From NCBI GenBank assembly GCA_016125385.1, contig WGLV01000004.1, positions 1 through 64,000 on the forward strand: DNA of 64,000 nucleotides, in the 5' to 3' direction. The position numbers and the translations under genes are program-made. This document shows positions 1 to 64,000 of this stretch, in pieces. Under the pieces are notes generated by a model. That model made no database searches and had not been told where the DNA came from. It was given only the letters and a program-made list of their open reading frames with translations. The stretch's first letter is position 1. Every line of letters begins with the position of its first letter. This DNA comes from a bacterium. Lineage in GTDB: Bacteria; Hinthialibacterota; Hinthialibacteria; Hinthialibacterales; Hinthialibacteraceae.

Positions 1-2
1 CG

Positions 3-845
3 GTTGCGAGTCAAACGCCGACGCCGACGCCGCCGCCAACGGCGACGCTCACTCCCACGCCTGCGCCGACAATTACACAGACAATTACGCCGACATTCAC
101 TCGGACGCCGACGCCGTCAGCGACGATCACGCCGGCGGTTCCGCCGTCTGGCCCGTCGCCGCCGTCTGCGGTTCCAACGGCGTCGCCCACATGGACTCGG
201 ACGCCAACAGCGGTTGCGAGTCAAACGCCGACGCCAACGCCGACGGCGACGAAAACTCTCACACCCGCACCGACTGCTACAGCAACCTTTACGCCGACAT
301 TCACTCGGACGCCGACGCCAACGACGACGATTACGCCCACGCCCGCGCCGACCTCGACGCCGACGATCACGCCGACGTTGACTCAGACGCCGACGCCAAC
401 GGCGACGCTCACGCCGACGGATACACCGACGGATACACCGACGGATACACCGACTGGCACGTTGACAGCGACCGCGATTCCAACAGCGTCGCCTACATGG
501 ACTCGGACGCCGACAGCGGTTTCGAGTCAAACACCGACGCTGATGCCGACGGCGACGAATACTTTCACACCCGCACCGACTGCGACTTTTACGCCGACAT
601 CGACTCAGTCCCCGACGCCAGCAGCGACGGTTACGCCTACGCTCACGCCAACTTCGATGGTGACGATCACGCCCACGCCAGTGCCGACTTCTATGCCGAC
701 TGACACGCCGACTGGAACGTTGACGGCGACCGCGATTCCAACGGCGTCACCTGCATGGACTCGGACGCCGACAGCGGTTTCGAGTCAATCGCCAACGCCG
801 ACGCCGACGCCATCAGCGACGATCACGCCCACGCCGACTCCAATA
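3..845 (+). repeat. In-frame degenerate minisatellite encoding the Thr-Pro linker
   Basis: The DNA is built from short ACGCCGACG-like units arranged in larger blocks. The block start CGGTT(G/T)CGAGTCAA recurs at 1, 211, 517 and 775, with spacings of 210, 306 and 258 bases, all multiples of three. A 12-base unit ACGGATACACCG is tandem at 418-453. Because the repeat is GC-rich and codon-phased it keeps several other frames open, which explains the long false ORFs here. Such arrays expand and contract by slippage or recombination, so linker length may vary between strains and may be misassembled. Confidence 0.85.
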
Positions 846-1070
846 CATTCCGCGTTTATGGGATTACTTGATCTAAACCATAACAATCGAATCGAAATCG
901 CTGACTTGCTGACGGTTCATTTTTATTGGTTTATCCAGAACAGGCAGGGAGATTTAAACGGAGACCAACAAATTGACGTCCTGGATCTTTTCATTTTTGC
1001 GGCGCATTGGGATCAACGGGTTGATGAACCGATGGATCGAGATGGAACCAGTGAGGAGGAAACAAATTGA
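3..1070 (+). CDS. Thr-Pro-rich surface protein with dockerin-like C-terminus (5' partial)
   Basis: The reading frame is open from the left edge to a TGA at 1068-1070, so the N-terminus is missing. About 280 residues are a low-complexity Thr/Pro linker (TPTPTPT, TPTDTPTDTPTDTPTG) with larger internal repeats such as TASPTWTRTPTAV. The last ~70 residues change character and carry two dockerin-type-I-like calcium loops: LDLNHNNRIEIADLL and DLNGDQQIDVLDLF, each with the D-x-N/D-x-N/D-x-I pattern and a trailing hydrophobic helix. Known dockerins bind cohesins; in non-cellulosomal bacteria such tails often close large exported proteins. I infer a large secreted or surface protein whose functional N-terminal part lies outside the window. 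No partner cohesin is visible here. The coding frame is chosen because its amino-acid repeats are regular and it runs into the dockerin-like end. Confidence 0.8.
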   Translation, partial: VASQTPTPTPPPTATLTPTPAPTITQTITPTFTRTPTPSATITPAVPPSGPSPPSAVPTASPTWTRTPTAVASQTPTPTPTATKTLTPAPTATATFTPTFTRTPTPTTTITPTPAPTSTPTITPTLTQTPTPTATLTPTDTPTDTPTDTPTGTLTATAIPTASPTWTRTPTAVSSQTPTLMPTATNTFTPAPTATFTPTSTQSPTPAATVTPTLTPTSMVTITPTPVPTSMPTDTPTGTLTATAIPTASPAWTRTPTAVSSQSPTPTPTPSATITPTPTPIHSAFMGLLDLNHNNRIEIADLLTVHFYWFIQNRQGDLNGDQQIDVLDLFIFAAHWDQRVDEPMDRDGTSEEETN

Positions 1071-1485
1071 TCGTCAGGGATTTGTACATTTATGTTTATG
1101 GATGTTTGGATTCGAAGGAGAGAAGAGGATTTGCATGGTTAATGTTTTGATTTCAATGCGGTTAAGCCTATGGGCGGCGTAAGCGAGGTATAAATTCATC
1201 CATTATCAACCCTTTCTCTGAAAATTTTATAATGGGCTGTTTATTAATAGGTTATGGAAATTTTTACAAAATTTAGTTGATTCCTTTTGTATGATATGTC
1301 ATTATGAATCGATTCAATTTTTTTTATTGTCAGGGAATGTGGAAAACCATTAAATCCGCTGCGAAAAAAGCCTGTTAAACGCCAGAAGAAATTGAAGCGG
1401 TCTGGCGCGCGAGACTGATTTCGTCACTTTATGGATGGCCTGTAAGGTGTTCATCCATTTATTTTTATCTTTTGGGGAGGATTGC
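1071..1485. other. Intergenic region, AT-rich, no gene seen
   Basis: About 415 bases between the dockerin-like gene and the next start. The stretch around 1180-1350 is AT-rich, with long T and A runs, and is the likely terminator/promoter zone, but I cannot place a convincing -35/-10 pair or a strong hairpin. The short open frames here are not supported by a ribosome site or recognisable protein. Confidence 0.5.
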
Positions 1486-3339
1486 ATGATGAACGTTTTA
1501 AAAAGAGTATGCTTTTGGGTCTTGCTGGTTCTAACATCCTCTGGAGGCGCTTTTGCCCAGTATGGGGTGTTCGACAAAACCGTGGATTGGGGGCCTCTGG
1601 GGAACAACAAGGTTTCTGGAACCATTTCGGTGACGGGGACGGGCGCCAGCGCGAGTTATGAGTTTCAGGGGAACGGGAACGACATCTGGAACACGGAAGA
1701 TGAGGGGTTTTACATTTATAAGGAAGTAGAAGGCAGCTGGATGTTGCAGGGCGCCTTGGCGTGGATCGATCCCGGCCCCGACGCCAACTCGAAAATCGGG
1801 CTGATGTTCCGGGAAAAACCGACCGCCGGTACGTCACGCTATTACTGGGTGGATTTGAGAGGAAACGGTCTGGGAGATGAAACGCACGCTCAATGGCGCC
1901 CTCTTGAAGGCGCCAACGCGCTGGATTCGACAATTTTTGAAGACATCAACAGCTTCGATCAACTCGAAGCCAATGCGGATGGGTTCCTGTGGCTGAGAGT
2001 GATTCGATTCGCGTCGTCAAACCGATTTGTTTCGCAGTGGTCGCGCGACGGCGTCACCTGGACGAACGGTCATAGTATTCAACTGGATAACTGGGCGGCG
2101 AAATCGGGCCTCGGCATCGCGATAACCAGTCATACCGATGACGATCTTCTCGTGTGGGCGGAAGCGAAGGACGTTCAGTTGACCAAAATTCCGTTTGAGG
2201 CGAGCCGCAGCATCGCGGCGGAGGATTTCAACCCGGGATCGCCGGTGAGTGGAGTCAAGGTCACTCTGAACGTGGCCGCGGGCTCGACGCCCAATGTAAC
2301 CGTGAAAGAGAATCCACCAGCGGGATGGGCGATATCGAACATTCAGGCTTCGGCGGGTACGGCGCAAGTGAACGGCGGGAGCATCGTATGGACCATCAAT
2401 GGCGCGAGCGGAAACCCGACATTGACCTATGACGTGACGCCGCCCGGGGATGCGTCGTCGGGCGAATGGACTGGATCCTTTTCGGGTGAAGGGATCGATT
2501 TTTCCATGCAGCCCAATATTCTCACCAGTTCGAATAAAATTTCCGTGTATTTCATCGGGAATACGGAAGCGAACGCGCAACGCAATACAATCTATCTCGA
2601 TCTGTTGGGAGATGGCTTGAATATACCTGATGAGAACGGGAATCCGGTATTTATTCCCGGATTGAAGTATCAGGCTGAATTCATCAGTCACGACGTCGAT
2701 GATCCCGCAGTTGCAGTGAATTTCGACCTGGTGATCACACACGAAGCGGTCAGTTCGAACGCGGCGGCGCGTTACGTTGATCTGCCTATTCCTTATCTGG
2801 TGATCGAGCAGGTGTTATATGCGGGCCGCTCCGACCGAGAGGGCAGTATCTGGTTCGCGCCCGCCAATCAGGTTTCCACATCCAACGATTTCGATTTCGT
2901 GGTCGATGACAATACGCACCCGATCACAAAGATTTATGAGCCCGATCAGATCGTGACCGTTACCCGGAACCCCGCCGGGCAGATCGGCGGGATCAATTAT
3001 GACGCCCTGGCGCCGGCCGCCACGCCTCTCATGTTGAGCGCCGACTTCGCCCGCGTCACGCTGGCCGTGGCTGAAAAAGGCGCGACGGGTCTGGTGGGCG
3101 ACGCCGGGTTGACGCCGCCTCCCGGTTCGGATCCGCTGCCTGAACGGCGCGCGATTCTCGGCATGCACGAAGCCTGCCAGGCGTTTGATCTGGGCATCGC
3201 GGGCGGACTCGACAACATCGCGTTGACCCCTGAAGGAGCGATCTTGTTTCAACGCGTGGTTCAGTGGATGGTTGGATTGGAGCCGACCGCGGATGGTACT
3301 GAAGCGGGAGTCGGCGTGATGGAGTGGGCGTTGTACTGA
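1486..3339 (+). CDS. Secreted protein with DUF1349-like and ThuA/GATase-like regions
   Basis: The start at 1486 is preceded by GGGGAGG (1474-1480) at a 5-base spacing; an upstream in-frame ATG at 1435 has no such site. Residues 1-23 form a signal peptide ending in AFA-Q. Residues ~25-240 resemble the concanavalin-like DUF1349 fold (DPGPDANSKIGLMFRE, SRDGVTW). Residues ~250-350 look like an Ig/DUF11-type bacterial surface domain. From ~360 (ISVYFIGNTEANAQ) to ~600, the motifs RRAILGMHEACQAFDLG and LTPEGAILFQRVVQWMVG resemble the end of ThuA/DUF4350-type glutamine-amidotransferase-like folds seen in secreted proteins of related phyla. The protein ends MEWALY, a tail shared in kind with other exported proteins in this window. 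Function is not known; carbohydrate binding at the cell surface is my inference. A strong terminator follows. Confidence 0.75.
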   Translation: MMNVLKRVCFWVLLVLTSSGGAFAQYGVFDKTVDWGPLGNNKVSGTISVTGTGASASYEFQGNGNDIWNTEDEGFYIYKEVEGSWMLQGALAWIDPGPDANSKIGLMFREKPTAGTSRYYWVDLRGNGLGDETHAQWRPLEGANALDSTIFEDINSFDQLEANADGFLWLRVIRFASSNRFVSQWSRDGVTWTNGHSIQLDNWAAKSGLGIAITSHTDDDLLVWAEAKDVQLTKIPFEASRSIAAEDFNPGSPVSGVKVTLNVAAGSTPNVTVKENPPAGWAISNIQASAGTAQVNGGSIVWTINGASGNPTLTYDVTPPGDASSGEWTGSFSGEGIDFSMQPNILTSSNKISVYFIGNTEANAQRNTIYLDLLGDGLNIPDENGNPVFIPGLKYQAEFISHDVDDPAVAVNFDLVITHEAVSSNAAARYVDLPIPYLVIEQVLYAGRSDREGSIWFAPANQVSTSNDFDFVVDDNTHPITKIYEPDQIVTVTRNPAGQIGGINYDALAPAATPLMLSADFARVTLAVAEKGATGLVGDAGLTPPPGSDPLPERRAILGMHEACQAFDLGIAGGLDNIALTPEGAILFQRVVQWMVGLEPTADGTEAGVGVMEWALY

Positions 3340-3367
3340 CTCGGATGATGTACTCGACTTCGAAGAG

Positions 3368-3406
3368 AGAGCGGGGCGGTGGCGCCTCGCTCTTTTTTCT
3401 TTTTCA
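3368..3406 (+). terminator. Rho-independent terminator after 1486-3339
   Basis: Stem AGAGCGGGGCG (3368-3378), loop GTGG, stem CGCCTCGCTCT (3383-3393) with one G-T wobble, then a long T tract to 3406. Confidence 0.85.
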
Positions 3407-3732
3407 TCGCCGCCGGTTATACCAGAGGTAGTACGAGTGGATTTCGGACAGACGATAAAAAACCCGTGTAATTATTTTGCATGCGGGGATCGCCCTGATA
3501 TTCTGTACCCAGAAATTCGTTTTAATCTGATGTGGTTAATATAAATAATCAGGTTTGGATTGAACATGGTCAAAAATCATGCTCGTGGAGTAATTTTTTA
3601 TTATTACAACAAGGTTCAACGCGATCATCTTTCCGAATATTGCTTTGACTGAAGAGTGATCCGCTGCTCGCCGCTGCGCATTCGCAACTCGCTCTCATTT
3701 CTTCAATTCAAACCCTGAAAGGGAGACAATTC
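3407..3732. other. Intergenic region upstream of CHRD gene
   Basis: About 325 bases without a gene. It contains AT-rich stretches around 3455-3620 suitable for a promoter, and the ribosome site GGGAG (3720-3724) of the next gene. I see no RNA gene or repeat. Confidence 0.4.
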
Positions 3733-4887
3733 ATGAATATGAAACGGTGGTACGGCGTTATCTGCGGCATATTCGCCTGTGGAATGTTGACATTGGTTCC
3801 GATGGACGCACAGGCGCGGTTTTTCCGCGTCAGCATGGTTCCGAATGGATCGCAAATCGGCTGTATTCTCTGTCACCACAGCCCCGGCGGCGGCGACGCG
3901 CGAAACGCGTTCGGCAAGGAAGTGGAAAAACTGGTGACGCCCGGCGGGATGGAGGCCTTCTGGGGCCCTGAACTTGCCGCCAAGGATTCGGACGGCGACG
4001 ATTTTACCAATGGACAGGAACTGGGCGATCCGGATGGAAACTGGCAGCCCGGCGATCCCGATCCGGACGTCGCGTTTACACTGCCCGGCGATGCGAGCAG
4101 CCATCCCGAAGGGACGCCGGCGGTGGATGACTCATTCGTAGCGATTCTTCTGGGTGAAAATGAAGCGCCCAACCCGGTTGACACAGGCGCATACGGCGTG
4201 GCGATTTTTAAGCTGCACGCGGATGGAACCACACTGGATTATATTCTGCAGGTGTTCAACATCGAGGGCGTCAGCGCCTCGCATATTCATACCGGCGCGG
4301 CGGGCGTGGCCGGAGGCGTGTTGTATCCGCTGGAAGCGCCCGTCACGGGGATGTCTTCAGGCAGCATCACTATCAACGCGGCCGACGCGGCGAAATTCAA
4401 GGACGGGTCGCTTTACGTGAACGTGCACACCTCGGCGCACGGCGGGGGCGAGATTCGCGGACAGATCGAAGACAAGGGCATTCAGTTCAAGGCTCATCTG
4501 ACCGGCGATCAGGAAGCGCCCAATCCGGTTAACACAACCGCGACCGGCGACGCGCAGGTTTACGTCAGCGAAGACTGGTCAACGGTGGAATGGACGCTGA
4601 AGGTCTTTGGTTTCACCAACACCATTACGGCGGCGCATTTTCATAATGGAGCGCCTGGCGTGGCGGGCGGCGTCATCATCCCCATCGCGAGCGGAGCCTT
4701 CACGATCACTTCGGGTTCAGCCGCTCTGACGATGGATCAACTCAAACTCTTTCTGTCGGATAACGTGTACGTCAACGTTCACACCAACGTGAATGGAGGC
4801 GGCGAGATTCGCGGCCAAGTTATGTACGACGCGGAGTTTCCGGTTCCAAACCCGTCTTCGGCGGGAGACTGGACGCTGTATCGATAA
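3733..4887 (+). CDS. Secreted CHRD-domain protein with N-terminal temptin-like/CxxCH domain
   Basis: GGGAG lies 8 bases before the ATG. Residues 1-29 are a signal peptide (cleavage near AQA-R). Residues ~30-115 hold GCILCHHSPGG, NAFGKEVEKL, WGPELAAKDSDGDDFTNG and QELGDPDGNWQPGDP. This order (NxFGxD/E, W..L..DSDGDG.TNG.ELGDP..W.PG) matches, from memory, the Cys/Cys domain of temptin-like proteins; the CILCH could instead be a c-type haem site. Two CHRD domains follow (~135-248 and ~250-375), each with a HIHTGAAGVAGG/HFHNGAPGVAGG core and a YVNVHT..(H/N)GGGEIRGQ end. CHRD domains are known from chordin and many bacterial exported proteins, where their function is poorly defined. The protein ends GDWTLYR. 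It stands alone, with its own terminator. Confidence 0.85.
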   Translation: MNMKRWYGVICGIFACGMLTLVPMDAQARFFRVSMVPNGSQIGCILCHHSPGGGDARNAFGKEVEKLVTPGGMEAFWGPELAAKDSDGDDFTNGQELGDPDGNWQPGDPDPDVAFTLPGDASSHPEGTPAVDDSFVAILLGENEAPNPVDTGAYGVAIFKLHADGTTLDYILQVFNIEGVSASHIHTGAAGVAGGVLYPLEAPVTGMSSGSITINAADAAKFKDGSLYVNVHTSAHGGGEIRGQIEDKGIQFKAHLTGDQEAPNPVNTTATGDAQVYVSEDWSTVEWTLKVFGFTNTITAAHFHNGAPGVAGGVIIPIASGAFTITSGSAALTMDQLKLFLSDNVYVNVHTNVNGGGEIRGQVMYDAEFPVPNPSSAGDWTLYR

Positions 4888-4911
4888 GCGATTCATATCC
4901 TCTTGACGATG

Positions 4912-4955
4912 GGGAGAAGACGCGACGGAGGCGTTTTCTCCCTATTTTTGTTTTT
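4912..4955 (+). terminator. Rho-independent terminator after the CHRD gene
   Basis: Stem GGGAGAAGACGC (4912-4923), seven-base loop, stem GCGTTTTCTCCC (4931-4942) with one wobble pair, followed by TATTTTTGTTTTT. Confidence 0.85.
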
Positions 4956-5048
4956 CGATTGTATTTTGGGAGGGAATTCGTAATAATAACTTAATAAACC
5001 GGATGTTTTCTATTTTGTTAACAAAACGTTGGAAACCGGGGAGAGATG

Positions 5049-5639
5049 ATGAAAGCCAGAGGATTTACCTTAATTGAACTGCTCATTGTCGTCGCCATTA
5101 TCGGGATTCTCGCCGCCATCGCCGTTCCAAACTTTCTGAACGCGCAGATTCGGGCGAAAGTCGCACGGGTTGAATCGGATTTCAAGACGCTGGCCACCTC
5201 GCTTGAGATGTACCGGCTGGATAACAACGTGTATATCAGCCGAGCCAATAATATTTCTTGGCCGTATCGCTGGCGTCCGCTGACCACGCCGGTTTCATAT
5301 TGCTCGAAAGGGATGTGGCCGGATCCGTTTTCACCGGACTGGTTTGAAACGCCGGACGGCGACCCGATGAACTACGTGTATGAATCGAAGGGGTGGAAAA
5401 ACAAAGACACCGGTCAATACAACGGCTATGGCACCTTCGCCAAAAAGTTCAACAACTCGCCGCATGAATGGCTGCACGGCAAAGAGACCGCGTATGAATA
5501 CGCGATTATCTCGTCAGGACCGGACACGGATCTGAACGCGGACGCTGGGGCGAAAACGCAACCGCAGGACGTGTTCTTTTTGTACGATGCGTCGAACGGC
5601 ACGATCAGCGTGGGCGATATCATCCGCTTCGGGCCGTAA
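5049..5639 (+). CDS. Type II secretion-like pseudopilin (GspG-like N-terminus)
   Basis: Two adjacent ATGs occur at 5046 and 5049. The site GGGGAG (5038-5043) is only 2 bases from the first but 5 from the second, so I choose 5049. The protein starts MKARGFTLIELLIVVAI, a class III prepilin signal: cleavage after G, then F and E at +1 and +5, and one hydrophobic helix ending near PNFLNAQ. The soluble part (~35-196) is not a classical GspG calcium domain; it carries W..RW.PLTTPVSY, DPF and a C-terminal YDASNGTISVGDIIRFGP. A second gene at 22867 shares both the N-terminal helix and this layout (TTPVSYI, VDPFG, YDASNG). No GspC-F or pilus assembly genes are nearby. I infer one member of an expanded, exported pseudopilin family. 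A terminator follows. Confidence 0.9.
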   Translation: MKARGFTLIELLIVVAIIGILAAIAVPNFLNAQIRAKVARVESDFKTLATSLEMYRLDNNVYISRANNISWPYRWRPLTTPVSYCSKGMWPDPFSPDWFETPDGDPMNYVYESKGWKNKDTGQYNGYGTFAKKFNNSPHEWLHGKETAYEYAIISSGPDTDLNADAGAKTQPQDVFFLYDASNGTISVGDIIRFGP

Positions 5640-5671
5640 GCCGAGATCTATTTCACTTTGATTCCATTGAG

Positions 5672-5709
5672 CGGCGTTCCGCCATCCGGCGGGGCGCCGT
5701 TTGTTTATT
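5672..5709 (+). terminator. Terminator between pseudopilin and convergent regulator gene
   Basis: A 12-pair stem CGGCGTTCCGCC (5672-5683)/GGCGGGGCGCCG (5688-5699), with two T-G wobbles, loop ATCC, then TTTGTTTATT. It abuts the stop codon of the convergent regulator gene (5705-5707). Confidence 0.75.
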
Positions 5710-7141
5710 CGATGAAATCCTCCGCTTTGACGCCGTGTTTGCTCATCAGAGCGTGGAAGTTGGTGCGCTGCATACCGACCAGTTCGGCGGCGCGGCTGAC
5801 GTTTCCACCGGTGCGGACGAGGGCGTCTTCGAGAAAACGGCGTTCCAGCTCCTGGGTGGTGGCGTCGCGCACCGCTTTTTTGAAATCCTTGAACGCGTCC
5901 CAATCCTGTGGAACGGGGGGCGTCTCCGCCGTGGTCCAGCCCGGCGCGCCGCGCAGTTCGTCCGGCAGATGTTGCGGCTCAATCCGCTCGGAATCGCAGA
6001 GGATGGCGATTCGCTCGACGATATTGCGAAGTTCACGGACGTTCCCGGGCCAGGCGTACGACCGCATGAGACGGAGCGCCTCCGGCGAGAACGAGACGGG
6101 AGCGGAAGGATTGTCTTTGCGCAGCCGGTCGAGAAACGCCATCATGAGAATGGGGAGATCGTCGATCCGTTCGCGCAACGCGGGCAGGTGAATGGGAACC
6201 ACGTTGAGGCGGAAGAAGAGATCCTGACGGAACTCGCCATCCTGAACCATTCGGCGAAGGTCCCGGTTGGCCGCGCCAACCAGGCGGATATCGACATCGC
6301 GTTCTTCGGCGTCGCCCACCCGTTTGATGCGGCGGGTTTCAAGCACGCGCAGTAATTTGCCCTGCGTCTCCAGCGAGAGGTTGGAGAGCTCATCAAGAAA
6401 GAGCGTTCCGCCGCCGGCGACCTCGAACAGGCCTTTTTTGGTGGCCACCGCGCCGGAGAACGAGCCTTTGACGTGGCCGAACAGCTCGCTTTCAAGCAGG
6501 GTGGGGGCGAGGGCGCTGCAATCGCAGGCGATGAACGCCTTGTCGCGCCGTTTGCTGAGGCGGTGAATCGCGCGGGCGGCCAGTTCTTTGCCAACTCCAC
6601 TCTCGCCGGTGATCAGTACCACGCTATCGGTGGGCGCCACGCGCTGGATCAGTCCGAAAACTCGCGTCATCGCCGGACTCTGGCCGATCATTCCTTCAAA
6701 GCCCTGGTTGATCTCGACGCCGCGCCGCAGGGCGAGATTGCGGCGGATCACCGGCGACCCCTGCATCACCTTATCGACCACCAGCCGCAGTTCGTCGGGG
6801 GAAAAGGGTTTGCAGACGTAGTCAGCGGCGCCCAGCTTCATGACGTCGACCGCCGACTCGACGCTGGAGTATCCAGTAATGATGATAACGTCCGATTGAA
6901 CGCCCGCCTCTTTAATCGCGCGCAGAATTTCGACGCCGTCGAGATCCGGCATCCGTACATCGAGCAGGATGAGGTCATAGCGGCCGGTGAGGGCTTCGCG
7001 CTGGCCTTCATGGGGATTGCTCCGGGTTTCGACTTCGCATCCGGAGGCGCTCAGGATGCGCCGGCAACTGAGACCGATGACGGCTTCGTCGTCGATTACC
7101 AGCGCCCGGATGCGCGTTTCATTCGCGGCGGCTTCATTCAT
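5705..7141 (-). CDS. NtrC-family sigma-54 response regulator
   Basis: Domains in order: receiver (~10-125) with acid pocket IDDE, phospho-acceptor D61 in LLDVRMPD and K111 in CKPF; AAA+ sigma-54 interaction domain (~150-380) with Walker A GESGVGKE (~179-186), Walker B GGTLFLDE (~244-251) and an arginine-finger region; C-terminal Fis-type helix-turn-helix (GGNVSRAAELVGMQRTNF). The loop that contacts sigma-54 reads GSFSGA (~226-231) instead of the usual GAFTGA, with Ala to Ser and Thr to Ser changes. The gene overlaps the upstream kinase gene by 8 bases, so the pair is cotranscribed and probably coupled in translation. Family knowledge predicts a phosphorylation-activated enhancer-binding protein; its target promoters are not evident in this window. 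Confidence 0.93.
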   Translation of the reverse strand: MNEAAANETRIRALVIDDEAVIGLSCRRILSASGCEVETRSNPHEGQREALTGRYDLILLDVRMPDLDGVEILRAIKEAGVQSDVIIITGYSSVESAVDVMKLGAADYVCKPFSPDELRLVVDKVMQGSPVIRRNLALRRGVEINQGFEGMIGQSPAMTRVFGLIQRVAPTDSVVLITGESGVGKELAARAIHRLSKRRDKAFIACDCSALAPTLLESELFGHVKGSFSGAVATKKGLFEVAGGGTLFLDELSNLSLETQGKLLRVLETRRIKRVGDAEERDVDIRLVGAANRDLRRMVQDGEFRQDLFFRLNVVPIHLPALRERIDDLPILMMAFLDRLRKDNPSAPVSFSPEALRLMRSYAWPGNVRELRNIVERIAILCDSERIEPQHLPDELRGAPGWTTAETPPVPQDWDAFKDFKKAVRDATTQELERRFLEDALVRTGGNVSRAAELVGMQRTNFHALMSKHGVKAEDFIE

Positions 7142-9080
7142 CGGGATCGGGCTCCTTATGCTGATTCACAGGCGTTACTGGCTGGGGTGGAGGAAGAAAC
7201 AGGGTAAAGGTTGAGCCGGCGCCAAGCTGGCTTTCCACCTCGATGCGGCCCTGGTGGGCGTGAGCGATGCCGTAACTGACACTGAGGCCCAGCCCCGTCC
7301 CTTTGCCCACGGGTTTGGTTGTGTAGAACGGATCGAAGATCGTTTCGAGCCGTTCGGGATCGATTCCACAGCCATCATCCCGAACGGAAACAAACGATTC
7401 GCCCGTCTCGGACCGGCCTGTTCGGATATATAACTCGCCGCCGGTTTCGGCCATCGCTTCGCAGGCGTTCATGCAGAGATTGAGGACGACCTGTTGTAAC
7501 TGGTTCGCGTCGCCGCCGATTTCGGGAAGATTTTCATCAAGGCCGGTTTGAATGACGATGGAACTGAACTCACGATTGCCGCGTATCAGGCGGACGGTGC
7601 GCTCGACGATTTCGTTGAGCTGGAGCGGCGCCCGGCCGGCGGGAGCCTCACGGGCGAAATCAAGCAGGCCGCGCACGATGTCTTTCATGCGGGTGGTTTC
7701 GTGAATGATGACGCCGAGGTCCTCACGGTCGCGATCGGAGAGGTTGGGTTGTTCGCGCAGCAGGTGAGCGAAGGTCAATACGCCGGTGAGCGGATTGTTC
7801 AACTCGTGTGCGACGCCCGCCGCCAGACGGCCGATCGAGGCGAGTTTTTCGCTTTGGCCCAGCTGGCGCATGGCGTTCTCTTTCAATAACGTTTCACGTT
7901 CCTGAGCGGCCTGAGCCATGCGGTCGACCGCTTCACAGATCAACCCCATTTCATTGGCGGGGCGGAGGCCCACCCGCGCGCTGAGATCGCCTTCGACGAT
8001 ACGCTTTGAGGCGGCGATAACCGCTGCTATGGGGCCGAGCATGCGGTTAAGCAAGTAGGCGATCGACGCCAGCAGCGCCGAAGACGCAATGAACGCCATC
8101 AGTAAAAACGCCGCCATCAGGGCGCGGCGCGGCTGGACGATCGGCGCCTCAAGCAGACCGACGTAAAGCGCGCCAATAATCGCGCCGCGCGAATCGTGGA
8201 TGGGTTCATAGGCGGAAACGTACCAGTCGTTGACCACGAACGCCTTGTCGGCGTATACCTCGCCGCGCTCGATGGTGCGGCGGTAGACCGCCTCGCTCAT
8301 ACGCGTGCCGGCGGCGCGTTCGCCCGATTGAGTGGGGACGTTTGTGGCAATGCGCACGTCATCCTGAAAGAGCGTCGCCATGCCGATGGGGCGCCCCCGG
8401 TCAGTTTCTTCATGAAACAGCAGGTTTCGGATGTCATCGACGACGTCATACCGGCGATTGAGCAATCGCAACGCGACCAGCACGCCGGCGGGACCGTCAG
8501 GCCCGAGCACCGGCAGTGCGGCGCCTTGCGCCATTCCATCGTCGAGCCGGGAGCGCCGGACGGGGCGCGCGGCAGGAGTATCAACGAGATCCATGCGTGC
8601 GCGTTCGGCAAGCGATTCGCCTTCGCGGGCGAGCGCTTCGGCTGGATAGATCAGCGAGCCGCGTTGCAGTTCGCCCGACTCCAGCGCCGTGGCGGCCAAT
8701 GGATTCCATGCATAGGAGTCGCCCGACGAGTCGGGCTGATTGGCGCGGTAAATCACGCGGCCGTCCGCCGCAGCGATCAGCAGGACGTCGAATTGAAACG
8801 AGTCATGCAGCGATTGATAGAGGCGATCGAGATGATCGCGATAGGCGTCGAGGGAGGCGTGACCGCCGCACAGGATTTGAAGGCTCAACAGCATCCCGGC
8901 CAGGCGGTCGGTGTGGGCGTCGTACTGCCGCCTCGCCGCGTTCAGGTCGAGACGGACCCGCTTCTGGACTTCATGGAGAGAGGAGCGGCTGATATAGAGC
9001 ACCGCGCCGGCGGACAGCGCGGCGTATGCGAGCATGGTCGCCGCGATCAGACCCAGCGTCAGCCGAAACCGGAACGTCAT
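7134..9080 (-). CDS. Membrane sensor histidine kinase (NtrB/ZraS-like) with Cache domain
   Basis: The start at 9080 has CGAGG about 8 bases upstream; an in-frame ATG at 9122 would add 14 residues but has no ribosome site. A transmembrane helix lies at ~5-28. An extracytoplasmic Cache_3-Cache_2-like sensor follows (ELQRGSLIYPAE, GTRMSEAVYRRTIERGEVY, AFVVNDWYVSAYEPI). Then come a second helix near ~330, HAMP, a HisKA domain with phospho-His in GVAHELNNPLTG, and HATPase with the N box NLCMNACEAM and DDGCGIDPE plus GKGTGLGLS. It phosphorylates the regulator encoded next (8-base overlap). Cache domains bind small ligands; the redox- or ligand-type signal here is unknown. It is divergent from the GH36 gene (189 bases), so control of that gene is possible but unproven. 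Confidence 0.92.
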   Translation of the reverse strand: MTFRFRLTLGLIAATMLAYAALSAGAVLYISRSSLHEVQKRVRLDLNAARRQYDAHTDRLAGMLLSLQILCGGHASLDAYRDHLDRLYQSLHDSFQFDVLLIAAADGRVIYRANQPDSSGDSYAWNPLAATALESGELQRGSLIYPAEALAREGESLAERARMDLVDTPAARPVRRSRLDDGMAQGAALPVLGPDGPAGVLVALRLLNRRYDVVDDIRNLLFHEETDRGRPIGMATLFQDDVRIATNVPTQSGERAAGTRMSEAVYRRTIERGEVYADKAFVVNDWYVSAYEPIHDSRGAIIGALYVGLLEAPIVQPRRALMAAFLLMAFIASSALLASIAYLLNRMLGPIAAVIAASKRIVEGDLSARVGLRPANEMGLICEAVDRMAQAAQERETLLKENAMRQLGQSEKLASIGRLAAGVAHELNNPLTGVLTFAHLLREQPNLSDRDREDLGVIIHETTRMKDIVRGLLDFAREAPAGRAPLQLNEIVERTVRLIRGNREFSSIVIQTGLDENLPEIGGDANQLQQVVLNLCMNACEAMAETGGELYIRTGRSETGESFVSVRDDGCGIDPERLETIFDPFYTTKPVGKGTGLGLSVSYGIAHAHQGRIEVESQLGAGSTFTLFLPPPQPVTPVNQHKEPDPDE

Positions 9081-9268
9081 GGTACGCCTCGAGGATGCGA
9101 TGTCATGGTTGCGAAACGTCATTGGGTATTGTACTCAAAATTAACAGCGAATACAGCGTGGCTCCGGAATGAAAAGCGCCGACGCCTCCCGCGTCGTTCC
9201 CATCGAACATCGGGTGTGATACATTCAGCACGTTGAGTTATCGAATGCACCGCCGGGGAGATCGATTG

Positions 9269-11572
9269 ATGAAAAACGCCGTTCGCCGCATCTTAATCGT
9301 CATGCCAACGCTTGCCGGTTTATTGATATCCGCTTTTGTATCCGCCGAGAACGTCACGATTGAAAACGGGCGCTACCGGGCCGCGTACGATGCGCAAACA
9401 CAGCGCTTCGCGTTATCCCGCGCGGGCGATGCGGCGCCGTTTCTGGATGATGGGCGATTGATCGAGCCAGGCGAACGCGCCGAATCGCTACAGATTGACG
9501 ACCCGATATGGGGGCGAGGCCAAGCGCTGGTTGTATCAAGCGAGAAGGCCGAGACAAGCATTCTGCTTTTCGAATCGGCGCCATTCGTCATGCTGCAAAC
9601 CACGTTGCATCAGACGGGAAACGGCGTCATCGATAGCGTTACTCCGTATCGGTATCGTCTGCGTTCGGACACGCCCGTCAGTCAACTACGTTCATACGGC
9701 ACGGCCGGATTGAAAAACGTGGAGGCGTCATCCAACCCCGGTTCATACGCGTTTCTTGGGGTGGTGAATCCAAAAGACCGCTCGGGGGTGATTTCCGCCT
9801 GGTTGACGGGAGAACGCGGCAGCGGCCTGGTGTTTTCAGGCGTGGATGGAGACGGCGCGCTGATTCAGGCGCGGCTCGATTACGGTGGCGTGCAAAGCAA
9901 GACGGATGAGGAGCTGGAAACCTTTCTGATCGGCGATTTCGACGACGCCCGGCTTGGATTGGAAGCCTACGCGGACGCGATGGCGCGGCGGTTTGACATT
10001 CATCTGCCGCCCCAGCCCACCGTGTACTGCACCTGGTATCACGCGAGAGCGTCAAACCACGCCGACCTGCTGGACAACGCGCGCTTCGCGAAAGAAAACC
10101 TCGCGCCTTACGGATTCTCCGTCATCCAGATCGATGATGGCTGGCAGTTGGGGAAATCGGATAATGGTCCCGATAAAAACTTCACCGGTCATAATCCTGA
10201 CGGGCCGTATCCCGATGGCATGCAGCCCACCGCCGAGGCGATTCATGACCTGGGATTGACGCCGGGATTGTGGTTCATGCCATTCGCGGGGACGGCTGAC
10301 GATCCCTTCTTCGCCGGCAAGCAGAACTTTTTTGCGACCGAAGACGGCAAACCGTTTGAGGTGAACTGGGGCGGAACGTGTTTTGACCTGACGCGACCCG
10401 AAGTGCGCGAATACGTGGCCTCGACGACGCGGCGCATCACCCGCGAGTGGGGATTCAAGTATCTGAAACTCGACGGCCTGTGGACCGGCATGGCGGCGGA
10501 TATCTGTTACGTCAACACGGGATTCAAGAACGATCGTTTTGGCGCGGCGAGGCTGCACGATGCCGCCATGTCGCGGGTGGAGGCCTATCGCGCCGGGATG
10601 AAAACGGTGCGTGACGCCGCCGGGCCGGATGTTTTTATATTGGGGTGTAACCTCGCGCAGAACATGCGTACGCTCAGCGCTTCGATCGGATTGTTTGACG
10701 CGATGCGCATCGGACCCGACAACGGGCGTAACTGGGATTCAATGAAACGGGGGCCGTTCAGCGGGAGCAATCTGTATTTTCTGCATGGCCGCGTCTGGTA
10801 TAACGATCCCGATCCGATTTACGTGCGTGACAACGTGCCGCTCGATCACGCCCGCGCTCTAGCCTCGTGGGACGCGCTCACCGGTCAGCTGAACGCGAGC
10901 AGCACCCAATACGATGAATTATCGCCGGCGCGTCTCTCGCTGTTGCGCCGCACCATGCCCGCGCACGGTCTGCTGCCGCGTCCGGCCGATCTGTTCGACG
11001 AAACCATTCCTCGAATCTGGTTGTTGACCGATGAGAAAAATGGCGTGCGGCGAGACGTGGTTGGGTTGTTTAACTGGGATGAGAAAAAGTCCGTTACGAT
11101 TCATGAAAGCGCAAGCCGCATCGGATTGCCCAAAGCGGATCGCTACGCCGCTTTCGACTACTGGGGCGATTGTTTTATCGATCCGTTTGGCGGCGAAGTC
11201 GGCGCCGATCTGCCGCCGGCCAGTTGCCGCATTCTTGCGATCAGACCCGTTTCGCCCGAGCCCGCCGTGTTGGGAACCTCGCGGCATATCACGCAGGGCG
11301 CGATCGATCTGATTGAAGAACGATGGGATGAGACGAAGAAGACGTTATCGGGCGTCAGCCGGGTGGTGGGCGGCGATCCGTATGAACTGCGCATCGCGGC
11401 GGGGGTGGAATCAGGCGGTTGGAAAGCGGTGGAGGCGAGCGCCGCGGACGATGAACGAGACGCGGGCGTTTTGATGAGAATCGTGTCTCAGAATGAATGG
11501 CGAGTGCGTGTTGCGATCGACTCGCCCGTGAACCGGGAAGTCCACTGGACGATCCGGTTTACAGCCGAGTAG
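9269..11572 (+). CDS. Secreted GH36-like alpha-galactosidase (melibiase)
   Basis: The frame also offers a TTG at 9233, but ATG 9269 has GGGGAG 8 bases upstream and begins a clean signal peptide (MKNAVRRILIVM...SAFVSA-E). After an N-terminal beta-sandwich region (~25-250) there is a TIM barrel with FSVIQIDDGWQ (~285-295), the nucleophile motif YLKLDGLW (~395-402) and an acid/base candidate in MRIGPDNGRNWD (~480). A C-terminal beta region follows. These motifs match the GH27/GH36 (clan GH-D) alpha-galactosidase layout; length (767 aa) is normal for GH36. It should hydrolyse alpha-galactosides in the periplasm or outside the cell. The divergent two-component pair is the nearest candidate regulator. 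Substrate specificity cannot be read from sequence; alpha-N-acetylgalactosaminidase activity is possible. Confidence 0.85.
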   Translation: MKNAVRRILIVMPTLAGLLISAFVSAENVTIENGRYRAAYDAQTQRFALSRAGDAAPFLDDGRLIEPGERAESLQIDDPIWGRGQALVVSSEKAETSILLFESAPFVMLQTTLHQTGNGVIDSVTPYRYRLRSDTPVSQLRSYGTAGLKNVEASSNPGSYAFLGVVNPKDRSGVISAWLTGERGSGLVFSGVDGDGALIQARLDYGGVQSKTDEELETFLIGDFDDARLGLEAYADAMARRFDIHLPPQPTVYCTWYHARASNHADLLDNARFAKENLAPYGFSVIQIDDGWQLGKSDNGPDKNFTGHNPDGPYPDGMQPTAEAIHDLGLTPGLWFMPFAGTADDPFFAGKQNFFATEDGKPFEVNWGGTCFDLTRPEVREYVASTTRRITREWGFKYLKLDGLWTGMAADICYVNTGFKNDRFGAARLHDAAMSRVEAYRAGMKTVRDAAGPDVFILGCNLAQNMRTLSASIGLFDAMRIGPDNGRNWDSMKRGPFSGSNLYFLHGRVWYNDPDPIYVRDNVPLDHARALASWDALTGQLNASSTQYDELSPARLSLLRRTMPAHGLLPRPADLFDETIPRIWLLTDEKNGVRRDVVGLFNWDEKKSVTIHESASRIGLPKADRYAAFDYWGDCFIDPFGGEVGADLPPASCRILAIRPVSPEPAVLGTSRHITQGAIDLIEERWDETKKTLSGVSRVVGGDPYELRIAAGVESGGWKAVEASAADDERDAGVLMRIVSQNEWRVRVAIDSPVNREVHWTIRFTAE

Positions 11573-11667
11573 TCTGTCTATAAATCAATCTTCGCCGCCA
11601 GAGGCAATTTCAACGCAACAGGAGGAATACAATCAGCAAGACGGCAAGTGAATAAGGGAGTTAAACC

Positions 11668-12372
11668 ATGAGCGAACAAGTCCTGTCCAATCGGCGCTAT
11701 TTTATTCATGCGAGCGCATCGACGGCCGCCGGTCTGATCCTAATCACGAAACCGCAAACCATACAGGCCCAGGATGAGCACAAGGAAGAAGACGTTTCAC
11801 CCGCCGAAGACCTGATGCGTGAACATGGAGTCTTAAAGCGCGTCATGCTGATCTATGAAGAAATTATATCGCGGCTGGACGGCGGGAAGGATTTTTCCCC
11901 GGACAGTTTGCGCGAATCCGCTCACATCATTCGAACGTTCATCGAGGATTATCACGAGAAACTGGAGGAAGACTTTCTCTTTCCCCGGTTCCGCGATGCG
12001 AACGTGCTGGCCGATCTGTGCGACGTACTGGTGAAGCAGCACCAGGCCGGTCGAGTGCTGACCGACCGTACGCTTCAACTTTCGACGCTTTCATCCCTGA
12101 AAAACGAAGATGACCGGCGCGAACTGAGCCAGGCGCTGCGCCAGTTCATCCGTATGTACAGCCCGCATGAAGCTCGGGAGGATACCGTGCTGTTTCCCGC
12201 GTTTCGCGGCATCGTCAGCGAGAACGAATACGATTCACTGGGCGAGGATTTTGAAGACAAAGAACACGACCTGTTCGGCGAAGACGGTTTTGATGGGATG
12301 GTCGACAAAGTCGCTGAAATCGAAAAAACGATGGGTTTGTACGATCTGGCGCAGTTTACGCCATTGGTATAG
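11668..12372 (+). CDS. Tat-exported hemerythrin (HHE) domain protein
   Basis: AAGGGAG sits 7 bases before the ATG. The N-terminus SNRRYFIHASASTAAG is a twin-arginine signal, ending near IQA-Q, so the protein is folded (probably with its metal) before export. The rest is an HHE four-helix bundle with the expected ligands in LMREHGVLKR, YHEKLEEDFLFPRF, VKQHQAGR and SPHEAREDTVLFPAF. Hemerythrin-like domains bind a di-iron centre and handle O2, NO or iron; periplasmic ones are less common. It is followed after 11 bases by a DoxX gene and then an oxidoreductase gene, which suggests an operon with a redox or oxidative-stress role (inference). Confidence 0.88.
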   Translation: MSEQVLSNRRYFIHASASTAAGLILITKPQTIQAQDEHKEEDVSPAEDLMREHGVLKRVMLIYEEIISRLDGGKDFSPDSLRESAHIIRTFIEDYHEKLEEDFLFPRFRDANVLADLCDVLVKQHQAGRVLTDRTLQLSTLSSLKNEDDRRELSQALRQFIRMYSPHEAREDTVLFPAFRGIVSENEYDSLGEDFEDKEHDLFGEDGFDGMVDKVAEIEKTMGLYDLAQFTPLV

Positions 12373-12383
12373 GGAGCGATTCG

Positions 12384-12884
12384 ATGGATTTAAAACGGCT
12401 TCAACAGACGAATGCTCCGGCGGCGGTTGTTCTGATCAGGATTATGGTAGGCGCGGTTTTTCTGTCGGAAGGCATCCAGAAATTCTTATTCGCGGCTGAG
12501 CGAGGCGCGGGGCGGTTCGCGAAAATCGGCATCCCCGCGCCGGAGGTCATGGGGCCGTTCGTCGGCGTGATCGAGGTCGTGTGCGGCGCGTTGCTGATCG
12601 TGGGGCTGCTTACACGCGTTGCGGGATTGCTGCTTTTGATCAATATGACCGTGGCGATCGTCTCCACCAAGATCCCCATTCTGCTGGGACATGGATTCTG
12701 GACGTTCACGGTGAAAAGCATGCCGCAATACGGCTTCTGGAGCATGGCGCACGAGGGCCGCACCGATTTCTGCATGTGGCTGGGTTCGCTCTACCTGATT
12801 CTCGTGGGAGCGGGCGTCTGGTCGATCGACGCGAAGATGATTTGCATTGAACAAAGCGCGGAACCGCAAGCCGATGGCGGCTGA
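12384..12884 (+). CDS. DoxX family membrane protein
   Basis: A 166-residue protein with four hydrophobic segments (~15-35, ~60-85, ~85-105, ~130-150) and DoxX signatures: LIRIMVGAVFLSEGIQKF near the N-terminus, FVGVIEVVCGALLIVGLLTR, and LGSLYLILVGAG. DoxX proteins are small inner-membrane proteins linked to thiosulfate/quinone oxidation or oxidative-stress complexes; the exact role is unsettled. It lies 11 bases after the hemerythrin gene and 28 before the Gfo/Idh/MocA gene, all in one direction. Confidence 0.88.
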   Translation: MDLKRLQQTNAPAAVVLIRIMVGAVFLSEGIQKFLFAAERGAGRFAKIGIPAPEVMGPFVGVIEVVCGALLIVGLLTRVAGLLLLINMTVAIVSTKIPILLGHGFWTFTVKSMPQYGFWSMAHEGRTDFCMWLGSLYLILVGAGVWSIDAKMICIEQSAEPQADGG

Positions 12885-12912
12885 CGACGCCTGATATTGA
12901 TGGGAGAACGCG

Positions 12913-14205
12913 ATGGACAAGACCAACCGGAGGGATTTCGCCAAGTCAACCGCTGGCGCTCTGGCGCTATCCAGCGCGCCGCTGATTGTAACGCGCGGCG
13001 CACTGGCGGCGAACGACGCGCTTCAGCACGCCGTGATCGGCGTGGGTGGACAGGGAAGCAACCATGTGAAGCGATTCAGCCAGGCGGGCGCCGATTGCCG
13101 CGTCATGGCGGTGTGTGACGTCGACCCCGAACGGCGTGAAGCCGCCGCCGCCTTGACGCCCGAGCCCGGCGCGGTCAAGAAGGTGGGCGACTACCGCCGC
13201 ATACTCGACGACCCCGGCGTGCATAGCGTGAGCATCGCCACGCCCGACCACTGGCACGCCAAAATCGCCATTGAGGCGCTTATGGCGGGTAAACACGTTT
13301 ACGTCGAAAAACCCTGCTGCCACAACATCGCGGAGGGCGAACTGCTGGTGAAGGCCGCGAAACGATACGGGCGATGCGTTCAACACGGGACCCAGAGCCG
13401 TAGCGGCGATGGAATCATCAAAGCCATCGCGATGATGCGCGATGGTTTGATCGGTACGGTACGAGCCGCCAAGGCGATCAATCACCAGTTGCGTGAACTC
13501 ATCGGCAAGGTCGAGCCGGAACCGGCGCCGGGAGGCGTGAATTACGATCTATGGCTGGGGCCCGCGCCGGAGCACCCCTTCACGCGCAATCGCTGGCGCT
13601 ATAACTGGCACTGGTTCTGGGATTACGGGACCGGCGACGCGGGCAACGACGGCATTCACCAGATCGACGTGGCGCGCTGGGGGCTGGGCGTAACCACTCC
13701 GCGCGCTGCGCATGGCTGCGGCGCGCAGTTGTATTACGACGACGACCATCAGACGCCCGATACGCAGACCGTAGTATTTGATTTTGAAACCCGCCATCTG
13801 ATTTACGAGATGCGGCTCTGGACCGATTATCCGCTGGAAGGACACGATAACGGAAATGTGTTTTACGGCGACGAGGGCGAACTGGAGATCGGACGCAAGG
13901 GATGCGTGGTGACGCGGATCGGAGAGGAACCCCGCAAACTCGGCGGGGGGAGCAACCTTGACGCGCACGTGAGAAACTTCATCGATTGCGCGCTGGCGGA
14001 CGACCCCGGCGGCTTGAACGCGCCGATCGAGGAGGGTTTTCTCTCCGCATCGCTCAGCCACTTCGCCAACATCAACACGAGGGTGGGGCGCTCATTGTTC
14101 ATCGAGCGAGACGGCGAAGGAATCCGCTTCAGAGACGATGACGAAGCGAACAAACTGCTGACCCGGGAATACCGCTCGGGTTATGAGTTGCCCCAGCTCG
14201 GCTGA
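12913..14205 (+). CDS. Tat-exported Gfo/Idh/MocA family oxidoreductase
   Basis: The N-terminus TNRRDFAKSTAGALALS is a Tat signal with cleavage near ALA-A. A Rossmann nucleotide-binding region follows (VIGVGGQGSNHVKRF, VCDVDPERR), then the family motif EKPCCHN (~137-143; Lys catalytic) and the substrate-domain motif GNDGIHQIDVARWG (~250). Family members use NAD(P) to oxidise or reduce sugars and cyclitols. Export by Tat implies the cofactor is bound before secretion and recycled in the periplasm, as in glucose-fructose oxidoreductase (established for that enzyme, inferred here). It ends 13 bases from the convergent DHS-like gene. Two other exported paralogues lie at 27776-29086 and 61996-63408. 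Confidence 0.92.
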   Translation: MDKTNRRDFAKSTAGALALSSAPLIVTRGALAANDALQHAVIGVGGQGSNHVKRFSQAGADCRVMAVCDVDPERREAAAALTPEPGAVKKVGDYRRILDDPGVHSVSIATPDHWHAKIAIEALMAGKHVYVEKPCCHNIAEGELLVKAAKRYGRCVQHGTQSRSGDGIIKAIAMMRDGLIGTVRAAKAINHQLRELIGKVEPEPAPGGVNYDLWLGPAPEHPFTRNRWRYNWHWFWDYGTGDAGNDGIHQIDVARWGLGVTTPRAAHGCGAQLYYDDDHQTPDTQTVVFDFETRHLIYEMRLWTDYPLEGHDNGNVFYGDEGELEIGRKGCVVTRIGEEPRKLGGGSNLDAHVRNFIDCALADDPGGLNAPIEEGFLSASLSHFANINTRVGRSLFIERDGEGIRFRDDDEANKLLTREYRSGYELPQLG

Positions 14206-14218
14206 ACGTAAAACGGCC

Positions 14219-15385
14219 TCATGCGGCGGCCGCTTTCAGCGCGTGGTAGAGGTTGTGGACGAACGCGCGGTTGTCCATGCAATAGTAGGAAAGTTCACCG
14301 TCCATGCGGCTGAAACTTTTGCAGAAGCGCAGGTAATACGCGGGGTTGGTTTTGGGCGGTTCGCCCTTCGTCCAGTCCCAGCCCCCGCCGTCCTGCAGGT
14401 CGACCACGGCGATCTTGTGTCCGTGCAGGCGCTTGCCCTCGCGCAGCAGCACGTTATTTACGAGGCTGGCGCTCTTTTCAAACACCTGCGGCGCCATGAT
14501 CGCCGAACCCACAGAAATAAAGGCTCCCTCGCTGAGATTCATCGTTGACTCGACGAAGACGCGGTAATCGACGCCCGCGCCGCGCCCGATGGCGGCGGGC
14601 GAAAACAGGGGATGATTCGAGATGATGTCATATCCCACGCCGGGGTGGACGGTGAACGGAACGCCCAGCCGAAAAGCGTTGGCGGAAGCGGAGTATTGTT
14701 TGTTGGGGTGGGTGACGCTAACCCGGCCGGACTCAAGACCTGCGGCGCCGAGCCACTGAAGCAGGTCGGCGCGGGCGGCGGTGAGCGGTCCGGCGGGCGC
14801 CATGCGGATGTCTTCTTCAAGTTGCTGGCGCGAGGGGAGCCTCACGCCGTCTTCATGGATGAAACGCCCGATCGATTCGCCCAGCCCCCGGCCTTCGGCC
14901 GCGCCCGCCGTGAAGGCGAGGTTGATGTTACGCCCGGTTTCCTCCCAGGTTCCAAACGTGCCGTTGTGCATATTTTCGCGGACGCTTTCCGTCGAACGCC
15001 CCAGAAAACTGTATTCCCAATCATGAATGATTCCGGCGCCGTTGGTGGCGAGGTGGGTCAACCAGCCCGCCTCCATCATACGGATCAGCGTCGGCCCCAT
15101 GCCGTTGCGGATGAGATGGGCGCCGTAGGCAAGCATTATCGAGGCGCCGCGTTCGCGAGCGGCGATTACGTGCGCGGCGAGGCCGCCGATCGCCTCTCGC
15201 CATTCACCCGCCGGGGGCGGCGGGGAATCGGGATCAATGAGAATGTCGTCCAGCCGGGTCAGGTGTTTGCGCTGCTCAAGCGGAAGAACGTGGATGCGGT
15301 TGGGGTCGAACTGGGGATAGGGCATGAGCGGGTTGGCTCCCAATGTTCCGTTTCGGGTATCAAGGGGAGTATATTGCACCTTCAC
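14219..15385 (-). CDS. Deoxyhypusine-synthase-like family protein
   Basis: 388 residues without signal peptide, so cytoplasmic. The segment GAHLIRNGMGPTLIRMMEAG, then WLTHLATNGAGIIHDWE and GTFGTWEETGRNINLAF, resembles the NAD-binding half of bacterial proteins grouped with deoxyhypusine synthase. The second half (HPGVGYDIISNHPLF, GSAIMAPQVFEKS, VVDLQDGGGWDW) is less familiar. True deoxyhypusine synthase modifies eIF5A, which bacteria lack; bacterial relatives include homospermidine synthase-like enzymes and proteins of unknown role. The start is uncertain: GTG at 15385 has little ribosome site, while ATG at 15325 (MPYPQFDP) has GGGAG about 10 bases upstream. The gene is convergent with the oxidoreductase and seems monocistronic. 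Confidence 0.6.
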   Translation of the reverse strand: MKVQYTPLDTRNGTLGANPLMPYPQFDPNRIHVLPLEQRKHLTRLDDILIDPDSPPPPAGEWREAIGGLAAHVIAARERGASIMLAYGAHLIRNGMGPTLIRMMEAGWLTHLATNGAGIIHDWEYSFLGRSTESVRENMHNGTFGTWEETGRNINLAFTAGAAEGRGLGESIGRFIHEDGVRLPSRQQLEEDIRMAPAGPLTAARADLLQWLGAAGLESGRVSVTHPNKQYSASANAFRLGVPFTVHPGVGYDIISNHPLFSPAAIGRGAGVDYRVFVESTMNLSEGAFISVGSAIMAPQVFEKSASLVNNVLLREGKRLHGHKIAVVDLQDGGGWDWTKGEPPKTNPAYYLRFCKSFSRMDGELSYYCMDNRAFVHNLYHALKAAAA

Positions 15386-15435
15386 CCGGCGGCAACCAGC
15401 GGAGTGGGGATGGGCTAGCGCGTAGTGTGACCCAC

Positions 15436-15485
15436 AAATATGGATGTTCGTGGCTACGCTTCGTTTTGAGCCTGCCCTACAAGGC
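15436..15485. repeat. Intergenic repeat module C, copy 1
   Basis: The stretch with GGATGTTCGTGG, TACGCTTCG, TTTGAGCC and CTAC matches, in the same order, sequences at 17007-17057 and more loosely 20350-20390. It lies between the DHS-like gene and the HNH-like gene. I take it as one copy of a dispersed non-coding repeat family. Confidence 0.6.
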
Positions 15486-15525
15486 CTTGATGGAGCGATC
15501 CCTAATATAAACGGAAAAATTGAGA

Positions 15526-16269
15526 TTATTCAAATTTCTTTGGATTTGAATGATAAAGATCGAACGCAAGTTTTTTTATATAATCATTTGGATCTTGATT
15601 AATTTTCAATATGCGTAAGTGCCCGGAATCTTGCAGAAACAATTCCTTCTGGCGAGGATCAATGGCGGATTCCGAGAGAAAGAATAGCCAGAAGAATCCG
15701 CCGAGCAGGAGACGTGCGCATTCGACACTATCAACTTTCGACATTCCCATGCAATGAATCATATTTGATGTTATTTCAGTATTTACCGTTGAATAAAGAA
15801 TGATGCAACCATACGACTCAGTACTGCCAGGTGTTTCATCAAACAGCATTCTCCTAAGTCCGTCCCCGTGTTCACCCAACTTCACAGAAGAAAAGCCGTC
15901 TTGATTGCTTATGCCAACACGCCAGAGTAAAGAAAGCTGGAAAAGTTTGAAAATTTTGTAGTCAATCGTGCATTCAATGACTTTCGGTTTGTTGGTTGTA
16001 ATTCTGATAGATTCATCGCCATACAGGACACGCCGAGCATAGTTTTCCCACGCGCTTAGTTTTCCTTCACATTGCTTACAAAGAAGTCTTTCGCGTATAC
16101 CCTTTTGCTCGGTAGGCCGATGTCTCGCTGGTTCGGTGGAAAGAACATTGAAGCGATGCTTATTGTCATATAGTTTCATCTGTTCATAGAAAAACTCAGG
16201 GATTATGTGGGAGTTACACAAGTTTTCCGATTTATGGCAAAGCTGACATTCGGCATTCTTCAGAGTCAT
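15526..16269 (-). CDS. HNH-like zinc-binding accessory protein (SHIIP family)
   Basis: The start ATG has GGGAAG 6 bases upstream. The N-terminus carries CQLCHKSENLCNSHIIPEFF and then LLCKQCEGKLSAWE: two CxxC pairs around an SHIIP motif. This arrangement resembles HNH-nuclease-like treble clefs (Cys-x2-Cys ... His ... Cys-x2-Cys) found in poorly studied accessory proteins. The rest (~70-247) is an uncharacterised, probably helical domain. Base composition is AT-richer than the neighbours, and the gene sits beside an IS3 transposase remnant, which suggests horizontal acquisition. A nuclease or defence role is possible but unproven; no partner genes are present. Confidence 0.6.
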   Translation of the reverse strand: MTLKNAECQLCHKSENLCNSHIIPEFFYEQMKLYDNKHRFNVLSTEPARHRPTEQKGIRERLLCKQCEGKLSAWENYARRVLYGDESIRITTNKPKVIECTIDYKIFKLFQLSLLWRVGISNQDGFSSVKLGEHGDGLRRMLFDETPGSTESYGCIILYSTVNTEITSNMIHCMGMSKVDSVECARLLLGGFFWLFFLSESAIDPRQKELFLQDSGHLRILKINQDPNDYIKKLAFDLYHSNPKKFE

Positions 16270-16290
16270 GATAATCTTCCCAAAGTGATT

Positions 16291-16482
16291 TCACGATTTA
16301 AGTATTTCGTCCCGCGTCTTGCCGATGAAACTCTCGATGTATGCATTCTTACACGGGCTGCTCGGGTGAATATACAGCGTCTTGGATTGGTTCTTCGCCA
16401 GCCAGCCCCGTAGCGCTTTCGCCGTCCATTCCGACCCGTTATCGGAGTGGACCCAGACAGGCGCATTTTGAATCAAGACCAA
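16291..16482 (-). pseudogene. IS3-family transposase remnant (integrase core C-terminal part)
   Basis: About 60 residues survive: WVHSDNGSEWTAKALRGWL, KTLYIHPSSPCKNAYIESF and GKTRDEIL. This is the D-x(35)-E part of an IS3 OrfB integrase core, with the second Asp (HSDNG) and final Glu (YIESF). The HTH, first Asp and C-terminal tail are missing, and no inverted repeats are visible. I read it as debris of an insertion event next to the HNH-like gene. Confidence 0.85.
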
Positions 16483-16530
16483 CCATTACAACGTTTAAAA
16501 ACGCAATCTAAAAATTAGTCACCCGTCACT

Positions 16531-16731
16531 TTAATATAGCGCCCACTGAACCACGCTTGTTTCAATCTCATAGTGCAGGATGGCGCCTTCCTGTCCCACG
16601 GCGAATACGTCGTTTCCTGAACTCCCCCATACACCCCAAAGGGTATTTCCTTGCGGGAGAGGGTTTTGCCATTGCCAATGGTCAGCATGAGCGGGTGCCG
16701 GCGCAAGCACCATCAAAAACAAGGCAATCAT
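16531..16731 (-). CDS. Mini secreted protein: signal peptide, one WGSSxxDVFAVG repeat, WALY tail
   Basis: Starting at ATG 16731 gives 66 residues: signal peptide (MIALFLMVLAPAPAHA-D), then NPLPQGNTLWGVWGSSGNDV and FAVGQEGAILHY, then EIETSVVQWALY and stop. The frame extends upstream to 16839, but that part does not look like a signal peptide. WG-x-WGSS-x-x-DVFAVG is a repeat that usually occurs many times in large exported propeller-like proteins. Here only one unit is left between the N- and C-terminal ends, so the gene may be an internally deleted relic or a short functional form. The end VQWALY matches MEWALY of 1486-3339. Confidence 0.5.
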   Translation of the reverse strand: MIALFLMVLAPAPAHADHWQWQNPLPQGNTLWGVWGSSGNDVFAVGQEGAILHYEIETSVVQWALY

Positions 16732-17006
16732 TTCGAAGATCTCTTGGAAGGTGGCAAGCGTTAGCAAGCAGGCATGCAATGCGGTCTTGCGTGAAGGTGT
16801 GTGTGGCGAAACGAACAAGTGGAAAGGTTGTGCGTTCATCGAAGCCGAACTCCTTGATAAATGGTCTGTTTATTTCATGTATTGTGATAATGACTATGAC
16901 ATGCACGCATGAAGATTAATCCATAATTTTGGGATACGCGTTTTCTTTTATATGACTATTTGACCCTCCAATAGAGTATAGCAAGGCCGGGTGGGCTGGC
17001 GGCCCG

Positions 17007-17275
17007 CCCATGCGGATGTTCATGGCGGGATACGCTTCGATTTGAGCCAACTCTACGAGGGTGATCGTCTGAATCTGGATGGACAGGATGTAAAGGATAT
17101 TCAGGATTCAATAGAGTTGCGATGACGGATTGAATCACGAAAACACGAAAACACGAAAACACGAAAAAGACGAAAAAGACGAAAGACACGAAAACAGCAA
17201 AAGGCGATATTTGCCCAGCGTTGCGCCCAGCCTTGAAAGGCTGGGCTATCAGCACTCACCCCTGACGGGGCGAAC
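17007..17275. repeat. Left cluster of intergenic modules C-B-A
   Basis: Module C: CCCATGCGGATGTT (17007-17020) with TACGCTTCG (17031-17039). Module B: 43 bases at 17066-17108 starting CGTCTGAATC and ending CAGGATT. Module A: 53 bases at 17223-17275 with two hairpins, CCCAGCC-TTGAAA-GGCTGGG and CCCC-TGAC-GGGG. All three recur at 20189-20390 in the same orientation but in the order A-B-C. The module A copies differ at about three of 53 positions. Confidence 0.8.
17137..17195. repeat. Short tandem repeat ACGAAAAC/ACGAAAAAG
   Basis: Four near-perfect 8-base units CACGAAAA followed by 9-base variants GACGAAAAA and degenerate copies. It lies between modules B and A. There are no spacers, so it is not CRISPR-like. 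Confidence 0.8.
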
Positions 17276-17369
17276 GGCCTACGCACGGTTCGCCCTCTCG
17301 CCCGGCTTGATTCGGGAGCGGGCGGAATGAAAAGATTGTGATATTGTTTTCAGTCGCAGGGGAGAAATC

Positions 17370-20072
17370 ATGCTCTGGTATTGGTTCTGTCTATTCAGCC
17401 TGATGATGCTTCAGGCGTCTGGTCCGGCATGGGCCGCCGATTCGCCCGGCGTGGTGATCAATGAGATTCTCGCCGCCAACTCGTCCGTCAATTACGACAC
17501 GCGTTTTTATCAGTTTTCAGACTGGATCGAACTGTATAACCCCAGTGCGGAAGACGTGAACCTGCGGGGATGGTATCTCAGCGACGACCTGAGCCGCCCG
17601 CGTCAATGGCGTATTCTGCGGGGCGAGATTCCCGCCGGCGGGCGCCTGCTGATCTGGGCAGACGGTCAGGGCGGAGCGTTCGATCATGCTTCGTTCAGTC
17701 TGTCGCGTTCAGGCGAGACGCTGGGGCTGTTTAATTCCGCCGCGGAGCTGGTCGACGTGCTGGTTTACCCTCGACAGATTCCCAACGTTTCGTATGGCCG
17801 CGCGCCGGACGGCGGTTCGTCATGGCGCTTTTTCGCCGACCCCAGCCCGGAGGCGGCGAATCCGGACGCGGGCGTGGAGAGCGGCGCGCAGTGCGAAGCG
17901 CCGGTGTTCACCGGGCTGACCGGGTTTCACAGCCAACCGTTTTCCGTCCGGATGAAAAGCGCTCTCGCGGGCGACGTGATCCGGTATACCGTGGATGGAA
18001 GCGAACCCACGGAGACGTCGGCGCGATTTGTTCCATTCACTATTTCAGAATCAACCGTCGTTCGAGCGCGAGCGTTTCGCGACGGCGTTTTGCCCAGCCC
18101 GGTAGCGACGCAGAGTTTTTTTATCGATGAGCCGGTTGAGTTGCCGGTGGTTTCGATCGCGGTGGATGAACGGTATCTATTCGACAACCGGATCGGCATC
18201 TATGTATCCGGCACGAACGGCAAGACAGGTTACTGTTCCGACGTCCCCCGCAATTACAATCAGGACTGGGAACGCGCCGCCAGCGTGGAGTTTTATGACG
18301 AGAACCATCAACTCGGATTTCAACTCGACGCGGGAATCTCTATTTTCGGCGGATGCAGCCGGGGCAACGAGCGCAAGTCGATCGCCGTAACCGCGCGCGA
18401 TCAATACGGCGCCGACTCTTTTGAGTATCCCCTGTTTTCCGGACGGGAGGCGACTCGTTTTAAATCGTTTGTTCTACGCAATTCAGGAAACGACTGTAAC
18501 CGCTCGCTGTTGCGCGACGCCTTCATGCAGGAACTGACGCGTGGTTTTCTGGATATCGACGTGCAGGATTACCGCCCCGCCGTGTTGTACGTCAACGGCG
18601 AGTATTGGGGGCTTTTTAATATCCGCGAAAAAATCAACGAGCATTACCTGACCTCAAACTACGGCTATGACAAAGACGAGGTCGATCTGTTGTTTAACCA
18701 GCAACAGGTGATGGCCGGCTCGGCGGACGACTATAAGGCGCTGGTTTCTCTGATCGACAGCCGGTCGTTGCGCGATGACGACGCGTGGAGAGAACTGAAC
18801 GCGCGCATGGACGTGAACGAATATATCAACTACCAGATCGCGGAAATATATTACGGCAACACAGACTGGCCCAACAACAACATCAAATACTGGCGTCCGC
18901 ATCGCGAATGGGGGCGCTGGCGCTGGATTCTGTTCGATACCGACTTCGGCTACAACCTGAACAGCGAAGGCGTCGGTCACAATACGCTGGCCTACGCCGC
19001 CGACGCCACGGGAAGCGGCCGCCATAACCCCGCCTGGTCGACGCTGCTGTTCAGAAAATGCCTGGAAAACGAAGAATTCAAGCGGCGATTCATTCAGCGT
19101 TTCTGCGCCGCGCTGGCGACCGCGTTTGATTCGGATCACGCGATCGCCACGCTGGAGGCGATGAGCGCGGAGATCGCGCCGGAGGTTTCCCGGCATATTC
19201 AACGATGGAAACGGCCCTCGTCATTCACCGCGTGGGAAAACGAACTGAGCGGAATGCGGACCTTTGCGCGCGGCCGGCCCCGCGTCATTCCACGTCAACT
19301 GAATGACTTCTTCGATCTGGGGGCGCAGCATGAACTTCGCCTGACGCGAATCGGTCAGGGGCGGGTGTACGCCGAAGGCGCGCTGGTGAAGCAGGAAGAA
19401 TTCGCGGCGGATTTCTTTGAAGATTATCCCGTCGAACTGAAAGCCTCCGCTTCGCCGGGTTGGCGTTTCGTGCGATGGGAGGGCGCGGCGAGCGGGACGT
19501 CGGATACCGTTATGGTTCCAATGGGGGAGGACGCCGAAGTCACCGCCGTGTTTGAAGCGGGACCGGGACTGGTCATCAACGAGATTCAATATCATCCCTA
19601 CGACGGCTCGGGCAACCAGCAATATGAATTTGTGGAACTGTATAACGCGGGCGGCACAACCATCGACCTCAGCGGGGCCCGGTTCAGCGAGGGGATCGAG
19701 TATCGCTTTGGCGAGGGCGTAACGATGGCGCCGGGTGCTTACCGGGTGATCGCTGCCGACGCCCGGCTCTACGCCGGACTCTCCGCGCCGGTGGATACGT
19801 GGTTTGAAGGAAAACTGGCCAATGAAGGCGAACGGCTGCGCCTGATCGACGCCCAGGGCGGCGAGATCGCGTCGGTTGAGTACGGCGTATCAGCGCCGTG
19901 GGACGACGCGGCGGACGGCTCGGGTCGTTCGCTGTCGCTGGTTGACCCCGCCGCCGGGCTTTCCGGCCCCGAGAACTGGAGAGCCAGCGACGTATACGGC
20001 GGTACGCCGGGAGAGGTCAACTTTACCATGGAGATCGGCGACTGGCGCGCGTATGACGAGTTACGGCCGTAA
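17370..20072 (+). CDS. Secreted CotH-kinase protein with lamin-tail domains
   Basis: GGGGAG precedes the ATG; a signal peptide ends near WAA-D. Domains in order: lamin-tail domain (~25-150; VVINEILAANSS, WIELYNPSAEDVNL); chitobiase/FN3-like domain (~165-255; IRYTVDGSEPTET); CotH domain (~260-650; SNYGYDKDEVDLL, WILFDTDFGYNL); an InlB-type bacterial repeat (~650-730; GWRFVRWEGAASG); a second lamin-tail domain (~735-880; LVINEIQYHPYDG). The spore-coat protein CotH is an atypical kinase that phosphorylates proteins; many secreted bacterial homologues occur in environmental phyla with unknown targets. The tail is IGDWRAYDELRP, part of the Trp-containing C-terminal pattern seen in other exported proteins here. 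It is flanked by repeat clusters on both sides. Confidence 0.9.
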   Translation: MLWYWFCLFSLMMLQASGPAWAADSPGVVINEILAANSSVNYDTRFYQFSDWIELYNPSAEDVNLRGWYLSDDLSRPRQWRILRGEIPAGGRLLIWADGQGGAFDHASFSLSRSGETLGLFNSAAELVDVLVYPRQIPNVSYGRAPDGGSSWRFFADPSPEAANPDAGVESGAQCEAPVFTGLTGFHSQPFSVRMKSALAGDVIRYTVDGSEPTETSARFVPFTISESTVVRARAFRDGVLPSPVATQSFFIDEPVELPVVSIAVDERYLFDNRIGIYVSGTNGKTGYCSDVPRNYNQDWERAASVEFYDENHQLGFQLDAGISIFGGCSRGNERKSIAVTARDQYGADSFEYPLFSGREATRFKSFVLRNSGNDCNRSLLRDAFMQELTRGFLDIDVQDYRPAVLYVNGEYWGLFNIREKINEHYLTSNYGYDKDEVDLLFNQQQVMAGSADDYKALVSLIDSRSLRDDDAWRELNARMDVNEYINYQIAEIYYGNTDWPNNNIKYWRPHREWGRWRWILFDTDFGYNLNSEGVGHNTLAYAADATGSGRHNPAWSTLLFRKCLENEEFKRRFIQRFCAALATAFDSDHAIATLEAMSAEIAPEVSRHIQRWKRPSSFTAWENELSGMRTFARGRPRVIPRQLNDFFDLGAQHELRLTRIGQGRVYAEGALVKQEEFAADFFEDYPVELKASASPGWRFVRWEGAASGTSDTVMVPMGEDAEVTAVFEAGPGLVINEIQYHPYDGSGNQQYEFVELYNAGGTTIDLSGARFSEGIEYRFGEGVTMAPGAYRVIAADARLYAGLSAPVDTWFEGKLANEGERLRLIDAQGGEIASVEYGVSAPWDDAADGSGRSLSLVDPAAGLSGPENWRASDVYGGTPGEVNFTMEIGDWRAYDELRP

Positions 20073-20188
20073 GGCGGCAGGCGGCGAGTATTTGGGGGTG
20101 TGCGAATTTATCGCTCCCGTTGGTCGCTGAGGAAAGTGAGATGGAGATCAGTCATCCGGTATTTTGTCTGAATCGGGATGAGATACGG

Positions 20189-20390
20189 GCGCCCAGCCTT
20201 GAAAGTCTGGGCTATCAGCACCCGCCCCTGACGGGGCGAACAGCCAACGCGCGGAGCCCCGGGTTCTTTTTCGTCTGAATCAGGATGGACAGGATTTACG
20301 GGATGAACAGGATTTTTGAAGCGAGTTGGCTGGAGCGGGGCGCAGCTCACCCATGCGGATGTTTCTGGTGATGAAGTGGCAGGCGCTTCG
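20189..20390. repeat. Right cluster of intergenic modules A-B-C
   Basis: Module A 20189-20241 (53 bases, two hairpins), module B 20272-20314 (43 bases), module C from CCCATGCGGATGTT (20350-20363) to GCGCTTCG (~20390). The orientation is the same as in the left cluster at 17007-17275, but module order is reversed. The rest of the gene-free stretch 20073-20677 shows no other recognisable element beyond the promoter-like region before the next gene. Confidence 0.8.
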
Positions 20391-20677
20391 CTATAAGATT
20401 TTTCCCCTCTAAACATTCCTCTAAATCCATACAGTGTATAAGTCGTTCATACGGTTTGGGGCGGGGAAGGGGGGCGCGCCGGGCCGGAGGCGGCGTGGAG
20501 GAGCGTGCGTTGTATCATCTTGAAATGATTTGTGTTAGTGTCGATTGAGGCGTTTTGTTTCTTCTCTGCTGAAACCGGTTTTTTAAATTGGCGCCGTTTA
20601 TGCACAAAGGATAAGCGACCGTAACAGCGCAACTCGATCCGGTATACGGACTCAACACAGAAAGCAGAGGAACGATC

Positions 20678-21937
20678 ATGGTCGCACACGCCAGCTTCAC
20701 TATCTCCGCCCCGGTTTATCCTGAAACGAATCCCGCCGAAAGCCTGCATCGCGCGTCTCGCCTGATGGGGACGGAAACCCTGTTTCATGGCTGCGCATGG
20801 GCGCGTCCCGGCGATGATTTCATCTGTCTGACGGGCGCGTTTCTGCCGCGCGCCGGCCGCCCCGCGATCGAGGCGATTCAGCTTCCGCGAGCTGGCGAGA
20901 TGGTTTACCAGGGGCTGCCGATGGCTCGCTTCATCATCGCGGGCGGCCGTTCGGTCAGCGTTCCGGCGCCGGTTACGGGCGCGGTGCTTTCGGTGAATTC
21001 GAGCCTGTTGAACCGGCCTTCCGCCGCGTGGGACGCGCCGTTCGACGAGGGCTGGATCGCCCGCGTCATGCCCACCCGCTTTGAGGACGAGCGCGCGAAT
21101 TGCGCGGTGCGCGAGGCGTTTATCGTTACGCGGGAGTGGCGCGAGATCAGCGAAGCCGCCCGCGCGCTGGAGTCGTTGGGATGTCACGTCACCAATGCCA
21201 GCCGCCCAGCCGATTTCACCGATTACGCCCGGACGCATCGCGGCTTTATCGTGGTGCTCGACGCAGAGTCGTTTGAGGACGAGGCACTCGATATGGCGGT
21301 CGCGCTGAAGTCGGTCATGCCGGAAGCGCGGCTGGTGGTGCGCAATCGGGAGAATGACCCCGGCGAAGACGCGTTCAGAGCACTCAACCTGTTTTACTAT
21401 GGCGTTTCTCCGATGGATTCGGATGAATGGCGTGAAGTGATCGCCTCCGCGTTTCACGAAAAGAAGCCGTTTCCCGCGCGCCGTCCGCACGGCGACCCCG
21501 GCGGCCAGACGCTGAACAAGATCGACGTAGTGAATCGCGACGCGGAAAAATCGACGCTGATGGCGTCGGGTGAACTGCTCAAGCGTAATGAAGGCGTCGG
21601 CCGCGCGCTGCTGGAGACGATGCTGGCGCATTATCTGCCGATTCAGACCGCGTATGGCGCGCGGAACCACACGCCCGCCGACTGGCTGCGGGAGGCGAGC
21701 CGATGCCAGCGTCTGCTGGTGGTCGACGCCGAGTTCAGCGGGCGCATCCCCGGGCAGATTCGCTGTGAGCCGATCGGCGCGGGCGACCCGTGGTTCGCGG
21801 GATGCGGGCAGGCCTGGCGCGTGTTGATACAGCCCGAGGAAGGCGGTCGCCCCTTCGAGCCGGACGCCGCCGCCGCGTTGGCCGCTCATCTGTACCGCTT
21901 GATGATGGAAGGCGTCTCCACAACGGAACGGGTATAA
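20678..21937 (+). CDS. GcvH-like (lipoyl-type) domain fused to receiver-like domain
   Basis: AGAGGA lies 6 bases before the ATG. Residues ~55-145 follow the glycine-cleavage H-protein pattern: IQLPRAGEMVYQGLPMA, then VSVPAPVTGAVLSVNSSL, then FDEGWIARVMP. In GcvH the lipoylated Lys sits in ESVKA just before the APVSGE motif; here that place reads IIAGGRSVS, with no Lys, so the domain is unlikely to be lipoylated. Residues ~145-265 have an alternating strand/helix pattern like a receiver domain (FIVTREWREISEAARALES, GFIVVLDAESF). The last ~150 residues are unrecognised. Cytoplasmic and apparently monocistronic, upstream of tRNA-Asn. A role as a non-lipoylated signalling or scaffold protein is inference; I know no characterised homologue. 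Confidence 0.6.
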   Translation: MVAHASFTISAPVYPETNPAESLHRASRLMGTETLFHGCAWARPGDDFICLTGAFLPRAGRPAIEAIQLPRAGEMVYQGLPMARFIIAGGRSVSVPAPVTGAVLSVNSSLLNRPSAAWDAPFDEGWIARVMPTRFEDERANCAVREAFIVTREWREISEAARALESLGCHVTNASRPADFTDYARTHRGFIVVLDAESFEDEALDMAVALKSVMPEARLVVRNRENDPGEDAFRALNLFYYGVSPMDSDEWREVIASAFHEKKPFPARRPHGDPGGQTLNKIDVVNRDAEKSTLMASGELLKRNEGVGRALLETMLAHYLPIQTAYGARNHTPADWLREASRCQRLLVVDAEFSGRIPGQIRCEPIGAGDPWFAGCGQAWRVLIQPEEGGRPFEPDAAAALAAHLYRLMMEGVSTTERV

Positions 21938-22139
21938 ACCTGCCCACTCAACCATTCGATGGATCTCCGCGTGGCGTACGCCAGACGGAGGTCCGTTCGC
22001 TCCATACTTGTTCCGGGGCGGCGTCTCAGCCGCCCTGTTTTTTTGTGACCGGTAAGAGATTGATATCAAACGAGTTGGTGGAATCGGCGGAGAGGCGGTT
22101 TCGGCAAGGGAAAAACGCGGGGAAAGCCGGTTTGGAGGC

Positions 22140-22167
22140 TTGACTATTTCAGGCCGCTGTTTATCCT
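22140..22167 (+). promoter_or_regulatory. Possible sigma-70-type promoter for tRNA-Asn
   Basis: TTGACT (22140-22145), a 16-base spacer, and TATCCT (22162-22167), about 95 bases upstream of the tRNA. The -10 is only a partial match, so this is tentative. Confidence 0.35.
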
Positions 22168-22260
22168 GTCTAACGGAAATCAGACATTGTGATTTCAACC
22201 GGCGGCCAAGCGGATTATTGATTCGACGGAATCGCCGGAGCATAGCGTAGAAACTACTGT

Positions 22261-22332
22261 TCCCCTGTAGCTCAATGGTAGAGCATTCGGCTGTTAACCG
22301 AAGTGTTGTAGGTTCGAGTCCTACCGGGGGAG
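22261..22332 (+). tRNA. trnN: tRNA-Asn (anticodon GTT)
   Basis: A full cloverleaf folds: acceptor TCCCCTG/CGGGGGA (one T-G pair), D arm GCTC/GAGC, anticodon arm TTCGG-CTGTTAA-CCGAA with anticodon GTT, T arm GTAGG-TTCGAGT-CCTAC, discriminator G. CCA is not encoded. Its last 27 bases plus 3 downstream bases are duplicated exactly at 22640-22669, on the far side of a GIY-YIG nuclease gene. Confidence 0.95.
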
Positions 22333-22669
22333 CATCCTCTCCTCTCCCATTGTCCGCATCCAACCCGTATTTTGTTTATGTTCTTTGTTCCACGACAACC
22401 GGCGAGACGTATGTCGGTCAAACCTCGGATGTGGAACGGCGTCTCGCGCAGCACAATGATCCCGATAATAAACTCACTCTGCACACTAAACGCCGAAAAG
22501 GGCCGTGGATTGTTGTCCACACGGAGGCGTATCCGACTCGTTCCGAAGCCATGAAACGCGAGAAGTATTTCAAAACCGGCCGGGGCCGCGAGGAGTTGAA
22601 ACGCATTCTCAATGACGGCTGTTAATTCGCCGCGGCGAATTGTAGGTTCGAGTCCTACCGGGGGAGCAT
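22306..22669 (+). mobile_element. Putative GIY-YIG cassette bounded by tRNA-Asn 3'-end direct repeats
   Basis: An identical 30-base direct repeat lies at 22306-22335 (end of the tRNA: T arm, 3' acceptor strand, CAT) and at 22640-22669. The 334-base unit between repeat starts holds one complete GIY-YIG ORF. A perfect 18-base palindrome AATTCGCCGCGGCGAATT (22624-22641) overlaps the ORF stop and the first two bases of the right repeat. The arrangement mimics attL/attR of integrative elements but with no integrase; homing by the nuclease is my inference. Confidence 0.65.
22350..22625 (+). CDS. GIY-YIG family endonuclease, small single-domain
   Basis: The frame is open from inside the tRNA gene, but the domain begins only at YFVYVLCSTTTGETYVGQTS. 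The only plausible in-frame start between the tRNA and the domain is TTG at 22350, giving about 91 residues; there is no proper ribosome site. GIY corresponds to YVL, YIG to YVG; the catalytic Arg is in VERRLAQHN and the metal-binding Glu in EAMKREKYFKTGRG, so the active site looks intact. Small proteins of this type (UPF0213/Slx1-like) are common in bacteria with unclear roles; related domains drive homing endonucleases. It lies in the same direction as tRNA-Asn, 17 bases after its end, and could be translated from the tRNA's 3' trailer. The stop lies 14 bases before the second copy of the tRNA end. Confidence 0.85.
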   Translation: MSASNPYFVYVLCSTTTGETYVGQTSDVERRLAQHNDPDNKLTLHTKRRKGPWIVVHTEAYPTRSEAMKREKYFKTGRGREELKRILNDGC

Positions 22670-22866
22670 TTTTAATGCCTCTCGAACTCCTCTCCAAACT
22701 CGCTTCACTTTCCCACTGAAAAAACCGGATTCACAAGTCAAAAACCCTGCGCCTGATAGCCAATTGAATTTATCGTTTCGCTGTATCTCTGGTGTGCGCT
22801 ATTCCAATAGCTTGTGAATAATGTGGTATGCTTATAACACGCACGTTATTTAAAGAGCGAAATACT

Positions 22867-23484
22867 ATGGAAATCTCTCGTGGATTTACTCTAATCGAGC
22901 TGTTGATCGTGGTGGCGATTATCGGAATTCTGGCCGCGATCGCTGTGCCGAATTTCCTGGCCGCGCAGAACCGGGCCAAGGTATCGCGTGTATATGCGGA
23001 TATGAAGAATCTCTCTACCGCGATCGGGATGTATACAGCGGACAATGGCCGCTCCCCAATCGGGTCGGGCGAGGGGATGCGATTGGGAATTTTCACCAAT
23101 GATACCCGAATCGCCTGGACGTTGCTGACGACTCCAGTTTCCTATATCGGGTCGATACCCGTGGATCCATTTGGGCGATCTCCCAGCGGTATCAGCTCAT
23201 TCGATAGTGAGATTATCGCTCACTACATATACAACTCCAATGACAATCCCAGTGAGCGATCAGGCACGATGGGGGCGATGCGTGATGCGGGTTTTGTTTG
23301 GTATATGTATTCACCGGGACCGGGAAAGACATCCCCTCAAGTTCCCTGGCCGGATCATATTCTGGCGTCGAACAATCCGAACTTCGGATCGTATACCCCG
23401 ACAACCCGGGTTTATGACGCCAGCAATGGCGTCCAGTCGGAGGGTTGGATCATCTGGAGCAACAAGGGGCGGTACCCTAACTGA
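22867..23484 (+). CDS. Type II secretion-like pseudopilin, second paralogue
   Basis: The start at 22867 gives MEISRGFTLIELLIVVAI, with the prepilin peptidase site at the expected place; the in-frame ATG at 22828 would put 13 extra charged residues in front and is less likely. The hydrophobic helix is nearly identical to that of 5049-5639. The soluble part keeps TLLTTPVSYIGSIPVDPFG, an HYIYNSNDNPSE segment, YSPGPGKTSPQ and ending VYDASNGVQSEGWIIWS. The C-terminal domain therefore follows the same plan as the first paralogue, while the rest has diverged. No secretion machinery genes adjoin it. It is 20 bases upstream of the GH29 gene, so the two may share a transcript. Confidence 0.9.
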   Translation: MEISRGFTLIELLIVVAIIGILAAIAVPNFLAAQNRAKVSRVYADMKNLSTAIGMYTADNGRSPIGSGEGMRLGIFTNDTRIAWTLLTTPVSYIGSIPVDPFGRSPSGISSFDSEIIAHYIYNSNDNPSERSGTMGAMRDAGFVWYMYSPGPGKTSPQVPWPDHILASNNPNFGSYTPTTRVYDASNGVQSEGWIIWSNKGRYPN

Positions 23485-23504
23485 TGTTACAGGATTCGTA
23501 ATCT

Positions 23505-24920
23505 ATGCAAAGGCGTGACTTTATCTCCACCAGCGCCGCCGCATTAAGCGGTCTGGCGTGCAGTTCATTCGCCTCAGAATCGGCTTCCACCGCCGTTACT
23601 GATTCACCCATTCCGAATGCAGCGCAACTGGCATGGCAACGGGCGGAGTTGGGCGTGGTCTTTCATTGGGACCTGCATGTATTCGACGGTGTGAATTACC
23701 GGCAAGGCTATAACCGGATCACCCCCATCGAAAACATCGATATGTTTCATCCAAGTGAATACGACATGAATCAGTGGTTTGAGTCGGTGAAAGGGATGGG
23801 GGCGCGATTTGCGATCCTCACCGCGTCGCACGAGACTGGATTCCGGTTGTGGCAGTCGGATGTGAATCCATACAGTATGAGGTCGCTGAAATGGCGGGAA
23901 GGAAAAGGGGATATCGTCAAAGATTTTGTCGAAACGGCGCGGCGGCATGGAATCAAACCGGGAATCTATCTCGGATTCCGTTGGAATTCAAATTTGGGTG
24001 TGTTTGATTTCCGGGTGACCGAGCGTTCGAAAATTACTCAAAAGGAGTACAACCGGCTATTGGAGCAAGAATTTGAAGAGATTTGCTCCAAGTACGGTCC
24101 GTTATTTGAAATCTGGTTCGATGGTGGCATTCTGGCTCATAAGGATGGCGGACCGAATCTGTTGCCGATTTTCGATCAATATCAACCGGATTGTCTTTTC
24201 TACCATAGCGATGAAAGACGTGAGGTGCGTTGGGGCGGTTCGGAGAACGGCACTGTTCCGTATCCGTGCTGGTCGACCGTGGACCTGGAGACAATTAAAA
24301 CCGCGAGCGGTTCCGATTCGAAAACGCGGGAGCAATTTTACCAGATGCTTAAACATGGGGACCCGAACGGTCCTGACTGGTGCCCGGCAATGTCGGACGC
24401 CCCGCTCCGCGGATCGAGCGGCCGCCACGAATGGTTCTGGGAGCCAAACGATGAGAAGGCGATCTATTCGCTGGGGGATCTTGTGGATATGTACGATAAG
24501 TCAGTGGGGCATAATTCAACATTAATTATGGGATTAACGCCGGACGAGCGGGGATTGATGCCTGAAGCCGATACCCTGCGCTGTATCGAATGGGGAAAAG
24601 CGATTCAGGAACGCTACAGCCAACCGATTTCGAAGACTCAAGGAACCGGCGATGAGCTGATGCTGGAACTGCCCGAAGCCCAGAGAGTGAGCACGATTAT
24701 TCTGGAGGAGGAGATCGAGTTCGGTCACCGGATCCGGGAGTATACAATCCATGCCATGACAGGTCCGAATGTATGGAATCCAGTCTGCTCGGGAACCTGT
24801 GTGGGGCAGAAACGAATCCAGCATTTTGATTCGATAATAGCTTCGAAATTAAAATTGATAATCACCAACTCCAAAGAACGTCCCCAGATACGGAATTTCG
24901 CCGCGTACAGTATTGGATAA
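23505..24920 (+). CDS. Tat-exported GH29 alpha-L-fucosidase-like protein
   Basis: The N-terminus MQRRDFISTSAAALSGLA is a Tat signal ending near FAS-E. The catalytic barrel has the GH29 order: WQRAELGVVFHWDLHVFDG near the start, a W(F/M)..VKGMGARFAILTASHETGF strand, GIKPGIYLGF, and FEIWFDGGI (~200-208) in which the Asp is the expected nucleophile. A beta-sandwich C-terminal part follows (~340-471; LELPEAQRVSTIILEEE). Family knowledge predicts removal of alpha-linked L-fucose; some GH29-like proteins have other substrates. The acid/base is not fixed in this family, so activity is probable, not certain. Confidence 0.82.
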   Translation: MQRRDFISTSAAALSGLACSSFASESASTAVTDSPIPNAAQLAWQRAELGVVFHWDLHVFDGVNYRQGYNRITPIENIDMFHPSEYDMNQWFESVKGMGARFAILTASHETGFRLWQSDVNPYSMRSLKWREGKGDIVKDFVETARRHGIKPGIYLGFRWNSNLGVFDFRVTERSKITQKEYNRLLEQEFEEICSKYGPLFEIWFDGGILAHKDGGPNLLPIFDQYQPDCLFYHSDERREVRWGGSENGTVPYPCWSTVDLETIKTASGSDSKTREQFYQMLKHGDPNGPDWCPAMSDAPLRGSSGRHEWFWEPNDEKAIYSLGDLVDMYDKSVGHNSTLIMGLTPDERGLMPEADTLRCIEWGKAIQERYSQPISKTQGTGDELMLELPEAQRVSTIILEEEIEFGHRIREYTIHAMTGPNVWNPVCSGTCVGQKRIQHFDSIIASKLKLIITNSKERPQIRNFAAYSIG

Positions 24921-25030
24921 TCGAAGACACAACGAAAAAGGCGGCCGAAAATGCCACTCTGAAATCGAGGTATGATCGGAGAAATATGTAAAGAAGGGAG
25001 GGGGGGTGACACGTTGGCAATTCTGGAAGA

Positions 25031-26608
25031 TTAGTCCGGCGCGGATTTTTGGAACACTTCGCGAATAACGGACCATAATTTAATAAGAGAAAAGGTTGTG
25101 AATGAATACAAACACAAATTACCTATTGCTGTATAGGGCGCGCGCCTGCTGGGAATAAACAATGAAAACGATTCGGCGTTGCGTTGAGCCGGTGGATTTA
25201 ACGATCCATGAACGATTTTTCCATCCGCTTCAATAAACGCTCCGTACCCCATATTACATGATCGCACAATCGGGACGCGATGTTCGACCGCGCGCAATTT
25301 CACCATCGCCAAATCAAAACAGGCGATAACATCTGTTCCAAACGCTTGGAAATTACCCGTATGAATAATAATGTCTCCGCCTTTTAATACTCGATTGCGA
25401 ATGAAACCCGGTGAATGAGCCTCGTAGCATACAGCAGGGATCAAATTTGCACCATTGAATTGAATTACCGTTTCTTCAACCCCCGGTTTATAATAAAACG
25501 TTCCTATCGGAAAAATGTTCTCGACCGGATTGTTCTCATAGACGGGAGTGAGAATGATTTTTCGATATTTTTCTCCTAACTTTCCATCCGGCATCATCAA
25601 TTGGGACGTGTTGTAATATTTAGGCGGAGAAGCCCCCTCAATCTGTTCCGCATAATTGAAGTAGAGCGTTTTTTCATGTTTTTTTGCGAACTCAGATAAT
25701 TTTTTCAAATATTCGTATCTTGAGGCTGTTTGTGTAAGATCAATTGGCGATTCGGGAAAAACAATCAAATTCGCTTTAGGATTGTTTTTTATCGCATACG
25801 CGGCCCATTCAAACGCGGAATATTTTTGATGAGTGTTCTGGCGAACCAGAGACTTTATGCCTTCTTTCGGTTGGATCTTGGTTTGTACGGCAATGACTTC
25901 GATAGATTCTCCGTCGTTTATTTCTTTTTGATGTTCGAACTGTTCGATGCGGTAATAGCCGTAAGCCACAACGAAGACCAGGAAGGCGATCAGAATGATC
26001 ATCTGTTGAAGCATAAATCGCCTGTCTTTGTAATTGCTGATGATTTCAGCGATTGATATATTCACAAACAATACGGTGAATATTACAAATGTAAGTCCAC
26101 CAAAATCCGCCGTTTGATAAAACAACGGTTGATCGTGAATCATGCATGCGGGAGTTACGGAAAAGTAGGTCGGGAACCAGGCGATCGCGCAAGTAAAAAA
26201 AACGCCTTGGTTCAAGACGCTGAAAACAGATTTACTTGTGAGAAATGGTTTTACTAAACTGAAGATAACGATCGGAATCACATAACAACTGAAAAATAAT
26301 GCCATTAAAAGGCATGAGAATGTAAAAGACCAATGTTTATTTGTGACTGGAACCCAAATTGCCATCCATTGACTTGGCAAGCTGTATAGACAACCATACA
26401 ACAACCCCAGGCAAAACCGCTCGGCAAGACTCGCCTTATGCAGCGAAAGAACAAACGGCGCCATACATATCCATGCCAAACAGGAAATGGCGCCATCGTG
26501 AGGTAAAGCTCGTATCGTTAAAGCGCCAGCAAGAAGGACAAAAACAAAACGGGACAGGATTGACCGATGCTTCCAATCAAACCAGTCCCGTATTTGCGGA
26601 GCGTTCAA
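25031..26608 (-). CDS. lnt: Apolipoprotein N-acyltransferase-like protein
   Basis: The N-terminal ~220 residues form several transmembrane helices; the C-terminal part is a nitrilase-fold domain with the catalytic triad in IVFPESP (Glu), KYRKIILTPVYE (Lys) and IPAVCYEAH (Cys). This is the layout of Lnt, which N-acylates lipoproteins in the inner membrane of Gram-negative cells. The usual KxHLVPFGE region is altered (KIILTPVYEN). The start is TTG (26608) with no ribosome site, 12 bases after the stop of 26621-27631, which suggests translational coupling. It may be a paralogue with a modified acceptor rather than the housekeeping enzyme. Confidence 0.82.
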   Translation of the reverse strand: MNAPQIRDWFDWKHRSILSRFVFVLLAGALTIRALPHDGAISCLAWICMAPFVLSLHKASLAERFCLGLLYGCLYSLPSQWMAIWVPVTNKHWSFTFSCLLMALFFSCYVIPIVIFSLVKPFLTSKSVFSVLNQGVFFTCAIAWFPTYFSVTPACMIHDQPLFYQTADFGGLTFVIFTVLFVNISIAEIISNYKDRRFMLQQMIILIAFLVFVVAYGYYRIEQFEHQKEINDGESIEVIAVQTKIQPKEGIKSLVRQNTHQKYSAFEWAAYAIKNNPKANLIVFPESPIDLTQTASRYEYLKKLSEFAKKHEKTLYFNYAEQIEGASPPKYYNTSQLMMPDGKLGEKYRKIILTPVYENNPVENIFPIGTFYYKPGVEETVIQFNGANLIPAVCYEAHSPGFIRNRVLKGGDIIIHTGNFQAFGTDVIACFDLAMVKLRAVEHRVPIVRSCNMGYGAFIEADGKIVHGSLNPPAQRNAESFSLFIPSRRAPYTAIGNLCLYSFTTFSLIKLWSVIREVFQKSAPD

Positions 26609-26620
26609 TGTCGATTCGTC

Positions 26621-27631
26621 TTATTTGGAATAAAGGAATTGCCAATCTGGCACGCCAGAAGAAACTTCATTATTCCATTTAAAACCAAGTTCTTTTTTGG
26701 CAGAGAAAAAGTATTCCGTCTCTCCGGTTTTTGCGTCGTCTTTGATCCCCAGGAGGGATATTTCAAGGTCCACGTTAGAAAAATCGATTTTGCCATCCGT
26801 ATAGCCATTAGGAAAATCTATATTTGGCGTTAAATGGCTGTAATAAATCGATGGCTCTTTGGTAACTGTCCGAAACTGTTCTTCCATTGTCTGCAACCAG
26901 ATTATATCGGGCGTATTAAAGTCGAAACTGGCTGTCCATGTTTGAATCTGGTCTCCGACCTGTAGTTTGGTTGTACCAATTTCTTCATCATTCTCATCAA
27001 AAAATACGATTTCATGATCGAGATAATTATTATCTGGATCAGTCACAATTTCCATGTAAATCCATTCACCGTTCAATTCGGAACCGCTGTAATCCTTCCC
27101 TTTTTGGCGATAAAGAACATTGAGGTTTTGATATACGAAAATTGTGTCGGTTTCTGTGTCATCCGTATAAAATTCCCCAACAAATTCCGCAGCTAAATGC
27201 ATTGGAACGTTGTCGCCGACATCGATCCAAAATACCTTTTTGTCCCACTCGTCGGTGCTATAGACGCCATTGCCTTCTGGATAGGTTCCCAAGCCAATGA
27301 CGGAAACAAAATAGTCGATCCCATCATCCGCTTTAAATGTGAAGCCAATATGAGCGATGACGTCATCCCATACGCCGTCAAGAGTATGTTCATAATTAGC
27401 TTTCGGTTTTACTCGCTTTAAATCGGGATGGCGACTTGAAAAACTCCGGAGGTAAACCTCGTCGCGAGGCGGACGGATGATGGTGAGAGAATTTTGAGAT
27501 GTGGGATAATTTTGCCCGGGAGGAGGAGGGGGTTTGCCTGGACCTTCTACTGATGGACCTGCGCACCAAGCCAGATTGCCTGCTGGCAACAACGTCATGA
27601 GTACGGCAAGTAAAAGGACTCTTCTCATCAT
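26621..27631 (-). CDS. Secreted protein of unknown function with Trp-Tyr tail
   Basis: I choose ATG 27631 (MMRRVLLLAVLMTLLPAG): it begins a clean signal peptide ending near WCA-G; the frame extends to 27664 with 11 extra residues of no clear use. After a Pro-rich stretch (GKPPPPPGQ) there is a ~150-residue beta-rich region (TLDGVWDDVIAHIGFTFKAD, WIDVGDNVPMHLAAEFVG, FVYQNLNVLYRQKGKDY) that resembles sugar- or lipid-binding beta-sandwiches but no family I can name. The protein ends VPDWQFLYSK, matching the aromatic C-terminal pattern of other exported proteins here. It lies 12 bases upstream of the lnt-like gene and is presumably cotranscribed with it. Confidence 0.7.
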   Translation of the reverse strand: MMRRVLLLAVLMTLLPAGNLAWCAGPSVEGPGKPPPPPGQNYPTSQNSLTIIRPPRDEVYLRSFSSRHPDLKRVKPKANYEHTLDGVWDDVIAHIGFTFKADDGIDYFVSVIGLGTYPEGNGVYSTDEWDKKVFWIDVGDNVPMHLAAEFVGEFYTDDTETDTIFVYQNLNVLYRQKGKDYSGSELNGEWIYMEIVTDPDNNYLDHEIVFFDENDEEIGTTKLQVGDQIQTWTASFDFNTPDIIWLQTMEEQFRTVTKEPSIYYSHLTPNIDFPNGYTDGKIDFSNVDLEISLLGIKDDAKTGETEYFFSAKKELGFKWNNEVSSGVPDWQFLYSK

Positions 27632-27775
27632 TCTCGTGAGACCTTTCTCGTATAAAGAATACAAATCGGATAAAAATAATCGATTAATTCGTTTGTGTCA
27701 ATCCTTTTTTTATTGTATAGATATATAGAAGGACACCAGCGCGTCAGAATCCTCCCATGACCGCCTATACAATTC

Positions 27776-29086
27776 TCAGAGATGCCACGGCCTTCGCATT
27801 GGGCGCATCAAGCGTTTGTTCGCTTCCTGATTGCCGATGAAAGTCTCCCGCTCAGAATCGAACAGCAATTTTTCTTCACGTCGAATCGCGATGTCGCTGA
27901 TATGACACAAGACGTCGCTTTTAACGGCTGTGCCGATCGGACAGACCGTTTCTTTCCGGCTGCGAACGCAATCCAGGAAGTTGTCGACGTGGTTATCACT
28001 CACGTAAAGGGGGCGTTGGATTTTGGCGTCTAACAGGCTTTTGGGGTTGGCGTCGATTTTTCCCCGGCGGACGTAAACCCACCCATCGGTTCCTTCAAAA
28101 GCGGTTCCATGATCGCTGTCGTCGTTGTATTTCTTTTTCCATTCTTCCGCGGATTCTGCTCCCCGGAAATCAACCGTCACGCCGCCTTGAACCTTGATCT
28201 TGACGTTCCAGGTTAAGGCGGTGTCACACACGCCCTGTGTGGGAAATTTTCCTGTGCCTTCCACTTCCCAGATACCCTGAAAATGGTCTTCGGCGCCCCA
28301 TAGAGCGATATCAATCGGATGGATGCCCCACCCGGCGATAAAGCCCAATGCGTAATCGGATATAAACCACCATAATTGATTGGAACAACGATTATCGGTG
28401 TAGGGCGTGTATTTCGATGGTCCAAGCCAAAAATCGTAATCGAGCCACTCGGGAACCGGGACTTGAGCAGGATCGCCGCCCTGAGAACTGCCGGGAGACC
28501 AGACATTGATCGTGTGAAGATCGCCGATCAGGCCGGTTCGAGCGATCTCGCAAGCTTTTCTGAAATTGCTATCCGATCGTTGCTGCGTTCCGAATTGAAA
28601 GACACGATTATTCTGCAAAACAGCAGAGCGCATAGCCTGATCTTCTTCCAGAGTCAGCCCCATGGGTTTTTCCATGTAGACGTCTTTGCCGGAACGAACC
28701 GCGCTTAACGACGTCAGAACGTGCCAGTGATCGCATGTCGCCACAAGGCATGCGTCGATGTCTTCCCGCGCGGTTAAATCGCGAAAATCATGATAAGCCA
28801 TGCAATCACTGCTTCCATAAAAATCGTTTACCTGGCTTTGTTTCTCTTCGAGATTGTTGCTCTTTAAATCACAGAGGGCGACGACCTGACAGCCTGGATT
28901 TCGTAAAAAGCCTCTCATGTCCCCTGTGCCCTGGGGGCCGATGCCGATGCATCCTACGTTTATCCGATCGTTCGCGGCGATATTCTTTACTCTTCCCAAT
29001 ACACTGGAAGGTATAAAAAGAAAGGAGACGGAAGCGAGCGATGAGGTTTTTAGAAAAGCGCGACGGTTGGAATTTTGTTTTTTCAT
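27776..29086 (-). CDS. Tat-exported Gfo/Idh/MocA family oxidoreductase
   Basis: AGGAG is 6 bases before the ATG. NSNRRAFLKTSSLASVSF is a Tat signal. The nucleotide-binding region has VGCIGIGPQGTGDMRGF and VVALCDLKSNN; the family motif is MEKPMGLTLEED (catalytic Lys), and the substrate domain has FIAGWGIHPIDIALWG. Length 436 is normal. It is closest in style to planctomycete-type exported oxidoreductases, presumed to act on sugars or glycosides in the periplasm. It is located downstream of the propeller/ferredoxin operon after a 267-base gap that shows no other gene, so it probably has its own promoter. Confidence 0.92.
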   Translation of the reverse strand: MKKQNSNRRAFLKTSSLASVSFLFIPSSVLGRVKNIAANDRINVGCIGIGPQGTGDMRGFLRNPGCQVVALCDLKSNNLEEKQSQVNDFYGSSDCMAYHDFRDLTAREDIDACLVATCDHWHVLTSLSAVRSGKDVYMEKPMGLTLEEDQAMRSAVLQNNRVFQFGTQQRSDSNFRKACEIARTGLIGDLHTINVWSPGSSQGGDPAQVPVPEWLDYDFWLGPSKYTPYTDNRCSNQLWWFISDYALGFIAGWGIHPIDIALWGAEDHFQGIWEVEGTGKFPTQGVCDTALTWNVKIKVQGGVTVDFRGAESAEEWKKKYNDDSDHGTAFEGTDGWVYVRRGKIDANPKSLLDAKIQRPLYVSDNHVDNFLDCVRSRKETVCPIGTAVKSDVLCHISDIAIRREEKLLFDSERETFIGNQEANKRLMRPMRRPWHL

Positions 29087-29353
29087 CTCACTCTCCTGAG
29101 TTTGTCTTGCGTTTTAAACCTGGCAATAGTGGAGTCCCCCATGCGGGAGCATGGATTGAAACGAAGTAGCTTTTACGCAATTGTTATTGATAAAGCATAT
29201 TCCATCTCGCTACGATCAAAGCAACATTGCATCCATTGTAAAAAAATCAAAAAGGACTTCTTTTTTAAACTTCGCAGGCCACGTACATCAAAGCAAGATA
29301 ACCAATGTCAGCCAAAAAGTTAATCAAACTCTGAGTCTATTATTGAATCGCTG

Positions 29354-31120
29354 TCATTGTTTCCTGCCCAGACAGTAGAGGTTAAACTCACCTCGAACGA
29401 CGATTTTTCCGTCGAGAAAGGCGGGAGAAGCAAGGAATCGATCGTCGAGAGAACCCGTATTGGTCACTTCAAATTCGCGGGACGCCTTAACCCGATACAG
29501 CTTGCCTGTTTCGCTGAAGAGATAAACCCATTCTCCAACCAGTGACGGCGAGGTCATAAAAGAGTCTTCGATGTCTTCTTCCCAAACAAACTCGCCTGTT
29601 TTCGCATCGAGGCACGTCATCGTGCCATAAGTGGAGAGCAGAAAAATCAACTCGCCATTGGTCAGCGGGCTGCAAATGTCAGGAATAAAACCGCTCGCCG
29701 TCCAGGCGACGTGCGTGCGGGTGACGTCGCCTTTTCCGTCGGTACGGATGGCGAACACTGAATCATTGGGTTGAATCACATACGCGATCCCATTGGCGTA
29801 AACGGGCGACGGCGCGAGGTCCGTCCCCATGAGTTTCGCTTTCCACAGTTCTTCACCGCTGGCGGGGTTGTAGGCGATGATCCACGGTTCGGAGACAGTA
29901 ATGAGCTGTTCTCCCTCTCCGGTATCGACCACGATAGGAGAGGTCCATGAGTTGGCGACCGGGCGCGGAACCTGCCATGCCACTTCGCCGGTCTGACCCT
30001 GCAGCGCATACAGTACGGATTTCTGATCTTCTGCCTGAGCCTGATCGTATTGAATCAGCATCAAGTCGTGATACGCCGTGAGTGATGAGGCGTAACCATA
30101 ACTGCTATCGGGTGCGCCGAGGTTTTTACTCCACAGTTTTTTTCCGGTCAAATCATAACCGGCGGCCATGCCGTTGGCGAATATGGCGTATACGCGATGT
30201 CCATCGCAGGCCATCGTCGACGTCGCCCAACCATTATCTTCAAAGACGCGAATTTCTTCTCCACCGGTGCTCGGCGGGTCATCCATGCGGTCTTGCCACA
30301 GGATTTCGCCGGTTTCGAGTGAAAAGCAGTAAACCACTTTCTCGGTATCGTCGCCGCCGGTCAAAAAGATGCGATCTCCCCAGACAATGGGTGAATTATG
30401 ACCCGGCAGGGGAATCGGCGTTTTCCATAAAACGTTCTCTCCGCTCGCTTCATCCCATGAGTCTGGAACCGAGGTAAACGCGGAAACGCCCAAACCGCCT
30501 GGTCCACGAAACGTCGGCCAGTTTTTTCGAATCTCATCCCAGCTGGCGTAATCGGGTTCGGATGCGGTCGCGTTATCCGCCGACTCGGGTGGCGTGAGTG
30601 TTTGTGAGGCTAAATCATTCCGTGAGGTGGATGCCAGAACAAACAATCCCCCCAACAAAATGGCTCCCATCGCGCCAACCGCCGCGCCGGATCGCTTTCG
30701 CATCTGTGTTTCCAGAGCGGGATCGATGGGATGCCTCGGTTTACGCGGGGGGTTACGCAGCGCGGAGGCGATTTGCAGCGATACAAGGCTGATCAAAACG
30801 CCGCCCAACAAAAGATACTTTCCACGCTCTGAAAAAAACAGGCGATAAAAATACGTTTGTCTCAACTGCAAATCGAGGCGGCGAACTTCCTGAATTACCG
30901 CTTCGTCCTTTGGGTTTTGATCCAGCAGCGCTTTCTGCTCGGCCATTCTCTGCGAATAGAGCAGTTCTTTCTCCGGCAAACCTGTTTGAGCCGATATGTA
31001 ATTGAAAACAAGAAAGCCGGCGACGATCAACGAAAAAACGCCGGATACCACTGACGCCTTTTGGGCCAGTGAGATCCAATATTCATTGCTGGATGTTTTT
31101 TTCATCGCTCGTTGGTTCAT
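29354..31120 (-). CDS. Membrane-anchored PQQ-like beta-propeller, operon gene 6
   Basis: Two N-terminal hydrophobic segments (~18-45 and ~90-115) plus a third (~148-170) anchor a C-terminal propeller (~200-588) with repeated blades: LEWLWQDR-type strands such as FSLETGEILWQD, YDLTGKKLWSKN, LQGQTGEVAWQV, YNPASGEELWKA, LDAKTGEFVWEE. This is the PQQ-like (YVTN/PQQ) repeat fold; a PQQ cofactor site is not demonstrable. The start overlaps the polyferredoxin stop by 4 bases (ATGA). I infer a periplasm-facing domain that works with the Fe-S proteins upstream. It is the last gene of the operon. Confidence 0.85.
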   Translation of the reverse strand: MNQRAMKKTSSNEYWISLAQKASVVSGVFSLIVAGFLVFNYISAQTGLPEKELLYSQRMAEQKALLDQNPKDEAVIQEVRRLDLQLRQTYFYRLFFSERGKYLLLGGVLISLVSLQIASALRNPPRKPRHPIDPALETQMRKRSGAAVGAMGAILLGGLFVLASTSRNDLASQTLTPPESADNATASEPDYASWDEIRKNWPTFRGPGGLGVSAFTSVPDSWDEASGENVLWKTPIPLPGHNSPIVWGDRIFLTGGDDTEKVVYCFSLETGEILWQDRMDDPPSTGGEEIRVFEDNGWATSTMACDGHRVYAIFANGMAAGYDLTGKKLWSKNLGAPDSSYGYASSLTAYHDLMLIQYDQAQAEDQKSVLYALQGQTGEVAWQVPRPVANSWTSPIVVDTGEGEQLITVSEPWIIAYNPASGEELWKAKLMGTDLAPSPVYANGIAYVIQPNDSVFAIRTDGKGDVTRTHVAWTASGFIPDICSPLTNGELIFLLSTYGTMTCLDAKTGEFVWEEDIEDSFMTSPSLVGEWVYLFSETGKLYRVKASREFEVTNTGSLDDRFLASPAFLDGKIVVRGEFNLYCLGRKQ

Positions 31121-32424
31121 GATTCAACGGCTGCCTCGCTTCCAGCGGTTACGGGCGCGGTTCGGCTGATTCTACGTCTTTTGAGCTCTTGTGGACAGTA
31201 TGAAAAACAGCGTGCGCAAGCGAGGCAATCGCCGCGATCCGCTTCGTAATCGTCACGCCGATCCGGCAGGCAAAGCCGAATCATCTTTCCTGATAATACC
31301 AGTCCGAAAAACGCTCCCAGAATCCATCCGGCCATAACATACCGGTCCATTATATTTTGAGCATCTTGAATGAGCGTTTCGCCGGGTTGTCCGCTATCCC
31401 GAAACGCCTTGGAAGCATCCGTCGTTCCATCCGCTTGTCCCGTATCTTCCAATACGATCCGTTCAGCCAGATGGACTGTATAATCCATTTTCGAAAATGA
31501 ACTCCCCGCCATCGAAAATACCCAGCCACAAAAAGCGATGAGGATCGGTGTGAGAATCAATGCGGGAATCAGCCGTTTTTTATCAGGCGCCCAGTGTTGG
31601 CCGTTTTGTTCACCCGTGGGCGGAAGAATCGCTCCAAAGGGGCAGGCTTCTTCGCAGATCTGGCATTGGTGACAATCTTGTGGGGTAATGGTCACGCGCC
31701 AGTGAGAGAGGCGGGAGAAATGATGGAGGATCACCCCGTAAGGGCAAAGAAAGCGGCAATATGGGCGCCCTACGAACAGGCCGATAATGAGCAAAGATAC
31801 CCCCAATATGATGATGTTCGGATTGCCGTTGAGGCGAAAGAAGGCAACAAAGGGGTCGTATTCACAGATGATAAAGGCGCTGCCCATCGCGGCGAATAGC
31901 ACCGCCGCCCCAAGATAGAGATAAGCCAGAAGGCCGAGCGCCTGTTGAAGCCAGACCGGTATCGAAATGGGTTTGATCAGCATCAGGTCCTGCATCGCGC
32001 CCAGCGGGCATACCCCCGCGCAGAACACACGGCCAAAGAAAAGCGTAAATACCAGCGGGAGAAGAAAGAAAGCGACCACGGTGAGGGGGATGGCGTAGGA
32101 TGGATTGGCGATCGCGAGCGAAACGTTCTGGATGGAACCGATCGCGCAGACGCATCCCAGCCGGTAAAAACCAAAGTAAATCAGCGAAAAGACCATGAGC
32201 AGAAAAACGCTCAAACGGCTCCGCTTTTTATGAACGAGATAGACTCCCACCGAAAGCGCGGCGAACAATACGATTACATCCACTCCTCCCAACCACGGCG
32301 CGCGCGGCGCAGGCGTGGCCGGAAGCGGCATCGTGTAGTCGCTCTCGAAGTCTGGCGGAGGAAATCGCTGAATATCGGATGCGATCAGAGCGACTCGCTG
32401 AAGAACGGATGCGAATTCGGTCAT
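31117..32424 (-). CDS. NapH/NosR-like polyferredoxin membrane protein, operon gene 5
   Basis: Several transmembrane helices and motifs of the NapH/NosR/RdxA group: CVCAIGSIQNVSL, GRVFCAGVCPLGAMQDL, GRPYCRFLCPYGVILHH. A soluble ferredoxin region follows (CHQCQICEEACPFG, one [4Fe-4S] motif), and near the C-terminus there is a further cluster motif CLACARCFSYCPQEL. Such proteins pass electrons from the quinone pool to periplasmic acceptors (established for NapH/NosR). It overlaps both neighbours by 4 bases. The final acceptor here is unknown; the adjacent propellers replace the usual reductase genes. Confidence 0.88.
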   Translation of the reverse strand: MTEFASVLQRVALIASDIQRFPPPDFESDYTMPLPATPAPRAPWLGGVDVIVLFAALSVGVYLVHKKRSRLSVFLLMVFSLIYFGFYRLGCVCAIGSIQNVSLAIANPSYAIPLTVVAFFLLPLVFTLFFGRVFCAGVCPLGAMQDLMLIKPISIPVWLQQALGLLAYLYLGAAVLFAAMGSAFIICEYDPFVAFFRLNGNPNIIILGVSLLIIGLFVGRPYCRFLCPYGVILHHFSRLSHWRVTITPQDCHQCQICEEACPFGAILPPTGEQNGQHWAPDKKRLIPALILTPILIAFCGWVFSMAGSSFSKMDYTVHLAERIVLEDTGQADGTTDASKAFRDSGQPGETLIQDAQNIMDRYVMAGWILGAFFGLVLSGKMIRLCLPDRRDDYEADRGDCLACARCFSYCPQELKRRRISRTAPVTAGSEAAVES

Positions 32425-32990
32425 GCTTTGTTATCCATCCCTTTCAGCAGATACGGCTGATCCCGATGCACCCGCGTAAGCGCCTGGGTTGGGCAGGCGA
32501 CGGCGATGGCGCACTGATTACAGTTCACGCAACGATCGTGGCGAACCTGAAGATATAAAGAACCGTTTCCGAACTCTTTGCATCCTTTGACGCATTTTCC
32601 GCATGCGATGCACAGCGACTCATCGATTTTGTATTCATAATAAGGCTCTTCGATAAAGGTGCGGAGAATGGCGCCGGTGGGGCAAAGCTGGTTTTCAGCC
32701 CCCGTGTTCAGGCTTTTGGGAGCCGGCTCGAAAAAGGCGGTGCATAAGTTACAGTAGCCGCACATGGCATAGGTGTTGACGCATTTCACCGCCGATTCTT
32801 CCAGCACGCAATACGTGGCGCAGTTGCCGCAGGCGATACATTTGGATGGATCGATCTGCCAGTGATATGAATTAGCCTGACTTCGTTCCGCGAGAAAACC
32901 GGAAACGCCGCCCGTTACGAGCAGGGCGAGACCATGCAGGCCCTTCTTTATCAGATCGCGGCGGTCGAGAGCGTTATCTTGATTGGGCAC
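32421..32990 (-). CDS. Four-cluster 4Fe-4S ferredoxin (NapG/RnfB-like), operon gene 4
   Basis: GTG at 32990 is chosen because AAGGAG lies 7 bases upstream; the longer frame to 33077 gives an implausible basic N-terminus. The protein starts near DRRDLIKKGLHGLALLV, a possible Tat or membrane anchor signal. Cys motifs: CIACGNCATYC, CGYCNLC, CIACGKCVKGC and CVNCNQCAIAVACP, enough for three to four [4Fe-4S] clusters. This resembles NapG, a periplasmic Fe-S electron carrier. It overlaps the upstream small gene by 17 bases and the downstream polyferredoxin by 4. Confidence 0.85.
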   Translation of the reverse strand: MPNQDNALDRRDLIKKGLHGLALLVTGGVSGFLAERSQANSYHWQIDPSKCIACGNCATYCVLEESAVKCVNTYAMCGYCNLCTAFFEPAPKSLNTGAENQLCPTGAILRTFIEEPYYEYKIDESLCIACGKCVKGCKEFGNGSLYLQVRHDRCVNCNQCAIAVACPTQALTRVHRDQPYLLKGMDNKA

Positions 32991-33222
32991 GGTTAGTCTC
33001 CTTCCCCCGGGCTTTCGCCGATAGCGCTTTCGGCAGCGAGCAATTGTCATAGATCTGGCACACCTTGCATGGATCAACCTTCAGACAGGATTCATCCCGC
33101 GGAGCGTTCTTCGTGCGAATCCAGGCGAATCCACCGAATACAGCCAGTCCTCCCAGAGCGAGATGGCGGCCCCAGGCGCGTAACAGCTCCCGCCGGTTTT
33201 TCTGATCGATCGATCCGTTCAT
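32974..33222 (-). CDS. Small membrane-anchored Cys-rich protein, operon gene 3
   Basis: 82 residues. NRRELLRAWGRHLALGG followed by LAVFGGFAWI looks like a Tat or anchor segment. The C-terminal part has CLKVDPCKVCQIYDNC, four cysteines in a short loop that could bind an Fe-S cluster or zinc. No family recognised. A GAGG site lies upstream of the ATG. Conserved position between a propeller gene and a ferredoxin gene suggests an electron-carrier accessory role, as inference. Confidence 0.7.
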   Translation of the reverse strand: MNGSIDQKNRRELLRAWGRHLALGGLAVFGGFAWIRTKNAPRDESCLKVDPCKVCQIYDNCSLPKALSAKARGKETNRAQSR

Positions 33223-33240
33223 GGTATAATTCCCTCGGCG

Positions 33241-34281
33241 TCAAATTCCCTGCGATCTGGATGAATTGTCAGTGTTGATGCGCTGATACACTCGTATTTC
33301 CGCCATCACTGGTTCCAATACCAACACCCGGCCTTGTGAATCGACGGCGACGTCTAATCCCATCCGGTTGTAGCAGTACTCCGGCGTCGCTGTGAGACCG
33401 TCGCGCTGATCGAATGATTCCGCTCCCGCGACGAAACCAACAAAACGGCCTTCTTTGTCGTATACCTTTACGCGGGTGAGGCCTTTCTCGCAGGTGACGA
33501 TTCCGCTCTGGCCAGGCAACAACGCGAAACTGATGGGATTGCAGCATCCGCAGAACTTGTCAGGCTCTTGATTCGAAAATTCGCCCCACCATGACATCAG
33601 GTTTCCTTTGAGGTCATAGGTTTCAATTCGATGTTCTCCGGTATTGGCCGCGAGAAGCTGACCGTCGGATGTATAAGCCAGGTCGAAATAGTTGCTGGGT
33701 AGATTGAAGTCGCCGAACGAATCCAGTTTTTGACCGGAGGCGTCGTATCGAATCACCGAACGGCTTCCAAAATCGGCGGCGAAGACGATATCCGGCGTTA
33801 CAACGATCGATGTGATTTCCGCGCCGGAACCGATGCTTTCCCACTGACTTTTTAGTTGGCCGGATGCATCGAATATTTCAATGTGATCCGTAACGCCGAG
33901 ATAAATAGAGCCATCTTTCAAAACGGTTACAGCCGTGAGTTCCTTGTCGCGCTCGATCGTCAAAGGAAGACGCTTGCCTGTTGAATCGAATACGTGCAAC
34001 TGCTGGCCGCCGAGGGTATAGATTTGATCCTCGGGTCCCACGGCGATCGCGCGTCCCCACGAATGGCCGGTGTTGATGCGGGGGGAGGCTTCTTTATACA
34101 GAATCATGGCTGGATCTGTTTTACGTAACTCGGAAAGATCGTATTGGTATTCCGGCCCCAGTCCGTTGCCCTTTTCTCCGAAGCGATCGGTTGACACGAT
34201 CGACAAAACAACGCCTCCCAGGGCCACGGCGATCACAAGCCCTATCACCCACTGGTTATTTTTTTGTTTTGTTGATTTCAT
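33241..34281 (-). CDS. NHL-repeat beta-propeller with membrane anchor, operon gene 2
   Basis: One N-terminal helix (~8-30), then a six-bladed NHL-type propeller. Blades include AVGPEDQIYTLGGQQLHVF, VLKDGSIYLGVTDHIEIFD, YTSDGQLLAANTGEHRIETY and DVAVDSQGRVLVLEPVMAEI, each with the NHL pattern G.(I/V)Y(V/L)....IxVFD. Near the middle, FCGCCNPIS has three nearby cysteines. NHL domains mostly bind proteins or ligands; exported forms occur in redox operons of related phyla. It lies 22 bases after the first propeller gene and 18 before the small Cys-rich gene. Confidence 0.85.
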   Translation of the reverse strand: MKSTKQKNNQWVIGLVIAVALGGVVLSIVSTDRFGEKGNGLGPEYQYDLSELRKTDPAMILYKEASPRINTGHSWGRAIAVGPEDQIYTLGGQQLHVFDSTGKRLPLTIERDKELTAVTVLKDGSIYLGVTDHIEIFDASGQLKSQWESIGSGAEITSIVVTPDIVFAADFGSRSVIRYDASGQKLDSFGDFNLPSNYFDLAYTSDGQLLAANTGEHRIETYDLKGNLMSWWGEFSNQEPDKFCGCCNPISFALLPGQSGIVTCEKGLTRVKVYDKEGRFVGFVAGAESFDQRDGLTATPEYCYNRMGLDVAVDSQGRVLVLEPVMAEIRVYQRINTDNSSRSQGI

Positions 34282-34303
34282 AATCCTGACACCGTCTTCG
34301 AAT

Positions 34304-35695
34304 TTAATGAGCCGTCACGTCCAGGCAAACCATTCGGGTCATGTCTCGAACGATCATGCGGCCTGAGGCGAATGCGATCGGCCCCCATGAATCATGACCG
34401 TGAAGCACTTGAGTCTGGTCGATCAGCCGAAACTCGCTGGGCGTAACTTCCACGCGGCTTAACAATCCTGAGTCATTCATAACATAGAGAATCGAACCGG
34501 CGATCATATACGACCCCATGCCGAATCTGTTTGCGGCGCCGCTGGTCCATTTTTCATCACCGTCCAGATCCAGGCAAACCAGTTGACCGTCAGGGCGAAC
34601 GCCGTAGAGATAACCATTGTACAAAATGGGGGTATGTTGAGTTGAACCGAATCGCTCGGGAGGAAGCCGGTAGAGTATTTCGGTTTCGATCTTTCCTTCG
34701 GTTTCTTTCAATTGCAGCATCATGCCGCCGGCATCGTAGCCCCCGCTGAAAAATATGCGGCCGTCTCCGACGATAAGCGGAGAAGGGACGTTCGCGATGC
34801 GGATTTTCCACTCATCGGTTTCCCACAGGATACGCCCATCGTCCGCGGAGACGCCGGTCACGCCGCCATCAGCGCAGTAGACGTACATCCTCTTTCCGTT
34901 GAACTCCATCGGGACCACGGAAGAATGGGTCATTTTCCAATCATGAGGGTTGGGCGACTCCCAAATGGTTTCACCGGTTTCCAGATTCAACGCGACGACG
35001 AGAGCGCTGCCTCCCGGCGCGAGAATGGCGCGTCCATTGTCGATCAATGGATTCTGTCCAGCGTACCACTCCGGCACTTTGGTTCCGTACGCCTGAACCA
35101 GATCAAGAGACCACTTCTTTTCACCCCCGATCGAATCGAGGCAGGTGACGTGACATTTCGGCCCCAGGGCCAGAACCACGGATTCAGTGACAAAAGGAAC
35201 GGTACGGCTCATGCCGTGATTGCGCTTGATGGTTACAGGGTAGGTATAGCGCCAGATTTCTTTGCCATCATTGAGAGACAGACAACGAAGGGCGTCCGCT
35301 TTGTTGTCGCGATCGTAGTCCATGAGGTAAACCCGCCCGCCGCGGATGGCGGCGCCGGCGAATCCTTCGCCGACGTCCAGTCCCCAATACTCATTGAAAC
35401 CGGCGTTTGGTGAAGCTGGTTGGTAACTCTCCTGGCTGATGTTGTCCAGACGCTCTCCGTGAAAACAGGGCCACGCGCCCTTCATGTCTCCCGGGACGCC
35501 GTCTGAGAGTATTAATCGCCCTTCGGGACCGGTACGGCTTCCGCTTCTGGATGTCATGGCGGGAGCTCCATCCATTCCGGGAACGCGTTCCTGCATTGTA
35601 TAGGGAGAAGGGGAGGCGAACCAAAACCACAAGGCAAGGACGCCGAAGATCGAGAGAGAAGCGAGAATGAGGTTGCCAGACCGAGATGCGTTCAC
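34304..35695 (-). CDS. Membrane-anchored PQQ-like beta-propeller, operon gene 1
   Basis: GTG start (35695) with weak AGGT upstream; the first ~28 residues are one hydrophobic anchor. The rest (~80-463) is a propeller with typical strands: LSLNDGKEIWRY, LDSIGGEKKWSLDL, LNLETGETIWESP, VSADDGRILWETD, LDLDGDEKWTSGA. This is the PQQ-like fold; no quinone-binding evidence is visible. It is the first gene of the six-gene operon running down to 29354, presumably transcribed from a promoter in the 138-base gap at 35696-35833. Confidence 0.85.
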   Translation of the reverse strand: MNASRSGNLILASLSIFGVLALWFWFASPSPYTMQERVPGMDGAPAMTSRSGSRTGPEGRLILSDGVPGDMKGAWPCFHGERLDNISQESYQPASPNAGFNEYWGLDVGEGFAGAAIRGGRVYLMDYDRDNKADALRCLSLNDGKEIWRYTYPVTIKRNHGMSRTVPFVTESVVLALGPKCHVTCLDSIGGEKKWSLDLVQAYGTKVPEWYAGQNPLIDNGRAILAPGGSALVVALNLETGETIWESPNPHDWKMTHSSVVPMEFNGKRMYVYCADGGVTGVSADDGRILWETDEWKIRIANVPSPLIVGDGRIFFSGGYDAGGMMLQLKETEGKIETEILYRLPPERFGSTQHTPILYNGYLYGVRPDGQLVCLDLDGDEKWTSGAANRFGMGSYMIAGSILYVMNDSGLLSRVEVTPSEFRLIDQTQVLHGHDSWGPIAFASGRMIVRDMTRMVCLDVTAH

Positions 35696-35833
35696 TTGAA
35701 ACCTGATGCTAAAGCTGAAGATGAAGTTTTATTTTGATGCCGACAGAGCGTCCTCAATTTATGAAAATATACCAGTTATGTCATGAATTACAAAGAGAAA
35801 AATGAATAAAAGAGATTATTGTAGAGATGATTA

Positions 35834-36733
35834 TCACTCGGGATTTTCTGATATATCTCGAACCAGCCGGAATCCGAACCCGCTGTAGCTGTGCGGGTTA
35901 TCCGGGGCGTAACCGTAACGGAAGGCGGAGCGGCACCCCAATGCGTCAAAACTCCACCCCCCTCCGCGCAGAACTTTGTGTTCGCCGGTTTCGGGCCCTT
36001 GAGGGTCTACGACCGGTCCACTTTCGGATGGATTTGACCACCAGTCATGGCACCACTCGTAGATGTTGCCGTGCATGTCGTAAAGCCCCCATGGATTGGG
36101 CTTTTTCAAAGCAACTTCTTTGGCTCCTTGGGGATTATTGTTTCCACACCACCACATGTATTGGTCATGGATTTCACATTGTTCGCATACATCCCCGCAA
36201 TTCAATACATCTCCATGTGAAAAGCGTGTCGTAGTTCCCGCCCGGCAGGCGTATTCCCACTCCGCCTCGGTCGGCAGGCGAAACGTGCCCAACCCCATTT
36301 CATTCAATTTTTGGATAAACTGCTGGCAATCGTTCCATGTCACATAATAAACCGGGAAGTCGGGACCGATGCCGTGGTCTTTCGCGGGATTGGAACCCAT
36401 CACCGCCTGCCATTGCGCCTGCGTGACTTCATATTTCCCCAGATAGAAATCATGAGTAATCGTTACGGTATGCGGAGGCCATTCCCATTCATGCCGGGCG
36501 CGTTCATCCATCGGCGCCCCCATGGTGAATGATCCCGCCGGAATACGGATCATCTCCAGCGGTTTGGCTTCCTGAGACAAATTCGGAAGCGGCGCGATGA
36601 TGACGCCGCTTCCGTCGTTAAGTTCCATTTCTTGCGCAAACGTTACTGAATGAATCCAGATGATGCCGATTACAATCCACCGTATGAAACGCCAAAAGTC
36701 GCTGTTTTTGCTACGGGTGAAACGATACATCAT
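35834..36733 (-). CDS. Secreted SUMF1/FGE-like protein, probably non-catalytic
   Basis: Signal peptide after MMYRFTRSKNS (hydrophobic segment ~14-33, cleavage near FAQ-E). The FGE-sulfatase fold follows: MIRIPAGSFTMGAP, HTVTITHDFYLGKYEVTQAQ, FRLPTEAEWEYACRAG, GLYDMHGNIYEW, VLRGGGWSFDALGCRSAFR, SGFGFRLVR. Formylglycine-generating enzymes need two active-site cysteines around the WSC..xxxC region; here the first position is replaced (WSFDALGC), so oxidation of a sulfatase cysteine is unlikely. Such proteins can serve other roles, for example as binding scaffolds. The 36734-36807 gap separates it from the upstream propeller gene, so it may be the second gene of a small operon. Confidence 0.85.
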   Translation of the reverse strand: MMYRFTRSKNSDFWRFIRWIVIGIIWIHSVTFAQEMELNDGSGVIIAPLPNLSQEAKPLEMIRIPAGSFTMGAPMDERARHEWEWPPHTVTITHDFYLGKYEVTQAQWQAVMGSNPAKDHGIGPDFPVYYVTWNDCQQFIQKLNEMGLGTFRLPTEAEWEYACRAGTTTRFSHGDVLNCGDVCEQCEIHDQYMWWCGNNNPQGAKEVALKKPNPWGLYDMHGNIYEWCHDWWSNPSESGPVVDPQGPETGEHKVLRGGGWSFDALGCRSAFRYGYAPDNPHSYSGFGFRLVRDISENPE

Positions 36734-36807
36734 GCCTGGCTTCCCAATTTGGTTTACGGGTTAATCATTGAGTGGGTATCGAAATCTTTTCGAACCGGGC
36801 GCCAGCG

Positions 36808-38148
36808 CTATTTCACCGCCGCTTTCACGTCATAGCAGAACAGCACATCCTGATCGCGCAAGTACAGCTTGCCGTTTGCGATCACCGGATGAGGCCAGGC
36901 TGGAAGGTTGCTGCGGCCGGGCTGTTCGAAGCGGCCGCGCTCGATGTATTCTTCCCGGCTTGGTTCAAGCAGAAGCATGACGCCTTCTTCAGTGCGATAG
37001 TAAATCCGGTTATCCGCGAAGGCGATCGCGCCTTTGGATGCCCGGCGTTTATCCTGGTCGCGCTCGTTCCACAATATTTGACCGGTTTTGAAGTCGAGGC
37101 AGATGAGATATCCACCCGAATTGCCGCCATTGGCGCCATAGAGAGCGCCGTCAACCACGATCATGCCGCCGTGGTGGTTTTCCATATCCCGGGTGTGATA
37201 GACTTCTTCGGCTTTGATTCCTCCGTCCGCATCTTTGCTCAACTTCGCCAATCCACCACCCGCGCCATAGGCTGAGGCGGCGAAAACAAATCCATCCTGA
37301 TAGATGGGCGTGGAACAATTGATCCCGTTTCGATTGGCGGGCCGGTCGTATTGCCAGAGAAATTTCCCATCCTCCGCCGAAACGCCCACGAGCGCCTTCG
37401 AGGTGAACTGCACGTATTGCCTCACCCCATCAAAATCGATGGCGATCGCTGAAGCGTAAGCCGCGCTGGAGCCGCCGCCACCGCCGCGACGGTTGGTTTG
37501 GCTGGCCTGAGCGGGAGGGGCAGGGTCAGGGACAACGCTCTTCCAGATCAATTCGCCGTTGAGCTTGTTCAACGCGATCAGGGTGGCGTCTGGAGCGCCG
37601 GGTGTGCAGATCAGCTTGCCGCCGTCGATCAGCGGCGATTCATTGTATCTCCAGGTGGGTAAGACTCCGCCAAAATCTTTAATGAGATTGCATCGCCAGA
37701 CGATTTCTCCGTCTTTAACCTGAAGGCAAACCAGATCGCCGCCCAAACCCAGAACATAGAGGCGATCTCCATCGACTGTGGGGGTGCATCCCGGTCCTTC
37801 TTTACCCTGTGGCATTCCTTCCGTCAAAGCCGGCCCGAGCTTCGTCGCCCAGAGTTCAGAGCCATCCTTTTCGGAGAGGGCCCAAACCACCTCATCACCG
37901 CCGCGGCTGCTCATGCCGAAGATCCGTCCATCGGCAATGGAGGGAGCGCTGTAGCCTCCGCCAATTCCGTCGATCTTCCACGCGAGGGGCGGCCCATCCG
38001 CCGTCCATTCCTGCAACAGTCCCTGTTCTTTTGAAATGGCGTTTCGGTCGGGGCCTTGCCATTGCGGCCAGTCGAGGGCCTCCGATTGCATGATAAAGAA
38101 CGGAACACTGAACATCACCAACATCAGAGTTAACACGGTGCGTTTCAT
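36808..38148 (-). CDS. Secreted PQQ-like beta-propeller protein
   Basis: Two adjacent ATGs at 38151 and 38148; GGAGGT lies 3 and 6 bases upstream, so 38148 is preferred. A signal peptide ([20 protein letters not shown]) ends near SEA-L. The mature part is an ~8-blade PQQ-like propeller: [15 protein letters not shown] at the start, [61 protein letters not shown]. The WPQ(F/W)RGP opening is typical of exported PQQ-like proteins in Planctomycetota-like bacteria, some coupled to carbohydrate or alcohol oxidation. No PQQ-binding Asp/Cys pair can be assigned. Confidence 0.88.
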
Positions 38149-38562
38149 CATAAGACCTCCATGCCGGAGAGGGTGACTTGCGGCTATATTTGTTGCCAAA
38201 GTTACGTTCAGATTAACCGTACCGAAAATCACGTTTCCTTGTGACTTTCGGCGATTGCACCAAGGTCCAATACGAACATAATTCTGACAACCGCTATAGT
38301 TCAAGGGAAATCGTACACAAAAAGCAGGCGAAAATATACTTGTTCATAAAAAATCAGGGAGCCATTGTATTAGTAATTTTTATTAATAATTTTGTTTATT
38401 TGCATATGGGTTATGGAAACGCGAAGGCCACAGGTACACGATACGGCCTTGGCGCATAAGCAAACGAACAGACAACTGCTATCGTCCGCATCGACAGCGG
38501 CGATGTTGCGCTCCTCTCTCAATTCATCATCGAATCTCTAATCGAATCGACGGTTTTCTCGA
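38149..38562. other. Intergenic region, no gene seen
   Basis: About 410 bases between the propeller gene start and the stop of the GHL6-like gene. The AT-rich part (38330-38410) may hold the promoter for the propeller gene, which reads leftward. Nothing else recognisable. Confidence 0.45.
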
Positions 38563-40734
38563 TCACAGATCAATGATGACGACATCGTGAACATCATTGA
38601 TCAAAAGGTCGATCTGATGGTCTGAGACCTTGTTTAATACAGTATTGTCGTTAGAGCAGAAGGCATCTTTGATTTTGTTTCTGATCTTGACCGATGCGCG
38701 ATATAGGGGCTCATCTTCAACCAGCGTTGGCAGGCTATAGGGCCGGTTTTTTGAAGGCGTCCAACCCGGAGGAGTCTGGCGGCCCAGAAAGTGGACGCGG
38801 AAACGGTTTTCTTCTCTGGATATTACGGTTTCAACTATCGTTGGCGCGTCGATCGATATCTCTGGTTCCTGATTCAAATAACGGATTGCGTTGCGCAACA
38901 AATATCGGTCTTCAGTCATGCGGTGTTCGCTGGCGGACGCATAATCAGGCGAGCCGGCGATCGTGACGATTTTTCCCCGGCCGTATTGATTGAGCAGAAT
39001 CGCCGGACCGACCGATTGATCCGGAGACATGGGCATATCCGTGCTCTCTTTGCCTTGTTTTTGACGAACGGTACGGGCGGGTTTCATCAGATCGCCGATG
39101 GCTTCAGCCGTCGTGGCTTTATAAACGACGCCCGGCCCTTCAACAAGAAAAGGCCAATCCAACGGAATTTGTTCATATAGAGCCATTCTGGGCTGATTCA
39201 GCTTGTGCAACTGGACATGATTATCCAGTGAAGGAAGAATCTCAAATGCGTTTGCGCCACTTAATTCTGATATGGCGCTATCATTTCGCGGGCGCCCCAT
39301 CCAATCGTACATTCCGGTAACACCGGTAACAATCAGATTCCCGCCATTTTCAAGATAGGTTTTAAATAAATTGATTTCGCGATCCGAGAGAATTGCAATA
39401 TTTGGAAGAATCAGAGTCTTCAGATGGGTGATTGAATTCAAAGAAACATTTTCATCCAGAACGATTTCATAGGGGATATGTTCGTAAACACAGGTTGCAT
39501 GAGCGCCATTAAAACTTTGTTGATAGCGCCATGCTTCTTCTTTGGCGTACCAATCTCTTGTGCGTTGTGAATAATAAATTCCTACTTCCGCATAATTCGG
39601 TTGACCGAAATGGTCTTTCTTTTTGAGAACTTCTTTGAAGATTTTTCCGAATCGATCGTAAGCGACGCTGTCCAGCGAGCCATCGTATCGCGTTTTATCC
39701 ACGATCGTGACTTGTCCGCCATGAGCGAGTAACGTAAACATTTCCCACCGCATGTCATTCAGCGGGCGGGTCGTCTGATCGTGATACATTCTTACTCCGC
39801 GCTGCATGACGACTTGATAGCGTCGCCCGGGCGTGGACGCGGCGAGAAAGCGAGCCGTTTGACCGACGCCCAGCGCGCTGAATCCCCACACGCCGGTTTC
39901 GCCGGTGACAAAGTCGCCGTTATCGGAATGTTGTACGGGACGCTGGCCGACTTCGAAGGAAAACGGTGGATAGCCATGATAGTTAAAATCCACGGTGATG
40001 CCGGGTTTGATTGACTTAACGTATTGGTATAATTCTTTTTCAAATCGATCGCTGGTGTTATAACGGAACTCCAGCATCTTGTCCCAATCCTCGTCCCATG
40101 TGACCCCAGCAGGCATCTCTTCGCCATATTCTTTTTTGAATAAAGATTGGCAGCGTTCACACCAGCAGCCATAGGGAGGCCCAAAACCCTGGTCGAGCAT
40201 ATCGATGTGTAATCCGCTGATGTCATATTGAAGCATTTCATCCAGCACGGCTTTGGCATGATCGATATAGCCGGAATTAAAACAGATACGCCCAAGACGT
40301 GCGCCGTCAGCGCCTCTCATTTCATACTCAGGATGATCGCGCAGCGGGTAACCGTTGCCTTGAACAACACAATAAATTATGACGGGCAGGTTGTGCGGTT
40401 TCGCCGCATCAATGGTCTCCTGGATGACGTCGCGGCCGTTTAAGCCGGGGCACTGTGGAGCGGCGTTCGAATTGTAATAGGCGTATTCACTGTCTTTTCC
40501 CCATATCACAATATATTGCGACCCAGTTTGCAGTTGCGCCGCAACAATATCTTTTCCAGAAAATTTGGCGGCATACTCAATATCGCTGGTATCGCCGCCG
40601 AATTGCGCTCCGGTGGGGCCCACTTCCATTCCGACAAGTAAACGCTCATACCAGGGTAGTTGCTCTTCAGAGTATGAATAGAAGGTCAGGAGACTTGTAA
40701 CCATAAAAACTGGAAGGAGTTTTCTGGATAACAT
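38563..40734 (-). CDS. Secreted GHL6-like glycosidase with beta-galactosidase-type trimerisation domain
   Basis: Signal peptide MLSRKLLPVFMVTSLLTFYS, cleaved near YSE. The barrel region (~25-400) has VAAQLQTGSQYIVIWGK, HNLPVIIYCVVQ, EYEMRGADGARLG and SGLHIDMLDQGFG, CWCERCQSLFKKEYGEE: a pattern of hypothetical glycosyl hydrolase 6 (GHL6). A GATase-like trimerisation domain (~430-640; HLKTLILPNIAILSDRE, YLENGGNLIVTG, GRGKIVTIAGSPDYAS) follows, as in GH42-type proteins. The two Asp in HIDMLD are candidate catalytic acids. Substrate unknown; likely a plant or algal glycan, from context with the GH29 and GH36 enzymes. A 267-base gap with a terminator follows toward 41002. Confidence 0.7.
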   Translation of the reverse strand: MLSRKLLPVFMVTSLLTFYSYSEEQLPWYERLLVGMEVGPTGAQFGGDTSDIEYAAKFSGKDIVAAQLQTGSQYIVIWGKDSEYAYYNSNAAPQCPGLNGRDVIQETIDAAKPHNLPVIIYCVVQGNGYPLRDHPEYEMRGADGARLGRICFNSGYIDHAKAVLDEMLQYDISGLHIDMLDQGFGPPYGCWCERCQSLFKKEYGEEMPAGVTWDEDWDKMLEFRYNTSDRFEKELYQYVKSIKPGITVDFNYHGYPPFSFEVGQRPVQHSDNGDFVTGETGVWGFSALGVGQTARFLAASTPGRRYQVVMQRGVRMYHDQTTRPLNDMRWEMFTLLAHGGQVTIVDKTRYDGSLDSVAYDRFGKIFKEVLKKKDHFGQPNYAEVGIYYSQRTRDWYAKEEAWRYQQSFNGAHATCVYEHIPYEIVLDENVSLNSITHLKTLILPNIAILSDREINLFKTYLENGGNLIVTGVTGMYDWMGRPRNDSAISELSGANAFEILPSLDNHVQLHKLNQPRMALYEQIPLDWPFLVEGPGVVYKATTAEAIGDLMKPARTVRQKQGKESTDMPMSPDQSVGPAILLNQYGRGKIVTIAGSPDYASASEHRMTEDRYLLRNAIRYLNQEPEISIDAPTIVETVISREENRFRVHFLGRQTPPGWTPSKNRPYSLPTLVEDEPLYRASVKIRNKIKDAFCSNDNTVLNKVSDHQIDLLINDVHDVVIIDL

Positions 40735-40941
40735 CGCGATGCACCTGAAACTGGATTGTGTAATTTTCTGATGAAAAGTCTATGAAGGTATCATGAATCA
40801 GGCTCGGTCGCAATCGATTTGCAACCAGCAAAACGCCTTTATCCCGCGCGTCTCTTATGGGCGTTTTTTGATGCGTCGTACAACCTTGTCCATTTGGACG
40901 TTACACAACCCGCTATCGGGAGCAATGCAACACTGATCTGC

Positions 40942-40976
40942 AAAAAGAAAGCGGGGATGAAATCACCCCCGCTTTC
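40942..40976 (-). terminator. Rho-independent terminator of the 41002-48015 gene
   Basis: On the minus strand: stem GAAAGCGGGG (rightmost 40967-40976)/CCCCGCTTTC (40947-40956), loop of ten bases, then TTTTT (40942-40946 complement). Confidence 0.85.
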
Positions 40977-41001
40977 AGTTCAGCGTACGCGAATTCGCGT
41001 G

Positions 41002-44000
41002 TTATTGATTGTCATCGGTAATGCGATCGATCTTCAAACTATTGGGGCCGATCAGCGTGCCCGCAGTCAACGGGATCACATTGACGTTGTCCACGTAAAC
41101 CGTTACCGGTCCGGGCGCGTTTGCTTCAACCTCCAGCTGAAGCACGACGGACAGCGTGTCGGACGTGGTCGGCTGATAGATCAGCGAAACCCGGCGATAC
41201 CCTTCGGCGAGGTGTTTGTTGTTGGCCGGGATGAGTGCGTTAATCGAGCCGTCGAAACTGCCGTCGAGCGCCGCTAGAGCGAACTTGCCCTCCGGCCCGC
41301 TGGTCATGACGGCGGCGGAGACCACCACCGGAAGCCGTCCCACCGTGATTCCCCGGGCGAAGATCGTGATGACTTCTCCCGGCTGGCAGGTCAACGAGAC
41401 GCCACGCCCGTCCGTCGCCCGGCTTCCCTCTTCCGTGGGGATGGGGCCGATGGCGGCGAGACCCGATTTCGCGTTGATGAAGCCGCCTGGCTGAACCAAA
41501 AAGCCTTCGGCGTCGAGCGTGTCAGCGTTGAATGTGAATACTTTGATCGCCTTGGGGGCGGTCGAACCGGCTTGCGGGGTGGGCGTAGGTTGAACCGTGG
41601 GCCGAGGCGTCGCGGTGGGGCGAGGCGTTGGCGTAGCGCCCGAGGCGTCGCCGATCAGGACGGGAATCAACGCCACGTTGTCGTCTTCATCCGATTCCGC
41701 GATCTTACGGGTTTCATCGACAAGAACGCCGAGATAATACCAACCCGGAACGACGCTGGGGGGAATCGACATGACGGATGCAGTGGAAACGAGCGTGTCT
41801 TCACCCGCGTTTAGCCCTGAAACTTGCTCGCGGCCTCCCACCAGCAAGCGGTCAGTCACGTCGACATGTTCATCTTCGGAAAGATAGAACGCCACGTTGA
41901 ACGAATCGCACGGCGCATCGCCCGTGTTCGCAACGCGGGCGATAATGCGGTCGCTGATCGCCTCTCCCGCGAGCAGGGTGGAGTAATCAGAAAGACGGAA
42001 CTCGACCGGTTTCAGGTTGGTCAATCTGACGCCGATCCCCACGCAGAACGATGCCGTGTTATTGGTTTCGTCCCGTTCGCTTACCGCGCCGGTTTCATCG
42101 ACGATCACGCCGAGGAAATACACGCCCGGCATCAGATCGTCGGGAATCGCCGCGACGGACGCGATTGAAACAGACTTACTTGCGCCCTGAGTGAGTTCGG
42201 CGACCGATTCGCGTCCTCCAACGATCAGCCGGTCGGAAGTCGTGATGGTTTCGTCTTCGGAAAGATACACGCCAATGGTAAAGCGGCCCGCGCCGGCGTT
42301 GCCTTTATTTCCGACCAGCATACGCAGACGGTTTCCGATGGTTTCGCCCGCGTAGAGCTCGTGCTCGCCGTCGATGCGGAAAGAAAGCGGCACGAGGTCG
42401 GGCTGGGCGGTCTCAATTGAGACGGGAATCACCGCTGAATTGTTGGTCTCGTTGCTTTCGGCGTTTGTATTGGTTTCATCCGCCAGGGCGCCGAGGAAAT
42501 AAACGCCGGGGGCGACATCAGCTGGGATCGCCATCTCTTCTGCGATGGAGACGCCGAGCGATTGCCCCGCCGTCAGAGCGCTAACCGATTCCCGGCCACC
42601 GATCAGTAAGCGATCGCTCGTTGTGATCTGCGCGTCGGTGGAGAGATAAAAGCCCACCGTGAAGTCCGCGCTATCAGCTGAACCGTTGTTAGAGGCGATG
42701 GCTTCGAGTCGTGAGCCGATGACTTCGCCTGTTAAGAGGCGTTTATCGCCGCTCAACATAAAGCGTGAAACGATCAGATCTGGTTTTGGCGTGGTGGAGG
42801 ACGTCACACGTTCAACGGCGAACACATGGATAGCGGGAGGAATCTTGCCATCGCCCCGCGAAGCCGCGTACAGGAATTTGCCATCATCAGACAGGAGGAT
42901 CGCGGTCAGGTTGGCGAAGGAGGCGCCCAATTCCTGCGAGCCCAGTTTGCCCGCGAGCGACAGCCCGTTCTTCCCCTGGGTTAAAACGCTGATTCCGTCG
43001 GGATTCACCACAAGCAAGGCGCTTTCACCACGCAGCCACAGGGTTTGAGACGCCGTGGTCAGCGATGCGTCACGAGCCGATGAGCCGATTGAAAAAACAC
43101 CGGCGTCATCGCGCTTGAGTAAGGCCACCGCGCCGCCTTGCGCCGACAGCAGGCTGATTCGATTGCTCGACGGATCAATGTCAATTTCAGTATAGTCAAT
43201 CGCTTTGCCATCCGCGGTTTTGTTCAGATCGAGGCGATTATTCAAAACGAGATTGCCGCTGTCGGGATTGATGGCGAACGAGGCTAATGAGCGGTCGCCG
43301 CTGGTGAGCACGAGCAGAGTGCGGCCGCCGTCGGTGAAGCCCATGTCTTGAATCGCGGGGGGATTGGTGACGTCAACGCCGCCGACGCGGAATAATTTAA
43401 CGAATACGAGCGCGCCGGTCTTTTCATCTCTCTTGAAGGCGACGATCCGCTCGCTCCCTTTTTGCGCCGCGTACAGGTAGCGTCCATCGGGAGACAACGC
43501 CAGCTTGAACGACGCCCCCGCCTGGGTGGCCGCCAGTTCGGTGAGCGTTGAGACGGGTTTCAGCTCACCGGAATCGGGATTGCGTTGAAACGTGGTAAGG
43601 ACGCCCTTGCCGTTGACGGCATATAGCAATGCACCGTCGGGGGAGAGGACGAAATCGCCGGGTTGGTTGACGTCGTCCTGCTGCTGACGGGCGCCGGCGT
43701 ATGTCAACAGACCATTCTCCCGATCACGCTTGAAGTAAGCCAGCGAGTTGTCATCAACGCTGGATGCGTAGATAAAGCGGCCGTCGGGCGTGATGTTGAT
43801 CCGTTTGACGCCTCCCAGGCCAGACACACCGTCTTGTTTGTTGGCGTAGGTTTTCAGATGGTTGAAGATGAAAGGAAAATCAATCAGTCCACCGCCGGTG
43901 CGAGGAGTCGGAGTCACCGTCGGGGTTGGAACCGGCGTAGGCGTCGGAGCGCCGGGATATGACGCCGGGTTGAGCGGATCGGTGGAGGCGGATATTTCGG

Positions 44001-47000
44001 CGCCGTCGCTGAAGCCATCGCCGTCCGAATCGGCCACGAGTGGATTGGTGTGATTGCTTTCTTCCTGAGCGTTCGTGAGTCCGTCGCCGTCGGGGTCTTC
44101 CGCCGAGTCGGAGGTTCCATTGCTGTTGGAGTCCGCCGCGAAGGGGTTCGTCAACGATCGGTTCAGTTCAAAATCATCCGACAATCCGTCGCCGTCGTCA
44201 TCGGGGTCGATCGCGTTGGGAGTTCCATCGCCGTCGAAGTCCCCATCGGGATCGTACACGATGGCTTCGCTCCATACGCCGGAGTTGTTGCCCGCCGCGT
44301 CGCGCAGTTCCATAAAGACCACAGCGAGGTTGTTCCATGAATGGGGCGTGATGGCGTAGCCACTGACCGTGCGCCGGAAGGCGCGCCAGGGAACCGAACT
44401 GAAATCGGCGGAATCAGATACGCGCATGCTGGCGGTGTCCGTGGATGCAACGACTCGAATGTTGACGGCGAGACGGTCGGTATATTTGGCGCCATTGTTG
44501 AGCAGGATGTAGCCCAGAGGCGGAGTGGGGTCGCTGACCGCGACGCCGCTGACAACGGATGAGGGCGCACTCGTCGAGCCGCCGTCTCCCACGCCCATGA
44601 CGCGGTAAAAGTATTGCTTGCCCGGGGTGACGCTGGCATCGTAGTACACGCCTTCCGCATCGGCTTTCGCGATCTCGGTCACGTCGCTGAATGGGCCGCC
44701 GGCCGACGTGGAGCGCTGGATTTTCACGCTTTTATAGAACTTGCTGAATGGATACTGGATGCCGATTTCATTTGCGCGAGGAACGGCGGACTCTCCGTCG
44801 TCGATGATCTCTTTAATGATGGAGACCGCGGAGGGGCGAGGCAGCATGTCGTCTTCACTCACCCAGGCGTTGGCGCCGCGCTTGACTTCAGAGCCGTCGC
44901 CCTCGCCGCCGTTGTCAGTGTCGGCGTCGACGGGAATGAGGCCTCTCCTATATTCTTCGAGATTGTTCAAACCGTCATCGTCAAGATCGTCGGTTTCAAT
45001 CAGGTTTCCACCCCACAGTTTCTCCCAACGATCGGGAATGCCATCGAGATCGTCGTCGACGTGGTAGGTTTTCCAGAAATTATTTGGATATTCATACACA
45101 TGAAACGCGCCCAACAGTTCGCGGGTAAATGTGGCGCCTGAATTGGAGACGCCATCGACGTTGATGCTGACGCTATAGGCCCCGCCAGCATGAGTTCCGC
45201 CCGATTCCGATGTGGGCATCTCGCTGGCGTTGGAGGCGATGGTGGTTCGGCGGAAGGTGATGGCGTAAAGACCGTCGTTTTTCTGACCATCGTCATGCGC
45301 GCCGTCATCATAAAGAGTCAACGCGTCTTTTGAACCATCCGGCAGGCTGACGATCGCTTGAACTTTCGCGCCTTTGACCGGGCCGTCATCGTCGGTGAGG
45401 ACGACGTTGATCGGCATGGGCAGGCCACGCAAAAAGCGGCTCGCGCCCACGTCGTCACGCGGCCGAGTGCGCTCGCCCTGCAGAATCAGCTGAGCCTCGA
45501 CGCCGGTGACGTTTTTGGCGGACAGGATGGAAAGAAACTGAACGGTCCTCCCGGATGAAGTCAGAGTCAGCGTCCAATCGCCTTGAGGCACGTCATCAAG
45601 ACGGATTACCGTGACGGTGGTGGCTGTTTCGATCGAATCGCCCGCCACACCGTCCTGAATCGCCACGCCGCTGGGATCAGTCAACTTTACGGTGACGGTT
45701 TCAGATACGTCGTTCCAGTTAACGATAAGAATCCCATCGGTCAGGTCAGGCTCGGTAACGGGGATCTTCATGGTGACGCCGGTGGAATCGGCCTCGCCGT
45801 ATTGAGACCAGAGGCGTGATTGACCGAGCGCGTCCTGTTCGATATAGGAGTACACATTCGCGAGGCGGTTAGGCAGTTCGAGGACGGATGCGTCGGTGAC
45901 GGCGCTGGGTTTGGCCAGCGTCCTGCTCGATCTAGCGCGCTTGGCGGAAACCACCGTTCCGGTATCAACGTAATAGAAATCGCCATCGGTTTGCCACGCG
46001 ATTTCTGAAAGCGTGTCGGTGTCGGCGTCGGGGCCGAAACCGATGGTATTGACACGAGTGGCTTCACCGGTCAGCGAGGCTTTGACGTTGTTCCAATAGA
46101 GCGATTCGTTCTCCTTGCCATCGCTCAGCAGCGTAATGTAGTGGAGATTGGAAGAGACGCCTTTGTTTTTGAGTTCATCGATGGCGGCGCCGAGACCGTC
46201 GCCGATCGAGGTTGTGCCGTCCGCTTCGAGCGAGTTGACGGCGAGGCCGGCGAGTATGCGGGTCAGCAGGTTGGAGGTTGAAAGCGGTAGCAGTACGTCC
46301 GCGTCGGCGGAGAAGCCCGCCACGCCGATCTGATCGTCGTCAGGCACGACGCTGGTCAACATGAGGCCCGCGTTAATGGCGGCGACCAGTTTATCATCAG
46401 AAGCCATGCTGCCCGACTCATCGACGACCAGCATCTGTGAACGGCGCACGACGGTGTAATCGACCGCAAGGGTCTGGGTCGCGCTGGGACCGGATGAACC
46501 GAGTTGAACGCGCAGATCGTAACGCCCGCCCGCGGTTTGAACCGGAGCGCGAACGCTCAGCCAGTATTCACCCTGCACGTCGAGACCGTAGATCACCGAG
46601 GCGGTTTCTGTTCCCACTGTGACGATGAAATCCTCATAATTCAGCCCTTCAACGGAGGGAGAACCCAGAATGCTGGGGCCGGTCACCACCAGCCGGATCA
46701 AAAAGCGCTCGGGGTTGGTTTCTTCACCGACATAGGCCGGGTCGTCGAAGTCGGGGCTGCGGAGTTCAATTTTGGCTTCACCCGCCGCGAAGACGGCTTC
46801 GACGTCCGTTTCATCGTCGAGCCCCCCCGCAGTGAACGCGATGGTTTTTACGGGATGATCGCGGTCGTTGTAATAAGCGCGCTTGAGTTCGTCGCCGAAC
46901 GTTTTATATACGCTGATCGCCTGGTTTGAGTCGTTGACGCGCATGACGGCGAGCGACATGTCTTCATCGCTCCATGCCTGTACGCCGTAAATCTGAGCGT

Positions 47001-48015
47001 TGGTTGGAATGGAGCCTTCGGCGTAGACCGCGCCCCATTCCGTGACGCTTTTGACGAAGGAATATCCGGTTGAATTCAGCGTTCCCACGTTGGTTGTGTT
47101 GACCTTGCGGTACGCTTGGCCCGCGTCGTCGTCATCGGAATAGCCGTACCATTGGGGCGACACCGGCGCGCCCGGCACAGCGTTGGCGTAATCTTTCAGA
47201 TAATTGGCGATGGTGAAATCCTGCCACGATTCTTTGAACGATGAGTCGGAATCAATATCGCGCACCAGATCGTCGACCAGCTCTTTCGTATCGGGGTCGG
47301 CGCTGGAGGCGCGATTGATGAGCCGCTTCATGAAGTCGGCGCCGCCGTAGACATCCAGATCGGTGCGCTGAAAAGCGTTGGGGCTGACGCCGAATCGTTC
47401 GCTGAGGTAGTTCCAGTACAGAGCGCTGGAATAACTTAAATCCATCAGGCGGCGGTTAGGATTGCTGAGATAGCCGTCGACTTCCTGGTAATACCGCAAG
47501 GTTACGTCATTATCGATGTCATCATAAAGTTTGTCTTCCATGAACTTGGCGCCGCCTTCGATGAGCCAGGTTCCCCAATCGGAGGTGGAATCGACATTGG
47601 CGTATTGAACGTGATGGAACATTTCATGCGTTACAAGCCGCCGGTGTTCGATCTCATAAGGCTGGTTGTTCGAGCGCGAGGTGTTGTACCAGATTCGGGC
47701 GCGGATGGCTTCGGCGTAGCCGTAGTCCATCTTTTCAAACCAGTTATAGCGGTCGTCGTATTTCCAATAGGGCTCGTCGAAATCGAGGTCGAGATAAAGA
47801 TCTTGCGTCGGGCTGAGTGCGTCGTACACCCATTGAGCGTGAGATGACGATACGTAATCGTCGCTGGATGAATCCATATCCCGGTAGACCACATGGCCGT
47901 CGGCGTCGGGGCCGAATTCGAGGTCCATGTTGCTCGGCGGTTTTTCATCCGAGGCGTAAACGCACATTGTCAGGAGGCACAACAACAGGGTGATCAGGAT
48001 GGATTTCGTTTTCAT
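41002..48015 (-). CDS. Giant secreted multidomain protein: HExxH peptidase-like, VWA, lactonase propeller, CARDB
   Basis: ATG 48015 has GGAG 8 bases upstream; an in-frame GTG at 48024 is less likely. 2337 residues. In order: signal peptide; a gluzincin-like region (~20-280) with HEMFHH (H130-E131...H134) and WLIEGGAKFMEDK providing a third acidic ligand; a region ~290-510 of unknown beta type; VWA domain (~520-710) with MIDAS DESGSM; presenilin-like/choice-of-anchor region; FN3 (~1020-1200); thrombospondin-type-3 calcium repeats (~1240-1345); a TPTPVPTPTVTPTPR linker; a seven-bladed lactonase/YVTN-like propeller (~1385-1725); three CARDB domains (~1740-2125); another Thr-Pro linker; and a ~190-residue beta C-terminal domain. 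A surface adhesin or matrix-modifying protease is the reasonable inference. Peptidase activity depends on the HExxH site being real. Confidence 0.78.
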   Translation of the reverse strand: MKTKSILITLLLCLLTMCVYASDEKPPSNMDLEFGPDADGHVVYRDMDSSSDDYVSSSHAQWVYDALSPTQDLYLDLDFDEPYWKYDDRYNWFEKMDYGYAEAIRARIWYNTSRSNNQPYEIEHRRLVTHEMFHHVQYANVDSTSDWGTWLIEGGAKFMEDKLYDDIDNDVTLRYYQEVDGYLSNPNRRLMDLSYSSALYWNYLSERFGVSPNAFQRTDLDVYGGADFMKRLINRASSADPDTKELVDDLVRDIDSDSSFKESWQDFTIANYLKDYANAVPGAPVSPQWYGYSDDDDAGQAYRKVNTTNVGTLNSTGYSFVKSVTEWGAVYAEGSIPTNAQIYGVQAWSDEDMSLAVMRVNDSNQAISVYKTFGDELKRAYYNDRDHPVKTIAFTAGGLDDETDVEAVFAAGEAKIELRSPDFDDPAYVGEETNPERFLIRLVVTGPSILGSPSVEGLNYEDFIVTVGTETASVIYGLDVQGEYWLSVRAPVQTAGGRYDLRVQLGSSGPSATQTLAVDYTVVRRSQMLVVDESGSMASDDKLVAAINAGLMLTSVVPDDDQIGVAGFSADADVLLPLSTSNLLTRILAGLAVNSLEADGTTSIGDGLGAAIDELKNKGVSSNLHYITLLSDGKENESLYWNNVKASLTGEATRVNTIGFGPDADTDTLSEIAWQTDGDFYYVDTGTVVSAKRARSSRTLAKPSAVTDASVLELPNRLANVYSYIEQDALGQSRLWSQYGEADSTGVTMKIPVTEPDLTDGILIVNWNDVSETVTVKLTDPSGVAIQDGVAGDSIETATTVTVIRLDDVPQGDWTLTLTSSGRTVQFLSILSAKNVTGVEAQLILQGERTRPRDDVGASRFLRGLPMPINVVLTDDDGPVKGAKVQAIVSLPDGSKDALTLYDDGAHDDGQKNDGLYAITFRRTTIASNASEMPTSESGGTHAGGAYSVSINVDGVSNSGATFTRELLGAFHVYEYPNNFWKTYHVDDDLDGIPDRWEKLWGGNLIETDDLDDDGLNNLEEYRRGLIPVDADTDNGGEGDGSEVKRGANAWVSEDDMLPRPSAVSIIKEIIDDGESAVPRANEIGIQYPFSKFYKSVKIQRSTSAGGPFSDVTEIAKADAEGVYYDASVTPGKQYFYRVMGVGDGGSTSAPSSVVSGVAVSDPTPPLGYILLNNGAKYTDRLAVNIRVVASTDTASMRVSDSADFSSVPWRAFRRTVSGYAITPHSWNNLAVVFMELRDAAGNNSGVWSEAIVYDPDGDFDGDGTPNAIDPDDDGDGLSDDFELNRSLTNPFAADSNSNGTSDSAEDPDGDGLTNAQEESNHTNPLVADSDGDGFSDGAEISASTDPLNPASYPGAPTPTPVPTPTVTPTPRTGGGLIDFPFIFNHLKTYANKQDGVSGLGGVKRINITPDGRFIYASSVDDNSLAYFKRDRENGLLTYAGARQQQDDVNQPGDFVLSPDGALLYAVNGKGVLTTFQRNPDSGELKPVSTLTELAATQAGASFKLALSPDGRYLYAAQKGSERIVAFKRDEKTGALVFVKLFRVGGVDVTNPPAIQDMGFTDGGRTLLVLTSGDRSLASFAINPDSGNLVLNNRLDLNKTADGKAIDYTEIDIDPSSNRISLLSAQGGAVALLKRDDAGVFSIGSSARDASLTTASQTLWLRGESALLVVNPDGISVLTQGKNGLSLAGKLGSQELGASFANLTAILLSDDGKFLYAASRGDGKIPPAIHVFAVERVTSSTTPKPDLIVSRFMLSGDKRLLTGEVIGSRLEAIASNNGSADSADFTVGFYLSTDAQITTSDRLLIGGRESVSALTAGQSLGVSIAEEMAIPADVAPGVYFLGALADETNTNAESNETNNSAVIPVSIETAQPDLVPLSFRIDGEHELYAGETIGNRLRMLVGNKGNAGAGRFTIGVYLSEDETITTSDRLIVGGRESVAELTQGASKSVSIASVAAIPDDLMPGVYFLGVIVDETGAVSERDETNNTASFCVGIGVRLTNLKPVEFRLSDYSTLLAGEAISDRIIARVANTGDAPCDSFNVAFYLSEDEHVDVTDRLLVGGREQVSGLNAGEDTLVSTASVMSIPPSVVPGWYYLGVLVDETRKIAESDEDDNVALIPVLIGDASGATPTPRPTATPRPTVQPTPTPQAGSTAPKAIKVFTFNADTLDAEGFLVQPGGFINAKSGLAAIGPIPTEEGSRATDGRGVSLTCQPGEVITIFARGITVGRLPVVVSAAVMTSGPEGKFALAALDGSFDGSINALIPANNKHLAEGYRRVSLIYQPTTSDTLSVVLQLEVEANAPGPVTVYVDNVNVIPLTAGTLIGPNSLKIDRITDDNQ

Positions 48016-48526
48016 TTCACACACTCCACGCAGGAAAAAATAGAAATTGCACCGGCGTTGCTCGTTCGCTGGAAATCAACAGATGGAGTCAACGGGATCG
48101 ATGAACAGACCGCCGCGGTCCGACGAATATCAGGATGGGAAAGACGAGGTGACGTCGATCATTATACGCCGGTGTTAGATGATAAAACGTAAAGAAAAAT
48201 AAATTATTCGATCCACATTGATATATTTTTTTCAGGAATTCTCATTTAAACGAAGAGATTTTTTCTTTATCGATCGATTTTCTCGGTTTGAGGCGAAGTT
48301 TACGGATGTACTGCTGGATGCGGCGGGGTTCACAAGCATAAGGCCATCAGATGATTATTGCTTCAATTGAATTTAAACAGGATGAGCAACCGAGCGTCCG
48401 CTTCAGTCTCAGGATAACAGATTGCTGAGCCAATTCCCCAATCATCGTTTTTGGAGAATGCGAGGGATCCTCTGTATTCGAAGAATTCAATCGTTTGGTA
48501 ACATTGAAAAATCAAATAAGGGAGCC
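48016..48526. other. Intergenic region, no gene seen
   Basis: About 510 bases between the two giant genes, both read leftward. It carries the likely promoter of 41002-48015 close to 48030-48180 and an AT-rich stretch at 48180-48280. I find no repeat, RNA gene or strong hairpin. Confidence 0.5.
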
Positions 48527-51500
48527 CTAGCGTGCGGTCCAGTCCTGAATCTTCGTCAATGCTGAGACCGTCACAGTCACGGAGCTCTCTTCCCGATTTC
48601 CATCCGAGTCTCGAATGGTATACTTGATATGGTCGTCGCCAGTGAAATCCGCTCGGGATCGATAAAAGACAGTCCCATCGGAATTCACCCCTGCGACGCC
48701 ATGTTCAGGCTGGGTGACCCCGATCAGTGTTATTTTATCAGAATCCGGATCGGAATCGTTGCTTAAAACGTCTATATGAATCGCAACGCCGCTTTCCGTC
48801 GATGCCCGATCCTCTACAGCGTTTGGATGAGCATTGGCGGGATTGGAATTCTGTTCGTCACCTACTGTCACGAGAATTGTTCGACGATCTTTTACGAAGC
48901 CAAAACGGTTAACGACTTGAATCTTGGTTTCTGTATTGATTCCTGATCGAAAATCATAAAAAGTGGGCGCGGCGATAATCAGAAAATCCGACTCTCCGCC
49001 GTCGTTTGGCCAATTCGGCGATGATACGCAGATAGATTCATTCTCAGAAAAAGCCGACCAGATAAGCCGTTGACCCCCAGCGTTGATAATCGGGATTACC
49101 GCATCCGGATTTTTTTCCGTTAAATGGATTTCCGTCCATCCCAGCCCGATCTGTGGCTCTTCGCGCACAATGCTACTGATCGCCGTGCTTCCGTCATACG
49201 GTTCGCCGTCTACCGAATCCGACACGCCATCCAAATCCGAATCGGATTCCAATGGATTCGAAGGGGCGCCATTTCTACCGAACACTTCATCGCCATCGCT
49301 TCGTCCATCTTGATCGGTATCGGCGATTGTGGGATTCGTTCCAAGCCGCATTTCCTCCAGATTACTCAATCCATCCTGATCAGCGTCTTCAGACGCGTCA
49401 TTTTGCGTTATTTTGAATCCGTACTCCGCTTCATAAGCGTTCGGCATTCCATCCAGATCGGAGTCCCGAACGATCGGATCGATGAACAGAGTTGTTTGCG
49501 CTGTATTTGTAAGATAGGGAACTGTCATCTCATTACTTTCCGTGGAAGACACAATGAGTGCGACCGCGGATTCGGAAAAATCGCCGTCATATTGAAGGGT
49601 CCAAGTGATATCCGTTTCATCATCCCCAACCAGAGGAGCGCCATCATCACCAGTCAATCCATCAATTAAGTGAATCTCTTCATCTTGATTCAAGAGAGAG
49701 CCGTGTGGCGATAGTATCCGCAAGCGCAGCGTGATGTTTTTAACGGGCGACGCATTCAGGTTTGAAACGTGCGCCTTCAAAACAAAACGTTCTCCCGAAT
49801 GTTGAATGAGCGAATCTCCTGTCTCCACCGACCGTGGATTATCCAGGCGAATAAACACCGACGGAGTCAGTTGGATATTACGCAACGCGAACGATCCGAT
49901 GAAGATATCATCTGTATAAGTTTGCATCATGCTTCTTACACTTTGAATTAAATACTTCACTTGATTCTTTTTCGCCAGATAGGCTGGATCGTCAGGCCCC
50001 GTGTAATCTGGAGCAATGACGGACGCGATCAAATCGCGTAGTGCGAAAAACATGTCTGATTCATGCTGCTCGAATCGGAGCCGAATGAATGGAACCTGGC
50101 TGAAACTTGTTTGATCGGGAATATCTGGAGAATTGGGATCCGCCGAAGCCATCAGCGTATCGATTTCGTCCAGAACGGTTCGATAATCCGCCACAACGTT
50201 TCGATACGATCCCGGCTGATCCGCGCGGATTTCCTCCAATAAACCTCCAAAATCGTTATTGTTTACCAACGTATACAACTGACCCAATTTCGTCACGAGT
50301 TGTTGAGATTTGAGAGTTAAACGAGAGAAAAAATCAGGATGAATCGATCCGGTTTGCTGGGTTGGAACCGCTGCAAGGGAGTTTATCGGCGCAGGCCTGA
50401 CGGTTCGAACCTCGGACCAGTCCGGCGGCGTTTTACCAAAGGCAAGACGCGACGCATTATCGGCGTAATCAGGTGCGCGGCCATAAATGAATTTAAAACT
50501 CTGAAAAGTTGAAGCTCCGTTGGAAAGATACTTCAATAATTTTGTAAGTTTGCGGAAGAATTCCGTGTAAGTATTTGGTGCGACGGAGCCTATGAATTTC
50601 AGTAAATCGCTGGCCGAACCAAATGAATTCGCCAACGCCAATTCCGTGCGAACCTGATTGTCTGTTTCGACAGCATCTCGATTCAGTTCATCAATGACGG
50701 CGCTGGTTCGGGTTTTGTCGGTGAAATAACGTTGAATATCGTTTTCACTCCATGAAACGGCTTGATCCACCGATCTCTCCAGGGCTTCATTCGTCAGCGA
50801 ACAATAGGATATATCGAAATTCAAAAATGGATCGACATCTTCTCCACCCACAGATTGATTCTGATCCAGCAACGAACTCACAACATCCCATTGTTCGAGA
50901 TCCAGATTATTGTCGAATAGAATGGGATGAGGGAATTTGACGAGTTCTCTGATAAGCTGTTGCACATACGCCTGTGTCGCTCCGCTTAGTGTGCGGGTTT
51001 GGAACGCGCGTAAGATCAATTCAAGGCTCAATCGAACGTGCCGGCAAATTTTTTGCGCATCGCCGGAATCGACTCCCGCCAGGCGCAGCTCGGTATTTAA
51101 TATCGTGCAAAAAGAAGATAACGCCGATCGAATTATGCCTGCGTCATTGCTTTGAAACACAGGTTCGGCCATGTCGCGCAGCGTTGGAGTGGGAGCGTCA
51201 CCGGGAATCCGAAAACTCTCAGAATAGCCCGAAACGAGCGTTCTGTTCTCCAATCCAGAACGGTTCAATCTCGCGCGCATTGCGGATATGTCGCTTCGCG
51301 TGAAATCCAGTTCTCCATATAGATCGGCGGCCAGATTGCTGAATCCTGTGAGTAAAAATGTAAGCATGTTATCTGACCAGTAAGCCGCGTCATTGATGGC
51401 GCGCTCGGCGTCGATGGATCGTTTGACGCCTTCGATTTTTTCCGGCGTTTGCAGCGAAACATCGCTTTCCATGCTGGATAAATGATCCATTATACGATCT

Positions 51501-52762
51501 TCAATCGGCTTGTAATGAACCTTGCTTGATTCGCTCAACGCGGTAGCCACTTCCCGCTTGATTCCAATTTCCTCCAGAGCCTCCAGCGGAATGTTCACAG
51601 AAGTAAGTTGATTGGGTAGCAGGGAATGATTCAATGAGCGATTCTCAAGCAAATGCGTTTCGCCGACTCCCGCAATCGTCGTTGAGGGCGACAAGACTTT
51701 AATGTAATAATAGCCCGGCGCCAACGATGAGCCTCCAGCCGTATCGATGAGAGAAAACACATTCAATCCATCAATCCGTATTTCGCTCAAGCCATCGTGA
51801 ATGGATTCGGGAGTCAACGCTTGACAGGCGACCGGGGTGGAATGAGCGTCCGCGAAGGCGACATAATCTCGCATGGATTCATCCGGCCCGCGTTCACGCA
51901 ATCCGAAATCCTGCAATCTTACTTCAATGGACGCGTGTTCTACTGGAACAGGATTAACGGTATTTAAAAACACGTTGACCGATAGCGAGCCTTTTTCATT
52001 TAACTCATCGACCGAATCGCTTTGTTTGACGAACCGGAGGGGATAACGGCTGAGGACGCCGCATCCTGAAGCGCTGATTGCGGAGGGGCGGCCCTCGCCA
52101 AGCTCGACGTCGGCGCCTTCAGGAAAACCGAACACCGGATATTGCGGATCAGAGAACGAAATATTTAAATTAACGGCGTCGCCTTGATAAGAATCAAACA
52201 AGAGATTGGAGATGGACGTGACGCCTTCCACGTATTGCCGGATGTGGAGTGAAACGCCATGTTCGTATATTGGTGTTTGGGGCGAGACGCCTTGCATATC
52301 CAATAAAAAACTGTTGACAAGCCAGTTATATTCCACGTAGCCTTCGATGTTGTACAGAATGGTTTCAATATGTTTATTATAATTATAATTCCAGTGGTCA
52401 ATTTGATTGGATGCATTTAAAACGGCTTCCCGGCTGGCGTAGCCATGATGATGAATGTATACCCCGTTATAATAAAACCGCCAATAATTGTTTTGAGAAT
52501 TACGAACACGCTCGCTGCTCAAAAAATTAAGCCGTATGAGATCCTTTCCATACATTGGGAAATTCGCGTGTGCAAAAAGGCTTTTACATCGGTCCAGTTC
52601 CTCCGGCTTCCATTGTTCCTTCACAAAAATGGATTCCAACCGCCAGGTTCCGCTGAGGTCGAAGATAATGGGATTGATTTGCGCATGAGTAGGCGCCGCA
52701 CAAAACAAAACAGCTAAAAGCGTGATTGCGTGTTGAAACGTTGAGATCAATCGTCGATTCAT
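48527..52762 (-). CDS. Giant secreted protein with thrombospondin-3 repeats and C-terminal Big_9/cadherin-like domain
   Basis: ATG 52762 has GGGAGG 6 bases upstream (better than 52783). 1411 residues with signal peptide (MNRRLISTFQHAITLLAVLF...THA-Q). The first ~1000 residues have no family I recognise; they hold beta strands and helical stretches with no membrane segments. Residues ~1120-1225 carry calcium-type repeats: DSDLDGMPNAYEAEYGF, DADQDGLSNLEEMRLGTNP, DTDQDGRSDGDEVFGR, DSDLDGVSDSVDG. A Big_9/cadherin-like domain ends the protein (~1320-1400; VEDRASTESGVAIHIDVLS, NDSDPDSDKITLIG). The last residues are KIQDWTAR, a variant of the aromatic tail seen in other exported proteins. A large surface protein of unknown function. 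Confidence 0.8.
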   Translation of the reverse strand: MNRRLISTFQHAITLLAVLFCAAPTHAQINPIIFDLSGTWRLESIFVKEQWKPEELDRCKSLFAHANFPMYGKDLIRLNFLSSERVRNSQNNYWRFYYNGVYIHHHGYASREAVLNASNQIDHWNYNYNKHIETILYNIEGYVEYNWLVNSFLLDMQGVSPQTPIYEHGVSLHIRQYVEGVTSISNLLFDSYQGDAVNLNISFSDPQYPVFGFPEGADVELGEGRPSAISASGCGVLSRYPLRFVKQSDSVDELNEKGSLSVNVFLNTVNPVPVEHASIEVRLQDFGLRERGPDESMRDYVAFADAHSTPVACQALTPESIHDGLSEIRIDGLNVFSLIDTAGGSSLAPGYYYIKVLSPSTTIAGVGETHLLENRSLNHSLLPNQLTSVNIPLEALEEIGIKREVATALSESSKVHYKPIEDRIMDHLSSMESDVSLQTPEKIEGVKRSIDAERAINDAAYWSDNMLTFLLTGFSNLAADLYGELDFTRSDISAMRARLNRSGLENRTLVSGYSESFRIPGDAPTPTLRDMAEPVFQSNDAGIIRSALSSFCTILNTELRLAGVDSGDAQKICRHVRLSLELILRAFQTRTLSGATQAYVQQLIRELVKFPHPILFDNNLDLEQWDVVSSLLDQNQSVGGEDVDPFLNFDISYCSLTNEALERSVDQAVSWSENDIQRYFTDKTRTSAVIDELNRDAVETDNQVRTELALANSFGSASDLLKFIGSVAPNTYTEFFRKLTKLLKYLSNGASTFQSFKFIYGRAPDYADNASRLAFGKTPPDWSEVRTVRPAPINSLAAVPTQQTGSIHPDFFSRLTLKSQQLVTKLGQLYTLVNNNDFGGLLEEIRADQPGSYRNVVADYRTVLDEIDTLMASADPNSPDIPDQTSFSQVPFIRLRFEQHESDMFFALRDLIASVIAPDYTGPDDPAYLAKKNQVKYLIQSVRSMMQTYTDDIFIGSFALRNIQLTPSVFIRLDNPRSVETGDSLIQHSGERFVLKAHVSNLNASPVKNITLRLRILSPHGSLLNQDEEIHLIDGLTGDDGAPLVGDDETDITWTLQYDGDFSESAVALIVSSTESNEMTVPYLTNTAQTTLFIDPIVRDSDLDGMPNAYEAEYGFKITQNDASEDADQDGLSNLEEMRLGTNPTIADTDQDGRSDGDEVFGRNGAPSNPLESDSDLDGVSDSVDGEPYDGSTAISSIVREEPQIGLGWTEIHLTEKNPDAVIPIINAGGQRLIWSAFSENESICVSSPNWPNDGGESDFLIIAAPTFYDFRSGINTETKIQVVNRFGFVKDRRTILVTVGDEQNSNPANAHPNAVEDRASTESGVAIHIDVLSNDSDPDSDKITLIGVTQPEHGVAGVNSDGTVFYRSRADFTGDDHIKYTIRDSDGNREESSVTVTVSALTKIQDWTAR

Positions 52763-53271
52763 CAATCGCCTCCCTGTTTCCATATCATGATTTCATCTGC
52801 ATTAAGTCTTGTTATTCAGAATCTTTTATACGCATTTGCTGTTCAGAAGAATCACGCGGGTATCTATAAATTTACGGCGACATTCGGTTAGGTATGAATA
52901 TTGATATAGCATAGTTTATATACGAGATCAACAAAACATTTGCCCATTCCAATGTACTCCTCCTCTGCGGATATCGAATCCTATCTCGAATCGGAGAAGC
53001 GGCTTCGATCGTTTTTCCTGTTTTATTCCGCCGATTGTCTCTAAAATGAAAGGGATTTAGGGCTTACTGCGAGAAGACTTCCATCCTGCAACTAGGGCCC
53101 GGATTTACGCATTTACACGACTCATTTTGGCAGGGGAAAGAGAAAGACTATTGATTCAGGGGGGTATCTTTTGTTTGCGACGTTTCTCCTGCAACGAGAT
53201 CTGCGGTTAATGGCGCGGATCCTGTATCTGAAAAAGGGCAATTAGATTCTTTCCATTTGTTCGATCATCAC
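52763..53271. other. Intergenic region, no gene seen
   Basis: About 510 bases between the receiver gene (stop at 53272) and the giant gene start. AT-rich sequence at 52810-52930 may contain the promoter of 48527-52762. No RNA gene, repeat or terminator is clear. Confidence 0.5.
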
Positions 53272-54078
53272 TTAAATGCGTATTGAATTCAAATAGTCCA
53301 CGTCATCGCTCGCCTGTCTGATCGTCGAAATCAATAATTCACGGGTAAATGGTTTTGACACGAAATGCTTTATCCCCTGCCGGGCCGATTCGATCACATT
53401 GGTTTCGGTACCCTGGCCGCTGATCATGATGATCCGGGTATGAGGGGAAGCCTGCCGTACATCAGACAGAGTTTGCAACCCATTTTTCATCGGCATGTTG
53501 ATATCCAGCGTAAGAACATCCGGCTTGATGTCCATGCAGGCGTTGGTCGCTTCAACTCCGTTGGAGGCTTCAGCGACCAGACTGTACTTCATGATTAAAA
53601 TCGCCATTTTTAGCTGTGAGCGAATCACGAACAGATCGTCGGCGATCGCGATGCGAACCAGGTCAGGACGCCCCGTTCGAATGGCGCGAATCACATGCGA
53701 TAAATTGTGATTCGTACTGTTAAAAAACATCGAATGGGTTTCTTTCTCTTTCAGAAAATCAAATAAATCACGCCCTCCATTGATACAAACAACCGATACG
53801 CCTCCCCATTTGCCGGTATATTTCAGACCTTCAATCAGTTTCTGAAATTCAGCGAGTTCGTTCACCCGGGTATAGAGGACATGCGGGGCGGATGAAAGAA
53901 ACGACTGTACGCACTCTTCCACGGAAGCCGCCTGGCCGGCGACCCAGTTCATTTCTTCAAAGATGAATTTGACTTCGGAAAACAGGTTCGGTTGAGCATC
54001 CCAGAACAGAATTCGGGGACGTAATTGAATGATCTGGGCTTCTCTCAGACTTCGGGCGCTGGGTGGCACGGAATGCAT
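53272..54078 (-). CDS. Response regulator with degenerate N-terminal and intact C-terminal receivers
   Basis: 268 residues, no DNA-binding domain. The C-terminal receiver (~142-262) is complete: IAIADD, phospho-acceptor in LTLDINMPMKNG, MISGQGT and SKPF. The N-terminal ~130 residues look like a receiver without its active site: RILFWDAQPNLFSEVKFIF in place of the acid pair, PHVLYTRVNELAEF in place of the phospho-Asp strand, and no KP motif. It lies 6 bases after the single-domain receiver gene. As the last gene of the TonB/kinase cluster it may relay phosphate to an unknown output, or sense protein partners via the degenerate half (inference). Confidence 0.85.
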   Translation of the reverse strand: MHSVPPSARSLREAQIIQLRPRILFWDAQPNLFSEVKFIFEEMNWVAGQAASVEECVQSFLSSAPHVLYTRVNELAEFQKLIEGLKYTGKWGGVSVVCINGGRDLFDFLKEKETHSMFFNSTNHNLSHVIRAIRTGRPDLVRIAIADDLFVIRSQLKMAILIMKYSLVAEASNGVEATNACMDIKPDVLTLDINMPMKNGLQTLSDVRQASPHTRIIMISGQGTETNVIESARQGIKHFVSKPFTRELLISTIRQASDDVDYLNSIRI

Positions 54079-54084
54079 CCTCTC

Positions 54085-54450
54085 TCAGATTTCATGGCTC
54101 GAACAGCATTGGTCGATTTTTCCTAACAATTCGCTTTTCTGAACCGGCTTGGAAAGATAATCCGTCGCTCCGGCGGCCAGCGCTTCCTCGACCACGGTCG
54201 ACTCCATGAAACCGCTCAGCATGACGACGGGAACGCGTGGATTGATTTGACGGATGAGTTTAACGAGCTCGATTCCGTTCAAGCGGGGCATTCGGATATC
54301 GCACAGAACCAGATCGAAAACGCTATTTTGAAATTCAGACCAGCCATCCTGGCCGTTATCGGCTTCATGAAGAACATGCCCGGCCTTGGTGATATGAATC
54401 CGAAGCGTTTTTCGAACTCTCTCGTCATCGTCAACCAACAGGATTTTCAT
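54085..54450 (-). CDS. CheY-like single-domain response regulator
   Basis: 121 residues, one receiver: acid pair in LLVDDDERV, phospho-Asp in LVLCDIRMPRLNG, Ser/Thr in VVMLSGF, Lys in LSKPVQKSE. No output domain, so it acts by phosphotransfer or protein contact. It overlaps the kinase gene by 20 bases and precedes the two-receiver gene by 6 bases, so all are one operon. Confidence 0.93.
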   Translation of the reverse strand: MKILLVDDDERVRKTLRIHITKAGHVLHEADNGQDGWSEFQNSVFDLVLCDIRMPRLNGIELVKLIRQINPRVPVVMLSGFMESTVVEEALAAGATDYLSKPVQKSELLGKIDQCCSSHEI

Positions 54451-56356
54451 CGTTCAGCTCCTTTTGCGCCGGCAGATCGATGAAGAAGGTGGAGCCTGAG
54501 CCGACCTGGCTATCGACGTGAATACGGCCGTGATATTTCTCAATAATTCGATACACGACGTTCAAGCCGAGGCCGGTTCCCTTGCCGGGAGGCTTCGTCG
54601 TGAAAAACGGTTCGAATATCTGAGTCAGATTTTCAGATGGAATTCCACAACCGGTATCGGTGATGGAGGCGTGAACCGTCGTATTCTCATGCCAGGTTTT
54701 GATGGTAAGGTCGCCTTTTTCTTCCATCGCGTGAACCGCATTGTTAAACAGGTTCACGAAAACCTGCTGTAGTTCTCCCGCATTGGCGATGACTTCGGGT
54801 ATATCATTCAGTTCTTTTCTTACGTTGATATCGGCGTAATTGTTGGCGTGTTGTGACATGCGCAATGCGCTCTTAATCACAGTGACCAGATTAATGGGCA
54901 TGGAGGCGTCGCTGCGAGCGGCGCGGGAATAGGTGGAGAGTTCTTTGACGATCTCGCCCGCCTGCTGTGCGTAAACGACGATATCCTGCGTATATTCCTT
55001 GATCAGGTCGATTTCTTCTTCATCCAGGGCCGCTTCGGCCATTCCTAAAATTCCCTGTAGCGGATTATTGATTTCATGAGCGACTCCTGAAGCGAGGGTT
55101 CCGATGCCCGCGAGTTTTTCCGCTTGAGTGAGCTGGCGTTGTAATTGTCTTTCTTCAGTCACGTCAACAATCACGACGCCGGTTTGCAGTTCATCGCCCG
55201 TCTGGACGCGGAAAAGACGGTAAAAATAAATTTTATTATTCGCATGGAACTCGGCGCCTTGAGAAAAATTGTCGCGATTCAACTCGTCCAGTTGTTCTCT
55301 GAAGGCGTCGTCATGGACAATATGAATGCGATCGTCCAGAGAGTTTTGTGAGGATGCCCCCCGGCCGGGATCGAATGTTTTGTTGAATTCGAGATTCGAG
55401 TAACGGATTAAAAACTTCTGGCTGAAGATCGCGACGGCGCTGGGGATGCTGTCGAGGATGTTCTGCAAAAAAGCCTGAAGGCGGGAGATCTCCTGAGTCC
55501 GGCGCTCGACCAGACTCTCGAGTCCTTTATTGTATTCTTCGATGCTCTGACGCGCGTCGCTCAGGTGGGAGACCATTTGATTGAACGAATCGCCCAGCTC
55601 GCTCAATTCATCCTTGAAAACGTGTTGTGTCGGGACGCGAATGGCGAGATCGCCTTCCGCGATGGTTTTGGTGGCGTTGCGCAACACAGCGAGCGGGCTT
55701 AATAGAAAGCGCACGATCAGCAGCATGAAGGCGATGCCGACCGCGACCGTGAACGATCCGATCCAGAAAGTGTTTTTCGTGAACTGGCTCGTCATCTCGT
55801 CGACCGGTGACAGATCGAGGCCAATATGCACGCGCCCGGCGAATTCGGCTGCGTCACCTTCATCGCCGCCGGGGGCGCTCGACATGCTGTCAAGAAGCAG
55901 CGCTTCTTCAGCGCTGCGCCCACTGGTCGTGAAAAAGATCGGGCATGAGATATCCAGCACGCGACGGCCCGAACCGGGAAGAGAATAGACGATGTGTATC
56001 ACGTCGTCCGTCTTCTCATGGATTGAAGGCCCGGCGGCCAGCGTATACGCACTCAGATCAAAATCACCTTGGCGGGTCAGTGTGTTCCCTTTTGAATCAA
56101 TGACGCTCAGATAAAGAAAATCACTCCAACTCTGCGCGTTTTTCGCTGTACTCTCAATCTCGCTTTCCGGCGCGAGGGCCGTGCCCCACCAGACATCGTG
56201 CGCGATGAATTTAACCAGCGAACCGCCGCGTTCCTTGGTCAGGTTGAGATACTCCTGAGACTGGCGTTCGATCAGCAACCAGCCTAACAGCGCGGCGGCC
56301 GCCGCGATCCACGCGCAGACCGGAAGTAAAAATTTCGCCGCGAGCCCCAGACGCAT
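54431..56356 (-). CDS. Membrane sensor histidine kinase with HAMP and PAS
   Basis: 641 residues. N-terminal transmembrane helix (~10-30), a periplasmic domain of ~170 residues (WWGTALAPESEIESTAKNAQ), a second helix (~195-220), HAMP (~220-275), a coiled coil (~270-300), PAS (~300-400; IPSAVAIFSQKFLIRYSNLE), HisKA with phospho-His in GVAHEINNPLQGILG, and HATPase (NLFNNAVHAMEEKG, DTGCGIPSE, GKGTGLGLNV). The start follows the solute-binding protein stop by 6 bases and has no clear ribosome site, so translation may be coupled. Its stop overlaps the receiver gene by 20 bases. The likely input is the solute-binding protein encoded just upstream. Confidence 0.92.
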   Translation of the reverse strand: MRLGLAAKFLLPVCAWIAAAAALLGWLLIERQSQEYLNLTKERGGSLVKFIAHDVWWGTALAPESEIESTAKNAQSWSDFLYLSVIDSKGNTLTRQGDFDLSAYTLAAGPSIHEKTDDVIHIVYSLPGSGRRVLDISCPIFFTTSGRSAEEALLLDSMSSAPGGDEGDAAEFAGRVHIGLDLSPVDEMTSQFTKNTFWIGSFTVAVGIAFMLLIVRFLLSPLAVLRNATKTIAEGDLAIRVPTQHVFKDELSELGDSFNQMVSHLSDARQSIEEYNKGLESLVERRTQEISRLQAFLQNILDSIPSAVAIFSQKFLIRYSNLEFNKTFDPGRGASSQNSLDDRIHIVHDDAFREQLDELNRDNFSQGAEFHANNKIYFYRLFRVQTGDELQTGVVIVDVTEERQLQRQLTQAEKLAGIGTLASGVAHEINNPLQGILGMAEAALDEEEIDLIKEYTQDIVVYAQQAGEIVKELSTYSRAARSDASMPINLVTVIKSALRMSQHANNYADINVRKELNDIPEVIANAGELQQVFVNLFNNAVHAMEEKGDLTIKTWHENTTVHASITDTGCGIPSENLTQIFEPFFTTKPPGKGTGLGLNVVYRIIEKYHGRIHVDSQVGSGSTFFIDLPAQKELNDENPVG

Positions 56357-56362
56357 GTTTGA

Positions 56363-57298
56363 TTACCGTTGTACGATTTCGACGCCGTCCGGCGGCGCCG
56401 ACGAAGCGACGCCGATGCGGTCAGCGGTTCGTTTGTTCAACAAAAGCAATGCGGTTTTTGGCGATTCAACCGGAAGGTCGCTGGTTTTGGCGCCGTTTAA
56501 TACTTTAATCGCCATCGCCGCGATCTGATCTCCCAGATCGTTGAAATCCCACGAGACCGCCAGCAATGCACCCGCCTCTGTGTAGGATCGGGATAACGCC
56601 ATGACGGGTAAACGCGATTTCACGCAGAATGGAATGAGATATCGGACGGTCTGAATGTTGTATACATTGGCGTCGGGTATCATCCAAAGCAGATCGATGC
56701 GGCCGGCGATTTCCTGCAACTTTCGCGGGACGTCCTGGGGGCCGGCCGTCGGCTCTTCAATCACGGTATATCCCAATGCCTGCAATTCACGCCGAGTCGT
56801 TTCGGAGACGATGGATTTTTTTCCGGAACTGACCAGAATGCCGATGGTTTTCACGTTCGGCAGAATACCCTGAATCCGGTCGATTTTGGTTTGAATGGGA
56901 ATGTCGAGGCTCACGCCGGTGACCTCGACGGAACCGTTTGTGGAATTCAGGAGGCCGCTCTGTTCGGGATTCAAAACCAGACCAAAGACAATAGGCAGAT
57001 CGGGCCGGTTGATTTTCGCCCAACTGGTCATGGTCGTCCCCAACGGAATCAGGAGCGATGCGTCCGATGGCGGAGGCGATTGTGTGGGATCGATCGTAAT
57101 GACGTTGATTCCCGGCTTCGCCTGCTGGATGCTTTTTTGAATGGAGCCGATCGTTACATCAAAATTTTCATGATCTTTATTCGATAAAATACAGACGGAA
57201 TCCGCGAAACAGGCGCAAGAAAACATCAGAATGGCGCATGCGCTTACGCCATACCGGAAAATACCATTAGACAAGCGTGACTCCGACGTTAATTGCAT
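56363..57298 (-). CDS. ABC-type solute-binding protein (PF04392-like), orphan
   Basis: Signal sequence up to CFADS; a lipoprotein-like Cys pair (CACFA) is present but not in a clear lipobox. The fold follows the PF04392 substrate-binding family (TrpX-like): DVTIGSIQKSIQQAKPGIN, LLIPLGTTMTSWAKINRPDL, PIVFGLVLNPEQSG, TGVSLDIPIQTKID, VKTIGILVSSGKKSIV, LLWMIPDANVYN, ALSRSYTEAGALLAVSWD. No permease or ATPase gene is nearby; instead a histidine kinase gene follows after 6 bases. I infer a sensory rather than a transport role. Confidence 0.85.
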   Translation of the reverse strand: MQLTSESRLSNGIFRYGVSACAILMFSCACFADSVCILSNKDHENFDVTIGSIQKSIQQAKPGINVITIDPTQSPPPSDASLLIPLGTTMTSWAKINRPDLPIVFGLVLNPEQSGLLNSTNGSVEVTGVSLDIPIQTKIDRIQGILPNVKTIGILVSSGKKSIVSETTRRELQALGYTVIEEPTAGPQDVPRKLQEIAGRIDLLWMIPDANVYNIQTVRYLIPFCVKSRLPVMALSRSYTEAGALLAVSWDFNDLGDQIAAMAIKVLNGAKTSDLPVESPKTALLLLNKRTADRIGVASSAPPDGVEIVQR

Positions 57299-57326
57299 TT
57301 TGGTTTATAGCCACCGCCGCGCTGAT

Positions 57327-57341
57327 TCATCAGCCTGATGA
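57327..57341. promoter_or_regulatory. Inverted repeat between TonB receptor and solute-binding protein genes
   Basis: TCATCAG-C-CTGATGA is a perfect 7-base inverted repeat in the 77-base gap. It could be an operator or an intergenic processing hairpin; the single-base loop argues against a simple terminator. Confidence 0.35.
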
Positions 57342-57375
57342 GCCGGCGGAAAATATTCGGGCTCAATGAATGAAA

Positions 57376-59310
57376 CTAGAAGCGATACGTTAATCCAAAC
57401 AGGAATTGCCTGGCGATCGGTTCCCCCGGAAATTCACGGTGGCCGTCATCGATCAGGTTCAGCCCGCGGATATCAAATTCCAGATTCCGCTCGGTCAGGC
57501 GATACGACAGTTTGAGGTTCAACAGACTGTAATTGTCGATCGGGATCAGATTGCGCCCGCCGAGATCCGAAGTTTCCTCAATAAATTCGCTGTCGGTCTG
57601 GTAATACATCCAGGCGTCGAACGACCAGTGCTGGTTGAAATCAAATCCGCCTCCCATGGATACCTTATGTTGCGCGGGTGAAGCGAGACCGATACCGTCC
57701 TTTTCAAAATCAACATCCTGAAATGAATAACTCGCCCACAGGCGCGTCGAAGAAGTCGGATTGCCCAGAGCGCTCAGTTCAAAACCATACGCATCTGAAT
57801 TGCCCAGGTTATCGATGAAATTCTCTAAATAATCGCCATTTTCCGGCTCGATACGGTCGTTGAGATCGATATGCCGCGCGATCCGGTGCGCGAACAGGTC
57901 CGCCATCAACTGGAGCCGGTTGGAAAATCGGAACGCCTGATACCCCAAATCGACTGATTGAATGAATTCGGGCCGGGCGGACTGGTTCCCATCAAAATGC
58001 CGTCCCGGCAGTTCAGGCGCGTGGATGTTGGCGTATGATTCGAAAAAACTGGGCGATCGATGAGCCGTACTGTACGACAAGCGCCAGACATCGTTATCAG
58101 TGGGGTGATAAACCAGGCTGGCCATTGGGCTGGCGTTCACGCCCGTGATGTCATGGTCTTCGAACCGGCCGCCCAGGTAAAAAAGCCATTTTTCCGATAA
58201 CCTGATTTTGTCAAGAAAATGAGCGGCGTAAAAATCGGTGGTGTTGGGCGCGTACAGTTCAAGCGCATCCTCATCTTGAGTGAAGAGCGCTTCGGTCTCG
58301 AGCCCCCATACGATCTGGTTCCAGTCATTTAGCTGGAATGCATGTTGAAATTCGGCGGAGAGCCGATCGTGTTGCAAGGTCGGCGCATCGGCCAAAGTCG
58401 GCAGGGTTACATCGATGTGATCGAGTGAAACGCGCGCCATCCATGAAGAGGCGTCGCTGAGATCCTGATCGAACTGGAGAGAGACAAAGCCCAACAGCCC
58501 TTCAAGAAAAGTGCGTTTGGGGCCAAGCGGAACGTCGGCGACTCCTTCAAATTCATTCCAGCCGGTTGACAGCGATAGACGGGATTTTTCGGCATTGAGC
58601 AGCTCCGCCGTACCAAGCGCCTGGGTATATCGCGTAATACTATCGTTGGAATACGCGTGGCTCTCGTAGCGATTGGCGGATATCCGCGCGCTTTGTTCAA
58701 GACCTAAAAACCCGTATGAAGCGTGAGCGTCCCAAACGTCATTGGTTCCGCCGAACGATGAGACCGTTCCGCCCGGGTCGGTGTGACTGTCTTTGGTGAT
58801 GATGTTTACTACGCCCGATAGCGCGTTCGCTCCGTAAGTGGTGCCCGGACCGCGTAGAACTTCGATTCTTTCAATGTCTTCAATCGCCACGGGGAGCAGG
58901 TTCCAAAACGTTACGCCGAAGATATCCACGCCGACGCGGCGTCCGTTTAATAGAATTAACGCTTTGGTCGAGTTGAACGAATTGGAGCCGCGCATGCCGA
59001 CCTGTGACTGAAAACCATCAATCACGCCAACATCCACGCCTGGTACTCGCCGTAAAACATCAGTGATGTTTTGCGCCCCCATTCGGCGAATGTCGTCGGA
59101 GGTGATTACATAAATATTAAAAGGAGATTCAGTGGATTTTTGTGAAATCCTCGTTACGGTCGAGACGGTGGGAACTTCAGTAAAAAGCAACTCCTCATCT
59201 TTGGTGATATCGGCGTCGAATAGCTGATCTTCTCCGTCCTGCGAAAAAGCGAGCAACGGAATCAGAATGCATCCAAGCAGACATAGTATTCGGCAGTGTT
59301 TCGCTTTCAT
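57376..59310 (-). CDS. TonB-dependent receptor
   Basis: ATG 59310 (MKAKHCRILCLLGCILIPLL) begins a signal peptide ending near FSQ-D; upstream ATG 59346 adds 12 residues without ribosome site. Plug domain (~60-170): SPFNIYVITSDDIRRMGAQN, ITDVLRRVPGVDVGVIDGFQ, GMRGSNSF, LLNGRRVGVDIFG, IERIEVLRGPGTTYGANALS, GVVNIITKD. The rest is a 22-strand barrel ending in LFGLTYRF, with the terminal Phe expected for outer-membrane insertion. The plug is of the vitamin B12/colicin I type. It is the first gene of a leftward cluster with the binding protein and signalling genes. No TonB, ExbB or ExbD gene is in the window. Confidence 0.93.
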   Translation of the reverse strand: MKAKHCRILCLLGCILIPLLAFSQDGEDQLFDADITKDEELLFTEVPTVSTVTRISQKSTESPFNIYVITSDDIRRMGAQNITDVLRRVPGVDVGVIDGFQSQVGMRGSNSFNSTKALILLNGRRVGVDIFGVTFWNLLPVAIEDIERIEVLRGPGTTYGANALSGVVNIITKDSHTDPGGTVSSFGGTNDVWDAHASYGFLGLEQSARISANRYESHAYSNDSITRYTQALGTAELLNAEKSRLSLSTGWNEFEGVADVPLGPKRTFLEGLLGFVSLQFDQDLSDASSWMARVSLDHIDVTLPTLADAPTLQHDRLSAEFQHAFQLNDWNQIVWGLETEALFTQDEDALELYAPNTTDFYAAHFLDKIRLSEKWLFYLGGRFEDHDITGVNASPMASLVYHPTDNDVWRLSYSTAHRSPSFFESYANIHAPELPGRHFDGNQSARPEFIQSVDLGYQAFRFSNRLQLMADLFAHRIARHIDLNDRIEPENGDYLENFIDNLGNSDAYGFELSALGNPTSSTRLWASYSFQDVDFEKDGIGLASPAQHKVSMGGGFDFNQHWSFDAWMYYQTDSEFIEETSDLGGRNLIPIDNYSLLNLKLSYRLTERNLEFDIRGLNLIDDGHREFPGEPIARQFLFGLTYRF

Positions 59311-59469
59311 GAGATCCCATCCATATTCAATAAACAGACACAACATTCTGGATAATATACACGATTTGAAGGATTGATAAACCTTTTATATTGCTTGGTT
59401 TATAAACATTTATGTTTACTAATTAATAATGGACCAAGAGCCTGTTGTTATGAAGTGAGGATCCCGTTA
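59311..59469. other. Promoter region of TonB cluster
   Basis: A short AT-rich gap (TTTATATTGC, TTTATGTTTAC) before the insertion sequence. It must hold the promoter of the leftward TonB/kinase operon; the IS may affect it. No riboswitch fold was recognised. Confidence 0.4.
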
Positions 59470-59512
59470 GAGTTGTGTTACACTCGGAATAATCTAGAGT
59501 TGAGGGGCTCCA

Positions 59513-59884
59513 ATGAGTTATCAAACCGATCTGACGGATCGGGAGTGGAACCTGATTCGGCATCACTTCGAGTATGAAAATGGCTACGGCAACCGGCGAA
59601 AACACCCGATCCGAACCATGTTGAACGCGATTTTTTACGTCGCGAAAACCGGTTGCCAATGGCGAATGCTTCCCAAGGATTTCCCGCCCTGGACCAGCGT
59701 GTACACCTACTACAGACGCTTGTGCCAACGAGGGACTTGGGAACAAGTTCTGGATGAACTGAACCGGCTCCACCGGGTTCAACAGGGGCTTTCTGAATCT
59801 CCATCGTTCGCCATCGTTGATTCCCAGTCCGTGAAAAGTGCGGGCAAAGGTTCGAAGCGCGGCTTCGATGGGGGAAAAAAGTGA
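59513..59884 (+). CDS. IS5-type transposase, OrfA (N-terminal part)
   Basis: MSYQTDLTDREWNLIRHHFE is typical of the DUF4096 N-terminal domain of IS5/IS427 transposases; NAIFYVAKTGCQWRMLP and WTSVYTYYRRLCQRGTWEQV follow. The first catalytic Asp is in AIVDSQSVKSA. The frame ends at TGA 59882-59884 just after A-rich GGGGGAAAAAAG. Probably fused to OrfB by frameshifting; alone it would be inactive. Confidence 0.9.
   Translation: MSYQTDLTDREWNLIRHHFEYENGYGNRRKHPIRTMLNAIFYVAKTGCQWRMLPKDFPPWTSVYTYYRRLCQRGTWEQVLDELNRLHRVQQGLSESPSFAIVDSQSVKSAGKGSKRGFDGGKK
59875..59881 (+). promoter_or_regulatory. Slippery heptamer A-AAA-AAG for -1 frameshifting
   Basis: Zero-frame codons are AAA (59876-59878) and AAG (59879-59881), followed at once by TGA. 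Slipping back one base gives AAA-AAA and continues into the OrfB frame. A AAA AAG is the known dnaX-type site. No experiment supports it here. Confidence 0.7.
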
Positions 59885-60285
59885 AAGGCCGTAAACGTCA
59901 CAATGGCGCTGACAGTCAGGGACATCTGCTCGATGTGGAGGTCACGGCGGCGAATGTTCATGACACGAACGCCGGAGTCTGTTTGCTTGATGGCGTCAAA
60001 ATGAAACACGATCGGATCCAAGCCTTTTGCGGCGATGCGGCGTATCGGGGAAACGCCAGCTGGTATTCTGAAATTCTTCTTGAGACGCTGCTCCAAATAT
60101 GCCGGAAAGTGGCTGGAGAGTTTCAAGTCATTCCTCAACGGTGGATTGTCGAACGAACCTTGGCCTGGCTTTCCAATTCGCGAAGGCTTTCGAAAGATTA
60201 TGAAGTCAATCCTGACTATTCCGAAAACATCGTGCGCATTGCCATGGTGAGACTTACGTTGAAACGAATTCAGGCGGAGCCATGA
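59881..60285 (+). CDS. IS5-type transposase, OrfB (C-terminal part)
   Basis: GTG at 59881 overlaps the OrfA stop. Motifs: KGRKRHNGADSQGHLLDVEV, second catalytic Asp in FCGDAAYRG, final Glu in WIVERTLAWLSNSRRL, and PDYSENIVRIAMVRL near the end. With the OrfA Asp these form the DDE triad. The frame is intact, so the element could still be active if frameshifting occurs. Confidence 0.9.
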   Translation: MKGRKRHNGADSQGHLLDVEVTAANVHDTNAGVCLLDGVKMKHDRIQAFCGDAAYRGNASWYSEILLETLLQICRKVAGEFQVIPQRWIVERTLAWLSNSRRLSKDYEVNPDYSENIVRIAMVRLTLKRIQAEP

Positions 60286-60348
60286 CGACACCTTCTTAAA
60301 TGATGAGAAATATCCGCAAAAAAAGAAGAATCAGAGAGGTACAGGGGG

Positions 60349-60380
60349 AAAAACGAAACAGGCGGCCGAGGCCGCCTGTT
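60349..60380 (-). terminator. Terminator of DUF1080 gene, GGCGGCC palindrome
   Basis: Minus-strand stem AACAGGCGGCC/GGCCGCCTGTT with a two-base loop, then TTTCGTTTTT. The core palindrome is repeated at 63652-63669. Confidence 0.75.
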
Positions 60381-60448
60381 CAAATTAGAGATCGATTCGG
60401 GCGCCCGCGTCGAAGCGAGCGCCCAAGGTTGATTGGAATCGATTTTGT

Positions 60449-61159
60449 CTACTTGAGTTCTTTGATTTTGATGTTGCGATACCACACGGGGGCCTGAGCC
60501 TCGCCGTGCAGGCCCTGGAACCCGATCGGACCGCTGCGAGAGAAATCTTTCAGCGCTTTGTCGAACTTGTTTTTCGTACCGTCCGGATTTTTGTGCGGTT
60601 CATTCCAGTCATCCAGATCGATATTCCATACTTCTTCGCCGTTGAAGATCAGAGACGCGTGGCTGCCCTTGCAGGTGATCGTGAAGTGGTTCCATTCGCC
60701 TGTGGGCTTTTGCATCTTTTTGCTCGGCGGCTGGGCGTTGTAGATCGCTCCAACCATGCCGTAGAGCGCGCCGTCCTGGGAGTCGTGAACCTGTACTTCA
60801 AGCGCCGAGAGCACGTTATTCGGATCGCCCGCGCGCAAAAATACGCCGCTGTTCGAATCTTTGGCTACTTTGAACTCCAGGTCGAGAATGAAATCGCCGT
60901 ATGACTTTTTAGTCCAGATGGTGTCGTGGGTTTTAGCCACCAATACGCCGTCTTTCATCTCCCAGCTTCCATCCGGCATGTTCACATTCGACAGGTCGGG
61001 AGCGATCAGGTCGTCCCAATCCGACGTGTCCGGATGCGAGGCCGGTTTAGCCAACGCAGTACCGCAAAGAACCGCGCCGGCGCCGCATAAAGCGGCGGCT
61101 TTGAGCGCCTGACGCCGGGTAATGAACTGACCTTTTGTTTCTGAAATTTCCACGTTCAT
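60449..61159 (-). CDS. Tat-exported DUF1080 (3-keto-disaccharide hydrolase-like) protein
   Basis: GAGGAG lies 6 bases before the ATG. ITRRQALKAAALCGAGAVLC is a Tat signal ending near ALA-K. The single domain (~50-236) has WEMKDGVLVAKTHDTIWTKK, YGDFILDLEFKVAKDSNSG, VFLRAGDPN, GAIYNAQPPSKKMQKPTGEW, NHFTITCKGSHASLIFNGE and GPIGFQGLHGE. This concanavalin-like fold (PF06439) includes hydrolases of 3-keto-glycosides in Bacteroides and relatives (established), often next to Gfo/Idh/MocA genes. Here the nearest Gfo/Idh/MocA gene is at 61996-63408, with one small gene between. A shared role in periplasmic sugar oxidation is inferred. Confidence 0.88.
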   Translation of the reverse strand: MNVEISETKGQFITRRQALKAAALCGAGAVLCGTALAKPASHPDTSDWDDLIAPDLSNVNMPDGSWEMKDGVLVAKTHDTIWTKKSYGDFILDLEFKVAKDSNSGVFLRAGDPNNVLSALEVQVHDSQDGALYGMVGAIYNAQPPSKKMQKPTGEWNHFTITCKGSHASLIFNGEEVWNIDLDDWNEPHKNPDGTKNKFDKALKDFSRSGPIGFQGLHGEAQAPVWYRNIKIKELK

Positions 61160-61336
61160 GAACGTCTCCTCTCACAGAGTTCCAAATCCTTGATTCCGGG
61201 TGATTTCAAGGAACCGCTTATGAAGGTATCAGAAATTCAGTCTGATTTCAATCTGACGGAATGGCGGGGCAAGCAGGATCGCCTCGTTCCACGCGAGCAG
61301 AACTTGTGGAGTCAATTCGAATCGCGAGTTTCCGCT

Positions 61337-61714
61337 TCAGGAGACGAGCGATAAGCGGGCGCTTTTCAACGCGGCTTCCACGCGATCTTCCGTTAACGGA
61401 GATTCCTTTTTTTTCATGCCGAGCGTTTCGAGTTGAAGGTGTTTTACGTTTGAAAAACCGGCTTTATCCAGAACGATTTTCGTGCAATCTTTTGAACAGC
61501 CGTCAATGGCGAGTATCTTTTCCGCGTTTCGCGCGATGTCCAGAATTTCTTCATCGCCCGCCCCAATCGCGGCGACGCAACACATGGAAGCGGTTTTTTC
61601 GTGAGAAAGTCTTCGCGCCGTCTGGTCGGCGATTGCGCCCACGTCCGCCGCTCCTGAACAAGAAAACACCAGGTTATATTTCATCCGGCCACAACCACAA
61701 TCTGATGCGCTCAT
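61337..61714 (-). CDS. DGC-domain putative zinc/metal-binding protein
   Basis: ATG 61714 (MSASDCGCG) has AGGAG 6 bases upstream; the longer start at 61768 lacks one. About 125 residues with CGCG near the N-terminus, a FSCSGAADVGAIADQTARRL segment, MCCVAAIGAG and the namesake DGC in LAIDGCSKDC, followed by VKHLQLETLG. This is the DGC/PF08859 family; cysteines suggest metal binding. Function unknown; related proteins sit near redox or metal genes. It is cytoplasmic and separated from both neighbours by 177 and 281 bases, so probably a single gene. Confidence 0.82.
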   Translation of the reverse strand: MSASDCGCGRMKYNLVFSCSGAADVGAIADQTARRLSHEKTASMCCVAAIGAGDEEILDIARNAEKILAIDGCSKDCTKIVLDKAGFSNVKHLQLETLGMKKKESPLTEDRVEAALKSARLSLVS

Positions 61715-61920
61715 GATGGTCTCCTGTTCTTCACAGAGGGATTCAAAATGTTGTTGCGTTGAAGCCAAACTCTATCATCGTTGACGATATCAAAAAAATG
61801 CGGTCAAAGCAACTGAATAAGGAAGTGGATACGCAGAATTAATTCTATGTACGCGTATTATTGCTGCATTGATATGGGGTGAATTCTAACTCTGCTGATG
61901 AGTGGTTATGAGATGGCTGG

Positions 61921-61956
61921 AAAACAACCGCCCCATTCGTGATGAATGGGGCGGTT
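61921..61956 (-). terminator. Terminator of Gfo/Idh/MocA gene 61996-63408
   Basis: Perfect 13-base stem AACCGCCCCATTC (61926-61938)/GAATGGGGCGGTT (61944-61956), loop of five, with a minus-strand GTTTT run after it. Confidence 0.88.
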
Positions 61957-61995
61957 TGGTAATTCGAACCGTATGAGTTCGGACGATACAGCCGC

Positions 61996-63408
61996 TTAGA
62001 TCGAGAAGCCGTTGTAGTATTCGGGTTTGAGGAACGGATCGGCTTTGTCGGTGTTGGTGGCTTTCATGTTGACGCCGTCCCAATAGAGGATCTCGCCGGC
62101 GCCGATCGCCGCGTTGCCCAACATCGCCATTTCGGTCAGGTAAGCGCCATACTCGAAATTGGAGCTGGCGGGTTCGCCGCCCTTGCTGGCGTCGATCCAG
62201 TCGCGCATGTGGCCGTTGGAACGCTTGATGGTTTTGGGCGGCCGTTTGTAATTTTCATTGAGCGAATGGGGCAGCAGAACCGGATCGCCCGCCCAACCGG
62301 GGCACATGATTTTGCCCTTGCTTCCGCAGAACAGAATGCCTTGTCCGCCGCCGACCAGTTCTTCATCCGGGCCGAGCTCTTCCGGCTTGGGCGGATCCAT
62401 TTCGGTATACCACGTAAGTTTGACGGGAGGCATACTTCCGCGTGCCGGGAAATGGTAATAGATCATGTAAGCCAGCGGGAAGGTGAATTTCGTGTTGCCG
62501 TATTGCGTCGCCTGCACGGTAGTGGGTTGTCCGAGGTCGAGCGAATAAAAGGCGGGGTCGGCGTTGTGGCAGAAGAAATCGCCCATCGAACCGGTGCCGA
62601 AATCCCACCAGCCGCGCCAGGTGTAGGGGGTATAGTCGATGTTATAGGGGCGTTTCTTCGCCGGTCCGAGCCAGAGGTCCCAGTCGAGGCCATCGGGAAC
62701 CGGCATCGCATCGGGATAACCTTCACGGCGGCCGACGCGCGCGCGGCTTTTGGTCCAGGCGTGTACTTCGGTGACGTCGCCGATCGCTCCGTCGAGAATC
62801 CATTCTCTGGTGGCGCGGATGCCCTCGCCGCTGTGGCCCTGGTTGCCTAACTGGGTCGCGACCTTGTTCTTTTTGGCGCATTCAGCCATCTTGCGGCATT
62901 CGTATACCGAGCGCGCGAGCGGTTTTTCGCAGTAAACGTGTTTGCCGTTATTCATGGCGTCGATCGCGACGACCGGGTGCTGGTGATCCGGCGTGGCGAC
63001 GACGCAGGCGTCGATTTCCTTCATCTCATCGAGCATCTTGCGGTAGTCGACGTATTCCTTGCACTTGGGGTATCCCATCGAATCGTAGCGCGTGTTGACC
63101 ATCTCGACCGCCGGGCCGCGCCCCGCCTTGCCGCCGTAATAGAAGCGGCTGTAGTCGTTTTCGACGGAGACGTCGCAGATGGCGAGAATGCGGCAATCAT
63201 CCTGCCGAGTGATATCGCGCGTATGTTGCAGGCCGCGGCCTCCGGTTCCGATCATGGCGACATTTAATATGTCGCTGGGGGCCGTCTGGCCTTCACCGCC
63301 CAGTACATGCCTGGGTACAAACGCGATCGATGAAAGCAACGCCGCGTCGATCATCGCTTTACGGCGTGTAATCTTATTGCCTGATTCTTTTTTCATGTTT
63401 GAATCCAT
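61996..63408 (-). CDS. Tat-exported Gfo/Idh/MocA family oxidoreductase (Bacteroidetes/planctomycete type)
   Basis: GGGGAG lies 9 bases before the ATG. KITRRKAMIDAALLSSIAFV is a Tat signal. VAMIGTGGRGLQHTRDI and ILAICDVSVENDYSRFYYGG form the nucleotide-binding start; YCEKPLARSVYECRKMAECA holds the catalytic Lys; NQGHSGEGIRATREWILDGA and GWWDFGTGSMGDFFCHNADP are typical of the large exported subgroup. 470 residues. It is the first of the downstream group with the DGC and DUF1080 genes but has its own terminator. The substrate is probably a sugar or glycoside. Confidence 0.93.
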   Translation of the reverse strand: MDSNMKKESGNKITRRKAMIDAALLSSIAFVPRHVLGGEGQTAPSDILNVAMIGTGGRGLQHTRDITRQDDCRILAICDVSVENDYSRFYYGGKAGRGPAVEMVNTRYDSMGYPKCKEYVDYRKMLDEMKEIDACVVATPDHQHPVVAIDAMNNGKHVYCEKPLARSVYECRKMAECAKKNKVATQLGNQGHSGEGIRATREWILDGAIGDVTEVHAWTKSRARVGRREGYPDAMPVPDGLDWDLWLGPAKKRPYNIDYTPYTWRGWWDFGTGSMGDFFCHNADPAFYSLDLGQPTTVQATQYGNTKFTFPLAYMIYYHFPARGSMPPVKLTWYTEMDPPKPEELGPDEELVGGGQGILFCGSKGKIMCPGWAGDPVLLPHSLNENYKRPPKTIKRSNGHMRDWIDASKGGEPASSNFEYGAYLTEMAMLGNAAIGAGEILYWDGVNMKATNTDKADPFLKPEYYNGFSI

Positions 63409-63641
63409 CTTTTTTATCTCCCCTGACTTTTTGTAGATAAAAGGAGTGTTTGATGCGAATTTGTTCTACATTCTCATGTTTCGCCAGAACTTTGATTTTG
63501 TGGAATCGCCGGGATTCCGATAATGACGATATCAGAAAAAAAACCTTATTTCAATCTAGTTGAAAGCCGAATCGTTCAGGTTTTTCGCGGGCATCCAACC
63601 CGCTTGCACACGCAACAACGACCCATGTGAACTGTCTCTTC

Positions 63642-63669
63642 AAAACGAGAGAGGCGGCCGAGGCCGCCT
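63642..63669 (-). terminator. Terminator of the c-type cytochrome gene
   Basis: Minus-strand stem AGGCGGCC/GGCCGCCT (63652-63659 and 63662-63669), then CTCTCGTTTTG. It shares the palindrome with the terminator at 60349-60380. Confidence 0.65.
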
Positions 63670-63706
63670 GTTTCGTTTCAGAAAGTAAACTGATATGGTT
63701 CGCGAT

Positions 63707-64000
63707 TCATTCTTTCATCAGCTGGTAATGGACATCGGCGAACAGCTGGTGGCCGATCGATTCTTCATGGCATGAAGTGCATTCCATTTTGCCTTTGATA
63801 TTCGCGATCTTGCCTGTTTTGCCGTGACAGGTGACGCACGTCGCCACCGTGTCGCTCTCCGACTCCGAGGTGATGAATCCACCATCAAAATAGGCGTTCA
63901 ATGCGCGGACCGTCTTTTGGGCGACGTCGGCGGACAGCCGGCTGCATCGCTCGGAGCGCTCTTTACTATCGATGCGGCAGCCCGAGGCTTTCGTCCAATT
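63707..64000 (-). CDS. c-type cytochrome, C-terminal part (5' partial)
   Basis: The frame is open from the right edge to the stop at 63707, so the N-terminus is missing. Visible residues include SGCRIDSKER and then CVTCHGKTGKIANIKGK and CTSCHEESIGHQLF: two CxxCH haem sites 15-20 residues apart, a pattern of small multi-haem c-type cytochromes. A role in periplasmic electron transfer is likely. The missing part may hold more haem sites. Confidence 0.82.
   Translation of the reverse strand, partial: NWTKASGCRIDSKERSERCSRLSADVAQKTVRALNAYFDGGFITSESESDTVATCVTCHGKTGKIANIKGKMECTSCHEESIGHQLFADVHYQLMKE

What the first reader, a model, noticed from the sequence alone, without database searches (positions are those of the whole stretch)
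22261..22669. GIY-YIG nuclease cassette flanked by duplicated tRNA-Asn 3' end
Seen: an intact tRNA-Asn, a complete small GIY-YIG ORF just downstream in the same direction, and an exact 30-base copy of the tRNA 3' end (T arm, acceptor strand, CAT) 334 bases later. The ORF has no ATG or ribosome site, only TTG at 22350, and is close enough to be read from the tRNA 3' trailer. A perfect 18-base palindrome AATTCGCCGCGGCGAATT joins the ORF stop to the right repeat. Known: tRNA 3' ends are attachment sites for integrases, and GIY-YIG enzymes drive homing. Inference: a minimal integrase-free element that targets a tRNA gene through its nuclease and restores the tRNA end on insertion.
Basis: partly seen in the sequence, partly recalled or inferred. 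Interest (0 to 1): 0.82.

Follow-up and report, generated by a model that had tools for sequence, protein, structure and literature searches.

The report
Nuclease cassette inserted at tRNA genes
A tiny DNA-cutting gene has inserted itself at this bacterium's only asparagine-tRNA gene while leaving a working copy of that tRNA, and relatives of it sit at many different tRNA genes in bacteria of at least 29 host families, each lineage of nuclease tending to keep to one kind of tRNA, which points to a widespread, apparently undescribed kind of selfish element.

Summary
An intact tRNA-Asn (22261-22333), a 91-aa single-domain GIY-YIG ORF (TTG 22350 to TAA 22625) and an exact 30-base copy of the tRNA 3' end (22640-22669) are there. 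The right-hand copy starts earlier than noted: it includes the anticodon loop (22616-22625), whose TAA is the ORF's stop codon, and the palindrome replaces the 3' anticodon stem.

It is an insertion. Twelve related genomes have tRNA-Asn without the cassette; in one, the sequence after the tRNA matches what follows the right-hand copy.

It is general. Among 138 non-seed homologues, 36 lie within 150 nt of a same-strand tRNA (about 0.7 expected; 1 on the opposite strand). 46 loci have a second, partial copy of the same tRNA. That copy keeps the 3' end when the intact tRNA is upstream (17/18) and the 5' end when it is downstream (27/28), breaking most often exactly in the T-loop. Tree position follows tRNA isotype (0/500 shuffles), not host family.

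Best reading: a free-standing homing-endonuclease element that targets tRNA genes and keeps the tRNA working, analogous to phage SegB but a different GIY-YIG family. Cleavage itself is untested.

The parts
22140..22167 (+). probable promoter of the tRNA gene, TTGACT-16 nt-TATCCT; also the likely promoter of the nuclease ORF
   Evidence: read in sequence; a similar TTGACT..TAATCT element lies at the empty site in G001
22261..22333 (+). intact tRNA-Asn(gtt), the only full one in the assembly; its 3' part is probably supplied by the element
22350..22625 (+). single-domain GIY-YIG nuclease ORF (TTG start, 91 aa); catalytic Y, YxG, R, H and E conserved
22616..22625 (+). start of the partial tRNA copy: anticodon loop CGGCTGTTAA; its TAA is the ORF stop
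   Evidence: same arrangement in L040 and L190
22624..22641 (.). palindrome AATTCGCCGCGGCGAATT in place of the 3' anticodon stem
   Evidence: equivalent hairpins in L040, L190, L025
22640..22669 (+). exact 30-base copy of the tRNA 3' end, continuous with the native downstream flank
   Evidence: downstream flank matches the empty site in G001

Best explanation
It is a minimal mobile element of about 330 bp: a GIY-YIG nuclease gene carried next to one tRNA gene, with part of that tRNA duplicated, so that after insertion one copy stays functional and the other is left as a hairpin-bearing remnant. Shown: insertion relative to an empty site; recurrence at many tRNA genes; isotype-specific protein clades; two mirror-image layouts; relatives without a nuclease gene. 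Inferred: the nuclease is made from the tRNA's own transcript; it cuts the cognate tRNA gene in an allele or genome that lacks the element, in or near the T-arm; recombinational repair from an occupied copy then writes in the cassette together with the tRNA part that keeps the gene working. The palindrome probably keeps the remnant from being cut or processed as a tRNA. This is homing by a free-standing endonuclease with a tRNA gene as the home.
For: Empty sites: 12 other genomes of the phylum have tRNA-Asn without the cassette. In G001, behind the same upstream gene, the sequence after the tRNA aligns with what follows the right-hand copy (0/2000 shuffles) and not with what follows the left tRNA (1438/2000). 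Second case: at tRNA-Gln/prs in one genus, G388 is empty, G386 and G143 carry the nuclease version and G387 a nuclease-free version. Association: in the unbiased search with the window protein, 9 of 22 homologues lie within 150 nt of a same-strand tRNA; in the larger sample 36 of 138 non-seed homologues (0.7 expected, 1 on the opposite strand), and 14 of 15 of those scoring 85 or more. Mirror layouts and T-loop boundary. Specificity: 30 isotype changes on the tree against a shuffled mean of 42.4 (0/500), host family 31 against 32.2 (125/500); Asn proteins of different lineages share a 4-residue insertion, HND....T[KR][RQ]..G.W. Out-of-sample check: the one full-length hit of a protein-pattern scan of named genomes, in an Akkermansiaceae MAG, sits at tRNA-Asn with a partial copy. 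Precedent: SegB, a GIY-YIG homing endonuclease, cleaves inside tRNA genes; its motif RAWTSGAAC (PMC13096335) is, by my reading, the reverse complement of the T-loop.
Against: No cleavage has been shown for any member. The intact tRNA in the occupied genome is 99% identical over 72 bases to that of the empty relative G002, so it is unclear why the nuclease would not cut its own host; a resistant recoded tRNA was not seen. The protein has no added DNA-binding domain and its nearest solved relatives are UPF0213 and SLX1, which points to structure-specific cutting as much as to sequence-specific cutting. Some tRNA-adjacent homologues show no detectable second copy.
Confidence: 0.68

Rival explanations
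1. A structure-specific nuclease element: the GIY-YIG enzyme, close to SLX1/UPF0213, acts on hairpins or cloverleaves formed by tRNA-gene DNA when single-stranded, and mobilises tRNA-derived hairpin sequences, as TnpA-REP is thought to do for REPs.
For: Nearest solved structures are UPF0213 and SLX1. Hairpins of stem 6 or more are in 34 of 46 second copies against 15 of 46 intact tRNAs. Nuclease-free hairpin elements sit next to cognate tRNAs. Sibling GIY-YIG genes are flanked by REP-like palindromes.
Against: A purely structure-specific enzyme would not be expected to track tRNA isotype.
Confidence: 0.2
2. A decayed integrative element: the tRNA copies are attL and attR of an island that lost its integrase.
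For: tRNA 3' ends are classic integrase targets; the window's copy is a 3' end.
Against: The same gene and layout recur at many isotypes with no integrase; 28 of 46 loci have the intact tRNA downstream and duplicate its 5' end instead; the nuclease is the only gene between the copies in the window.
Confidence: 0.05
3. An ordinary host GIY-YIG repair gene that happens to lie near duplicated tRNA genes.
For: UPF0213-like genes are common in bacteria; many homologues are not near tRNAs.
Against: Same-strand proximity about 50 times over expectation with 1 opposite-strand case; absence from the other tRNA-Asn loci of the phylum; isotype clustering.
Confidence: 0.03

Closest known systems
SegB and other free-standing GIY-YIG homing endonucleases of T4-like phages
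   Same: GIY-YIG nuclease gene sitting among tRNA genes; SegB cleaves inside tRNA genes and is inherited with the tRNA region (PMC13096335, PMC2988022); its motif reads as the T-loop
   Different: SegB is a longer phage protein (221 aa) and does not match the family HMM; it was reported without isotype preference; no tRNA half-duplication or hairpin remnant is described; here the setting is bacterial chromosomes
UPF0213 / SLX1-type single-domain GIY-YIG nucleases
   Same: closest by sequence and fold (1zg2, SLX1)
   Different: those are not known to be mobile; this clade is tied to tRNA genes and flanked by tRNA copies
tRNA-integrating elements with tyrosine integrases
   Same: insert at tRNA genes and restore the tRNA
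   Different: no integrase; the 5' or the 3' part may be the duplicated one; the copy is decorated with hairpins
REP elements and RAYT transposases
   Same: small palindromic units, a dedicated nuclease, nuclease-free relatives
   Different: no Y1 transposase; the units here are tRNA-derived and stay beside the cognate tRNA
Caldiarchaeum tRNA-Thr fragment flanking a 1.8-kb recombinase element (PMC3293823)
   Same: a tRNA fragment and an intact tRNA bound a mobile gene
   Different: archaeal, recombinase-encoded, one case

Membership tests
free-standing GIY-YIG homing endonuclease element | GIY-YIG domain with conserved catalytic residues | tested here: met
   Pfam 66.5 bits; invariant Y, YxG, R, H, E in A1
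free-standing GIY-YIG homing endonuclease element | absent from unoccupied alleles of the same site | tested here: met
   12 empty tRNA-Asn genes in the phylum, flank match in G001; tRNA-Gln/prs case
free-standing GIY-YIG homing endonuclease element | target specificity that follows the nuclease lineage | tested here: met
   isotype clusters on the protein tree, host does not
free-standing GIY-YIG homing endonuclease element | cleaves the unoccupied target | not testable with these tools
   needs biochemistry
free-standing GIY-YIG homing endonuclease element | biased inheritance through recombinational repair | not testable with these tools
   needs crosses or population data
SegB family | sequence similarity to SegB | tested here: not met
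   no hit of the family HMM on the T4 segB region at E 1e-3
UPF0213 / COG2827 | sequence and fold similarity | tested here: met
   hmmsearch E 2.1e-21 to 1zg2; Foldseek best hit 1zg2, E 9.7e-4, TM about 0.5
tyrosine-integrase element | integrase gene between the repeats | tested here: not met
   only the GIY-YIG ORF lies between the copies
group I intron with endonuclease ORF | intron ribozyme interrupting the tRNA | tested here: not met
   tRNA uninterrupted; no intron family in Rfam at E 1
REP/RAYT | Y1 (HUH) transposase | tested here: not met
   the only Pfam domain in the cassette ORF is GIY-YIG

The most novel reading that the evidence does not exclude
A distinct, widespread class of integrase-free mobile elements of bacterial chromosomes that live on tRNA genes: each lineage of a minimal GIY-YIG nuclease is adapted to one tRNA isotype, inserts in two mirror-image ways that both keep the tRNA working, carries a hairpin-modified tRNA remnant as a functional end, and drives nuclease-free, MITE-like tRNA-derived relatives.
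Probability: 0.45. Interest if true: 0.9.

Novelty: new variant of a known kind. Interest (0 to 1): 0.82.

Why it matters
tRNA genes are among the commonest docking sites for mobile DNA, and the known route needs an integrase. Here an 85-90 residue nuclease appears to be enough, with the host's repair doing the rest. The isotype-specific clades give a natural set of matched nucleases and targets for learning how a single-domain GIY-YIG enzyme chooses its site. The elements are also a likely source of tRNA fragments in bacterial genomes. A side observation offers a candidate for the unidentified mobiliser of CGTC-type REP repeats.

Tried and rejected
Group I intron or other known RNA in the cassette: nothing in Rfam. 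Dispersed REP for the window's palindrome: TTCGCC..GGCGAA occurs at 34 places against 11 for the reversed control, a mild excess, so not a high-copy repeat. Phage or plasmid origin: only distant GIY-YIG hits below 60% identity, and the viral-contig relatives had no tRNA next to them. Membership of the SegB family by sequence: no. A recoded, cut-resistant tRNA in the occupied genome: a one-base shorter D-loop than in the same-family relatives was noticed, but other empty genomes share it, so inconclusive. The A1 profile was too diverse for a pattern scan; a phylum search around G143 added nothing because that phylum has 10 genomes; one alignment (A2) contained a stray placeholder sequence and was not used. 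The first seeds were picked because they were tRNA-adjacent, so profile-based counts are given for non-seed loci only, and the profile itself still leans towards them. Literature: ten searches of the open PMC library found no description of this element; preprints and most subscription papers are not held, so prior description cannot be excluded.

Full report
What is in the window. The second copy is longer than 30 bases: it begins with the anticodon loop CGGCTGTTAA at 22616-22625, supplies the ORF's stop codon, has the palindrome 22624-22641 in place of the 3' anticodon stem, and then runs through the T-arm and acceptor into the native downstream flank. The protein is a single GIY-YIG domain of 85-91 residues, modelled with mean pLDDT 89.5 and no further domain; by sequence its closest solved relatives are UPF0213 proteins and SLX1.

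It is an insertion. The genome has one tRNA-Asn and one gene of this type. Twelve other genomes of the phylum have tRNA-Asn and no cassette beside it. In G001, where the tRNA follows a homologue of the same upstream gene, the sequence after the tRNA aligns with the flank of the right-hand copy (score 26, 0 of 2000 shuffles) and not with that of the left tRNA (11, 1438 of 2000). So the native 5' side is on the left, the native 3' side on the right, and the cassette with an extra tRNA part lies between.

It is general. A search with the window protein alone found 22 other loci; 9 have a tRNA within 150 nt on the same strand. Among 138 non-seed homologues from 386 genomes, 36 do, against 0.7 expected from an assumed 50 tRNAs per 3 Mb, and 1 has one on the opposite strand; above a profile score of 85 it is 14 of 15. 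Loci with a same-strand tRNA within 150 nt cover 29 host families, those with a second copy 22. Isotypes include Asn, Asp, Pro, Ala, Gly, Cys, Ser, Met, Gln, Glu, Lys, Arg, Tyr, Leu and Phe.

Two mirror layouts. Where the intact tRNA is upstream, the second copy keeps the tRNA 3' end in 17 of 18 loci; where it is downstream, it keeps the 5' end, usually with some upstream flank, in 27 of 28. In the second class the copy stops exactly after TTC of the T-loop in 6 of 28 and within 5 nt of it in 13 of 28. In both layouts the nuclease gene lies immediately downstream of a tRNA 5' part, on the same strand, so the tRNA's promoter would read it (inference). Hairpins with stems of 6 or more are in 34 of 46 second copies and 15 of 46 intact tRNAs. 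The three closest Asn elements (window, G280, G386) share the same right end: stop codon in the anticodon loop, then a hairpin, then the T-arm.

Mobility within a genus. At tRNA-Gln before prs, G388 is empty, G386 and G143 carry the nuclease element on the 5' side, and G387 carries a roughly 100-base structured insert in the T-loop of a 3' copy, without a nuclease. A pattern for that insert found 17 places in 5 of 10 genomes, control zero, most of them just 3' of an intact tRNA whose 3' end they repeat, and most without a nuclease gene. These look like non-autonomous relatives.

Specificity. On a tree of one protein per host family and anticodon (58 rows) the isotype needs 30 changes; shuffles average 42.4, minimum 37, none of 500 as low. 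Host family needs 31 against 32.2, 125 of 500 as low. Supported clades join the same isotype across unrelated hosts: Asn (97/84 and 100/97), Cys (99/86), Ala (99/89), Gln (100/99), Ser (97/84). Copies from one genome scatter over the tree. The short alignment (85 columns) leaves many forks unresolved.

Mechanism. The pattern fits a homing endonuclease adapted to one tRNA gene. SegB of phages T4/T6 is the best precedent: a GIY-YIG enzyme that cuts within tRNA genes and is found near tRNAs in many phages, with motif RAWTSGAAC (PMC13096335); that motif is the reverse complement of the T-loop GTTCSAWTY (my reading; the paper does not use the term). SegB is not in this family by sequence. A structure-specific variant of the mechanism remains possible, given the SLX1 kinship and the hairpins. 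How the host's own intact tRNA escapes cutting is unexplained.

Status of claims. Shown by sequence: anatomy, empty sites, recurrence, layouts, isotype clustering. Inferred: expression from the tRNA transcript, cutting, repair, role of the palindrome. Limits: genomes from the genome search are unnamed and mostly draft; the profile was seeded with tRNA-adjacent members; the literature search covers open PMC papers only.

Noticed in passing
L018/G006, L023/G018, L028/G005, L029/G013, L030/G011 (flanks of the GIY-YIG gene): Lower-scoring UPF0213-like GIY-YIG genes are flanked by CGTC/TGTC-type REP-like palindromes (5 of 10 with score under 60; 0 of 53 tRNA-adjacent). PMC3733652 states that CGTC REPs lack a dedicated transposase; these nucleases are a candidate.
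   Followed up: partly
L212, L214, L191, L199, L202: Nuclease-free hairpin elements inserted in the T-loop of tRNA 3' copies just downstream of the intact tRNA, sometimes in tandem.
   Followed up: partly
L025 upstream of its tRNA-Asn, and L190, L174: Some loci carry a further, hairpin-bearing tRNA copy 5' of the intact tRNA, in places with hairpins in the D-arm as well as the anticodon arm.
   Followed up: no
window 22261-22333 against G001-G005: The occupied tRNA-Asn has a D-loop one base shorter (CAATGGTAG) than all five same-family relatives; possible mark of co-conversion, but other empty genomes share it.
   Followed up: partly
L298 (phage T4) 1409-1547: T4 rnaC, next to the segB/tRNA cluster, contains a T-arm-like sequence (GGGTTCGAATCCC) matching the SegB motif.
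   Followed up: no
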